NCBI GenBank assembly: GCA_903813345.2
Contig: CAIIXF020000011.1
Location: forward strand, 15,171,754 to 15,235,753
DNA length: 64,000 nucleotides
Direction: 5' to 3'
Source of the DNA: Owenia fusiformis
Lineage: Eukaryota > Annelida > Polychaeta > Sabellida > Oweniidae
Within the stretch, counting starts at the first letter, position 1. Each line of letters starts with the position of its first letter. The translations under genes were made by a program, and so were the position numbers. Shown piece by piece: positions 1 to 64,000 of the stretch. The notes under the pieces were generated by a model. That model did not search any database. It saw only the letters and a list, made by a program, of their open reading frames with translations, and was not told the DNA's origin.

Positions 1-2747
1 CAACAGCACCTGCCAGGGCACCCATTGAACCTGCAGACAGAATCAATTATGAACGCATAGCATAGGACCTGTGTGAGTGGAATACCCTTCCGACCACAAA
101 ATGTGTTCCACTTGTGAGGTTCAGAGGTTCATTAACATTTAAGTCAATGGACAGTGGTCGTTTAGAAACTCTTTCCACTTATGAGCTTACAGATCTGAGC
201 AGTTTCTTCGGACATCGCATGTGCTCGAATGCTGATTACATCATTGAATAAAAAAAAGTTACAACAATACTTTACCTGTTAACACATTAGCTGTTGTGGC
301 TGACACATTGAAGTGTTCTTGAATGTACTTGGGTTGAAAGGCAGAGTAACCAGAGATCCAAAACACAAAAAAGCATATGGAACAGGTTAGTCCCATGAAG
401 ACCGGGTTCAGTAGAATCCGCAGGAGTGACTTTGGAAGATCTGAAAGACAAAATATTTAAAGCCGACTTTTGGTAATGAGATTCACTGGTTCATTCAATC
501 TCCACCCGCTGAAATTTAAAAATGCTAAATCAGACTTGTACTTATATCAAATGTGTTAAGTAAATATGTAGGCACAGGGTGCCAGGACCAAAATTGTTTC
601 AGAGCACAAACAAAATATATATAAAGCCGCCCTTCGGTAATGAAAGATTGATGAGAACATTCAACCCCATAATTTACTGGTATCAAATTTCCAACTTTTT
701 ACGGACGGTGTTCCGCGAACAGCGTTTGTCGTTGGGCGTATGGCGGTCGGCATCTGGCATTCGGCGTCTGTTGCAAATGGGAGGTGGTGATATTTTGCAT
801 GTCAATGCCTTGTCAATTTTGTTTTACTTACTGTACCTTTTATATCAGTTACAGCATTTCTTAAAGAGAGACCATTTTCATCATCCGCATCATCATTATC
901 GTCATCAACGTCTTTATAACTTTTCTCTACTTCCATTTTCCTTGGTATCATGAGCATAGGAATTGCCCCCAATATCATCACTAATGCCATGATAGGGAAC
1001 CCTAGCCACCAGGCCCCTATATACCCAGCCTCCTCCGGGCCTATTCCATTAGCTAATGTAACAAGTGCAGTAAGTTTAGAAATATACAGTTGCATACATG
1101 TACATCCAGTATTCAATTTTGAGACCTTTTTGCCCACCTTGTACAACTATGAAACCTTTTTACTTAATTATATTTTACTCCTTATCTTGAAACAAATAAT
1201 TGCTGGTAAACAGGTTGAAACAGGAAATGGTTAAAATGATGGTGGTAACATTTCCCTTTCATTTACATCTGGGTAATACGATGTCTAAACACGAGCCAGT
1301 AAACATGAAGTTTAAGCTTGCATATAAAATCGAAACGCCAACCTATACGTATGACCAATCGCAAGATATTTTCTGTTCACGTTTAGATTGTGAAAAACAT
1401 TGAAAGCTTAAGACGCCCTATTAATTTACGAATGAACGCTTCGGAATAGCATGTTAGATTGCGGGTGCAATGTATTCGAAATTGAGCTAATGGAGTACAT
1501 ACATGTGAGGTCCTCGGGAAGGAGGAGCACTGCTGCCCCCATGTAATAACCTACAACTGGACCTATCACCTTTAGGGTAAACAGAACACCTGCAAACAAG
1601 CAGAACAGTGTTGGGTTATAAAAATACGTCTCAAGCACTTATGGTTGAACGGTAAGAATGTACATGTATGTATAATTTGCCAGATCAAATGTGAAAATGG
1701 TTTTAATAGGCCGAAATTGGTCAATTGATACTTTATTTCAGGAATGTAGCCAGCTTATGCACTTTTGTCACAAAATTATTTGAAAAGTGCTCAAATTGGT
1801 GAAAACTTCATCACATCACTTTTATCCGGTGTAAAAGAAATGATGGTCCCCTGGGGATTATGGTCCCCTTTCTTAACGGCCCTTACTGGCCCTGATTGTA
1901 CATACGATAATGAGGGAAAGAGTTGTATTTAGGTCACCATATAAATCAATGGAGAGTAGGACCATAATTTGATAGGACCTCCTACCCTTTTACACCGGGA
2001 TGAGGGGCACGGGTCACTAGAAAACCCCTCCCTCTATGTTATGATGTTTCTTCGGAAGATTCAGAGGTTCATTTGAAGTACTCATAAAAGGCGCTTAACG
2101 TTTAAAATATGTTGAAGTGACGAGGCATATTGTCTACCTAGGAAAAAGGAAAGATCCTTTCTGCTAGCATTATCGTCTATGTAAGTTGTCCCCAGGGTCC
2201 AGAAAGAACATGTACCCACTCCGTAAAATAATTGAGCCACAACAAACAGACTATAAGCTATTTTGTTTTCATGTTCATTTTTCATATCCTCACTATCACA
2301 GTTCATATGTGTTGTATTTCCAGCTGGTCCCATCCTGCAGAATAGAGTTGATTCACTTGAGTTATCCTGTGTGGTATTTTTCGCGGAGAATTCTGGGTTA
2401 AACCCTCCTTTGCTTCCATATATGAAAAAGGGAGTCGCCCACAGTAACATAGAAATGGCTACTGCTATTGAAGACCCGAAAAATATACGAGGAGTGTGAC
2501 TCCGTCTTGCAAAATGACTGAAAATGATTCCAGGAAAGTAAATATAGTTATCGACAGTCATCAGAAACCCAGTCGTCGAACTGGAAAATCCAAATCTTTT
2601 CTCCAATGTTGTTAATATTGAAGAATAATAGGAACTGAATGTTCCTGTGCCGAGAGCATAAATAGATAAAGCAGCGACAAATAATTTAATGCCGATATAT
2701 TTTTCCATGCATTTTGCACTATTTTTGGTTTCTTTTTGGTTCTCCAT
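1..2747 (-). CDS. Solute carrier organic anion transporter (OATP/SLCO family), 5' part, partial
   Basis: Plasma-membrane transporter of large amphipathic organic anions (known role of the family). Coding exons on the minus strand: 2747-2138, 1589-1503, 1052-837, 440-276 and 30-<1. All have AG acceptors and GT donors, and the phases agree, giving about 369 residues before the left edge. Exon 1 starts at the ATG at 2747 and encodes a short cytosolic N-terminus, the first membrane helices and a loop with N-glycosylation-like NTT/NSS/NTT sites, ending in the family-typical TLGTTYIDDNAS stretch. Exon 2 has VIGPVVGYYMG. Exon 3 has the diagnostic YIGAWWLGF signature, followed by an Asp-rich cytosolic loop. 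Exon 4 encodes the next helix pair (LLNPVFMGLTCS, FQPKYIQEHF). Exon 3's donor is taken as AAAG|GTACAG because the alternative ACA|GTAAGT four bases on breaks the phase. Transcribed away from CNOT2, tail to head with it. The family is certain; the paralogue is not assignable. Confidence 0.93.
1826..1998. mobile_element. 173-bp MITE-like repeat with CCGGTGTAAAAG ends, copy 1
   Basis: It starts CCGGTGTAAAAG and ends CTTTTACACCGG (12-bp perfect terminal inverted repeat). A second copy of identical length lies at 47898-48070, and the two are nearly identical inside. This copy lies in the first intron of the transporter gene. No convincing target-site duplication is visible. Confidence 0.8.
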
Positions 2748-3989
2748 GCTGTTTATTCTATAGTCAAATGTATGTCGTGTCCTTATAAACGTTTATTAAA
2801 GTCCTTGTCTGTTGTTGATAAGATTAAGCCATTGACTAGTAGACCTACACATGTATTATGATTTTAATATAAACTACATTGTAGTATTTGGATGTTTGGA
2901 CTCTGATGTCAATATGAACTAACTATATGAACTATATGTACAATAAAGTCTAAGCTTGATAATTTGTTATTGATGAAGTACTTAGCTTGGGATTTTACTA
3001 CTTGAACTACAATAAATGTACGTACTTACATTTGCAATCATTTACATGTAGAGTGTAGATTGCATTGTTCAAGATGAACAAATCTTGACATTGTTATTAT
3101 AACAGGTTGTAAAATGTACATCTAAAGGACCAGACCAGCAACAATTTCGGTAGCATCTGAGACTTGATTTGATGACTATATATACCCTGCGTGCAGAGTC
3201 TAGTTAAACTAGAAGACGAAGCTCTCTTTTAAGAAGTGAAGTCAAACGAATGCAAAGGGTAGAGTATATACAGAGTGGGCCCAAAACGTCCATATTTTTC
3301 TTTGGCAATAACTTTTCTAATATTGCATGTATTTTGAAAATATTTTTGACGTCGATACAGGAATCACTAGATGCAATACCACACATGGAATGAATAAGTC
3401 TTGATGGGTTTCCAAACAAGAAAGGTTTACAGTAATGGCCTAAATGTAAATAAATGTAAAACAGTTGTCCCTACGCTTCATAAAGATCAAAGCAACAACT
3501 TTACACTTACAGTATATACTCAAATGAAAATGGGAAAAATCTGCAATAGATGCATGTGGTAGGTTATAAAATATAATTCAGTTGCATTCTGAAATTATTA
3601 TCAGACAAAAAATGGAATCGGAAAAGTTACATTTGCAGTGCAGTCTAAAAATACAATGCCAAAAAGTATTTAGTATTTTTTCACTTTTATTCACAAAGTA
3701 AACTTTTTACAAACTAAGATTGTACTTTACAACATAAAAGAAATATTCATATTTTCAGCTTCCAATAAGTATCGGATGTAGATGGGAATATTTCTACAAT
3801 ATCAGAATAAGATCTCAATTTTTTATGATGAAAACATCTCTCTAAATTAAAGTCAATATGACTATTTTCTTAAAATCTGTATGTCTGAGTAAACAGAATA
3901 GTATAAAACTCTTCAATTTATTCATTTATAGTATTTTTCATGAGACCTGTTTCATTAATTTGGGTTGAAGAGATATCCTTTTAAAAATA
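2748..3989. other. Intergenic region upstream of the transporter gene
   Basis: AT-rich sequence without credible exons. It should hold the 5' UTR and promoter of the minus-strand transporter gene, but no TATA element, initiator or repeat stands out. Confidence 0.4.
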
Positions 3990-4821
3990 CAGTAAAACCT
4001 GCGAACAGGGAATGCTCTTGGGACTGGAGGAAACTTTCCTTGTTCAGAGGTTTTCCCTACAGAGAGGGGCCACACTTTCAGCAAACTCAAACTTGCCGAA
4101 TAAGCATATTTGTATATATATTGATTGATTGTACAAATGTTTTCCCCATGTTGATTTTAGCTGCTGTTAGTGTCTGATGATGTCCAGTTGATGTTATTAT
4201 TGATATGATGTGTAGAGCTATAGTCCTAAGAACTGAATTTCAAGTTTCATCAACCCCATTTTATATCATTGATAATCTAGAAGTTGGATCAGTAAAAGAT
4301 CTAAAGATATTTGGCTCAACATGACCATGTACTTACTTTCTGTTATCTCCATAAAACAATTGTGTCAGTCCCTAGATTATCACAACTGATTTGATGTAAT
4401 TAGGTTTTTGAAAGGAAGAATTAGCTCATGATAATAAGTAACAAACAGATTAGTATTAGTTTTAAAATAAATCAGGGTAATTAACAGTGGGTGGGATGCT
4501 ACATCAGGTAAGCAATTGGCTTATCTTAATCTCAATCATATTAATCCAAGCTTTTTATATTCAGATATTGGCTTAAGACTTTCACACCTCTGAAAAATAA
4601 TGGAATATACAGTGTCACCAATATTCCATATTCCTTGTTCACAGGTGAATTTTTATAATTTGCCCCAAAATAGTGTTCCTTGTTCCCTGTTCACAGGTTT
4701 TCCCTACAGAGAGGGTCCGTTAACATGTAAGTCAATGGAAAAATATTTGGTTCTTTTGAAAAGCATTCCTTGTTCATAGGTTTTCCCTACAGAGAGGTAT
4801 TCCATCGGACAGGTTTTACTG
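3990..4821. mobile_element. Element with CAGTAAAACCTG terminal inverted repeats, copy 1
   Basis: The ends are CAGTAAAACCTG at 3990 and CAGGTTTTACTG ending 4821, each next to a TA, as expected for Tc1/mariner-type TA insertion. Inside, the phrase 'ggttttccctacagagag' occurs three times and there is no coding potential. Related short copies lie at 10067, 42082 and 42539. Confidence 0.65.
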
Positions 4822-5863
4822 TATACAAATACAATTACAACTTTTTGAATATACTCAATGTAGACACTTTATCATTTCTTCATTCTTAAAATTTATTCTC
4901 ACATTACAAACATCAATGATTGTTCAATTTCAACCAATATGATATCAACTTTCGAATTCTATTTTGCATTAAAATATTGGTTCTGACTTCAAATACAGTA
5001 GGCCTTCCAAAATATAATGCCATTAATTCTAAAAGATTATCAAGCAAGTATGATGTGTATTCCAAGCATCATGAAATATAATCATAATCTCCTTGAACAT
5101 GATTTTATTATAGGTTACAACTTGGAGATTAAACTTGTTCTTTATCATAGAGAAAATCAAAAATTGCCAAACCAACTTTTGTATAGGACAGGTACTACAT
5201 TACATAGGGTTCTCACCACATTGAGGAACGACCATTCACAAAAATGTATCATATTCAACATTGTTCAACAGTAAAAGAAGAGTATAAAGAAAAGATAAAT
5301 TAACAAATATTCATCCAAACAAAGAACATAATGTCACCTAGAAGTCATTGTGAAATAATGACCATTGATCATCCTTATTGTAGCCTTGCCCAAGTCTGTA
5401 TCATTTAAGATAAGTAAACGAGACTGACTTTGGCAAGACTATCCTTATTGAAGAATGCATGTACAGTACTGTTAAGTTGAAGTCTTATTGATTGTTGAAT
5501 TTTGATGTTGAAAATATTCTAAGCACCTCGTATCTGAATATTCTTCAAGTTGACACAGACTTTTACACTGTACTTTGTAATATCTCAGCTTTTCATGTGT
5601 TAGGTCAGGAATTAAATGAATTGTGTGAACTCTTCAGAAAGTCCGTGTGATACAAGGCTCAGAGTCGGACAGTTCAGATCCGAGCCAGTTGATATTTCCA
5701 GCATGGATATGATATTAACACGCCAACTGATCAATTATTTACCACGGAGTCAAAAATTCTTATGATGCTCCGTGTATCTCAATATCAATGCATCACGAGT
5801 GAGGGCTTATCAATGTACTTGGGCTCAGAGGGCTTATCAATGTACAAGGGCTCAGAGGGCTGA
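4822..5863. other. CNOT2 downstream region / probable 3' UTR
   Basis: No coding potential. The first canonical AATAAA on the minus strand downstream of the CNOT2 stop is complement(5104..5109), about 755 nt after the stop codon, so much of this stretch is probably CNOT2 3' UTR. A short 26-bp direct repeat ('gagggcttatcaatgtac') lies just after the stop at about 5802-5870. Confidence 0.35.
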
Positions 5864-8800
5864 TTAATGTACCATCGCTGAGGGCTGATTTGGATTGTGA
5901 TGGAGAGTATGTGGGAGATGAGGTCTATCTTCAAGTTTATCATATTCCAATAAGAACTCCTTAGCTACTTTACGCCAACTTGGAGCGTCCCAGAAATAAT
6001 ATGTGCCCTTTTCGTAAGAGTTTGTTTTAATGCTTGGGTCCATGCCTGGTGCCCTTGTGATCCATACTCTGTCTTCTTTGTGGTAGCGCCAGTCTCTGTT
6101 ATACCTGAAAGGACAAATTGATATTCCATAACACGTACTTGAGTTTAAAAATGAAGTCAAAATTATGAATTATTTCAATTTTGGATAAACAAGACACTAA
6201 GTGATAAACATTGCAAAATGAAAAATGATTGCCATGACATTAATCAAACATTCCAAAAACCTAATTAGATCTTGGCACTACATAGTCTGCTGTTGCGTCT
6301 GTAAATATGTCAACTTGAATGGATGAGTGATTTCCCTTGAATTTTGATGACAAGATTTATGTGGCATACATTACTGACAAAAAGGAACAATGAAATAAAA
6401 AAGTTCCAATTTTTTGGTCCACTTTGTAAAACGCAGCTAGATAATTCCACTTACAATTCTACAGCAGCTGCCAGCTGTAATACATCACCATTGTTCATAT
6501 AGAACAGGAAGAACAACAGGTCTTCTCCATACCTATTCAACTTTATAGGGGCTAACTGAAACAGAAAATTAAACAAATAGATAACAAGGAATTAACAGGC
6601 AAAATGTCACAACCTTCCATTTGTTACAGACACCAATAGCCAAATCTTAACATCAACTGCAAAACATCAACCACCGAACACAAACAACAGTTGGAGACTA
6701 CGACAAGATGTCACCACTTCTGGTAGTGCCATAAAAATGACAACATTTGGTTGGTTCCAATGGTGGAAAAGAAAAAGGCAATTTCTACAAAACGGGGTAA
6801 AAGTAGGAGATCGAAACAATGTTGTAATTTACCTGAACAGACTCTCAGAGAGCAAGATGAATGGATTATTCCAAAACATTTAAACTACTTAATAAAGTCT
6901 CAAACAGCAATATGTCTATATATGTCATAACTATATAAAAACTGTGACTTTTTGAAAAGTTGAAACAGATCTCTTTAGTATTCTTCACTGCTTCATTTCA
7001 ACTTCATATGTGTAACTCAATATAACTGGACATTCATCAATAAAGCCAACTTCAAATCTATCAACATGAGCGGCTCACCTTTTCTCTGATGAATATATTT
7101 GTGAGATATTCTGAGTGTACGTGGAAGTCAATGTCCTGTGGCCTACATGGGCTGTCTGCCCAGGGAGACTGGAACGTGCTGTACAGATTCCTATTAACAC
7201 AAAGCGTAAACCCAAAGAATGGCTTTGATATAAGCAATGTTAGGGTGGTAAATGTTATATGCAAGTTTAATATATACATAAGAGGCATCAATGTTGTGCC
7301 CATGTGTGAAATGATATGACGTCATACAGATGTCTTCAGTTAAGAAGTGATATAACTAGAAAAACAGCAACTCCACGGAGTAGCAAATCCCACCGAACAA
7401 AACATATTATGCTTATTTTAGCTAAGTGTTAATGTTGAAATGTTTGTGCACTTTGTGATAGAAGCATGAAATTTGCCACAAAGTTAGTTTATACCATTGT
7501 GAACTAAGCATCATCATTATAAAATTTGAACCAAATCCGTTCACTGGTATATGAGTTATCAAAGATTACGTTTTTTACGAATATGGGCCGCCATCTTGAA
7601 ATTCAGCCGCCATCTTGAAAATTATTTCTTGAACAGAGCTACTGTGTCCCTAGGCATAATCATATAAAATTTCAACTAAATCTGTTCACTGGTATTTGGG
7701 TTATCAAAGATTACGTTTTTTACGAAAAATTGCCGCCATTTTGAAATTAAGCGGCCATCTTGAAAATGTTTTGTCGAACATAGCTACTGTGTCCCTAAGC
7801 ATCATCATATAAAATTTGAACCAAATCCGTTCACTAGTATTTGAGTTATCAAAGATTACATATTTTTACGAAAAATGGCCGCCATTTTGAAATTAAGCTG
7901 CCATCTTGAAAATCTCTTTTTGTGCGAAACTCATTTGTCCCTAGGCATAAACCTATAAAATTTGAACCAAATCCATCAACCGGTATTTGAGTTATCGCCC
8001 GGACACAGGGACGAACGAACGGACGGACGGACAGACGGATGGATGGACGGACGGCTTCTCTATATCCCCCTTGAACTTCGTTCGATGGGATAATCAGCCA
8101 TCTTCTTGCTTTTGATTCCGTAGTGATACAGTCCTACGAATCACATGAAAATGAGTCACGTGCCATGTGGTACGGAAAATGCATCATCACAATTGACCAA
8201 TCAAAATACTTCGAAACTTCTAACCATGTGATAAATTTTTGTACATTGGAATTCAGGAGTTTATCACTTACAAAAACAATGGAGTTGTATCTCAATTTGA
8301 ATTATTTCTTGTTAAGTGAACTTGTGGTACATTTTACTTACTCAGGTGAGTTGAGATTTAGCCCTAGAGTAGTAAGGTCAATGCCAGGTGCCAGGGCTAC
8401 AAGATTAGGGTCTGTCTCAGCAGCTCTGATGAATGTTAACAGACCAACCATACCAAACTGGTCATTTACCATCCCCATTGGAATGTTTGACACTGTCCCT
8501 GAAAAACATGAATATTAATGTTTTATGCCGTTTGAATTTATGAACTTCATTTGATTCTGTTTTGAACTGCCAAATTATAACTTGTATTGTATACCAGTAA
8601 GTTATTAGGTTAAATGATGCAGTTTACGTTTCAAGAACGAATAATCGAACTTTTAGGCAAGTGGGCTCCAAGGAAACACCAACTTTCCTGTAGACTGATA
8701 TATTAAGAAATCAACTCAGTAGCTTCCCCCAAAGATCAAATGCTACAGATCAATAGTTGTGAAAGACAAAGTTAATTTTGTTAATTTGACCCCCTCATCT

Positions 8801-11800
8801 AATGAAGTTTTAATATGTTGATCTGTCTTTCACTTGAATATTTAAAAAATCAACACTCTAATGAAACCATCATTAACACCCTCCCCTAATGAAACTAACT
8901 TCGCAATTCCACAACCATTGATAATTGACCACCATCCCTTAATGAGTACTGCACTCTTACCATCTGCATGTGTCTGTATTCCTCTCTTGGATGCCTTGTC
9001 TGGAAACTTTCCATCTTTCGACAGGACTTGCTCATAGGATGACGGATTCTGAAATGAACAGAAATCATTTGAGTCAAAACTTTGAGCTTATATATTTCTG
9101 ACAGATGAGATGGAAACTGTCAATCTTTAATCTCACAAATTGTTGCCCATTATTCTAAATGTTATGAACTTAAATTGCTGGTTTTACTATATTTCACTTA
9201 GAATTCAAGCTGAACTGTTGCTGTAGTTTATATCCTTAAAATTATACTTACTGGACTTATAGAGTTAATACCATCACCAGAAGAGGGCTTGGGTGGATCT
9301 GAAAAGGAAACACAAAATTAACTTCCACTTCAAGGAATCAATACATTAGAATCATTGGGTCATTTTTTTCATTTTTCATTTTCTGATATTTATCAAAATT
9401 ATACAAACTTTTACAAAGGAACAATTTAAGAAATCACTTATTTAATCATAATACTGAATACACGATACCAAAAAGACATTTTTAAGAAAGAGTCACAATA
9501 TAAAATTCATGAAGATTTGAGATATTTTAAGATGTCTATGTGATGGAAAGTGATGGCTTTTTAGCATAGAGTATGAAAAAAGTTCATTTCTCACATTTTA
9601 TTGAATAGTAACAGAAAATGATAAAGTGTAGAATCTGGTGTGGAACATAAGATATTGCCTCAAGTATTTAATGAAATTGTCACACTTAGGATGTGTGAGC
9701 TCAATGTTCGCCACTGTGTGATCAGCGCTGATGGCGGGGCACGACATGGACACATGGTTGGCAAAACAAATAGTTTTACAGCAAGATACCTCCGATCACA
9801 TCAAATACAAAATTAGCAACATGGTGGAGAACAGTGAGCCCACATGGCTAATATGACAGCTACTAAAGATATGGAACTCACTCTGAGAGCCAGGTAGCGC
9901 TGGGAAGTCTTCCTGCTGTATTGTAAATTCATCTCTCTCTTGCTGAGGCTTGCTCACCATGCCAACTGAAATAAAATAAAAAATTTGAAGATTACATGAA
10001 AATGATCACATTCATATGTATTTACTGTGAATCGGATACAATATTAAGTGATATATGTACTATGTACAGTAAAACCTGTTTATCCGAACACCTCTCTAAT
10101 CTGAACACCTTTCGATTCGAATGCCTTTTCATTTTTTATCTGCCATAGATTTCCATGTTAAAATATCTAGAAATGTGGACACCTTCCGATTGGAACACTC
10201 GTGTGGCCATGTGCCAATAGGAGCACACTTGGGCAGTCTCAGAGGCGTTCAGATTAACCATGTTTTACTGTATGTAAACCTAAGGCCAGAAATCAGAATT
10301 TTGAAAATAAATAGCCACTTGCTATGAAGAATCACCACCCCTTTGAAACAGAATAAGCAAATTCCTGAAACTTTAGCAAAATGACAAAGCTTTTGTTAGA
10401 AACTACTCTTAACCCTCAGATGACATTCATCGTAATATCAATTAATATCAAAAATATCAATTTGTCATTTTAAGTGAAAGTAATCTTTTTTTTGGGGGGG
10501 GGGTTAGTTGCTTTAGTTGAACAAAACCAATGAAATTAAAATAGGAATAAATATTATACTCAAGTAGGAATCATAAGGTTATTTCAAAATGATTTTTGCT
10601 AAAATAGGCAATTCAGTAGACCAAATTCTTGTATTCTAATTCTAATTTGTTTTTTTCTATTTCAGAGTTATACACAGATCCATCGACTGCTTATTTTATC
10701 AAAAATAATTTTAAAAAAAACGTTTGATTCTAACTGAAATTCAATTTCATTGATTGAAGAGGGAATAGAAGTGGACTGATTTTTCATAAGACTACTTTCC
10801 CTTAAACTGACTTATACGATATGATATTATGACTTATTGGCCCACATCCTTTGGAATTTAGTCATTGTCATTTTAGTTTCTGGTTATTCTAGTATATCCC
10901 TATTCAAGGTTCTTAATAAGCTTGAAATATCATTTGGTCAAAGGGTTTCATCTTTTTAGAAACAAGGAAGTTTATCTTAAAAACAGTTTGTCAAATGGAC
11001 CACCTATCCAAAATTTGGTGGTCAGAATAAGTGACATAGGTTTCAAAATAGGCCAATTTGGTACCTCTTTACATTGCAATCATTCTAAGAATGCATAAAT
11101 TAATCCTTATTTACTATTTGAAATTTGAATGAAATGTCAATTGAGGGTTAATGAGAGAAAATATATGCAGATACAAACATTTATCTTCTCCCAGCTGTGG
11201 CTTGCCAACCATATCGACTGAAATCAAAATTAGAAAAATCAGAAAAAAACTCATAAAATAAAGCAATAACATTGAAACGACACCCAAAACTCATTTATAT
11301 AAACGAAAAAAACTACTAAAAAACAATGAATGAGTGAATTAAAAATTTCACAATCAATTCATTTCATCAAACAAATAATTCCATCAAGATATGGAACTGT
11401 ACACATTTAATTAATTACTTATGAATCAATTCACATTTAATTCATTAATTAATTAATTCATCAATATCATACCATAGTTCCTGGCTAGGCTGTTGCCGAG
11501 TGCAGCATTAGCTGGCATGGACCTATTACCCAGAGTCGGGAATTCTGAGAGGTCTAAACTGGCTTGCTGGGGGTCCCCTGAAAAATAAAACAAATATCAT
11601 GAATCATGCTCTAAACTCTGAGGGGTAGAGCCTTAATTGATTATTGCAACAACTGAGTAGGACAAATAAACAAACAGTTTCTATGTTGATGTGATCTAAA
11701 TAACCACAGTCTTTGATGAGTTAGTAAAATAAATCCCATCTACATATAAAGGCAGAATAAGGCTGAAAAATATGGGACTGCAATTCTGATCGACCCATTC

Positions 11801-14800
11801 CTGATTGGATCAGGCTAATCAAAGGATTGTCTCTAATTCTGAGTGTAGTTAAAGCTCACTTTTACTCGTTTTTGTTCCATCCTTTTTCTGAATGCAGAAA
11901 AGTCTCAATATTCAATTCAAGATTCTTAATGATTCTCAAACAATTGAGCATGTTTTTTTAATTTTTAGTATTCATTGATTCATATCTGCTATATTGCAGT
12001 TAACAATTTTTCTTAGAAGCCAAAAACTTTCAGTGCAAGGGTTAATATTTACCTGGACGACCGAAGCCGGAGAAGACATTACTTGGGGCTGTGGAAGTCA
12101 CACCACCACTGGAATAAACAGAATGCAAATATTGAACTTTCAGAGACTAATATTGTAACTCACAGAACTTTACATGTTGAGAGTACTATAAATCGTTCTG
12201 GACATATTTTGATTTGTATAACTTTAATTTAACAACAATACTGAATATATGAGCGTTCATTTTCAAAATCCAGCATAAAATGTCACATTAATTATCTGAG
12301 TTTGGGGCAGAAAGTTTTCAAATGACACAATCATCATTATTTATCTGAGTTTGGGGAAGAATGTTTTCACATGTCACATTATTTATCTGAGTTTGGGGCA
12401 GAAAGTATTCAATTGACACATTATTTAGAGTTTGGGGCAGAAAGAATTCAATTGACACATACGTGAGAAAAGCTGCAGCTGAGGTGTTTGTTGCGGCAAG
12501 TCTTTTTTGTAGGCTAGAGGCTTGGCTGCTTGCCAACTGATTCAAAACATTTGTTCTTTGACTTCCAATAGCAGAGAAAGCATTCCTAAAATTAAAAAAA
12601 TAAAATTAAGACTGATTCTTACTTATAACATGCACAGTGTTCTAACTTTTAGTCCATTCAAACTTTTGCATTAAAACAAAAACATCACTTTAATTAAGAG
12701 CGATTGATTTGTTGTTGTAGTTTACCTTTTTTGGCTCACCCTGTATATTTTACAAAAAAATAGAATTACGACCAATATATCTATTGAGGATTTTGATATA
12801 TTTCATACTACAGCACTACTATAAAGAGAAGCTTTTTGGATGTCATTATAAGCACATCGATTCAGAATAGCAAAACAAATCAACAAACACAAAAATTGAA
12901 ACATATGATATTTAAATTAATTCAGAAAATAATAATTCTACAAAGATCTAACAAAATCAGAAATGATGAGTTGAAAAAATTTAGACGGAAATGGTACCTA
13001 TTTGGAGACTGCTGTTGCTGTTGAGACATAGGGAAACTAGTGCCACCTATACTTGTGGGCGTGGCATTCCGGGCATTGAACCCACTTGTTGGCAGCCCCC
13101 TCTGTTGGAGGGCTGAGGTACTCATAGGAGTTCCCCCGATAGCATCTAAAAATCAGAAAATATTTCCATTACAGAAAAAAAAGTTTTAGGGGAAGTGGAA
13201 GGACAGTATGTGCATTCACTCATTTTTTCCAAGTAACAATAAATTAGAAATTTTAATATTTAAACAACTTTATTGATTTCTTCGGAGAATCTTTTTTATT
13301 AGATCAAGGCTTTGACTTGTATCCCAGTCTTTTTCAAGAAATTAATATATATATATTGCATATCCCAAGATGAGCACATTAACCCAATAATAAATTTTCA
13401 TCAGAAACAGAAATTATTTTTATGTAAACTTTTAACTAGAAAACATAACTGAAAAAAACTTTGTCATATACCAAAATAAAATATGATAAAATAACAAAAA
13501 ATATCAATTGATATAAAGACCCCACTCTGGTCCTAAGCTTTGTAACAATGTATACTTACTGGATGGTGGTCCATACACATTGGAGTTGAACACGCCAGAT
13601 AACTGAGTTGATGGTGAATTTGAATTTTTCATCATCTGAAATATTCATTATTAACATTAAACCTAAATATGCATCAATACTAAGATCAGCTTGAAACTAG
13701 AATATACATTTTAGACACATTTAAGAAAAGTTTATGAAGAACTAATTCTTTGACTTTTTAACTGAATTCATTTTCATTCAATTAAATGTTCATCAAAATA
13801 TTTTTGATTCAGGCTAGAAAATGAAATAGAAAATGGAAATGGGATATTTTAGTTTTCTGTAATATTTCTAGAATTGATTCAATTCCACTACAATTTACAA
13901 GCAATTACAAGTGATGATCGAAGCATGAATAAGTGTTGCATATCGTTGTTTGAAACATACAGCTGCTAGACTGTCGTTTTCAAACTTGGCAATGGACTTG
14001 GAAAAAGAGTTGCCTATGAAAAGCAATATGGTAAATTGTGGCAATTAGTTTTTAATCATCCTTAGTCCAGAACCTTATTGTATATTTTGTTCAAAAATAC
14101 ACTGTATATTCTAAAATACATTGTATTAAGGATTTTCAGCTTATTAAACTTACAGCATCTTGAGCTGCCTGGAAGTTGAACAACATCAGCTCGGGTTCCT
14201 CTGACTGCTCATCAAACTGGCCCTGAAGGTACAGAAGAAATCAAGAAATGTAATTCATCTTAATGAACATGGATTATTTTCAACAGTTTCACATCCAGGA
14301 ATCTACAGAAGGGGAATCCCCTCTTATTGAATATATCATCTTATTTAAATCAGTATTGAATGTACTGAATGGTTTCTGCAATCGCTAATAATTTGTTTAT
14401 GTGGGAGTGCCTAAAACAAGTGAATGAACACTATATTAACTTCATGTCGCTGTGTCTTAGCTTTGATAACCTTTGACAGGCTTGATAAAACACTGATTAG
14501 CGCATTGTATAGATTCCCACTTTTCTAATTCTGTTTTATTGCATGTAAATTTTGCCTCAGTACACTTATCAATATGTATCAGATGCTGGCACAGTTTTGC
14601 CGGAAGTTTGCAAGAAGTAACTTTTGGCAATGCAGTATGTTAGAGTAACCTAGTAGGTGTAAGAAAATATAAGGTGATGGCATTTAAAGTGGTAAAAACA
14701 ATTTTCACGGCCGAATTGGACTTCAATTCCTGCGATTTCAGGGGGTACTATAAGACTATTTCATAACATAAAGGATATAGTTGCTATTGTTCTGTTTTCT

Positions 14801-17800
14801 ACAGCACACATTACTAGTCCAAAGATGAATAATATCCTAAAGTTATAGGCCGATATCTGTATTAGTCTCAGAAATATTGCAATTAATAGGAAAAAAATAT
14901 GCAATTTTGGTCATTTTTAAGTCTCACGTATCTTATATTTGTAGCTTCCAGCAAAAGATGGCAGCTTAAATAGCTCAAAATTGTTTTCTAAAAACTAATT
15001 CAAGCTTTGTTTGATATTGTAATACAATTATAATTATGATAATGTACTATTTATGATTTTTAATATGACTTTATAGTACCCTACCCCTGGAAAGTGGGCG
15101 TGGTCAATGTTATTATTTTGCAGCATACAATTAAAAACTTGTATTGATTGAAAGCAAATCAATGCATATAAAACTTCTTCACTTGTTACTTGACAATGTA
15201 ATTCATTTATTATTAAAATATAGGACTCTACATATTTTATATATACAATTTCAATTTTGTACAATGTATCATAATGAAATCTAATAGGCTGTTTCAATTT
15301 ACAAACTTTTTCTCGGATCACCCTTACCTTTTGACAAAATGATCTACTATATGACCAATAGCCACAAAAAATAGCAGAACTTATCAACGTTTAAACCCCC
15401 CCCCCCCTACCTCTATGTTTGTTTTGTATGGGGTCCGCCACAATGCAACAAGTCCATTTTCAGTGCTTACTATCACATGGAATATAAGTCACAATGTTTC
15501 CACAATATCTGGGCAATGAGATAGTGCCATTAAGAATATGTATGCCCAGGTTCAAGATCATGGTGTAAATGCTTGCCATTCTATTGGCTTTCAAAAATGA
15601 GGAAAGCTGTCTTGAGTGCCGTTTCAACTAATTTTGAATTAAAACTGCTACTTATGAATTCTTTTCTCAACAACTGTGATTTGGTTAGCGTCCAAACACA
15701 GGATATCAAGACATAGTGCTACCAAATTCTGGTATTGAAAATTTCAGAGCTCTAGATCAACTATTCATATCTGCATGGACTCTTAAAAAGACCCAAAAGA
15801 TGCAGTCAGATATCGCGAAAAAATGTGACAAAATGCACTATTCAGAACAATTTATCTCTTAAATTTTACTTTTATTTACCATAATTTCTGATTCTGCCTC
15901 TAGTTAGTAATACCAATACTACATATGAGTAGACTTAAGGTCATAGTAAGTGTAGTTACAGATTTATTAGCATCTAAAAATGGGAGAAGCAGTGTAGCAA
16001 GTGCAATTTTCACCTATAATTCATAATATTAAACTGCAGCTTTCAGGATTTTCTTCTCTAAAACAAGAATTCGGTGAGACCCCAAAAGACAGGATTCCAT
16101 ATCACTGTACCACCAAATATATATGAGAGTAGTTTCAGGAGGTTATATCAAATAATCATTGAACCATTGACACCTAAAAATATGCAAAATACAGTCAGAA
16201 ATTGTGAAATTGTGATTGTGAAAAAATGTGTGTATTCTTAACAATTTTTTAACTAAATTGTATTTTATTTAGAACTGAAACTTGAAGTGCTCACTAGGAG
16301 TTACATCTAGTTATTATTTATTAAGTGACTTCAGCATCCGGATTGATATAATATATAGGAATATCCTATGGTTTTGAAAAAATATCATTTATATCCATGA
16401 GTGGATATTGATATTTTCATGAGTGAGCGCAGCAAGTGAGTGAAGATATTTGTATCCATGAGTGGATATAATTGATATTTTTGAAAAAAAAGTATTTATC
16501 CCATGGGAAATCATCATCAGCAAAAAAATGTGAAAAATATAATTCGAGAAAAAATTTGAAAAAATAATTGAAAAAAAATTGTGAAAAAATGTTGAAATTT
16601 TTTTTAAATATTTTTGAAACAATTAAAAAATGTAAAAATAATTTTTTTTTTGAAAAAATTCGAAACCATGGAATATCACTTTTCAAACCACCGAATATCA
16701 CTTTTTAAGACGTGATATTCGATAGTTTAAAAGTGATATTCGATGGTTTGTGAATTTTTTGCTAAAATATTATAACTTGATCCACATATCAAATATATCT
16801 TCATGTGATATTCGATCTATATCCTTGCAACCATGGGATAATTATAGGATATCCTATGATTTTGAGGAATATCATTTTTATCTACAAGGTGATATTGATA
16901 TCTGCACGAGAGAGCGAAGCGAACGAGTGCATATATCAATATCAAAGAGTAGATTAAAATGATATTCTGAAAAAAATCATAGGATGTTCTTATTATCCTA
17001 CACTTATAAGGAGTGTACTAAATGTATGATATCATTGCAAAATGAATTTCATGCAAAATAGAGTCAATATGGCGAGAAATCAACAAGCGGGGTATATCGT
17101 CACAATATCATCCGCATATTGGGTTTTCTTGAGAATATCGTCACGATATCCTCCGCCCGGAATATATCATCACGATATCCTCCGGATATTCATTTTGCCA
17201 ATAAATATCAAATTTATTTTTTAATGTTATTATACATTTAGTACACTAAGTGTAGGATAATCACTGATATGCTTAAGACCAAAAAACCTATAAAGAATGT
17301 TATTATTGAATACTGAGAATACACTGTTTTTACATTATGGAGCTTTATTTCTACCTGAAAGTATTTTGGAACATATCTCTTGCTTAAATATTTCATGCAA
17401 TGTTACTTTCAAAAACTTTCTTAGAACAATTAGTCCATCCTATACTTTCACATGTTATTCTCCATTTCGTTTTTAAAAATTGTGGGAGCTTTAAACTCTA
17501 GAAGAGCTTAATTACCAATTATACCATGCACCCTCTTTGCCCTCCGTCGCATTTTTCTTAGAATGGCCAGGCATATTTCAAATTGAAGAGTAAAGTCAGT
17601 TAAAGTGATATATAGCTGTATATTATGAGGTTATATAATGGTCCATTCTGTATATCGTGTTTATACTCGAGTGAGTATATAATATATTCACAAGTGAGCG
17701 TAGCGAACGAGTGAATATATTATATTCTCACGAGAGTATACAATGCACGATATACAGAATGAACCATTATATAATCTTATTATGCCACTCTAAGTTCAAT

Positions 17801-20313
17801 TACAGTTGATTCAAACACAATCATAACAATTATAAAAACCATAAAAATATCTCATAGCCAACTCTCGATCCATTTATGACGTCACTTGATTCTAGGAAAT
17901 CATGTGTAACAAAACATACACCTCGTTCTTCGGTCAATATTCATAAGTTCCCAGAATGCACTTCTACAGTGGTATACGCTGGAGTGTATACGGAGGAGTT
18001 GTATACGATGACGATATACCACTCTCCACTGTATATCGTTGTTATAGACCCATGTTATACAACTGTAATCGGACTTAGAGTGGTATAAAACAACGTATCT
18101 TTCACTTGATACTGTGCTGTCAAGCTTAAGCATGCAAACAGTGTATTTTGTCCCAAGATACAATAAAGTACTGATTTCATTTATTTATCAATTCAGATGC
18201 CTTGGAATTAAAGTAAACACTTGGTATATATTACCAATATTATTTTTACCTATTATTGGTGGTACAATGACCAGGTTTCCTTTAATGTCTTTGGTCTTAC
18301 TGTGCAGTTTGTAAAAGGAAAATTCAGAAAGTTGCAGTCTTAGATGAAAAAATGGTGAAAATCATACTTGCTACAGCTTTTCCCTAAGTAAGTATTAGTA
18401 TTAGGACCTTGAAACTGCTCATATTATGTAGTCTTTGTGGTACTTTCTCATTGCAAAGGTAATTTGGAAACACTGTGACTTACATTTCATGCGTTAGTGA
18501 ACACTGAAAATGAACCAGCCTATTAGATTTCATCATGATACATTGTACAAAATTGAAAACGTATATATAAAACATGTAGAGTCCTATATTTTAGTAATGA
18601 ATGAATTACAATGTCAAGTAACAAGTGAAAATGTTAAAAATGCATTGATTTGCTTTCTATCAATATAAGTTTTTAATTGCATGCTGCAAAATGATAACAT
18701 TGACCACGCCCACTTTCCAGGGGTAGGGTACTGTAAAGTCATATTAAAAATCATAAATAGTACATTATCATTATTATAATTGTATTACAATATCAAACAA
18801 AGCTTGAATTAGTTTTTAGAAAACAATTTTGAGCTATTTAAGCTGCCATCTTTTGCTGGAAGCTACAAATATAAGATAAGTGAGACTTAAAAATGACTAA
18901 AATTGCATATTTTTTTACTATTAATTGCAATATTTCTGAGACTAATACAGATATCGGCCTATAACTTTAGGATATTATTCATCTTTGGACTAGCAATGTG
19001 TGCTGTAGAAAGCAGAACAATAGCAACTATATCCTTTATGTTATGAAATAGTCTTATAGTACCCCCTGAAATCGCAGGAATTGAAGTCCAATTCGGCCGT
19101 GAAAATTGTTTTTACCACTTTAAAGGCCATCACCTTATATTTTCTTACACCTACTAGGTTACTCTAACATACTGCATTGCCAAAAGTTACTTCTTGCAAA
19201 CTTCCGGCAAAACTGTGCCAGCATCTGATACAATATAAATTGTGGCAATTAAAGTTAACATATAGTTTTCATAGCCAAATTGTGTTTTTGCATTCAAAGA
19301 TTCAATATTATGGAAATACTATATATAAGTGGTAATTTTGTCTAATCATTTAATTTGTCTATTGCCTAATTTTACCAGGTTCAGAAAATTAAATGTTGGA
19401 AATATTATTTTCATAATGCTATCCAATGGGAAGTTTCTTGTTATTGCGAACTCCCGTGCAGTGATATATCACTGCGGCGGGCAGGTATCTCACCGTAAGC
19501 ATGGTAACTTCGTAATAAACAACTGACGTGATTGGTTCTAGTCCCATGCTCAGGTCGCGTGATTGTAAAATTTAGACAATTTCATTGGTTGAATTGCGCG
19601 TATTAACTAATAAACAACACGTGCGGTAAACTATTATCAACAAAACTTTTACTCAGAATTCCTTCCGCGGTGATTTCTTCTCATATTTCAATAATTTTGA
19701 AATATTTTGACAAAATAATGTTTGGGGAACATTCATGAATACATATTTTATAAGTTGTGTGAAAATTGACCACACATGCGATGAAAAGGGGAACTATTTT
19801 CCCCACATTTTGGGGATTTGCTTCATCTGCCCGCCGCAGTGTCTATACCGAGACACTGCATTGGAGTTCGTTGTTATTGAGAAAGTTAAAATTAGGAAAA
19901 TGATAAAATTTGACAATTGTGCAAATTAACCACTCGGATTAAATACCAATAATACAGTACAAGATATATAAGATAATGACACTGGTTCAATACAAAGGAC
20001 AATTCTCGGTTTGGAGAACAGTCTCCTGGGCTAATAATTTTTTTCATGAAAAATATAGAAATATTACCCAAATTAAACTAGTAACAATGAATATTTAAAA
20101 GAGGACATTTAGCCTATTACACCCTAGTTGTCATTTTACAAGAGTTATCTATCTCACTGACACTTCAAATAAGTCTGCTCCACACCATGATCGTACCTTC
20201 TTCATTTTCTGTTGATTTTGCTGCTGCTGTTGTTGTTGTTGTTGCTGCTGTTGTTGCTGTTGTTGTTGTAAATGTTGCTGCACCTGCTGTGCCTGTTGCT
20301 GTTGCTTACTCAT
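5864..20313 (-). CDS. CNOT2: CCR4-NOT transcription complex subunit 2, complete, 14 coding exons
   Basis: Scaffold subunit of the CCR4-NOT deadenylase, acting in mRNA decay and transcription control; with CNOT3 it binds the CNOT1 C-terminus (known of the family). Minus-strand exons: 20313-20197, 14222-14154, 13635-13560, 13145-12998, 12585-12463, 12108-12053, 11577-11473, 9965-9882, 9298-9252, 9048-8961, 8498-8342, 7190-7079, 6555-6455 and 6104-5864. Every junction is GT/AG and every phase agrees (1524 nt, 507 aa; human is about 540). Residues 1-39 are glutamine-rich. The middle carries the conserved LSEFPTL and EDFPALPG motifs. Residues about 305-500 form the NOT2/3/5 domain, with DQFGMVGLLTFIRAAETDP, SPWADSPCRPQDIDFHV, YGEDLLFFLFYMN, RVWITRAPGMDP and WRKVAKEF. 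The start is the ATG at 20313, in the Q-rich exon. The residues corresponding to the vertebrate extreme N-terminus were not found. An untranslated first exon may end at a strong donor at 28099 or 26571. Confidence 0.95.
7356..8093 (-). mobile_element. Helitron-like non-autonomous element, family 1, copy a
   Basis: Read on the minus strand it starts TTATCCCATCGAACGAAG, runs into a (CCGT)n-type microsatellite and then three to four units of about 130-150 bp ('gagttatcaaagattac', 'gccgccatcttgaaa'). It ends with the inverted copy GTTCGGTGGGA, a hairpin ACTCC-GT-GGAGT and the terminus CTAG. The flanks are A on the 5' side and T on the 3' side, with no target duplication. It sits in a CNOT2 intron. 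Confidence 0.75.
10067..10270. mobile_element. CAGTAAAACCTG-type MITE, copy 2
   Basis: A 204-bp element flanked by TA on both sides. The left end is CAGTAAAACCTG; the right end is the diverged CATGTTTTACTG. Inside, 'ccgaacacc' and 'tcgaatgcc' phrases resemble the other family members. It lies in a CNOT2 intron. Confidence 0.7.
11180..11217 (-). pseudogene. Truncated duplicate of CNOT2 exon 8 inside the upstream intron
   Basis: Directly behind a good acceptor (ttcag) lies a stretch encoding DMVGKPQLGEDK, matching GMVSKPQQERDE of the real exon (9965-9882). Similarity also covers the acceptor and the first intron bases. The phase is the same as the real exon, but the EDFPALPG part and a good donor are missing. 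It is either a decayed tandem exon duplicate or a rarely used alternative exon. Confidence 0.6.
12286..12460. repeat. Four-unit tandem repeat of about 45-55 bp touching a CNOT2 splice donor
   Basis: The unit 'atttatctgagtttggggc' plus 'agaaagt.ttcaa.tgacac' occurs four times. The last unit ends within three bases of the exon 12585-12463 donor region, so the array lies directly in the donor-proximal intron. Confidence 0.75.
13961..14013 (-). other. Possible 53-nt cassette exon in CNOT2
   Basis: It is bounded by a polypyrimidine-type acceptor (cttttcatag) and a donor (GCT|GTATGT), between coding exons 2 and 3. Its length is not a multiple of three, and after exon 2 it would bring an in-frame stop. 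In the one open phase it encodes NSFSKSIAKFENDSLAA, which vaguely resembles the NSMFGASRKKF region of vertebrate CNOT2. It could be a poison exon, part of an alternative 5' transcript, or chance. Confidence 0.3.
16340..16985. repeat. Nested AT-rich palindromic repeats with a GAGCGAAGCGAACGAGTG core
   Basis: Two imperfect palindromes in the loop of the large inverted repeat, each reading 'atatcctatg.ttttga' into a centre with 'gtgagcgcagcaagtgag' or 'gagcgaagcgaacgagtg' and then the reverse complement. The same core recurs at 17695. Confidence 0.6.
16992..17265. repeat. Inverted repeat with TCCTACACTTA / TAAGTGTAGGA ends
   Basis: 'attatcctacactta...agtgtactaaatgtat' at the left is matched by 'atacatttagtacactaag' and 'tgtaggataat' at the right. 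The inside holds repeated 'atatcgtcacgatatcctcc' phrases. Likely a small palindromic transposon. Confidence 0.6.
17630..17790. repeat. Near-perfect palindrome around a GAGCGTAGCGAACGAG core
   Basis: 'gattatataatggt' outside, 'ctgtatatcgtg' and 'tatactcgagtgagtatat' inside, then the mirrored arm. It belongs to the same core family as 16340-16985. Confidence 0.65.
19447..19870. mobile_element. 424-bp MITE with exact 9-bp target duplication
   Basis: The ends are CGAACTCC (19447) and GGAGTTCG (19870), flanked on both sides by TTGTTATTG (19438-19446 and 19871-19879). The terminal repeats extend about 40 bp and each contains its own short palindrome (GCAGTGATATATCACTGC; GCAGTGTCT..AGACACTGC), then GGCGGGCAG. 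A 9-bp duplication is typical of Mutator-like elements, but no transposase is present. Confidence 0.85.
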
Positions 20314-21309
20314 GTTGCTCAGGCTGAAACAAAATACAGAAACAATCTACAATATTTCAGTGAGTACATTAAGGATATGACCATTGAGGCAAAAGGAGGG
20401 GATAATATAATATCTGGTCAATTAAGAGGGAGATTCTTTATTTTGAACTCTGGTATGTTTTTGTAAACAGAGCATTATATCTATACACACAACAGGGTTC
20501 TCACCTGTACAAACCCACCTTGATTTTAACATTATTTCGATTAATAAAGAATCTTGAAATATTTAGACCTACACCTCTCCTGAAGGGGAACACTAACTTG
20601 GAAAACACAATGCACATATTTTTCAGATGTACACATTTCTAAATGAACCAAAAATGGAACCTTTCAAATTAGTAGCCCTTTAACACTGTTTAACTTTCTG
20701 AATAATCAAAATGGGTAACATTTTTAACTAAACCCAAAATAGACCTAAGGAACATTTTTCAACAATCAGAGTGGGTCTGTATTTTTAAATGTTTATATGC
20801 ATTTAGTAATTCCTTTAAATACTTTCTACATCCCCCTTCTGATTTTGAGGAAGCAATACAAAGGGACAAAGGGAATGGAGATTAATTCAACCCTCTGATG
20901 ACTGATAACATAGAAATCTTACCTTTTAAACAATAGGGAGTTTAACTTGCAATGTTTTTCACAACCTAAATGTGAACTGAAAATATTTAAGCAATGCATT
21001 TTTTATGGGCCATTGGTCACACATATAGATTGGCGTTTTAATTTTATATGCAAGCTTAAACTCCCCATTGAACAAGTACCTAAATCTTCAATTGCTCTGT
21101 TTAACAATGAGCTAGAATCCTCAAATAAAACCATTCTCTAGCCATTTTAACATATGTTAAAGATGTTTTGATTTTCTAATGAACAGTCAGAGGTTAGGAG
21201 GGTAGAAGTTGTATACTTACTGGTGAGGTAACCATGCCATAGAATCAGCACCAAACCTCCTGATGTGCCAATTAGGAACACAGAAAAATGAAAAAGAAAC
21301 TAAGTGTTA
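20314..21309. other. CNOT2 upstream intron, no gene seen
   Basis: AT-rich unique sequence between the first coding exon of CNOT2 and the 60-bp array. No exon, RNA gene or transposon is recognised. Confidence 0.4.
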
Positions 21310-23640
21310 GTAGGACTACTTTATTGGTCATATGAGGCTTGTAGCCAGAGACGAATATAATCTATGAATGTAGGACTACTAGATTGGTCATATGAGGCTT
21401 GTAGCAAGGGATGAATATAATCTAGGAATGTAGGACTACTATATTGGTCATATGAGGCTTGTAGCCAGGGACGAATATAATCTAGGAATGTAGGACTACT
21501 ATATTGGTCATAAGAGACTTGTAGCCAGGGATGAATATAATCTAGGAATGTAGGACTACTATATTGGTCATAGGAGGCTTGTAGCCTGGGACGAATATAA
21601 TCTATGAATGTAGGACTATTATATTGGTCATATGAGGCTTGTAGCCAGGGACGCATATAATCTAGGAATGTAGGACTACTAGATTGGTCATATGAGGCTT
21701 GTAGCCAGGGACGAATATAATCTAGGAATGTAGGACTACTAGATTGGTCATATGAGGCTTGTAGCCAGAGACGAATATAATCTATGAATGTAGGACTACT
21801 AGATTGGTCATATGAGGCTTGTAGCCAGGGACGCATATAATCTAGGAATGTAGGACTACTAGATTGGTCATATGAGGCTTGTAGCCAGGGACGAATATAA
21901 TCTAGGAATGTAGGACTACTAGATTGGTCATATGAGGCTTGTAGCCAGGAACGCATATAATCTAGGAATGTAGGACTACTAGATTGGTCATATGAGGCTT
22001 GTAGCCAGGGACGAATATAATCTAGGAATGTAGGACTACTATATTGGTCATAAGAGACTTGTAGCCAGGGATGAATATAATCTAGGAATGTAGGACTACT
22101 AGATTGGTCATATGAGGCTTGTAGCCAGGGACGAATATAATCTAGGAATGTATGACTACTATATTGGTCATAGGAGGCTTGTAGCCAGGGACGAATATAA
22201 TCTAGGAATGTAGGACTACTATATTGGTCATAGGAGGCTTGTAGCCAGGGACGCATATAATCTAGGAATGTAGGACTACTAGATTGGTCATATGAGGCTT
22301 GTAGCCAGGGACGAATATAATCTAGGAATGTAGGACTACTATATTGGTCATAGGAGGCTTAGAGCTAGGGACGAATATAATCTATGAATGTAGGACTACT
22401 AGATTGGTCATAAGAGACTTGTAGCCAGAGACGAATATAATCTATGAATGTAGGACTACTATATTGGTCATAAGAGACTTGTAGCCAGAGACGAATATAA
22501 TCTATGAATGTAGGACTACTAGATTGGTCATAAGAGACTTGTAGCCAGGGACGCATATAATCTAGGAATGTAGGACTACTAGATTGGTCATATGAGGCTT
22601 GTAGCCAGGGACGAATATAATCTAGGAATGTAGGACTAATATATTGGTCATAGGAGGCTTGTAGCCTGGGACGAATATAATCTATGAATGTAGGACTACT
22701 ATATTGGTCATATGAGGCTTGTAGCCAGGGACGAATATAATCTAGGAATGTAGGACTACTATATTGGTCAAAGGAGGCTTGTAGCCAGGGACGAATATAA
22801 TCTAGGAATGTAGGACTACTATATTGGTCATAGGAGGCTTGTAGCCAGGGACAAATATAATCTAGGAATGTAGGACTACTATATTGGTCATAGGAGGCTT
22901 GTAGCCAGGGACGAATATAATCTAGGAATGTAGGACTACTATATTGGTCATAGGAGGCTTGTAGCCAGGGACGAATATAATCTATGAATGTAGGACTACT
23001 ATATTGGTCATATGTGGCTTGTACCAAGGGACGAATATAATCTAGAAATGTAGGACTACTATATTGGTCATAGGAGGCTTGTAGCCAGGGACGAATATAA
23101 TCTAGGAATGTAGGACTACTATATTGGTCATATGAGGCTTGTAGCCAGGGACGAATATAATCTAGGAATGTAGGACTACTATATTGGTCATAAGAGACTT
23201 GTAGCCAGAGACGAATATAATCTATGAATGTAGGACTACTATATTGGTCATAAGAGACTTGTAGCCAGGGACGAATATAATCTAGGAATGTAGGACTACT
23301 ATATTGGTCAAAGGAGGCTTGTAGCCAGGGACGAATATAATCTAGAAATGTAGGACTACTATATTGGTCATAAGAGACTTGAAGTCAGGGATGAATATAA
23401 TCTAGGAATGTAGGACTACTATATTGGTCATATGAGGCTTGTAGCCAGGGACGAATATAATCTAGGAATGTAGGACTACTATATTGGTCATAAGAGACTT
23501 GTAGCCAGAGACGAATATAATCTATGAATGTAGGACTACTAGATTGGTCATAAGAGACTTGTAGCCAGGGACGAATATAATCTAGGAATGTAGGACTACT
23601 ATATTGGTCATATGAGGCTTGTAGCCAGGGAGGAATTCAC
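21310..23640. repeat. 60-bp minisatellite, about 39 units
   Basis: The unit reads 'tctaggaatgtaggactact', 'atattggtcataggaggctt', 'gtagccagggacgaatataa'. About 38 consecutive units are in perfect 60-bp register without a single insertion or deletion; differences are substitutions at a few recurring sites. Because 60 is a multiple of three, the minus strand stays open for 311 and 220 codons, a by-product of the period rather than a gene. It lies in the CNOT2 5' region, probably in the first intron. Confidence 0.97.
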
Positions 23641-25612
23641 CCCGGAGATGTAGGATTCCAATCTGTTTTAGTTTTGGTTAGTCATCACTATTCACTACTA
23701 TGCAAGAGGATTTGGGATGCAAGGTTTCAAACTTCTTATTTGGTTCACCCTCCTTCTCTCAAAAATTGTCAAACAATTACCACCAGAGACATTCTCTAAC
23801 CACATTAATGAGAGTATGGGAGTTTTAATCATATAGTTATTGAAAAATAATGGGTGATCAATTTTGGTAATTCTATATTAATTAATCAAATTTACAGTCA
23901 TAAACAACAAAACTGAAAACAGTATGAGTTAAAAGAGCTTATATACTTGATTCAGCAATATGATAAATGTGAGATTGCTTGTTAAAAATAATATTTCAAA
24001 TTCAATACTGGGTATTTAGAATATGTCAGTTTTTCTTCAGAATATTTAAGATTTGTATAAATTGAAATTATTATCAGAAATATAAATTTAAGTTACACAA
24101 TTAAACAAACTTTCACCAGACAATATTCTATTTAACAACGATTACCTTCTACAATATCATGGGGTCTCACCTAATTAGTTCATGATTCAATATCTTATTT
24201 CAGTCAATACTCAAAACATCCTTTCAACAGACAACCATGATATTATGATTAACAATAAGGTACAGATATTCACCACTCCAATAACTGGATACAGCTATCA
24301 AGCACAATTTAAGGAGGAAATCATTTTTACAAAGTAGGGGGTAAACCAACCCTGAATGCAGGGAACATATATCTCTTAACTACAATTCCATTGAGGGGAT
24401 CAACTCCCCTGATCTCATCCAGATCCTCCCTAGCTGTGCTATGCTCTGGGTAGACACAAAACTCTGGAAGAACCAGGGCACTTCTCCCCATCTAGCCACT
24501 TTGACGAAAGAAAAGAAATATCCAAATACTGGAAGGACATCCAGAGGTTTCACTAGAATTTCTCACAACAGGCTAAATATATGAAAACAACAGGCAAAAT
24601 TAATGGAAATCATGAATTTAACATGGAAAAGTTGAAAAGTCCCTAATAAAAACAACACACGATTCTGTGAAAACAACCAGTGAAAATTGCTCGTTGCCTG
24701 CTGCTAATGAAACCCCTGGACATCACATTAATGTTGTTACTTTGACGGTACATTGAGGTCACTAGATAGGGAGCAGTGGCGGAGGATACAAAACAAACAT
24801 GCGTTCACCCGACAATTGAGCTATGATTAGTGTACCAGACATACACATACACGTACAAGTGGCTTCAGTGTTTTCTTAATGAAATCAGTGTGAGATACTA
24901 CACCAGATTTGACTTATATATGATAGGACAAAAACATGCATGAATTACATTCATACATACCCACAACCAGTCAACAGAACAATAAATGGGGGAACGGTTA
25001 TCAATTATGCAACAATTATTTCACCAAAAATAAGGCACTTTCAAAGCAATATTCATTTTCCTGTTTGATTTTAGAGGATAGGTTGTGCTGAATGAAGTTC
25101 TGCCATGGTTATTTTAAGTCTTAAATTTTAGAATTTACAAGTTAACAAGATTATTCGAAATCATGCTACTAAGTTAAGTAACCATTTCATGAACTTTATT
25201 TTGAGAAATATTATTGCATAGAGTTAATAAAATCCTAGATCGATAAATACAAAATGTATGCTATTTTATTTATCAATCTTGGAATCAACCAATCAAAAAA
25301 TCTCACAATGGTCACAGATTTTCCTTTCAAAAGGCACTAATTTCTTTTAATTGCTTATTCAGCAAGCGCATACATGTCTTATTTGAACTTGAAAAGGAGG
25401 AGAAACTACAAGAAAATTCCAATCAAAGATAATTTGATTTTGTTCAAAACTTCACAGCTCATTAATTTAATTTCATAGAGTTTTGCACGAGTCTCAATTT
25501 TTCTAAGATGATTCCTGATTCAATTGTGCTTCATATCTATATTTCTGGCAATAAAGTAAAAGATGGGTGCTTTTAAAGAATCATAACGAAGATGTTTTCT
25601 AAAAATCAGTGT
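23641..25612. other. Unique AT-rich region, no gene seen
   Basis: No credible exons, RNA genes or terminal-repeat elements. It probably belongs to the first intron of CNOT2. Confidence 0.4.
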
Positions 25613-25838
25613 CAGGGCTCTCACCAGGAAATATTTAGGGTGTGGTGCTAACATCTTCTTAATAACCGTTCAATCGTGATAAATCATATTTAAGTTATGT
25701 TTTATCCTTTTTACATGCTAATTGTATAGTAAGCCAAGTTTAGACTGTGGAAATAGTCATGATTTGCCAATAGGGTGTGGAGGGAGCTAAATAGAGTGTG
25801 GTGCTGCGCCACAGTCTAAAAGCCTGGCGAGAGTCCTG
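25613..25838. mobile_element. 226-bp MITE with 5-bp target duplication
   Basis: The ends are CAGGGCTCTCACCAGG and CCTGGCGAGAGTCCTG (imperfect inverted repeats), flanked by AGTGT on both sides (25608-25612, 25839-25843). The interior phrase 'gggtgtggtgctgcgcc' is palindromic in part. No coding capacity. Confidence 0.75.
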
Positions 25839-26559
25839 AGTGTCTAGATAATATATACACTTTAATGTATTCAATTTAGAGAATATTGAGTAAAATGATG
25901 ACCATGACCAATGCAAAATATTCTAAATGGGTGGAATTACTTACTGCCCAGACATCATCATAGATGGTTAATTTTCTAAATATAAACATGTATTATTTGC
26001 CCAACCAGGACAGAAACTTATATCAGCAGATGACAGCTTCATCCTGGAAATACAGTGGGCCTACTGAGACTGTATATTTCCATAACTGGAAAGTGACTGC
26101 CACTGAATTTCCGGGTTGATATCGGCTGTTGAAACAAGTTCTTAATTATTTATTAGAAAGGTTAGCTATTGATTAATCAACATTGCAAAACTCAATCACA
26201 CTTTACGAGTAGATCTTGTAATATGTCCTTGGCAGGCCATCTATCATTCAAAAAGATCACACAATACACCTGTGACAGACACTATCACAAAAATAACTTT
26301 AAAATGTTGTGGTATTTGAATTGTGAGGTACAAGTCAAAGTTGAAATTCCCAATATTATATTAATTCTACTTCTATTCTACCTCCTTAATTGAATATTAA
26401 GCTACTGGTCAGCAGTTACATAAACTGGAAGATTTTAAGAAACCTCAACCAACAAAAGTTGTCACAATGAGCTAAATTCTAAGTTTTATGTCTGAAATGG
26501 TATAAAAATAATTCCCGTTCACTCTATCTAAGAAGCACAATAAATGAGTCCAAAACTTC

Positions 26560-28350
26560 ATACCTGTAAATGATAGATAAATTCCTACCAAATCGAACGA
26601 ATGTTTTCATGTATCGCCATTCTTGTGATCCAAGGATTGACTCCCAGAATGCAACATCAGTTACTTTATTTACTCGTGACAGGTTTCAAAATGGCGGACT
26701 TACATTTTGAAAGCTGTCTCGTGTCATGTTGCATTCTGGGAGCCATTATACTCTTTGAGACGTAATCGGGCTCCAAAATCACCGTTCATTAATACATGTG
26801 CGACAGAATGTCTTTTTTATAGTGTTATTCATTATTTATGTTCCCAACTTTAGTATCTAACTTCATAAAATACATGTAGGTTTAGAATAGATAAATAAGT
26901 AAAAGGTTGATGGTATATCATAGTCTGAAGTTGAACCTTTCGTTTATTTATTTTCGCTTAGTGCTTTATTATATTATCTATAAACTAACTGATAAAGTTG
27001 GATTTACTACTTTATTTTATAAATATGCATAAACGGTGAATTTGCAGGCTGTATAATTATTTTGAACAGAGTTTAGGAAGTAAGGTAAGGAGTACGATAT
27101 ACTGCCAACCTTATCTCGTTCCAAGACTATCTCTACGTTCTAGTCTTGCGGGGGATATATTGAAGCGCATGTTATTTTTCAAAAGTTGAAATTTATCGGC
27201 GATAGCTACGCACATATTTCTTACCTCTATCGATTCTTAACATCACAAGAAACATTCTTCTAAAGGCAGAAAAGTTCGGCTGTCTCAAATCGCAGTAATA
27301 TACACTACAAACTTCAAATCCAGTGGTTTTCCAAAATGTCATCCATGAATTTGATGACGTCACTTTCGGACTATTTTAACCTACATGACGCGTAGTAATA
27401 TATAAATGAAGAAAACATTCAGCATTGGCTGACACCGATCGGCCGAGGGAATTTCCTTGCATTTTACCTAACAACACGTCAAATACAACAGCAATTTCCA
27501 GCGAAATCATTCAAATACATCGTTACTCACGATTTATCAATGTTGCTTGACTTGATTCCGTATTAATTGAGCTAACTAATTTCTCAAGTTTGAAGGATAA
27601 TGTTCCCGGGAAAAAGAGATTGAAATGTAGGCACTGGATGAAATGTTCATGGCAGACATTTTGAAATAAGCTAAATTATACTGGTCGGCTCGAAGATTGA
27701 AGTGTATATAACTGAGACAGCCGCGGCTTTTCTGGCTTGGGGAGAACATTTCTTTTGCGTACCTAACGCCGTTAAAATTTGACTTTTAAAAAATACTGTG
27801 TGTTTTAATGGATCCCCTCCAAGACCAGAAACGAAGAGGATGGTGTTGGAACAAGATAACTGCCAACCGATGTGCTGTGCAAGAGCACTAGTATAATGTG
27901 AGGCAACCGAAGATCACCAAGCATAATTCAGACTCTTCTTGAAGATAGGGATTAGGATATAAATATGTCCGACCTTCTTCGCTTACGTAATAAGACAAGT
28001 TTTACAAGATAAGACTCTAGGGATTCTTTAAAAATCAACAAAAATTTTTTCAACAATCAGTAAATTAGGTCAACATTCAGATTAAAAATATGGCTTACCT
28101 TTCAATTATTCAGTCGTATTGTTACCCGTTTCACAATTCGTATATATCTGTCTTCCAACAAACAAGGTTAAGAATCAATTATATCGCATATGAATACTAA
28201 AATGAATGTAAATATGAAATATCATTTTACTTTTCACATTTTTGCTACCGGATATTGAAGTGAAGTTAATGTTTCCTGCAATCTGATTCGTTAAAAATAC
28301 ACGACACGCCAAATATATTTTGTTTGCGATAGAGGCAAAAAAACATTACA
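26560..28350. promoter_or_regulatory. Candidate promoter region of CNOT2 (possibly shared with the divergent AKR gene)
   Basis: Largely unique sequence that looks richer in CpG than its surroundings, between two oppositely transcribed genes. It contains a perfect CRE-like TGACGTCA at 27355-27362. Strong minus-strand splice donors at 28099 (GAAAG|GTAAGCC) and 26571 (ACAG|GTATGAAG) could end untranslated first exons of CNOT2. An inverted repeat (CCCAGAATGCAACAT / ATGTTGCATTCTGGG) spans 26641-26744. All of this is inference; no transcription start can be read directly. Confidence 0.3.
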
Positions 28351-28497
28351 AAAAATCCGGTGAGTGACGGTAAAACCTGATCTCTCTAATCAGTATTGCC
28401 GTGGTTTTTATTCACATGGTCTTGCTAAAACATATTTGGTATCATTTGAAAGATGAATGGTGAGCATGATTGGAAGGTTTTCCACATGCAATAGATC

Positions 28498-28690
28498 TAG
28501 TCATATAAATCTGACCCTCGTATGATGTTAGATCTATTTGTTGTTATTTTTTCTGTTTTGGATATTTATTTTTTCTTATTTTCTTGCATATGAGCGACCG
28601 TGTATGCAAAGAAAATGATAAAAAATAAATATCCAAATAAGAACAAGGAATATCGAAGAACAGCATACAACGGTCGGATTTATATGACTA
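28498..28690. repeat. 193-bp imperfect palindrome
   Basis: Outer arms 'tagtcatataaatctgacc' and 'ggtcggatttatatgacta'; inner arms 'ggatatttattttttc..ttgcata' and 'tatgcaaag..aaaaaataaatatcc'. Possibly a small MITE. No clear target duplication. Confidence 0.65.
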
Positions 28691-28919
28691 TAGAAATGAT
28701 GTCAAAAATTAGAAAATATCCAAATCAGCCCTCACATTTATAGGGGTACATCAGGGGTAGTGCGCTTCATTAATACTGAAGTCTGTTGGTACCGTAACGA
28801 ATATTCATCATGCCGTTTACATCTGTCCGGAAATTTGCTCATTTGTCATGCATTTACAGAAGAAATTGAAGTCACGCCCATTTAATTGCATGACAGAATT
28901 TGTCACTAACGCAGTTAGT

Positions 28920-30465
28920 CTGGTCAGTAGGCCTATTCACCACATGTTTTTTAGTCAATTTTTACCAAATGTCTCGGGTCAGTATTCACCACATGTCTGG
29001 TCAGTATTCACCACATGTCTGTGGTCAGTATTCACCACATGTCTTTCCGTCAGCATTCACCACATGTATTTTAGTCAGTATTCACCACATGTCTCTTATC
29101 AGTATTCACCACACGTCTCTGGTTAATATTCACTACATGTCTCTGGTTAATATTCACCACATGTCTCTGGTTGATATTCACCACATGTCTCTGCTTGATA
29201 TTCACCACATGTCTCTGGTTGATTTTCACCACATGTCTCTGGTTGATATTCACCACATGTCTCTGGTTAATATTCACCACATTTCTCTGGTTAATATTCA
29301 CCACATGTCTCTGGTTAATATTCACCATATGTCTCTGGTTAATATTCACCACATGTCTCTGGTTAATATTCACCACATGTCTCTGGTTGATATTCACCAC
29401 ATGTCTCTGTTTGATATTCACCACATGTCTCTGGTTGATATTCACCACATGTCTCTGGTTGATATTCACCACATGTCTCTGATTGATATTCACCACATGT
29501 CTCTGGTTGATATTCACCACATGTCTCTGGTTAATATTCACCACATGTCTCTGGTTAATATTCACCGCATGTCTCTGGTTGATATTCACCACATGTCTCT
29601 GGTTAATATTCACCACATGTCTCTGGTTGATATTCACCACATGTCTCTGGTTAATATTCACCACATGTCTCTGGTTGATATTCACCACATGTCTCTGGTT
29701 GATATTCACCACATGTCTCTGGTTGATATTCACCACATGTATCTGGTTAATATTCACCACATGTCTCTGGTTAATATTCACCACATATCTCTTGTCAATA
29801 TTCACCACATGTCTCTGGTTAATATTCACCACATGTCTCTGGTTGATATTCACCACCTGTCTCTGGTTGATATTAGCAACATGTCTTTCATTCAATATTC
29901 ACCACATGCCTGTGGTCAGTATTCACCACATTTCTTTTAGTCAGTATTCACCACATGTCTCTGATCAGTATTCACCACATGTCTTTCAGTCAGTATTTAC
30001 CACATGTCTTTCAGTCAGTATTCACCACATGTCTCTGATCAGTATTCACCACATGTCTCTGGTTAATATTCACCACATGTCTTTGGTTGATATTCGCCAC
30101 ATGTCTTTTATTCAATATTTACCACATGTCTTTCATTCAGTATTCACCACATGTCTGTGGTCAGTATTCACCACTTTTATTTTAGTCAGTATTCACCACA
30201 TGTCTCTGATCAGTATTCACCACATGTCTTTCAGTCAGTATTTACCACATGTCTTTGGTCAGTATTCACCACATGTCTTTCAGTCAGTATTCACCACATG
30301 TCTTTGGTTAGTTTTCACCACATTTCTTTTAGTCAGTTTTCACCAAATGTCTCTGGTTGATATTCGCAACATGTCTTTCATTCAATATTCACCACATGTC
30401 TGTGGTCAGTATTCACCACATTTCTTTTAGTCAGTTTTCACCAAATGCCTCTGGTCAGTATTCAC
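28920..30465. repeat. 24-bp minisatellite, about 60 units, with variant flanks
   Basis: The core unit is 'tattcaccacatgtctctgg' + 'ttga' or 'ttaa'. The central part (about 29110-29880) is a regular 24-bp array. The flanks carry 22-25-bp variants ('ggtcagtattcaccacatg', 'tttcagtcagtattcaccac'). The 8-codon period keeps both strands open for hundreds of codons (for example SLVDIHHM on plus, VVNINQRH on minus), which is not evidence of coding. Confidence 0.96.
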
Positions 30466-31220
30466 TTATCAGGTCACTACATTAATTGTATCAGGTCAAT
30501 AGTCCCTATTTGTATTTAGTAATTTGTTATTGATTATTTTCTAAACTGTATTGAATTCAACTACCACATCTGTTTGTCCATCTGCAGTGTGATATATTAA
30601 ATGAGTCCAGGACTCAATGTATTGTAGGATATTTCGACAATGTACATGTACGTGTTGTTTCCAGACCTTTGAATGAGTGTGGCAGCCTGAATTCAAACTA
30701 TGAGAAGCAGCATGTGTGTGAATAAAATCATCCACAATGCATTAAGTCATGTACTTAATTCTTTTCACTCCTTGCAAAAGATTTGTTCTGTATCACTAAA
30801 AAACTGAATATTTTGCGAGGACATTTTTCCAAAGTTAGGTTAAATGTTCAAAACTAGGTCAACACTTACCATTTGACATTCAGGCATTTGACCTACATAA
30901 GCATCTGCCTTGTTATTCCCTATATGATAGTAGTTGTAGGTTTTCACTCAGTTACTTCCTAATCTAAAAATAGCCCACATGCATTAGGGTAGGTGTGTGG
31001 TTCATCAAATTATTTTAGCATCCGCATTATATGAAATACTGTGTTCTTATTTTCTGGAACTCGACATACCTTGCCTAGCTTTGTATGAATTCCTTTAAAA
31101 CTATTGATAAATATTTTGTTTTCAGTAACTGCTGCGCATTAAGGATGCCTTTGGGACAGTTTTAAAGATTGTCTACTTGTATCAGAACAGTTGTCAACAG
31201 TTGTATCAGAAGAATATCAC
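30466..31220. other. Upstream region and 5' UTR of the aldo-keto reductase gene
   Basis: No protein-coding exon. An acceptor-like 'ttttgttttcag' at about 31115-31126 followed by open sequence up to the ATG suggests that the 5' UTR is split by an intron. Confidence 0.3.
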
Positions 31221-34200
31221 ATGGCTACTAAAATGAATATTGCCACAAAAGTTATCTTGCGAAACCAACTTAAGATGCCCATATTTGGAATAGGTAAGTA
31301 ATATTTCTCTAATTATTACAATATATGTGAGAACTGAGAATAATGTATAAATATTTAAGGTAAATTTGTGTAAAATTATGTATGAATATTTAGATTTATA
31401 CATGCGAGGGCTACATGTATATTATGTGAGGTGTTGGGTATGGGGTATATCTTGAGGGAAATATAGATATCATACTGAGGGCACAGAGGGTCTGAGGTAA
31501 GATATCCCGAGGGATATACCCCATATTCAAAACCAAGCATCACATAACTAATCTATCCTATGACAAGTGAGGTTTCGAAAATGAGGTTTTCATGGCACCC
31601 ATTTACAGGTTTTTTCATTCTCACTATTTTTGAGAAATTGATGAAATTTTGGTCTAGCAAAATTCTACTGTTTGCTGCATCCATCGACAAGTTTGCTCTC
31701 TTGACTGTATCTTTTCCTCGGAATATTTAAGCTGGAGATACACATCGAGAGATATACAGTGGGAGGTATCAATTCTATAATCTGCTGATGTTCCTAAAAC
31801 CTCACTTGTCTTAGGACAAAGTATATCATGCAATATTGCTTTAATATTCAGGTACCTCTCACAATGGAGGTTATAGCAATGAAGCCATTGTTTATGCACT
31901 GAGGGATTGTGGGTACCGTATGATTGACACTGCGGAGCGTTATGGGTCAGAAGGACCCATAAGACTCTCCATAAAGGTACTGATATTGAAAACGGGGCCA
32001 GAGTATCAAACTCTAAAATGTACCATTTTTTTACTTTTTAATGGCATGATATACAGGGTCAGGGTGTTAAAAAAAAACGCAACCCAAAGAAATTGATATA
32101 TCTTGAAAAATACTGGTTCAATTATGTTCATATTTTCAGGAAATAAAGAAGAGACTGTGTATGTATAGCTCTTGTAAATGGTTACTTGGAAAACATGATG
32201 CCTTGGACACCTGCTCAAAAGTCAGTTGTACTAGGAAAATACGAAAAACGCAGTCAAAGGTGACTGCAACTGCAAAAAATTCAATTACTTCCTAACCATA
32301 GTGTTTTGGCTGGCTCTTCAAATTTGGCACAAACCATCTTCATTCACTGTATGGTAAATCTGTAGAGTGAAATCAAAATCACTTCAGGGACTTCACTGTC
32401 ATGGTTGAAATGCTTTCAAATCGCAGTCAAATGCCCTGGTTCAGGGAGACATTTTGACCGTGGCTGTATAGTCCCTGGAGTGATTTTGATGAAACTCCAC
32501 AAATTCACCACACATTGAATGAGGATAATTTGTGCCAAATCTGAAGCGCCAAAACACTATGGTTAGAAAGTTATTTGGTTTTATTGCTGTGGCAGTCACC
32601 TCTGACTGCGCTTTCATATTTTCCTAGTACAACTGTCATTTGAGCAGGTGTCCAAGGCATCATGTTTTACAACTTACTGACAACAGGAGCTATACATACA
32701 CAGTCTCTTCTTTCTTTTCCTGAAAAAATGAGCATAATTGAATTAGTATTTTCCAAGATATAGTGATTTTCCATTCAAGTTTTTCGTATTTTACTAGTAC
32801 AACTGTCTTTTGAGCAAAATTAAAGAAGCACATGGCAGCCATCTTGAAAAATGGTGGCCTTTACTCGTTATTTTACGATTTTTGCTGTAACTCGAAAAGT
32901 ATAGTGGAGCGATTTTGTTCATATTTGGTATGTGAATACTATAAACATTGCACACTGTCTAAAGACACTTTTTGAAGAAGGTGGCCATTTTAAAAAATGG
33001 CCGCCATTTTAAAAAATGGCCGCCATTTTGAAAAATGGCCGCCTTTTTTACCTATTTTACTATAACTCGAAAAGTAGTGAAGCGATTTTGTTCATATTTG
33101 GTATGTGAATACTACAAGGATGGCACACTGTCTAATGACACTTTTGGTAGAAGGCGGCCATTTTGAAAAATGGCCGCCATTTTAACGTGTTTTACTATAA
33201 CTCGAAAAGTAGTGGAGCGATTTTGTTCATATTTGGTATGTGAATGCTAAAAGCATGACACACTATCCTATGACACTTTTAGTAGAAGGTAGCCATTTTG
33301 AAAAAAATTTTAAAAAATGGCCGCCATTTTAATGTATTTTATAATAATTCGAAAAGTAGTGAAGCGATTTTGTTCATATTTGGTATGTGAATACTACAAG
33401 GATGGCACACTGTCTAATGACACTTTTGGTAGAAGGTGGCCATTTTTCAAAATGGCTGCGATTTTAACGTATTTTACTATAACTCGAAAAGTAGTGGAGC
33501 GATTTTGTTCATATTTGGTATGTGAATACTATAAGTATGGCAAATGGTCTAATGACACTTTTGGTAGAAGGTGGCCATTTTGAAAAATGCCTGCCATTTT
33601 TGCTATATACTTTGTTTGTAAAAATGCCATCCATGGCTGTTCGATGGGATTCGCTACGCTTTGGAGTTGCCGTTGTTCTGGTTTTTCTATATTACATATA
33701 TATACTGTAGTATACTACATATACTGTAGTATATTTTGTCCACTGTGACGGAGCAGTTTCATTTCACATTTGCAACTGGCAAAAACTGGCAAAATCTGAA
33801 AATGCTGTGTTGATTAAGAACATTAAATGATGATACAATATGAAAAAAGTTTTCTTCAAATCCATTCAGGAAAGTGGTATCCCTCGGGAGGAAATCTTTA
33901 TCACCACAAAACTGAGATGGGAAAACTATGGTTATGAGCAGGCCTTGGAAGCTTTTGAAGGATCTCTCGATCGCCTTGGTACTGATTATGTAGGTATGTA
34001 TGACTTAATATAAAATTTAAATGATAGGATTTATATGGATGGTTCTACTGTAGCATGCATATTCAATGTTCTAATATTTAAAACTACAGCACTTCATATT
34101 AATTTCTTACAATTAAAATTCATTAACGTGAGTATAATATTTAAAACTACAGTACTTCATATTAATTTCTTACAATTAAAATTCATTAACGAGAGCATAA

Positions 34201-37200
34201 TATTTAAAACTACAGTACTTCATATTAATTTCTTACAATTAAAATTCATTAACGAGAGTATAATATTTAAAACTTCTGTACTTCATATTAATTTCTTACA
34301 ATTAAAATTCATTAACGAGAGTATAATATTTAAAACTACAGTACTTCATATTAATTTCTTACAATTAAAATTCATTAACGAGAGCATAATATTTAAAACT
34401 ACAGTACTTCATATTAATTTCTTACAATTAAAATTCATTAATGTGAGTATAATATTTAAAACTACTGTACTTCATATTAATTTCTTACAATTAAAATTCA
34501 TTAACGAGAGCATAATATTTAAAACTACAGTACTTCATATTAATTTCTTACAATTAAAATTCATTAACGAGAGTATAATATTTAAAACTACTGTACTTCA
34601 TATTAATTTCTTACAATTAAAATTCATTAACGAGAGTATAATATTTAAAACTACAGTACTTCATATTAATTTCTTACAATTAAAATTCATTAACGAGGGT
34701 ATGCACTGGTGGATCTAGAAGTTAACATTTGAAGTCAGGAAAAATGTTTTGAACAAATTTTTGTGCCGCTACCCTAAAACCAAAAATTGGGGCCTTTTGA
34801 AAATTTAAGACTAATGTATTGATAATTTGGCCCTTAAAGGCCAAGTTATGCCCAAAAGGCCCATTGTTTGAGGTCCTACAAAAAAATTTTGCGCCCTAAA
34901 AGTCATGATTCTGTTCAAAACAATCTATTTCATTTATGTAGATCTGTACATGCTGCACTGGCCAGGGAATGGAAGTGATGGTGACCCAAGGACAGTAAGG
35001 GCTGATACATGGAAGGCATTGGAACACCTTTATAAAAAGGGTAAGTTACAAAGACCAAATGTATAATCACACATACATGTAGCTAGGCATGAATTATCAC
35101 CTTTGACCAATCAAAACCCTTTATAAAAAGGGTAAGTTACAGATACCAAATATATAATCACACATACATGTAGCCATAGTGTAGCACCCGGTACGCTGGG
35201 TACGCATGAATTATCACCTTTGACCAATGAAAACCCAGTAAAGTCATGTGTCGCTCATTTTGCTTATGTGCAGATAGATTTTATTAAAGGAACATTCCTG
35301 GCCAAACCATTTCTATCCTGATGTGATAGCTATAATCATATATATACTTTCCATATTTAGCAAAACATGGGGAAATGTTTTAATATAGTCAATATTGATA
35401 ATTTAAAAATGTAGTGCTCATTTCCAGTAAGCTGCCATCTTTTAAGATTTTACTCAGGAAGTGATGTCATCGACTCTCAACTTTCATGACCTTGCATTTG
35501 GAAAATAGCACAATATCACTTCTAGACGAGTGATCCTTACTTTATGCGCAAAAATATGTTCAGAGCTTGTCAGCTTAGAATAAACTTTTAGAAGGATTAA
35601 ATCAAAGACAAAACTGAAAAAGAATATTCATCTGGTTTTGTAATTCTTAATAGCTCCTTATAGTGTTATATGCAAAGTTGAGAGTCGATGACATCACTTC
35701 CTGAGTGAAATATTAAAAGATGGCAGCCTACTGGAATTCGACACTACATTTTCAAGTGATCAATATTGACCATATCAAAACATTTTTCCCTATTTTGCTA
35801 AATATGGAAAGTAAATATTGTTATAGCTACCATATTAGGAGAGAATTGGTCTGGCCAGGAATATTCCTTTAAGATGTCAGAATCAAGGCCAACAATCTGA
35901 CACTTAGTATAAACTGGTGCATCAGTGTTGGTTACTGTTTTGCAGTATTAACTGGTGTAATTTTAGTCATTCTGTCATAGTATAAACTGGTGTGTTGCTT
36001 TTTATCCCAATGAATGAAGTTCAGTAGGGATATAGTGAAACCATCTGTTAAGAAGACATATCATGAACAATATAACTGATACAAGACAACCGAACAACAC
36101 CTGAGTAAGGGGAAGGGGAGAGTTTTCTGGCCGAATCAAAACCTCTAACCCACCTACATGCGGTCTCAAGTCTGTGGTTCCTGAATAGAATTGTTAACAT
36201 CAAAATCAAATGTAAGTCAACCAAGATGAAGAAAGAAGACAACGAATGAAGACATTGTGCAGCAGTAACAAATGACGTCCATCCATTCGTCAGTAAATCT
36301 CCCTGTCTGTCTGTCCATCTGTTTGGAAAATAATTTGAATACCAATGGATGGATTTTCTACATATTTGATGGAAAGATTAATATTGGTAAATGTTTTACT
36401 CAAAAAACACAATATGACACAATTATTATGTACAGCAATTGTAAAGGATCGATTGGGATTATACATTTCTGGACAAAAAACACATAATTTCAAGCTCGAA
36501 ATAAGTTAAGAAATAAGTTAATAAGGTTACAGATTTGAGGAATTTATATTATCTTATTAAACAACATGTACCTAACCAATGAACACATTTGGCAATCTTT
36601 TTGAAAAAGCAAGAATTATAATTTACAGATGATATGCAAATTCAAATTAGTTTAAAAAGTAGATTTTCAAGGGCAAAATAAAAGTTTTATTTATTTTCGG
36701 GTATCTATACAACAGTGTCCATGTACACATTTGGACATATTACAGTATCTCAAAACTCAACTGATTCCCCATAGGAAAATAATTAATTGTCTACAATGAC
36801 TTAAATCATTTGAAAATCTTGAAGCGGTCCCCAAAAGATGTTATCATTTTCCTCGGTGTTGTAAAAATAGTCGAGAACTGCCTCAACAAACTCCTGAGAT
36901 GTTATCTTGCCATCTTTATCCTCATCAATATAGTCAAACTGGCGCTTCATATAATTAAGGTCAAGGTCATAGGCATCCCAGAAAACCTTGTATTCTTTCA
37001 GATCAATGACACCATCCCCATTCAAATCCAGGGCTCTGAACCATGTTGCCATGTATTCATAGACATAGGGTCGGCTGTTCAAGTCCTTGCTATAGTTGTA
37101 GTCCCCAAGAAGCCATTCTGTTATATTGTTCGAGGTGTCGAAGTAATATGGGACTTGGAGATAAAACATACGTACTTCTTCAGCTTTAGCTCCTTTAAGG

Positions 37201-40200
37201 TTTCCTGAAATGCATATTATTATGTTCGTGTAATTGCATGGTGCCATTTTGAAGATCCAGAGGGGTGTGAATGGGAGATGGAACAGCCCATGATAGCAAA
37301 TATGGCAGTTTAAATGTCCAGTTCGAACAAATTTTTTTGTTAAAGCAGTATTGTTAAGTCAGTTAGAAGCTGTTCTGTTACTGTGTAGGTGATTCAATTA
37401 GTATGGATATAATTAATTTCTCTTTAATTTCAAATTGCATTTTGAAAATGTTTAGTTTCTGTTAAAGTAAAGACAACTTCTTTTTGTAATATGCTCATAA
37501 GCGTATCTTAAAGACTTAAAATTTCAGCCAATCAGCATATATATACAAGTAGGTACAAGTGAAGGTGACTTATTCTGACTAGTAAGCAAACTGAACAAAA
37601 AGGAATACAACAGACGATTTATTCCATAAATGCTTTGTTTGCATGAAATCAACAAAATATGACTTACGTAACTTGACAATTTTAAAACTTTGAATTAAAA
37701 AGTGGCTAACGCGACCTCTCAAATGTCAATGATGTATTCACCTGCTTTAATAATCTTCTCAGCTGCAATCTTACTGTCCTCTGTATCCCATACCCCATTT
37801 TTGTTAAAATCAGTCGCCATCACCTTTGTTACTGTCTTCTTCAACCAGAATTTTGGGATATCCTTAAGCTGACTCATATCTACGGTATATACCGACCTTG
37901 ACGACATCTTAGACACTGTTTGATCATTTACTATCTCAACTTTTTTTATTCAAAGTACTCATATCAAAACATATTTATAGTACATGACATATTTCTTTGA
38001 CATTAATGAATTAAAAGTTTAAATAATTTAAAGGCTTTTTTCTCAATTGAGAAGCAGTGCATAACAAGTATTCCATCATGTCTCCGTTTATTCCTTTAAT
38101 GTGTCACATTTTTCAATGCCATCTTGATAAATCATGCCTACTACATGTTTTTTTATAAATTTATATGTATGTATGTTTATTTATTTTTCGCATTCAGCCA
38201 TTGTAAACTGACAGTCTTACTGACTGCTGAGAGGTCACCAAAATGCTTAAATTCTGATATATCTCCAAGGTCTGTCTTTTATTATCTGCAAATTACGGGT
38301 AAATATTACAGTGTGACATACAGATTAATGAATATTTTGTTTATTGGGATTTGCTACTCTGTGGAGTTGCCATTTTCTAGTTGTCATTGTGGCACTGTTT
38401 TGACCGTTGTGTTATTTTTGGTCATTGTATCATTGCATAAACTGGTGTGTTATTATTGGTCATTGTGTCACTGTATTGACTGATGTGTTACTTTAATTCA
38501 TTATGTTGCAATCTAAACTGGTGTGTTTCTTTTGGTCATTGTTTCATTGTATTGACTGTTTTACTATTGGTCATTGTGTTGCAGTGTAAACTGGTGTGTT
38601 ACTTTTGGTTATTGTGTTGCTGTGTTGACTAGTGTGTTACTTTTGATCATTGTGTCGCTGTATTGACTGGTGTGTTACTTTTGGTCATTGTGTAACAGTA
38701 TAAACTGGTGTGTTACTTTTGGTCATTGTGTCACTGTATTGACTGGTGTGTTACATTTGGTCATTGTGTTGCAGTATTAAATGTTTTTTTTACTTTTGGT
38801 TATTGTGTCACTGTATTGACTGGTGTGTTACATTTGGTCATTGTGTTGCAGTATTAATTTTTTTTTACTTTTGGTCATTGTGTCACTGTATTGACTGGTG
38901 TGTTACATTTGATCATTGTGTAACAGTATAAACTGGTATGTTAATTTTGGTCATTGTGTCACTGTATTGACTGTTGTATTACATTTGATCATTGTGTAAC
39001 AGTATAAACTGGTATGTTACTTTTGGTCATTGTGTCACTGTATTGACTGGTGTGTTACATTTGGTCATTGTGTTGCAGTATTAAATGTTTTTTTACTTTT
39101 GGTTATTGTGTCACTGTATTGACTCGAGTGTTACATTTGGTCATTGTGTTGCAGTATTAATTGGTGGTTTTGTGTGTCATTATTTCACTGTTTTTACTGG
39201 TGTGTTACTTTTGATTATTGTGTCATTGTATTTACTGGAGTGTTACATTTGGTCATTGTATTGCAGTATTAACTGGGGATTTTGTGTGTCATTGTTTCAC
39301 TGTATTTACTCATGTATTACTTTTGGTTATTGTGTCATTGATTTGACTCATGTGTTACATTGGATCATTGTATTGCAGTATTAAATGGTGGTTTTGTGTG
39401 CCATTGTTTCACTGTATTTACTAGACTGTGTTACTTTTGGTTATTGTGTCATTGATTTGACTCATGTGTTACATTGGATCATTGTATTGCAGTATTAAAT
39501 GGTGGTTTTGTGTGTCATTGTATTTACCGGTGTATTACTTTTGGTTATTGTGTTGTAGATCATGTGTAAGTTTTGGTCACAATGTCATAATATCACAGTG
39601 TAAACAAGTGTGCTATTGGTCACTGTGTTAGTCTTGACTCAATGAAAAACATATGAAACAAATGAAAAGTCATAAAAATATCTGATATGTTGCAGGAAAA
39701 TGTAAAGCTATTGGTGTGAGCAATTTCCTAGAGCGCCATCTATCTCAACTTATGGAGGATTGTGAGATTGTGCCACATGTTAACCAGATTGAATATAATC
39801 CATGTCAGAATCAAACTGAGCTTCTGGCCTTTTGCAGAAGGAATGGTATATATATAGAGGTAAGAAATTTTAGAGTAACTTTTTCAAATTTGGTGAAAAC
39901 ATTTTATTGAAATTTTATTTTAATGCATAAACCACGCCTTACCATCGACAAGGTACAGTCACGTGACAGTGACAAAATATACCGTAGTACACTTTTGATG
40001 TACGACTATGATGTAGGTTTGATGCAGGTTTTCAAAAATTTTGAGGAATACATAAAGGATTTCATGTTTGATTTCGCGTGTATTCGATTTCAAAGACATT
40101 TATTTTTCTAATTACTTTAAAAGTGCTTGATTTTTTTCGCTGTAAGTCTACCCATACAATTGTTCGGTTGGAAAAATGTTGTTTTTTACACATTTTCTTT

Positions 40201-43200
40201 GATCATTTTCTCCCCTGACGTCTCAGAGTGTCGAATATTTTTATGAGAATGTGTTTCTCTAAACTACACAGTTTAAGACGGGTGAAGATTTAATAAATAT
40301 CCATGCATTTGGTATAATTTAAAAAATCAGAAATGTACGTTGTCAACTCACAGTGTATGTTGTCCCTGTAATTGAAATTCAACGAACATGGTCCTGTATC
40401 CCTAGTACAGATGAACAGGTAAAAGTGATTTTTTCGTTGAATGCTATTTTAGTTTATGAAAGTGTTAATTGGTGATTAATATGTGACCATGGCGTGTTAT
40501 TTTCCTACCTCTTTGACCACTTGGCATGTTTAGTTGCACTTTTATGAATTTTAATAATCTTAAGGAGTTCATGGAGAGATCTATACTAGCTAATCGATGA
40601 TGACTTTCAAAATTTATGCTACAGGGTGTCCCGAAAGTATGGGCCCCCTGGGCAGACATATACCAATGTCTCCATAGTATGTGTCATATATCATTTTAAA
40701 GCTCATCCAAAGTTACATTAAATTGCCGAGTATCATGGTTCAACTCACAAATGGAAAAAAGTTACAGGAATTTCAAAAGTTAGTGTTTGGCCAAAATTAA
40801 AGTCAGTTTTACACCAAAACAATAGTCGGTGTGTCTCCTTAGCCGCCATGTTAACAGCAGCAATACTTTCAAGGGATATGGCGTTTTGTAATCCTCATAA
40901 AACCCTTTTAAGGCATAAGAAGAGTTTCCTTGGAGTATTTACCCTAAATGTCATCTTTTTAGAACTCAATATCCATCCTATCTTCGAGAATAGCATCTTT
41001 TTTGCTAATTTTTGAAATGCCTGTTACTTTTTACCATTTGAACCATCATATTTGGCAAATCAATGTAACTTTGGATAAGCTTAAAAATGATGTATGACAC
41101 ATGCTATGGAGAAATTGGTATATGTCTGCCTAGGGGGGGGGCATACTTTGGGACACTCTGTATATCTGCAAAGTGCAGAAGTTCAAAAGCCAGGTTATGG
41201 AACACAAAAAAGGATTAGTAACATTGAAATTTAATCATATCAATGACAATTTTATGGACAAAATACGGACAAATTATTAGAGTAAATATATCTGATATGC
41301 CTATCATTATTATTACTTTATTATCAAATATGTTCCTTCTGTTACACGTATATTATAGCATTTCATTCACTGTAAAATTAACTGTGAATTGAGATCTGTA
41401 AGGCCAATGTGACAACATACATTCGAGTTGACAACATACATTATCTATTTTTCATAGTAGCATCCAAAGTAAAAAGCGGTTTTGTATTAACTCTGGATGT
41501 ATATTTGTTTACTTATCTTAGTTGTGTTAGTCGTAGTTTGGCTGTTATTTGCACAGCAAAAAAAAAAATTAGAGAGAATTTTGCAAAAATTCCCTCAAGA
41601 TTTAGATATCCCTGACGTACTGGGTAGATCTATAACAAGATATTGAAATTGCTGAGGATCATTTGAAGTAGATATGCACATTTGCAACTTAATTACAAAT
41701 CGAATGCAACAACTACGTACCTGATGATGAACTGACACAATATTGATCAAATCAATGCTAGTTCTTGCCTCGCTTCCTCATTCTAGAAAATGGCGATCTA
41801 AAATGGCGGAAATGACTTTGTACATCAAAAGTGTACTACGGTATATTTTGTCACTGTCACATGACTGTACCTTGTCGATGGTCAGGCGTGATAAACATCT
41901 TTGAGATTTAGAAAAAATATGTATTCAATCTTCATCATGCTTTCGTGAAAATGTTAAATATTGCAATTTTTAACTTAAAGCCATCCTCTTTGAAGGAATC
42001 TTGAGCTCTTTTATGTGCACCCAGCATACAAGTATACATCCGAGCATTTTACAAGTTGTTGACCATTACTGATAACTTGTACAGTGAAACCTGTAAATTG
42101 GAAGACCTCTAGAAGTGGAACACCCAGTTTGTTAGTGGAACACTTTCCAGAGTCCCAAGATCAGTTAACCTATATTAGTGGAACACCTACCAAGTAGAAC
42201 ACTTTTTAAGGTACCTAAGGTGTTCCACTTAGACAGGTATAGTTTTTAACATCTCCGCTTTTATTGTAGGGGTATTGCCCATTAGCTAAAGGTGAAATAT
42301 TGGCAGATGAACATATCAGTTTGATAGCCAAGGCTCACAACAAGACTGCTGCCCAAGTATGCATAAGATGGTCATTGCAGGTAAAGTAGCTTCTAGTTAT
42401 AACAAGCATTGAAGCAGGTTGATACAACATAAATGGAGTACCATGTGCAAAATCCAAAATTCATTTGCACCAAGTTGTCGAGAATTTCGGAAGCAATATT
42501 GTGTGTACTGTTTATTCTAAATACATATATGCAATATACAGTAAAACCTGTCTTAGTGAACACTTTCCTCTAGTGAACACCTGTGTTTAGTGAACACCAC
42601 TTGAAGGCACTTTTTACATTGACTCCTGTATTAAGTCCCCTTTCTGTAGTGAACACCTTTCTACAGTGAACACTTTTTGTGGCTCCATAGGTGTTCACTA
42701 TATACAGGTTTTACTGTACATTACGTAATCTACAGCTTTATATTATTGATGTAGAATGTCAATGAATCAGAATGTAGCTGATTGCAAGCCTGATGTACAT
42801 CAGTGGAACTAGGGGTATTTTCACTGTGAGGGACTTTTTCTGTGGGATTTCATCCCATGGGATCTCATGGGACTCAATGAGACTTTTACCAAGTGGTTAT
42901 ATAAATACCATATTATTAGGAATACATTAGTAATGTATAATAGGGTGATAAACTGTACATGTACTGTAAAACGGGTATTGTTAGCGAGGGGTAATTGTTA
43001 GCGATTGTTAGCGATCGCTATAGTTTCACTAAAAATTCAATTTGCTAAAATAAACCGGGGTTAAAATAAACTGGGCGCTAAAATTTGGAAAATTCCCGGG
43101 AAACTACATGAATACTAGTATTTAAGGAGCTTTTCGTTCAGTGCTCGACTTCCGGTTTGTAATTTGAAAAAGGTAAATATTTATAAATCGTATATTTCTT

Positions 43201-43694
43201 TCAATATCTGAAGGATAAATAGGCATCCATCAGTGAAATAGTATTAGTAGTAAATATAAAGATAAAAGGTGTTAATTGAACTCGGTTCAACAACCAATGA
43301 TATTGCTTAAATTCTCCCGTACCATAAGTGATCAAAGGATCACTTTCAAAATCAAAGTCTATAGAATCTATACACCTATGCATTTCGCTAATTTGAATTT
43401 TTAAAGATTAATCTTCATTTCGCTAAAATTTCCCGCGCTAAAACCCCCTAAAATTGAAAAATCACTAAAATTTCCTGGTGTCAAAATTACCCATTTTACA
43501 GTATATAGGTTAGAAAAAAATTTGTCTCTGTTTTCCAGAATGATGTAATCACAATACCAAAGTCTATCAAAGTAGAGAGAGTGAAGGAGAACTGTGGAGT
43601 CTTTGATTTTGAACTGACTGAGAAAGAAATGCAAACAGTAAATGGTCTCCATAGGAACTTGCGGGTGACTTGGGACCCTACTGATATAATGTGA
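31221..43694 (+). CDS. Aldo-keto reductase (2,5-DKG / YtbE-like type), complete, 7 exons
   Basis: NADPH-dependent cytosolic reductase of aldehydes and ketones (family role); the substrate cannot be told. Exons: 31221-31293, 31852-31976, 33870-33993, 34942-35040, 39696-39859, 42270-42380 and 43539-43694. All are GT/AG with compatible phases (852 nt, 283 aa), the usual size of the small bacterial-like AKR branch. The catalytic tetrad is present: Asp50 in MIDTAERYG, Tyr55, Lys80 in ITTKLRW and His113 in DLYMLHWP. Also visible are GVSNF, NQIEYNP, the PLAKG stretch in place of the usual SPLG, and the NADP-binding VITIPKS near the C-terminus. The start is the first ATG of exon 1; another in-frame ATG follows at codon 5. 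AATAAA at 43824 lies 130 nt after the stop. The introns are swollen by two tandem arrays (a 63-bp and a 38-bp unit) and at least eight mobile elements, and intron 4 hosts an antisense EF-hand gene. Confidence 0.95.
31418..31820. repeat. Two adjacent inverted repeats in AKR intron 1
   Basis: First pair: 'tatgtgaggtgttgggtatg' at about 31418 with the mirrored 'catattcaaaaccaagcatc' ending about 31549. Second pair: 'tcctatgacaagtgaggttt' at 31556 and 'aaacctcacttgtcttagga' ending about 31817, which brackets the stretch just before exon 2. They look like small palindromic elements; no target duplications are recognised. Confidence 0.6.
32051..32770. mobile_element. Foldback element of about 720 bp with mariner-like left end
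   Basis: Almost the whole segment is one imperfect palindrome centred near 32410. 'gcagtcaaaggtgactgc', 'aaccatagtgttttggc' and 'tgccttggacacctgctcaa' on the left are mirrored on the right. The left end TA-CAGGGTCAGGGTG resembles mariner-type termini. The right end is degraded and merges with the next repeat. Confidence 0.65.
32815..33681 (+). mobile_element. Helitron-like element, family 1, copy b, 5'-truncated
   Basis: Starts internally ('aaagaagcacatggcagcc') and holds about five units of 130 bp ('actcgaaaagtagtggagcg', 'catatttggtatgtgaatac', 'gacacttttggtagaaggcg'). It ends with the family 3' part GTTCGATGGGATTCGC and CTGG, followed by T. The 3' hairpin is imperfect here (ACGC-TTTG-GAGT). 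The 5' boundary abuts a second stretch resembling the neighbouring foldback element. Confidence 0.75.
34063..34700. repeat. 63-bp minisatellite, about 10 units, in AKR intron 3
   Basis: The unit reads 'gagagtataatatttaaaac', 'tacagtacttcatattaatt', 'tcttacaattaaaattcatt', 'aac'. Units differ at only a few sites (act/aca, gag/gtg). The 21-codon period gives an artefactual 227-codon open frame. Confidence 0.95.
35026..35225. repeat. Duplicated 3' end of AKR exon 4 with its donor
   Basis: 'cctttataaaaagggtaagt' plus about 45 following bases ('aatcacacatacatgtagc') occurs at 35029 (the real exon end and donor at 35040) and again at 35121, followed by 'gcatgaattatcacctttg' in both copies. A decoy splice donor therefore lies about 91 bp downstream of the real one. 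Confidence 0.8.
35288..35868. mobile_element. 581-bp TTAA-flanked MITE with long inverted repeats
   Basis: The ends are AGGAACATTCCTGGCC (35288) and GGCCAGGAATATTCCT (35868), flanked by TTAA at 35284-35287 and 35869-35872. The arms extend for roughly 200 bp (containing 'gatgtcatcgactctcaac' and 'gttgagagtcgatgacatc'). TTAA targets are typical of piggyBac and Kolobok elements. A fragment of a relative appears at 45110-45165. Confidence 0.85.
35907..36001. repeat. 38-bp minisatellite, left part (split by an insertion)
   Basis: Three diverged units of the array that continues at 38381 ('gtataaactggtgtgttgct', 'gcagtattaactggtgtaat'). The last unit is cut at 'gttgcttt' and resumes exactly as 'ttgtcattgtggcactg' after 38380. 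Confidence 0.75.
36686..36691 (-). terminator. Polyadenylation signal AATAAA of the EF-hand gene
   Basis: Canonical hexamer on the minus strand, 110 nt downstream of the EF-hand gene's stop codon. Confidence 0.5.
36801..37907 (-). CDS. Sarcoplasmic calcium-binding / calexcitin-like EF-hand protein, complete, 2 exons
   Basis: Cytosolic calcium buffer or sensor of the invertebrate SCP/calexcitin group (family inference from EF-hand layout, 189-aa size and the C-terminal NDNIFWGPL pattern). Exons on the minus strand: 37907-37742 and 37204-36801, joined GCAG|GTGAAT to tttcag|GAAACC in phase 1. Three good EF loops are seen: residues 33-44 (DFNKNGVWDTED, Asp at position 12), 115-126 (DLNGDGVIDLKE) and 149-160 (DEDKDGKITSQE). 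A degenerate one lies around 78-89. The start is the ATG at 37907; upstream codons are open for a short way but offer no better ATG. It lies antisense in AKR intron 4 and wholly between the ends of a Helitron-like element (36002-38380). There is no frameshift or premature stop, so it may be functional. Confidence 0.9.
38381..39590. repeat. 38-bp minisatellite, right part, about 30 units
   Basis: Unit 'ttgactggtgtgttactttt' + 'ggtcattgtgtcactgta', with a frequent variant ending 'gtaacagtataaactgg' or 'gttgcagtattaactgg'. It begins immediately after the CTAG end of the element at 38380. The right part is more diverged. Confidence 0.92.
39933..41890. mobile_element. 1958-bp terminal-inverted-repeat element with 6-bp target duplication, in AKR intron 5
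   Basis: 71-bp inverted repeats start CACGCC (39933-40003) and end GGCGTG (41820-41890), about 95% identical by eye. The flanking direct repeat is ATAAAC (39927-39932, 41891-41896). No transposase is seen inside. A second transposon (40622-41160) is nested within it. The superfamily is unclear. Confidence 0.85.
40622..41160. mobile_element. 539-bp mariner-type MITE nested in the previous element
   Basis: The ends CAGGGTGTCCCGAAAGTATG and CATACTTTGGGACACTCTG are flanked by TA. Inverted repeats extend about 130 bp inward. No transposase. Its position inside 39933-41890 makes it the younger insertion. Confidence 0.85.
42082..42240. mobile_element. CAGTAAAACCTG-type MITE, copy 3 (diverged)
   Basis: Left end TA-CAGTGAAACCTG at 42082. 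'gaagtggaacaccc' and 'aggtgttccacttagacagg' form the inner inverted arms. The right terminus is degraded. Confidence 0.55.
42539..42716. mobile_element. CAGTAAAACCTG-type MITE, copy 4
   Basis: A clean 178-bp copy: CAGTAAAACCTGTCTTAG at the left, ACAGGTTTTACTG at the right, TA on both sides, with internal 'agtgaacacc' phrases in both orientations. Confidence 0.8.
42964..43501. mobile_element. 538-bp TA-flanked element with CTGTAAAACGGGTA ends
   Basis: CTGTAAAACGGGTA at 42964 and TACCCATTTTACAG at 43501, with TA on both sides. Sub-terminal 'gcgctaaaat' and 'attttagcg'-type repeats are present in both orientations. It lies 37 bp upstream of AKR exon 7, so it borders the polypyrimidine tract. 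Confidence 0.75.
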
Positions 43695-43698
43695 TCTC

Positions 43699-44000
43699 TG
43701 TGGTAACGTGATTGAGATGAAGCAACAAAATGTGTGTTGTGATGTTTTTCCTTGGCTAGAACTTGAACCGGGTTACAATTTTCTATATAGTATGTAATTA
43801 ATAACCCCATAATGCATGTTGGAAATAAAGGGATTTTATTAAAAAAAGCAGACAGACAGTTTTCAGGGATATTCAGCTCAGGAAAGGTACAAAAAACATA
43901 TACACAAAAACAATCAATGGCAACATGATTGAGATGAAGCCAGACAGATTTCAGGGATATTTAGCTCAGGAAAGTTACAAAAACGTTTCATTTATTGAAC
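43699..44000. repeat. Local duplication in the AKR 3' UTR region
   Basis: 'aacgtgattgagatgaagc' (43705) recurs as 'aacatgattgagatgaagc' (43921). 'cagggatattcagctcagga' (43864) recurs as 'cagggatatttagctcagga' (43950). The AATAAA at 43824-43829 lies in the first part. Confidence 0.6.
43824..43829 (+). terminator. Polyadenylation signal AATAAA of the AKR gene
   Basis: Canonical hexamer 130 nt after the AKR stop codon, followed by T-rich sequence. Confidence 0.55.
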
Positions 44001-45163
44001 ACACTATCTAGACAAAAACAATCATGAAGATCCCTTTATTATTGAGAAAGTTATTCAAACACTAGAGGGTAACATTTCTTGTGTCACCCTGTATATAGAA
44101 AACACTGCATTTGGACTTATACATGTGGTCTGCCATTTTTCAATAATAATGAGTTTTTGTCATGTGTATGAACTGGCATATCATAACATAACTGTCTGTT
44201 TGAAGCATATATTGTGTGTCATCAGACAACTGTACAAAGTGATGTTTAAGGATTTAAGCCTTGGACTCAGTGCATTGTGTGCTGAACCATTCCACAAAGA
44301 TGTTATTTCCAAATCTTTGCATGACCCTGCAGGGGAATGCAAAGTTTAGGAAACAACATCTGAGTGGAATGAAGCAGCCACAGTCTTGGACTTGGCTGTC
44401 AAGTATTGCAAAACTCAATTTCAATTTCAATCGCTTAGCAACTTTACACAACAAATGCGTTATTGATATTTCACACACTCTTCATTATGTGAATACTCTG
44501 TTCTGATTGGCTGGAATCGGACACACCTTGTTAGCTATATTTGAATTATATTCTTAATGCTTTAAGTGCACTTTAAGGTACATAGTATCCGGGCATAATA
44601 TCCCCATAATATACACTCACAATCTTATTTATCTTGCACGTCATACTTATATAATGAAAACGAAACAGAGTTACATTTAGGAGTTTTATTTTAACATTGA
44701 TAGAATGACAATATAATGACTTATGTCTGTTTATAATTAAACATAACATCATTATTTGTCATCATGATATCAAAGGTGTCATTGTGACATCATTGGTGTC
44801 ATCATGACATCTTTATTGTTTGGATGTAGTGAAAAGACAAGGGGTATAATAATGATATTAAATTATTACATGTACACTTTTTTTAAAAATATACATACAT
44901 TATATTTGTAATCAGTACAATTTATGTTCTTTTCTCATAACATCCGACGAGTCAACAATTATTGAAAAAATTATTGACCAAAACTGGCACCTCGAGTAAA
45001 ACTAGGTACATCTTTCCACAATACAATGTATATAAAAAATGGTATACTCATATCAGGGTTATTGCTTAGAAGGACAGACCCCTTACATCATTGTACCTAA
45101 TGATGTTTGCAAAATTGATAGCGGATGACATCACTTCCTGTCTGAAATTTTAAAAGGCAGCGT
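44001..45163. other. Intergenic, no gene seen
   Basis: AT-rich sequence with weak open frames only. A fragment at 45110-45163 ('gatgacatcacttcctgtct') is related to the arm of the TTAA element at 35288-35868. 'catgacatc' phrases cluster at 44760-44815. Confidence 0.4.
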
Positions 45164-46303
45164 TTTATTTAGTGTTACCAAAAAGTGGGTCCAATGGACC
45201 CCACGGTAAAAAAAAATGGAGTCCAAACCAAAAAAAGTGGGTCCGAAAAATTAAAGGCCTGAAACTAATTAAAAATGAAAAAATTGGATAAAGCAAATTC
45301 AAGTACTCGTTTTTTTCTAAAGTAACACAAATGTAAGGCATTTTTGTCTTTTTTTACCATGTAGTCTTATGGAGTGATTTTATATTTACTAAACTTACAA
45401 CTACATAAACATATTTATTGTAACATTTCATAATGTTCATTATCATCATTGTCAATACATGAAGGATGTAATGATAATTCAATTTTTCCTCTTTTTATCT
45501 AAATCTGTTCAAATAATACACATACATGTACTGTAGGTACATACTAGCTCAGACAATTTTGTAATTTAGACCCTCTCTGGTGCATTCTGGCATATCTCGG
45601 CACAAAATTTCCAATAATAATATTTATAATACATAATTGATTGTAATTAATTTTTTTCTGAATTACTTTGTTTTTCAATGTTGCCCCTTGTTCCTCCTCA
45701 CTCTGATGTAAATTAATAAACTCAGTATTCCTTTCTGACACATTATCAATCTCAATGAAATATAAAGATCAACATTCAATAGTTTGATATGTATTTTTGA
45801 CTTGTAATATTTTATTTGTTTTCAAATGTTGCCCTTTGTGCTTTCTCACTATGATGTAAGATAATGCCAAAAAGATCAATTGTATTAAATTAAACAGTTT
45901 GTTGTCAAGTTTATGTGTAGGCTAATTGTTAATAATAGTATCCATTGAAAGATGGCAGGACAGTGATAAAGGTTTTTGCTACTGACCCATTAATCTCAAA
46001 GCAATGATGTTTTGGTTTTAGAGGTCAATCAAAATGGTGGCCGAATTACAGTAAGATAATTATCTAAGTGTTTCTCTGAAACACTGCTGATTATCTGCCT
46101 ATTATACTTAGATTTTGTCTTCATAAGGTAGGCCAATTTATATTCTTTCATTTGTACTACTGTTTGAGTGTTCTAAGAGGTAAGATTTTTGGAAATTGCT
46201 GTAAAAATAAAGTGCGTCCAAGGGACTCTGGAGTTTTTTATTTTTCCGTCCAACATTATTTTTTGGGGTCCATCTAATGTAAGGACGGCGTTAAATAAAA
46301 CGT
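45164..46303. mobile_element. 1140-bp element with CGTTTTATTTA ends
   Basis: CGTTTTATTTAGTG at 45164 and TTAAATAAAACG at 46303 are inverted. Just inside, 'gtgggtccaatggaccccac' and 'ttttggggtccatctaatg' are related sub-terminal blocks. No transposase frame or clear target duplication; the boundaries are less certain than for the others. Confidence 0.45.
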
Positions 46304-46559
46304 AGAAAGGTGACATCCCACTTGAAATTATCTTGGATAATTACACTAATTAAACACCGACATCTACGGTAAAATTAAATAGTATATTTTTAAATTATGA
46401 TAATCTATTTTTGTTCGTATGCTTAGAATATCGGTCTGTGTCTTATAAAATGTATAAAAGTTCGAATCAAAATATTTACGTTTTTTGACCCCTTGTGATG
46501 AAAGACATTTTTCGACCCGAAAGCCGGACGTTTTTTCAGCAAATGGTATTTTAAAAGAA

Positions 46560-47310
46560 TCAAGATATGTATACCTTCATAAATATTGCTTCAAATGTTG
46601 CTGCACTATAGTGTGCTACGGATCCTTCATATTCGGAAGCCATACCATGGACGTCTATTTGTTTCAATGGACAGTTCACATACATATGAGTTGCGTCCCC
46701 ACATTTGTAGCACAAATGATGCTTTTTCCTGGTCTCAGTTGTTTTATTCATAGATGGCGCCTTACGCCTCGCCAAAATGTCTCTACATTCATCATTCAAT
46801 AAAGTGTCTATCACAGTAGAAGTCGCTGTCTCGATTATATGTAACACAGAATTCATCGAAGCACAATCATAAGCATTGATTGTTTTGTAGCACAATCATT
46901 GTCAAAAGTTGATCTCTTAGCACAATCAATGACAGATTTTGTATGGGTAGCACAATCACTGATGTCATCTGTTCTCCTTGCACAATCAGTATCTTCTTAA
47001 CGCAATTATTAATGATTGCTGTTTCTTTGGCACAATCAGTTTCTGTAGCACAACCACATTGCGGAGATTGTCTCCTCAGTACAGCCTTTCTCGAGGGTTG
47101 TTTTCAAGGAACACATTTTCGTATCACGGCGTTCTTTGCGCCAGTGGTCCTCATATAACGTACTGGAGGCTTCTCTTTCACAGACCAGGCAAGGTTAGCA
47201 TCAGGTTTCAAAGAATCAATAAAATAGTCCACAGTCTCATTTTCAGAAGGGGATACACCGGGAAAAGCTTCATGAGCCTACCTGCCAACCTACCGTATTT
47301 TTACGGGAAT
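46560..47310 (-). pseudogene. Decayed zinc-knuckle gene with a cysteine-containing 12-residue repeat
   Basis: Minus-strand sequence broken by frameshifts and stops. It begins with a protein-like stretch (HEAFPGVSPSENETVDYF, KPDANLAWSVKEKPP), then a run of about 36-bp units giving DCAT/DCAK motifs across shifting frames (about 46870-47065). A 111-codon open stretch follows, ending in a CCHC zinc knuckle, CYKCGDATHMYVNC (CX2CX4HX4C). Zinc knuckles of this kind occur in retroelement gag-like proteins and in RNA-binding proteins. No reverse transcriptase was seen nearby, so the origin is open. Confidence 0.55.
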
Positions 47311-47433
47311 CTACCCTAAATTATTCGTTTTTCCGTAAAAAATGACAAACTACAGTCAAAATGGTCGATATACCGTCATATAATTTGCCCCATTTAGCAC
47401 CCACCTAATTACACAGACGTATCGTCGGTGTAT

Positions 47434-48283
47434 CATGGCGGAACTTCCTCCGGGACTAGGTTTCGGTAAGATTTTTTTATTTTCCGATTTACACCTACTT
47501 ATAAGTCACGTTGTGGATAATAATTTGGCTCGAAGTTAAGGAAGATAGTCTAGTTTGAGAATGTGTCGATGGTTTTAGGTTTTATATGTTAACAAAGACA
47601 CAATTCACGTATTTAGTCCCTCGCTTTTCTTACACTGACGGACGACCAATATCAGTGTAATATTGGCAATATTAATGCCGATCGTCAGATTAACGGAACG
47701 GCGGTTCATATTTTCTTGTTCAGATTTTGAATCTCAAGTTTTTGTTTTATCGTAACAAAAAGTCAAAATACACATGAAACGATCAAGATATTACATGTAG
47801 CTCAAATCTTATTGTCAGACAATAACGACATTTGACATTTCCATTGTTTGAAAATATCCATATTGGTAAGATCTTATAAAATTCTATTTCCGCAAGTCCG
47901 GTGTGAAAGAAATGATGGTCCCCCAGGGATTATGGTCCCCTTTCTTAACGGCCCTTACTGGCCCTAATAGTGTATAAGATAATGAGGAAAAGAGTTGTAT
48001 TTAGGTCACCATATAAATCTATGGCGAGTAGGACCATAACTTGATAGGACCTCCCACCCTTTTACACCGGCCATGTTGAAACGAAAACATAAAGTCTTTC
48101 CAGTTGATCCCCAGTGATGAATACATGCTAAAGCGACATGTAACAGTCTGTGCTTTGCAGAGGTCCACGTGGTTTATCATTTTATCTGATAACAAACTGG
48201 AATTGAACATTTATTTAGAGGAAGCCTGTCTCCCTCGACTAAAGAGATTTCCGAGAGACTCCTTTACTTCAAGTAAGAAACAG
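47434..48283 (+). other. Two candidate exons of an unrecognised plus-strand gene
   Basis: 47434: ATG in good context giving MAELPPGLGF, then a consensus donor (TTCG|GTAAGA). 48104-48283: acceptor 'gtctttccag', open for about 60 codons (DEYMLKRHVTVCALQ, DNKLELNIYLEEACLPRLKR), then donor TCAA|GTAAGA. The phases of these two pieces do not fit each other directly, so a further exon would be needed, or one of them is chance. No family is recognised. Confidence 0.2.
47898..48070. mobile_element. 173-bp MITE-like repeat with CCGGTGTAAAAG ends, copy 2
   Basis: Same length and nearly the same sequence as 1826-1998, in the same orientation. Left end CCGGTGTGAAAG, right end CTTTTACACCGG. Confidence 0.8.
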
Positions 48284-48932
48284 AGGCACAGTCTACAAAA
48301 ATGTCAAGAAATTTCGTGCCGACAGCAACGATGACATAGACTTGAACTTCGAAAACGGCATTGGCATTGGGGGGGGGGGTGTTGGGCGCGACCGTCCCCC
48401 CTTTTTCCCCCAATGTTTTTAAGATTTGAAATCGAGCCTAAAATATTGAAAGTTCTACAGCTAAATAATACGACTTTGAGGTTTGAAATTGCCGCCACAA
48501 AACCCATCCAATCAACACTCAGGTTTAACTCAACTCGTGCAGCGCTATTGACCAATGAAATGAGAGATACTAAAAAGTAATGGCGTGAAGTGAGATTTTG
48601 AAAAGTTGTAAAAATTATCGCACAAAAACATTAATAACATTGTAATAAGTGAAAATTGAAGGAACTTATAGGGCCAGACGATCCATATACATATTGCAAT
48701 TATAAACTGAACGACATTAGAAGAGAAAATTGAGGAAATCAGGTAAATATTGTTGTTTTTTAAAAAAATTGAAAATAATTTTTGCCGCCATGGCGCAAGT
48801 GTGGAGTGTCATAGTAATTTGGATGTTTCAGGTATAATTAATTGACCTAAAATTAAGCAAAATCCCACATAATCGCTAACTGGGAGGGACTGTCCAATTT
48901 TTTCGGTTTCAGACTTATGTTTTTTAGACTTA
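48284..48932. other. Spacer, no gene seen
   Basis: Contains a G10 run at 48370 and AT-rich sequence. 'tgtccaattttttcggtttc' near 48890 resembles 'tgtccaattttttcttagcc' at 52006, so the large palindrome that follows may have inserted into a dispersed repeat. Confidence 0.35.
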
Positions 48933-48986
48933 AGTCTGTTAACTGTTAAAAATAATAACAACATAACTTCGACATATGAGTGTTAC

Positions 48987-49086
48987 TAGACGGTGAACAC
49001 CGCCTCTAATGCGTTGGATTGTCGTAAGGACTTGACGTGGGGCCAACACGATCCTCAGAGACCCAGAGGGTGAATGAATGCACCTA
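48987..49086. mobile_element. 100-bp insertion with 9-bp target duplication
   Basis: Absent from the opposite palindrome arm, where one GAGTGTTAC continues straight on. Here GAGTGTTAC occurs on both sides (48978-48986, 49087-49095). The ends TAGACGGTG and GCACCTA are only weakly inverted. It is very short and has no coding capacity. Confidence 0.8.
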
Positions 49087-49615
49087 GAGTGTTACCTGAT
49101 GAATGGGACCCTCACGTGCCTTCCAAATGGTAGTACACAAACTCTAGTGTAACTACATCAGCTTATCTTTCCGTCCGATCAACAATAAGTACAGTTATAC
49201 AAGAAATGTAAACGAAGTGAAAATATTCCCAAAGATTTTCCGAAAGGCATGGCATTAATACGTTATGGTGTCACTACGGTAAATCATTGAAAAATATTGA
49301 AAAAAATCACAAAATTCAAGATCTGGTGTGAGGTTCCTTATCCATCCGCTAAAAGGTATAACACTATAAAGTCCATTTACAAATTTGTGGTTTTGTTCTA
49401 AATAACGCCATAGTTGGCTTCTAGGGTACCTAGTATGCCACTATTTCATCGTATCAAAATAAAGAGGAGTTCAACTTCCATTTGAATTACGAAAATAGCG
49501 ATGTAGGTCAAAATAGTTCCGGCATGAGCATGTTTACTACGCGTTTGCCCATCATCAAACGCGAGTTACAATAAATGGACGCTGATATCTCAAAAAGTAA
49601 CCTGCCTCCCTATAA

Positions 49616-50540
49616 TTATCCCATCGAACGAAGTTCGGAGGGATATAGGGAACGCCTCCGTCCGTCCGTCCGTCTGTACGTACGTCTGTACCGTCCGTCC
49701 GTCCGTCTGTCCGTCCGTCCGGGCAATAACTCAAATACCGTTAGCCCGATTTTGTTCATATTTTGTACACATATACCCTATGGGGGTAGAAGTTATGCTC
49801 GACAGCCGATTTTCAAAATGGCCGCTCATTCAAAAATGGCGGCCATTTTAGTGCCGATTTTACTGTAATTTAGGTGCAATATGTAAAACTGTAATAGCAA
49901 TATGTTTTAAATGTAAAAAAATTATATAGGACATTGATAAAGCTAGAAATGTAGATATTAAAGAAGCACATGGCAGCCATCTTGAAAAATGGCGGCCTTT
50001 ACTCGTTATTTTACGATTTTTGCTGTAACGCAAGAAGTAGTGGACCGATTTTGTTCATATTTGGTGTGTGAATACTATAAGCATGGCTCACTGTCTAATG
50101 AAACTTTTGGTAGGAGGCGGCCATTTTGAAAAATGGCCACCATTTTAAAAAATGGCCGCCATTTTAACATATTTTACTATAACTCAAAAAGTAGTGGAGC
50201 GATTTTGTTCATATTTGGTTTGTGAATACTATAAGCATGGCACACTGTCTAATAACACTTTTGGTAGAAGGCGGCCATTTTGAAAAATGGCTGCCATTTT
50301 AAAGTATTTTACTATAACTCGAAAAGTAGTGGAGCGATTTTGTTCATATTTGGTATGTGAATGCTAGAAAAAAAGCATATTACTTCTGATGACAACTTGG
50401 CTAGTGAGCAACCATTTTGAAAATGGTGGCCTTTCTTATGTGTGCTATTTTATGATATTTGCTATATATTTCGTTTGTAAAAATGCCAGCCATTTCTGTT
50501 CGATGGGATTCGCTACGCTTTGGCGTTGCCGTTGTTCTGG
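49616..50540 (+). mobile_element. Helitron-like element, family 1, copy d, with empty site preserved
   Basis: Starts TTATCCCATCGAACGAAG (hairpin CGAAC-GAA-GTTCG), then (CCGT)n, then about 130-bp core units. It ends GTTCGATGGGATTCGC, hairpin ACGC-TTTG-GCGT and CTGG. The right palindrome arm at 51128-51142 reads straight through the target (ccctataa|tttgatg), so the insertion added no target duplication. The exact breakpoint is ambiguous by two Ts. Confidence 0.82.
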
Positions 50541-51743
50541 TTTGATGTAGATCAATCGAACCCCTATATGAACAGGTACATTTTGATACATAACACTATG
50601 GGGGGGGTAAGCATTTATAGTTGATCACAAACGCCAATGGTGTGTATAGTACGTTTAAGTGTATGCACTATGACCATTTGAGGTATGTATGTAAAGCTGA
50701 GGCCAAGTACTTTCTAAATGTGCCATTTTTAGAAAAAAATCTCAAGAATATGGTCCCGTAAACAGGAACTACTTTATTCGTTAATTTTCATCGTTGAAGC
50801 AGGGATTTTACCTAAAAATGAGTCCCTATGTTGGCGTTGTGATATTTAAAAATCGAGATGCAAACCTTATGTTAAATATAGTGTCAAGATGAAGGTTATG
50901 TATAGGATATTGCAGAAATATAGTCATTGTATGGGCTAATTCGTTCGAAAATGGCAATACATGTATGTACCCCAGAAGGTGTGAGTATCGTAATCCAACA
51001 CCAAATTCGAAAATTCAGAACAATACTTTGCACATATGGCGTTTGTGATCAACTATAAAACGCTTACCCCCCCCATAGTGTTATATATCAAAATGTACCT
51101 GTTCATATAGGGGTTCGATTGATCTACATCAAATTATAGGGAGGCAGGTTACTTTTTGAGATATCAGCGTCCATTTATTGTAACTCGCGTTTGCTACCAT
51201 TTCCTCATTTCTGAGATGACAGGGCAAACGCGTAGTAAACATGCTCACGCCGGAACTATTTTGACCTACATCGCTATTTTCGTAATTCAAATGAAAGTTG
51301 AACTCCACCTCTTTATTTTGATACGATGAAATAGTGGCATACTAGGTACCCTAGAAGCCAACTATGGCGTTATTTAGAACAAAACCACAAATTTGTAAAT
51401 GGACTTTATAGTGTCATACCTTTTAGCGGATGGATATGGAACCTCACACCAGAACTTGAATTTTGTGATTTTTTTCAATATTTTTCAATGATTTACCGTA
51501 GTGACACCATAACGTATCATAACTTCCGGAATGACATGCCTTCGGAAAATTTTGGGGAATATTTCCACTTCATTTACATTTCTTGTATAACTGTACTTAT
51601 TGTTGATCGGACGGAAAGATAAGCTGATGTAGTTACACTAGAGTTTGTGTACTACCATTTGGAAGGCACGTGAGGGTCCCATTCATCAGGTAACACTCAT
51701 ATGTCGAAGTTATGTTGTTATTATTTTTGACAGTTAACAGACT

Positions 51744-52329
51744 CTACATTTTTTTGATAAAAATAGGGCCTATTCCAAGTAGATCTAGTGTTACAGCAAT
51801 ATTGCAATATTCTTGTTCATTAATATTGATGTAAGATTAAGCAACCTTACCCTCAAAGTTCCCGGTACCCGGGAGGTGCTGTCCACAGGATCTTGTAGCA
51901 CCTTATATGGTATTGTTTATGATGACTGATATGGGGCTTTATATATACTATAGGGCCTATCATAGTGCTCATCTCATATCATAGTGCTACATGTCTCTGT
52001 GGTGCTGTCCAATTTTTTCTTAGCCTTGGACTTGTATTTTTTCTACATTTTAGCTTAAATACTAGAATCTTTGATTTGCTTAAAATGCACCAGAGAGGGT
52101 CTAAATTAAAAGAATTTCCCCTAGTTTGTAATTTAGGGAGTTTCGGCCATGTTAATTTTATCAAATGTTTATCAGGTTATTTCATCATGTTTATGGTCAT
52201 TCTGACCATTTCCATTGTGTGCCCGGTCATGTAAATGATAAGTGGAACCTAAACTTAATAAGAAATCAAAAGATCATTATGCAATAGTATATGGAAAAAT
52301 ATATTCCTATTGTACATGAATGACATTCA
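51744..52329. other. Fragments of dispersed repeats
   Basis: No gene. 'gcaccagagagggtctaaat' (52088) is mirrored at 45555. 'gtttgtaatttagggagttt' and 'ggccatgttaattttatc' (52124-52163) recur at 55140-55170. 'tgtacatgaatgacatt' (52312) is mirrored at 54645. Confidence 0.5.
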
Positions 52330-52564
52330 GGCCCGTAGCCAGGGGGGGGGGGGGGGCTCGGGGGGCTCGCATGAGCGCCCCCCCAGATATCTCCTAAAAT
52401 AATGTGGACCTACCTTTTTTGCTTTCTTGAAGACTTTTCTGACATTTCGAGGTAGAAAGTAACATTTGGTGACATATGTACGGTGTATTTTTATGTGATT
52501 GCCATTTTCTTTTTATGAAATTCTAAATTGACTAGAATAGCGAGGCAACTAAATAATTCGGAAA

Positions 52565-53030
52565 TTAATCATATATTTTGATCCTTTAATCGCTCAGAAG
52601 GTGCCAAATAAGCCTAAATATTCAATTTTTATATACATAAATCATATATTTTGATCCTCGAATTGCCCAGAACGCACTAAATCAGCCCAAAAATCTTAAC
52701 TTTTTCAGGGGAGCATGCCCCTGATTTTTAATAAATCATATCTTTTGATCCTAGAATCACTCAGAATGTTTCAAATAAGCCTAAAAATTAGATTTAAAAA
52801 AAAACATAAATCATATATTTTAATCCCTAGAACGCATCAGAATCGCCCAGAATGCGCTAAAAAGCCTAAAAATTCATCATATATTTTGATCCTAGAATCG
52901 CTCAGAATGCACCAGAATTGCCCAGAATGCGCCAAATAAGCCTAAAAATTCAATTTTTTGGAACACGTAGATCATGTATTTTGATCCTAGAATCGCTCAG
53001 AATGCCTAAATCAGCCCAAAACTCCAAAAT
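52565..53030. repeat. Irregular tandem repeat of about 60-100 bp, 5-6 units
   Basis: Units contain 'atcatatattttgatcctag', 'aatcgctcagaatgc', 'caaataagcctaaaaattc'. Spacing is irregular and the last unit ends in 'ccgggggagcatgccc'. Confidence 0.75.
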
Positions 53031-53076
53031 TTTCCGGGGGAGCATGCCCTCTGGCTACATCACTCACAAGCTATTA

Positions 53077-54214
53077 TTATCCCATTGAACGAAGTTCAGA
53101 GGGATATAGGGAACGCCTCCGTCCGTCCGTACGTACGTCCGTACATACGTCTGTCCGTCCGTCCGTCCGTCCGTCGAGGCAATAACTCAAATACTGTTGG
53201 CCCGATTTTATTCATATTTTGTACACATATACCCTATGAGGGTAGAAGTTCTGCTCGAAAACCGATTTTCAAAATGGCCGCTCATTTAAAAATGGCGGCC
53301 ATTTTAGTGCCGATTTTACAGTAATTTAGGTGCAATATGTAAAACTGTAATAGCAATATGTTTTAAATGTAAAAAAAATTATATAGGACATTAATAAAGC
53401 TAGAAATGTAGATATTAAAAAAGCACATGGCAGCCATCTTAAAAAATGGCGGCCTTTACTCGTTATTTTACGATTTTTGCTGTAACTCGAAAAGTGGTGG
53501 AGCGATTTTGTTCATATTTGGTATGTGAATACTATAAGCATGGCACACTGTCTAATGACACTTTTGGTAGAAGGCGGCCATTTTGAAAAATGGCGGACAT
53601 TTTGAAAAATGGCCGCCATTTTAACTTATTTTACTAAAACTCGAAAAGTAGTGTAGCGATTTTGTTTATATTTGGTATGTGAATACGTATAAGCATGGCA
53701 CACTGTCTAATGACACTTTTGGTAGAGGGCAGTCATTTTTCAAAATGTCCGCCATTTTAACGTATTTTACTAAAACTCGAAAAGTAGTGGAGCGATTTTG
53801 TTCATATTTGGTATGTGAATACGTATAAGCATGGCACACTGTCTAATGACACTTTTGGTAGAGGGCAGTCATTTTTCAAAATGGCCGCCATTTTAACGTA
53901 TTTTACTATAACTCGAAAAGTAGTGGAGCGATTTTGTTCATATTCGGTATGTGAATACTGTAAGCATGGCACACTGTCTAATGACACTTTTGGTAGAAGG
54001 CGGCCATTTTTCAAAATAGTGGACATTTTGAAAAATGGCGGACATTTTAACTTATTTTACTATAATTCGAAAAGCAGTGGAGCGATTTTGTTCATATTTG
54101 GTACGTGAATACGTATAAGCATGGCACACTGTCTAATGACACTTTTGGTAGAAGGTGCCCGTTTTGAGATATGTTCGATGGGATTCACTACGCTTTGGCG
54201 TTGCCGTTGTTCTG
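53077..54214 (+). mobile_element. Helitron-like element, family 1, copy e
   Basis: 5' end TTATCCCATTGAACGAAG after an A, (CCGT)n, then about five 130-bp core units. 3' end GTTCGATGGGATTCAC with hairpin ACGC-TTTG-GCGT and a slightly damaged terminus (TTCTG). Closest to copy d. Confidence 0.8.
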
Positions 54215-54475
54215 TTTTTACAGGCCATGATAATTTGGCTCGAATTTTGTTCTGTCTAAATCAAGTAACTAGTCATTTTAACAAGAGGGTATTACTGGAC
54301 ATTTTTCCAGATTTGGGCCCTTATTTTCTTCTGTGCAAGCGCGGAAATGTTTGGGTCCCCTCCCTTGTTTTTGTGGCCACCCCTGGTGTCTTGTTAATAA
54401 CACCCTTGTGGTCACAATGCGAAATTGGTTCGAGCCCCCCCCCCCCCTAACCAAAACCTGGCTACGGGCATGACA

Positions 54476-55504
54476 TTTGTATATCTTGGATTGCTTCTAG
54501 TTTGGCTTATAAAGTGTGTGGCCTCTTATATTTGGATGCTTCTCTGCCATGTTATTTTCAATAAAATTAACATGGCTGAAATTCTTCAAATTACAAGAGG
54601 GCACAGACTTATTGTACAAAAAAACTAAAAAATCTGAAATATACAAATGTCATTCATGTACAATATGAATATACTTTTCCATATTTTATTGCACAATGGT
54701 CTCCCGATTTCTTATTTTTGGGGTTCTACTGACGCAATAAAACAGTGAAATGGACTCTAATCATTTATTGATTAGTTCCACTTATCCACTTAGTTCCAGT
54801 TCATCATTGGTTACTGGTACTTTTTCCAGTAATTTCTTTTTTGCTAATTTATTAACTCCAGTTCCACCTTAATTTTTCCGAAAATAACATGGCAGAGAAG
54901 CATCAAAATATAAGAGGCCACAAATATGATAGCTAAACTACAAAACAAACTACAGTCAAAACAGAAATGTTTGTGACTACAGTCAAAACAGTAATGTTTG
55001 TGAGTACTTTGAATTTAAAGAATAAGCAATCAAATGGCCATATTGAAACAGTTCATGTAAAAATAGAAACATTTATATTTATCCTACCTTTTTTTATATT
55101 TCAGATAGTAATGTATAAAGGCAACAGCTTTGCTGCCTTTTGTAATTTAGGGAGTTTCAGCCATGTTAATTTTTCCGAAAATAACATGGCAGAGAAGTAT
55201 CAAAATATAAGAGGACACAGATATGATAGCTAAACTAGAAAACAAACTAAAATATACAAAAGTTAGGATAAATGTATGCCTATTCATTTGGCAATTCAGT
55301 TGTAAATTTTCTCTTGAAAAATAATTCTTCCAAATATGTTGAGTTTTCTTGCAGAAATCGCCTAATCCATCCCATTTGTCGATCACCGGGCGTGATAGTA
55401 TTTTCAAAAAGATTAACATGGCTGAAATTTTTTAAAAACAAGAGGGCACAGGCTTTATTGTACAAAAAAACTAAATAATCAGTTTAGTTCAAAAATACAG
55501 TGCA
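54476..55504. repeat. Cluster of inverted CATGTTAATTTT / AACATGGC repeats
   Basis: 'gccatgttattttc', 'aaaattaacatggctgaaat' and 'ttacaagagggcacag' recur at about 54548-54605, 54885-54915, 55158-55215 and 55405-55450 in both orientations. Fragments of one small palindromic repeat family; no gene. Confidence 0.55.
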
Positions 55505-55513
55505 AGAATTTTG

Positions 55514-57249
55514 GGGTTTACGAAAAACACCAACCACCGACCGCCGACCACCGACCGCCGACCAGTCACTCTCCACAGTTGGGTACATGTGGTCGGTGGT
55601 CGGCTGACGGTCTTTTACATAAAGATGAAAAAATGCAAAATTAGAAGTAAAACTAAAACTGGGAATCCAATGACTATAGTACCTTTACTAGGTCGTGATT
55701 TAAAAACGTATAATTAATCATTTCAAATCACGATGAAAACGTTACATCATCGTGGTGTGTAATGTCATATTTTTAAGTGATGTTTTAGTTGTTAGAAGAC
55801 CAATTTCATCCTGGTTAGTCACTTTGGAAAAAACGCACGTAACATTGCATTAAGTTCATTCGTCATCGTCGATGTTGACGTCGTAACGTTATGTTTGATT
55901 TCTCAGTTGTTAAACATCAACTGGTAAAAACTACATTTGATATGACAAAAAAAGCTTTCTAATGGTGTACTGAAATGGTAAGTCACTTTTAATCCCGATA
56001 AGAGAACGCATGTAGCATTATATCGTGTTCAGTATTCAGTAGGCTATGACGATAACAAATCATTTTTGTTTCGAAATTGTTAAACCTGCACATCGCTCCA
56101 AAATGCAATATGTTGACATATATTGTTTTTACATTTTCAAGCTCTAATATAAAGTTTATGTAAATAAAAATTGTTTTTTCTGCATAATATCAAAGAACAA
56201 TCATTTAGTTAAAAAAAGAAAAAAAGTTTGTGCGGGATTCGAACCCGGGCCTCCTTCGTACTGAGCGAGCATTCTACCGCAAGGCCACCGATGTATTATG
56301 AATTTTCAGAGTAATTAAACGCGACTTATGTTTAATGCTATAATTCGGAAGTGACGTCATGTTCTTAATTTAGAAACCTTTCCAGAGGGGGAGAAACACC
56401 AGGGTTCAAAGATGACATACGCTTTTAATGTAAATCTGAATTGAGATGACATCGTCGCTGATTGGTCAAAAGTCGACAAACAAATGACGTCATCGATGGC
56501 GGTTTCAAAATTTTCGAAATACGCTTCGAATAATATTATGTTCATTTCTGGCGTGTTTACCAATATCATAGCTTCTCATTTCACATCAAGATAAGGAAAG
56601 GTGTACGGAATATGCCTTTGTCAATTAAAACATCCCATCGAAGTGTAATATTTGATAACTAGCCGATGAAAATTCGAACGAACGAAGGTGGTAAGCAAGA
56701 GAGGTAATTATGTCTGTCATCTTAAAACTCTGGGGCTTTCCCTCCTCTTAAACCTTTCCAAAATCATATCGTCGTCACCAATCGAAGTAATTCGATGAAC
56801 AATGTTTGAAATTACACATTCATCGTAAGTATTTATACACAAGATTTGCCCCATTTGTTCATCATTCTATAATCTTTCATTAAGCTCAAAATGATAAAGT
56901 TCACCCCGAAACAACCCAAGATTGCGTTTTGGAGCAATGTGCAGGTTTAAATTTCATAAAAAGAAACGATAGGTTGGTTTGGACCTAAGGCAGGACAATT
57001 AATCGAGAGGAGACGGTCATGCCCAATTTGTTTGCTTGCCATTCGTTGCAAGGTACAAAATCGGTAAAATGTTGCCTATAGTCTAACGATTGACATTCAA
57101 AATCAAATTATTAATATTTTAAGGCTACAAATATGTTCGGTCTTTTACATGATATGGTCGGTCTTTTACACATTTTCTTCAAACCCTGTTTTGAGGCTAC
57201 CAGTGGAAAACACTGACCGGTCGGTGGGGTCGGTCTTTTTCGTAAACCC
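55514..57249. mobile_element. 1736-bp element with 14-bp inverted ends and exact 9-bp target duplication
   Basis: Ends GGGTTTACGAAAAA and TTTTTCGTAAACCC; flanking AGAATTTTG at 55505-55513 and 57250-57258. Sub-terminal GGTCGGTC-rich blocks occur at both ends, and inner inverted segments too ('cctgcacatcgctccaaaa' at 56085, 'ttttggagcaatgtgcagg' at 56927). No transposase frame. A 9-bp duplication points to the Mutator-like group. It contains a tRNA-like segment. Confidence 0.85.
56231..56291 (-). other. tRNA-like sequence (A and B boxes) inside a transposon
   Basis: On the minus strand TGGCCTTGCGGTAGAATGC resembles a D-arm / A box and GGTTCGAATCCC is a consensus B box. A run of Ts follows within 15 nt, as in Pol III terminators. 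The anticodon stem and acceptor stem do not pair, so it is a tRNA-derived pseudogene or SINE piece rather than a working tRNA. Confidence 0.5.
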
Positions 57250-58687
57250 AGAATTTTGTAATGTTGAATACTGGGTATAGATTAGCTGTACTGTATACTA
57301 CAACATTGACGTCTAAGTAGCTGATTATTAGGTATAATATGTTATCATGTTTTGTCATCATAATTCCAGTAAAACTGCTCCTTGGGTTCAATGCAGCTTT
57401 CAACTACTGTTAGGCTGGTAATGTTCTGAAGATCTTGTGCAACACCTTTGAATTATTAGCCCATTGAACGAAGTTTGGAGGGATGTAGGGAACGCCTCCG
57501 TCCGTACGAACGCCTGTCCATCCGAGCAATAACTCCAGTTGGCCAGATTTTGTTCATATTTTGTACACATATTGTCAATGAGAAGTTCTGTTCGAAAGTC
57601 GATTTCCAAAATGGCCGGTCATTTAAAAATTGTGGCCATTTTAGTGCCAATTTCACAGTAATTGAGGTACCGCATATAAAACTGTAATAACACTATGTTT
57701 TAAGGTACCATGGAAGTTAAGGTGCCATAATACTTTACGGGAAATGACGAAACAGAAAGTGACAAAAAAGTATGCATTTTTAGCATCTCTGTTATCTTTG
57801 TTCAAAAATGTTAATTTTTGGTCACTTCCTGATTTTTCATTTCCTGTTAAGTATCATGGCACCTTAACAGGAAATGACAAACAAAAGTGCCAAATTTAAT
57901 GGTTTAAACGACAGGTGGCGGTAAACCCCTCTTTTAGCCCCCCTACAAAACAATATTGATATGGAATTGAAGAGGAAGTATGACTCATTACTTAAAATGT
58001 GATTTCTGAGAATTTTGACATTTGACCTTGACATTAGGGTGGTTTAAAGGTCAACGTTGAACACTTTGGGTTTACACTTTGGGTAGTAGGCGGCCATTTT
58101 GAAAAATGGCCACCATTCTTTACGTTTTTTACTATAACTTGAAAAGTAGTTGAGTGATTTTGTTCATATTTGATATGTGAATACTTATGAGCCTTGCTGA
58201 CTGTCTCATGACACTTCGCCTAGTAGGTGGCCATTTTTAGAAATGGCTGTCATTTTTGGCTCACACAGTGAGCCTATGGGATCGACCAGGCGTCCGTTGG
58301 TCCGTCCGTCCGTTGGTCCGTCCGTCCTTCCGTCCGTTGGTCCGTCCGTCAACATTGGCCGCACAAATTAAAACTGCTATTCGGATTGAGTCATATCCAC
58401 ATTCATTTTATACATATCCATAATGCCTATTTGACCTATCATCGCCATTTCCCAAGTTCGCCCGGTTTCCGAGAAATTGCGGATTTTGACGTCAAAAAGT
58501 ACAATTTTCTGTAAATACTAGACACTTTGTTGAAGTAGAACTTTCAAATAACTTTTAGTAGTTGCTGTATATGCAACTTATGTCCTCTGAAGATTTCAAA
58601 GCTCTGAGAATTACAGTTTTTGGTGTTTACTCTATAAAATTTGACAAAAAGTAGGACTTAGTCATTTTCAGGAAACTTTCTCATGTA

Positions 58688-59599
58688 CAGGGTGACCCAA
58701 AAAAATGCAACCCTCCATTTCTCGAATATTTTTCTTAAATGGAGGTTAATTGCTCTGAAATTTGGCACACAAGGACTTCATTCAATGTGGGATCATCTGG
58801 CAAAGTTTCAATAATCATAGTCTTATATTGATAGAGTTATGGTCGTTCCAAAATATGCTCCAAATGTCATCCATTTCCAATGTTAGATTTCGGATGAATC
58901 ACATTCCCTTCTTTCTGAACATGTAAACTCAAGAAATAATGTGTTCTGGGATCACAAATTCCAGATAAAGTGCTTCACAGGCCCCTACATTCTGTTAAAT
59001 GCACAGCTTGGGCTGCCAATTTCCAAACATGAAATCAACAGCCCCTTTTGGTTTGAGGTTGATAATGGTAACACTGTTACTGTTAACACACAGCGCAATA
59101 TTGGCGTTCCCAGAAAATTCTAGGCAGTTCTCACTTCTAATGATGGCATAGCCTGGCTCACAAGTCATTTCTATGAGAAGATTATCTCTCCTAGGACAGA
59201 TAACCCATGGTCATCCCATTGTCTTGATGTCAATGCCCCTGACTTCTATATATGGGGTTATTTAAAGGATAATGTGTATGAAAATAACCCTACCGCAATT
59301 GCAGAACTCCAATAAGCAATGGCTGCAAAAATTTGAGCCATACCCATGGGGAAGAATGCATCCGTGTTATGAACAGTTTTTTTTGAACATTGCAAGTTTG
59401 TTTTCAGTGAAATCAACGGCATCTGGAGCATATTTTGAAACAACCATAACTCTATCAATATAAGACTGTGATTATTAAAACTTTGCCAAAGGATCCCACA
59501 TTGAATGAAGTCCTTGTATGCCAAATCTCAGAGCAATTAACCTCCATTTAAGAAAAATATTGAAGAAATGGAGGGTTGCATTTTTTTTGGGTCACCCTG
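58688..59599 (+). mobile_element. Mariner-superfamily element with 174-bp inverted repeats, defective
   Basis: Ends CAGGGTGACCC and GGGTCACCCTG, TA on both sides (58686-58687, 59600-59601). Arms 58688-58861 and 59425-59599 are near-perfect inverted repeats. The interior (about 560 bp) is a broken transposase remnant. Confidence 0.9.
58941..59320 (+). pseudogene. Mariner/IS630-type (DDE_3) transposase remnant
   Basis: FEVDNGNTVTVNTQR matches the region before the first catalytic block in related transposases. After a stop at about 59120, PDFYIWGYLKDNVYENNP matches the conserved segment near the third catalytic residue. The central block with the second aspartate is missing and stops interrupt the frame, so it is inactive. 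Confidence 0.7.
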
Positions 59600-60515
59600 T
59601 ATAAAGTCAATGGCAGGTTTTGTGATTGACAAGTTTCTCAAAGTTTGCCTTATACTTGATCATTTCTTGCAATGAATTACATCATTCATTACTAGATTTA
59701 AGCATTCCCTACATATTGCTCAATATATGTCAGCATCACATTTTTACCGTTTTTGTATTTGACGTAAAAAAACAGTAAAAATAAGTTATTTTTCAACTTG
59801 CTTCAATTTGACCACATTATTTTTTGAAAATAATCTACAAGTTGCCAGGAGTTCAAATCTGACATTTCTTTTGGGATTTGACCTTTAGTGACCTTTGAAA
59901 GGTCAAAAAAGTTCGAGACTACAAATCCAAATCAATATTTTTGTTTTAAAGTCAGGATATATGTTCCTCTGAAGGTTCCAAACTGTGTGAGCACAGGACC
60001 GTGGGTCCTTCATTACATTTTTTACGATAACTCCAAAAGAATTGGAGCGATTTTGTTCATATTTGATATGTGAATCCTTTAAGCATGGCACATTGTCTAA
60101 TAAAACTTTGGGGAGTAATCTGCCATTTTGAAAAATGGCCACCATTTTAATGTGTGTTATTTTACATTTTTTATTATGATTCAAAAAGTAATAGAGCGAT
60201 TTTGTTCATATTTGATATGTGAATACTCGTAAGGATTGCTTACTGTCTTATGACATTTTGGGTAGTAGGCGGCCATTTTAAAAAATGGCCAGCATTCACA
60301 TGTATGTGTGTGCCATTTTTAAAATTTTTTATATGTGGCCGCTTAAAAGCATATTACTTCTTCTGATGACAACTTGGCTAGTGAGCAACCAAATGGTGGC
60401 CTTTCTTATGGGTGTTATTTTATGATATTTGCTATATATTTTGTTTGTAAAAATGCCAGCCATTTCTGTTCGATGGGATTTGCTACTCTTTGGCGTTGCC
60501 ATTGCCGTTGTTCTG

Positions 60516-60818
60516 GTTTTGATTGTGACTGATAATAAGACATGTTAATGGAAATAAAAATATTTTTAATAAATTCTCATAGGCAATTACATGAAAATCT
60601 TGAGAATAAATCCCCATATGGGCATTTTTGGGGGGACTAAATTTTCCTGTTTCAAAAATGAATGTTCTTGTTGCCTTTTGAGACTCCAACAGTATCCTAA
60701 TATAAGCATGTTTTAAGAGTTGGGATGTGATTATTATTTAAATGCCCATGGGCAATTAGGACAAAATGGCTGCAATTAAATGCTCACAAGGGCACTTCCA
60801 TGAGAATATATTTTCTTA
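60516..60818. other. Short spacer, no gene seen
   Basis: Contains repeated 'aaatgcccat' and 'tgagaata' phrases (60585, 60740, 60800) but no recognisable element ends. Confidence 0.4.
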
Positions 60819-61369
60819 TTAGACTCCAGATGTAAATCTGGAGTCTATTGTTTTCGTCAGTATTCTTATTATTCTTTATTCTTTATTAGACTCCAGATGA
60901 AAATCTGGAGTCTATTGCTTTTGCCAGTTTTCTTATTATTATTATTATTATTATTTTTCTTCTTATTCTTCCTCCTTACAAGATTTCTCACCAACTAGAA
61001 GAACTTACTTTAAGCTGCTTACATGATCAACTAGGGAATGTATCTGGGATTATGGGAAATTAGGTCAAATTTTTATCTAGGTCAAAGGTCAAGAACTAGG
61101 TCAAATCCAGTACTTTGTCACTTTTTCCCATTATCTCGGTCGTCCTTCAATATTTTTGATCCTGGTTTTTTTCATTGTGTTCCCCATAAAAAAGTAGAAA
61201 ACCTAGGGTCGATTTAGTTTTTTGGTATCTCAAACCGATTTCGAGATATCAGTGTCCGAAAACGAGGTCCAAAAATAATTTCACCGAATCCAATGTCCAG
61301 GATATCAGTCTTATAGGTAATTTTCTCAGGATTCCGAATCTGAAAACCAAATTTCGATCTGACTTCCGG

Positions 61370-62860
61370 TTCAGAAGTTATGGCGTTTTGAAAATTCAAA
61401 AATTGCTAAATTTGGTGCCCCATGTTAATTCAATGGGAAAAAATATTTTTTGAAGTGTAAAATACGAGATATAGACTAAGCACAGCTAAACATAATGGAA
61501 GCCCATAAAAGAAAGGGACCACAAGACCTTCTTTTCATAAAAATTTGGACACCAAAATGCCTAGGTCAAAATCTAGGTCAAATTCAAAGTTTTTCCTTAT
61601 TTTTGCGATTCTGACACTACAGATTAATTATATTCTTCGAAAATTTGTATACATGTAGCCAAGAGTGTGCTAATAGTGTTAGCCTTTTGCCGTCAGAAAG
61701 TATTTTGACCCACTTTTGAGATATGGTGTCCGAAAAGTAGGTCAAACTAAAAAGTTCTCCAAATTTAACGTATGAGTTATGAATTAAGGGTAGAATTTTC
61801 TCAGGAATCCAAATCTGCAAACCAAATTTCAATCCGAATTTTGGTTTGGAATTTATGTCGTTTTGATAGCTCAAAAATCGCTAAATTTGGTGCCCCATGT
61901 TATGGCAATGGGAAAAAAGATTTTTTTGAAGTGTAAAATACAAGATATAGACTGAGTACAGCTTAATATAATGAAAGCCTATTAAAGAAGGGGACCTCGA
62001 AGGCTACTTAGCTCCAAAATTTGGACACCAAAATGCCTAGGTCAAAATCTAGGTCAAATTTATAGTTTTCCCTTATTTTTGCGATTCTGACACTATATTT
62101 AAATGATTTGCTTTAAAATTTTGTATACAGGTAGCAAACAGTATGCTTATAGTGTTAGCGTTTTGCCGTCAGAAAGTATTTTGACCCACTTTTGAGATAT
62201 GGTGTCCAAAAAGTAGGTCAAAGTAAAACGTTTTCCAAATTTAACGTATGAGTTATGAATTAAGGGTAGAATTTTCTCAGAAATCTAGATCTGCAAACCA
62301 AATTTCGATTCGACTACTTGTTCTGAAGTTATGGCGTTTTGAGATCTCAAAAATCGCTAAATTTGGTGCCCCGTGTTAAATCAATGGGACCGAATAATTT
62401 TTTGAAGTGTAAAAATACGAGATAAAGAATGAGTACAGCTAAACATAATGAAAGCCCATAGAAGAAGGGGACCTCAAAAGCTACTTTCCTTCAAAGTTTG
62501 GACACCAAAATACCTAGTTCAAAATCTAGGTCAAATTCATAGTTTTTTTTTATTTTGCGATTCTGACACTACACTTCAATGATATTCTCCGAAATTTTGT
62601 ATACTTGTAGCAAAGAGTGTGCTAATAATGTAACATTTTGCCGTCAATAACTTTTTGGACCCACTTTTGAGATATGGTGTCCGAAATGTAGGTCAAAATA
62701 AAAAAATCTCCAATTTTAAAGTATGAGTTATGAATTAGGGGTAGAATTTCCTCAGGAATCCGGATCTGAAATTAAAATTGTAATCCGACCCCCGGTTTAG
62801 ATTCTACGCCATTTTGAAGTTTGAAATTCGCACTTGCCAGTATTCACGATGCAGATTGAT
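61370..62860. repeat. Tandem repeat of about 478 bp inside the family-3 element
   Basis: 'gctaaatttggtgcccc' recurs at 61405, 61880 and 62357; 'gacccacttttgagatatgg' at 61708, 62182 and 62660; 'cacagctaaacataatg' types at 61481, 61960 and 62436. The outer copy starts the same series again at 63597. Confidence 0.85.
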
Positions 62861-62894
62861 CAAATATACTTTCAAAAATTCCTGCATACCCTAC

Positions 62895-63125
62895 TTTACC
62901 TCTCTTCCTACTCAGCTACTTATTTGACTACTTACTCAATTACTTAATTAGTTATTACTTACTTAGCAACTTACTCAGCTACTAACTCAGGTACTTACTC
63001 AGCTACTTACTCAGTTACCTACTCAGCTTTTTACTCAGTTACTTACTCAGCTACTTACTCAACTACTACTAAGGTACACACTCAGCTAATTACTCAGTTA
63101 CTTACTCAGCTCTTTACTGATCTAT
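62895..63125. repeat. Low-complexity (CTTACTCAG)n tract
   Basis: Degenerate runs of 'ctacttactcagttactta' close to the 3' end of the inner family-3 element, at the place where families 1 and 2 carry their (CCGT)n tract near the other end. Confidence 0.8.
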
Positions 63126-64000
63126 CTAGGTCAAATAAATCTGGAGTCTTAAATTGAACTTGTTCAATTTCACAAATCTAGTTATTCTTTATTATTCTTT
63201 CCCAGTTTTCTCGATAACCATAAGGCTTCCAATAAAGATCATTATGCAGTCAATTTATGTCCAGTATCTAGTTCCTCGGAAATTGGGTCAAATTTTTATC
63301 TAGGTCAAAGGTCAAGAACTAGGTCAAATCCAGTACTTTGTCACTTTTTTCGATTTTCTCGGTCGTCCTTAAATATTTTTGATCCGGGTTTTTTTCATTG
63401 TGTTCCTCATAAAAAAGTAGAAAATCTAGGGTCGATTTAGTTTTTTGGTATCTCAAACCGATTTCGAGATATCAGTGTCCGAAAACGAGGTCCAAAAAAA
63501 AAATCTCCGAATCCAATGTCCAGAATATCAGTCTTATAGGAAATTTTCTCAGGATTCCGAATCTGAAAACCAAATTTGAATCAGACTTCCGGTTCAGAAG
63601 TTATGGCGTTTTGAAAATTCAAAAATCGCTAAATTTGGTGCCTCATGTTAATTCAATGGGAAAAAATATTTTTTTGAAGTGTAAAAAACGAGATATAGAC
63701 TAAGCACAGCTAAACATAATGGAAGCCCATAAAAGAAAGGGACCTCAAAACCTTCTTTTCATAAAAATTTGGACACCAAAATCCCTAGGTCAAAATCTAG
63801 GTCAAATTCAAAGTTTTTCCTTATTTTTGCAATTCTGACACTACAGATTAATTATATTCTTCGAAATTTTGTATACATGTAGCCAAGAGTGTGCTAATAG
63901 TGTTAGCCTTTTGCCGTCAGAAAGTATTTTGACCCACTTTTGAGATATGGTGTCCGAAAAGTAGGTCAAAATAAAAAATTCTCCAAATTTAACGTTTGAG

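Follow-up and report, generated by a model that had tools for sequence, protein, structure and literature searches.

Rolling-circle elements are credited mostly with moving gene fragments, and a locus in the annelid Owenia fusiformis raises the question of whether such an element can also carry a complete gene. In the window (the whole stretch of DNA analyzed, 64 kb long, to whose positions all coordinates refer), an EF-hand gene of the SCP type lies at 36002–38380 between the ends of what a preliminary description, made from the letters alone, took to be a Helitron-like element that may have captured a whole gene. For Helentrons, gene fragments have been described from two genomes, and DINE-1-like elements have been associated with gene duplicates (Thomas et al., 2014; PMC4067079); 27 putative captured genes, whole or partial, are reported from non-canonical Helitrons of Fusarium (PMC4289320, PMC5148889).

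Results

The segment 36002–38380 is confirmed to be bounded by rolling-circle termini, which belong to a non-autonomous element present in high copy number. Its 5′ terminus (36002–36048, plus strand), recognized by profile, hairpin and genome matches, starts with TTATCCCAA and contains a TATCCC/GGGATA inverted repeat; the end at 36002 scored 51.0 bits in an end-profile search in which the same copy was among the profile-building sequences, and across the genome 1,440 sites match the 5′ subfamily pattern (≤2 mismatches), against none for a reversed control. The 3′ module (38223–38380, plus strand), delimited by profile, alignment and folding, consists of a subterminal TTGGGAT, a palindrome and a terminal CTAG. 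Profiles built from all profile-found window ends except that at 54170, the building set having first been found by pattern, give 5′ ends at five window positions (36002, 49616, 53077, and 57456 on the plus strand; 8093 on the minus strand) and six 3′ ends, five on the plus strand (33620–33678, 38320–38381, 50479–50537, 54170–54215, and 60449–60506) and one on the minus strand (7416–7357). When the window 3′ end is aligned with 12 copies fetched from the genome, the shared sequence reaches CTAG and ends there, CTAG being present in 10 of the 13 rows, window counted (exceptions: L012, L013, L019). Both termini are present in nine of the 12 fetched 5′-module copies, as in one dispersed family, and one copy, L033, joins the same kinds of 5′ and 3′ end as the segment itself. 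The recurrence of the termini, which the preliminary description had reported, is thus upheld by end profiles, alignments of genome copies and the 1,440 matches, and both the 36002 and the 38341 ends are homologous to the family.

A canonical Helitron begins with TC, ends with CTRR and inserts between A and T. The CTAG terminus fits this type, but the 5′ end (TTATCCC) and the T/T flanks do not, canonical elements being described with an A/T target and CTAG (PMC1657028, PMC4067079); of the earlier Helitron-like assignment, the rolling-circle termini and CTAG stand, and a canonical Helitron is rejected. The element is instead HINE-like (Helentron/DINE-1 type), a class defined by a 5′ inverted repeat, a microsatellite, a 3′ palindrome and a T target without duplication (PMC4067079, PMC7492417). 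The TATCCC…GGGATA hairpin lies at 36003–36032 (z −2.37; 7 of 200 shuffles fold equally well), a stem-loop at 38353–38370 folds with −3.8 kcal/mol (z −2.69, equaled by 4 of 200 shuffles), a GTCC/GTCT tract is found near 36276–36332 and is longer in several relatives, and insertion was at T residues without target duplication. As described, HINE, DINE-1 and Cg_HINE share with the Owenia copy the 5′ end with its adjacent inverted repeat, a GTCC-type microsatellite after the left module, and on the 3′ side a subterminal repeat with a palindrome behind it, in a T-rich target that is not duplicated; the Owenia copy differs in holding a complete gene and in its subterminal repeats, ATCCCAA in the 5′ part and TTGGGAT before the 3′ end, which are perfect over only 7 bp where (sub)terminal inverted repeats of 11–13 bp are described (PMC4067079, PMC7492417). 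The genome does contain a Helentron-type gene, with Rep, PIF1, endonuclease and OTU. Examination of 3 of 58 Rep-bearing places revealed no autonomous element that shares these termini: the ends nearby belong to separate short elements at C2 and C6, and at C5 a 5′ end stands alone on the opposite strand.

The insertion site can still be read. The segment splits a 38-bp minisatellite, delimited by alignment, into a left remnant (35907–36001; score 65, against 25 for the best of 100 shuffles) and a right part (38381–39485). When 36002–38380 is removed in silico, the minisatellite rejoins in phase, without gap or duplication, and the empty site reads TTT|TTG. The joined flanks score 281 with an ungapped junction, as the clean split proposed earlier predicts, and all shifts tried of either cut score lower; a one-base shift costs only 2–5 points, since a run of T surrounds the cut. 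Plus-strand exons of an AKR gene flank the segment to the left and right, and the SCP gene is on the minus strand, so that it lies antisense within an AKR intron (about 35043–39687, edges judged by eye), again as first described.

Inside the segment, element and foreign sequence can be told apart by alignment. Family copies match 36002–36048 and pick up again near 36276; the intervening 36049–36275 is an unrelated dispersed repeat of about 227 bp nested in the element's 5′ end, whose core (36074–36185) has 40 further genome matches among the best 40 of 539 candidates scored. The microsatellite of GTCC/GTCT type and the left module follow (36276–36407, plus strand, from copy alignments), and likeness to other copies breaks off at 36405–36408. 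The element's own sequence comprises 36002–36407 and about 38223–38380, and the foreign, putatively captured part (about 36408–38222, minus strand) is delimited by alignments to a paralogue and to element copies: 36640–38159 brackets the stretches alignable to an SCP paralogue on chromosome 5, and 36408–36639 and 38160–38222 have no assigned origin. The middle of longer relatives (about 400 bp in L024) is missing around the SCP gene, as replacement would give, but short copies of the L012 type (about 290 bp) likewise lack it, so that its absence is not specific to gene replacement. Some relatives of the element in the window have tandem repeats between their ends, another trait in common with the described HINEs.

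The gene itself is intact, with two exons encoding 189 amino acids, and the elements of the earlier gene model are all located. On the minus strand, exon 1 with the start codon (37742–37907) is followed by a 537-bp GT-AG intron containing repeat-like stretches (37205–37741), by exon 2, whose stop codon ends at 36801 (36801–37204), and by two overlapping AATAAA poly(A) signals (36686–36695), one of which the chromosome-5 paralogue retains at the matching place. The upstream region (37926–38159, minus strand), a candidate promoter, is common to the chromosome-2 and chromosome-5 paralogues, the best shared block being 38041–38070; a TATA-like box at 37972–37979 is missing from the aligned L001 and L002 stretches and was not used as evidence. 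Five EF-hand families score above cut-off in the predicted protein, and residues 20–183 align with Nereis SCP (PDB 1q80/2scp; E 1.6e-14 for 1q80), likewise an EF-hand protein, both proteins ending in FWGPL; the predicted Owenia SCP differs in being one of a duplicate family in its genome, with a single coding-region intron.

The intron position is common to the window gene and eight close paralogue loci, and none of the eight is bracketed by element ends within the fetched flanks (about 2.8–3.8 kb, searched with the end profiles). Loci without flanking termini, which the preliminary description had proposed to seek, thus exist with the same intron, and spread of the whole dispersed SCP family by HINEs is unsupported. 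Flanks on both sides of the gene align with the chromosome-5 paralogue, and the intron edges are homologous too; together with the conserved intron position this indicates copying at the DNA level and rules out an mRNA retrocopy. Host sequence with a paralogue elsewhere lies between two termini of one element, the arrangement by which gene capture is recognized. The chromosome-5 paralogue (L002) is a pseudogene and the window copy is intact, and the branch of the latter has dN/dS of about 0.3 in counts that left out L003 and two L009 genes; purifying selection is suggested but not secure, dN being below dS in only 93.5% of bootstraps. The exact donor was not identified among the paralogues, the window gene branching outside the chromosome-2 and chromosome-5 pair (97% support). 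The distance between the 3′ end and its relatives (K 0.10) comes near the gene branch dS of 0.12, which favors a joint arrival of element and gene; the greater divergence of the element's 5′ part (K 0.21) speaks against it.

Element ends do occur near some paralogues. One lies inside an SCP intron (a 5′ end in L007), another 3.2 kb from an SCP gene (a 5′ end at L001), and L006 has a weak, partial 5′-end match (E 0.15). L005 has a weak 3′-end-like stretch (E 0.004), without a matching 5′ end, about 350 bp upstream of the start codon, which blastn did not recover. At L002, a separate HINE in the same orientation lies about 117 bp past the shared upstream block; the window 3′ end is not homologous to it, the two being of different subfamilies.

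Discussion

The agreement of termini, in-phase empty site and gene model bears out the claim that a rolling-circle element here encloses a whole gene, intron included. The step from a gene inside an element to one captured and moved by it goes further, and we infer it with a probability of roughly 0.7: a single HINE insertion whose interior had been replaced by a complete SCP gene copy, the two having moved jointly. The replacing genomic copy would have comprised the 3′ flank with its poly(A) signals, the intron and some 250 bp upstream of the gene; the element would then have inserted with its cargo, without target duplication, into a T-rich spot of the 38-bp minisatellite in the AKR intron, presumably through a Helentron RepHel/endonuclease acting in trans. 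Capture would on this account have preceded insertion, and the copied gene may still work. Genome searches for further copies of the composite, another check proposed earlier, found no second gene-bearing composite among the best 40 of 1,350, the best 40 of 64 and both of 2 candidates scored, so that mobility of the gene-bearing form is proposed rather than observed. L033 is not supported as a second gene capture, about 780 of its 1,261 interior bases being nested high-copy repeat and the first 400 or so having no other match.

A special form of capture, whose odds overlap with those just given, is end bypass, a described route (PMC5148889, PMC4067079); transposition would have run from the 5′ end of one HINE through an adjoining SCP gene and stopped at another HINE's 3′ end close to that gene. 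The window is densely populated with HINE ends, and the HINE at L002 and the 3′-end-like stretch at L005 could be read as such neighbors; however, the former has its own 5′ end and belongs to another subfamily, with no trace of it retained in the window copy, blastn does not recover the latter, and L033-type copies already join both kinds of end, all of which makes this route rather improbable. Unlikely, too, is a short ordinary HINE that settled in the minisatellite first and later received the SCP segment in its middle by DNA repair or ectopic recombination. The empty site would look the same, internally short copies such as L012 are known, and nested repeats have entered both L033 (the high-copy repeat in the interior searched) and the 5′ end of the segment itself, but a second independent event within a few hundred bases is required, and the cargo is unlike a repeat, its upstream part matching only the chromosome-5 relative in a genome search that scored both of 2 candidates. 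That an old resident gene is flanked by two truncated elements by coincidence is scarcely credible even with eleven profile-found ends in 64 kb, two separate insertions not being expected to leave an in-phase rejoining at both termini, and the empty site contradicts it.

Capture of a complete gene by a HINE would extend known cases. The preliminary description called an intact, intron-containing gene between such ends unusual, which holds, but a precedent exists in maize, where Hel-BSSS53-z1C1 carries the cytidine deaminase gene ZmCDA3 (PMC1657028). That element is likewise non-autonomous and rolling-circle, with an intron-containing gene, an intact reading frame and a source locus on another chromosome; it is a canonical plant Helitron (5′-TCT, A/T target) with two genes, and ZmCDA3, for which the account reports no transcript, is missing part of both the first exon and the first intron (PMC1657028), whereas the Owenia SCP gene keeps both exons and both flanks in a HINE-like element. 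Whole-gene copies are also attributed to Helitrons in the KCS arrays of Populus; these are tandem plant arrays, for which linkage to Helitrons is described rather than an empty site (PMC13253262). Fungal Helitrons have gene models between their ends as well, those captured in Pleurotus being described as of unknown origin, whereas the Owenia cargo has paralogues in the same genome (PMC4289320, PMC5148889).

A complete gene between element ends suggests that the copying and moving done by such elements can extend beyond fragments to whole genes. With the gene and its flanks well delimited and the empty site readable, the locus lends itself cleanly to the question of whether new functional genes arise through HINEs, and the suspected connection of DINE-1-like elements with gene duplicates can be tested on it directly. 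It is possible, and put forward tentatively, that duplication by a HINE took in a complete gene along with its own promoter region and that selection has kept the copy working at its new place; if both capture and selection are true, this would be one-step gene duplication and relocation at the DNA level by a non-autonomous animal rolling-circle element.

Termini and Classification of the Element

The 2,379-bp segment at 36002-38380 begins with TTATCCCAATGAATGAAG and ends with GGGATTTGCTACTCTGTGGAGTTGCCATTTTCTAG. Profiles of the two element ends, built from 21 (5′) and 24 (3′) copies that include most of the window's own, recovered 5′ ends at five places and 3′ ends at six in the 64-kb window. 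The preliminary description had bounded the segment by family termini, and the genome bears this out: a pattern for the 5′ subfamily (up to two mismatches) has 1,440 genomic matches vs. none for the reversed control, and similarity among 3′ termini (12 fetched copies plus the window) reaches CTAG and ends there, with CTAG present in 10 of the 13 rows (absent from copies L012, L013, and L019). Nine of 12 copies picked by the 5′ module have both ends inside the fetched stretch and measure ~0.7-1.9 kb; for the other three (L022, L027, and L032) the pair was not found within that stretch.

The 5′ end is self-folding (TATCCC/GGGATA) and is followed by a GTCC/GTCT tract; the 3′ end carries a TTGGGAT motif and a palindrome ahead of CTAG. 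These ends, the T-rich target, and the lack of target duplication fit HINEs, the non-autonomous partners of Helentrons, as described in two published accounts (PMC4067079; PMC7492417), although the inverted repeat given there is longer than the perfect 7 bp of the segment. A canonical Helitron (5′ TC, A/T target) does not fit the segment, and the earlier label “Helitron-like” is corrected to HINE-like.

Other repeats lie in the window. The 5′ end of the element that carries the gene contains a nested copy of another dispersed repeat (36049-36275), whose core (36074-36185) has 40 other matches among those listed (the best 40 of 539 candidates scored). At 57456-60510, 5′ and 3′ ends are separated by 3 kb and a second CGTC tract occurs at 58291; this is probably one element that took up a nested insertion. 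The stretch 21310-23636 is a tandem array of 38.8 copies of a 60-bp unit (94% matches).

Candidate Autonomous Partners

The Helitron_like_N domain has 58 listed matches in the genome, many of them within open reading frames ~3,000 aa long. Several share the same high-numbered contigs (C13 with six, C515 with four), a pattern suggestive of recent activity or of a concentrated region. At one of three Rep-bearing places examined, Rep, PIF1, endonuclease, and OTU domains occupy a single 3,026-aa frame, a Helentron-type gene; at the second, Rep, PIF1, and endonuclease are split over two frames, and the third has Rep and PIF1. None of these three places, among the 58 listed, showed an autonomous element with the segment's ends.

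The Insertion Site

The 38-bp minisatellite to the right of the segment is found to its left as well, where 73 of 95 aligned bases match and the score of 65 exceeds the highest among 100 shuffles (25). When 36002-38380 is removed, the joined flanks align to the repeat unit in phase and ungapped through the junction (223/273 identical, score 281), the three gaps all lying away from it; an earlier reading, that a minisatellite unit was split cleanly without duplication, is thus confirmed. All shifts tried of either cut lowered the score, a one-base shift by just 2 to 5 points because the cut sits in a T run, so that this test locates the segment ends to within a base or so. T flanks the segment on either side and no target duplication is present at 36002-38380. 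Therefore a single step brought in the entire segment, or at minimum an element bounded by these ends.

Plus-strand exons of the host AKR gene lie at ~31.9, 33.9, 34.9, and 39.7 kb, which thus places the insertion in an AKR intron with the carried gene antisense to AKR. Pfam matches mark two of these exons, one at 39.8 bits and one at 18.9 bits, under the cut-off of 24; the other two were placed by motifs.

The Carried Gene and Its Paralogues

The intact two-exon, 189-aa SCP-like gene of the preliminary description was recovered on the minus strand (exons 37907-37742 and 37204-36801; GT-AG intron of 537 bp), and its product matches the solved Nereis SCP (E 1.6e-14) and five EF-hand families. 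The search for SCP loci lacking the termini, proposed at the same time, yielded eight close paralogue loci spread over five other chromosome-size contigs, all eight with the intron in the same position and none bracketed by element ends as judged by the end profiles within fetched flanks of ~2.8-3.8 kb. L002 (3533-4327, C5) is a pseudogene: exon 1 has a gap of 18 bp that keeps the frame, and the copy also shows a frameshifting deletion of 7 bp, an in-frame stop, and an insertion of 18 bp. L003 (3436-4240, C6), ~18 kb from the intact L004, is missing ~40 codons from mid exon 2.

Ends or end-like stretches do occur near L001, L002, L005, and L006 and within the L007 intron. They include a 385-bp HINE upstream of the L002 pseudogene, a HINE 5′ end at L007 3870-3826, and a weak 3′-end-like stretch (L005 7005-7035; E 0.004) that lies ~350 bp upstream of the paralogue start, has the relative orientation seen in the window, and was not recovered by blastn. 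Tandem arrays at L001 996-2578 and L005 3776-5167 resemble each other (89.9% over 989 bp in the best piece); one is upstream of an SCP paralogue and the other in another paralogue's intron.

Extent and Possible Route of the Probable Capture

Non-exon DNA is shared with two paralogues: with L002 both downstream (36640-36780) and upstream (37948-38159), and with L001 upstream (37926-38210). All three alignments outscore the best of 100 shuffles; against L001, the flank downstream of the gene is at background in the same comparison. The moved piece therefore held the poly(A) signals within a 3′ flank, together with the shared upstream region. Likeness to element copies ends at 36405-36408 on the left and starts again near 38223-38233 on the right; the middle part of longer relatives is absent from the segment, as it is from short copies such as L012.

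End bypass, in which transposition begun at one HINE stops at the 3′ end of a second, is a possible capture route. That the gene reached a resident short element later seems unlikely, even though this would explain the empty site equally well and the element copy L033 shows that such elements accept nested inserts. Bracketing by coincidence is contradicted by the empty site.

Earlier reports describe a maize Helitron with an intact intron-containing gene, reported in 2006 (PMC1657028), predicted captured genes of unknown origin in Pleurotus Helitrons (PMC4289320), 27 putative genes wholly or partly captured by non-canonical Helitrons in Fusarium (PMC5148889), and whole genes linked to Helitrons in poplar (PMC13253262). 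The part of the literature surveyed contained no HINE bearing a complete gene; it associates Helentrons and HINEs with gene fragments and gene duplicates (PMC4067079).

Age and Constraint

In the DNA tree, L001 and L002 are sisters (97%) and join the window gene in one group. Relative to the majority of their relatives, the element pieces have K of 0.10 (3′; 13 of 140) and 0.21 (5′; 29 of 161). These values suggest an old insertion, comparable in order of magnitude to the branch leading to the gene itself, part of which may predate the capture. Pairwise dN/dS between the window gene and L001 is 0.26. Distance-based estimates give the window-copy branch dN 0.040 and dS 0.123 (ratio 0.32), L001 0.17, and the pseudogene L002 0.71; dN was below dS in 93.5, 100, and 70% of 200 bootstraps, respectively. 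We infer that an unselected passenger of such age would resemble L002 more. With dN below dS in just 93.5% of bootstraps, constraint on the window SCP copy is thus likely but not secure.
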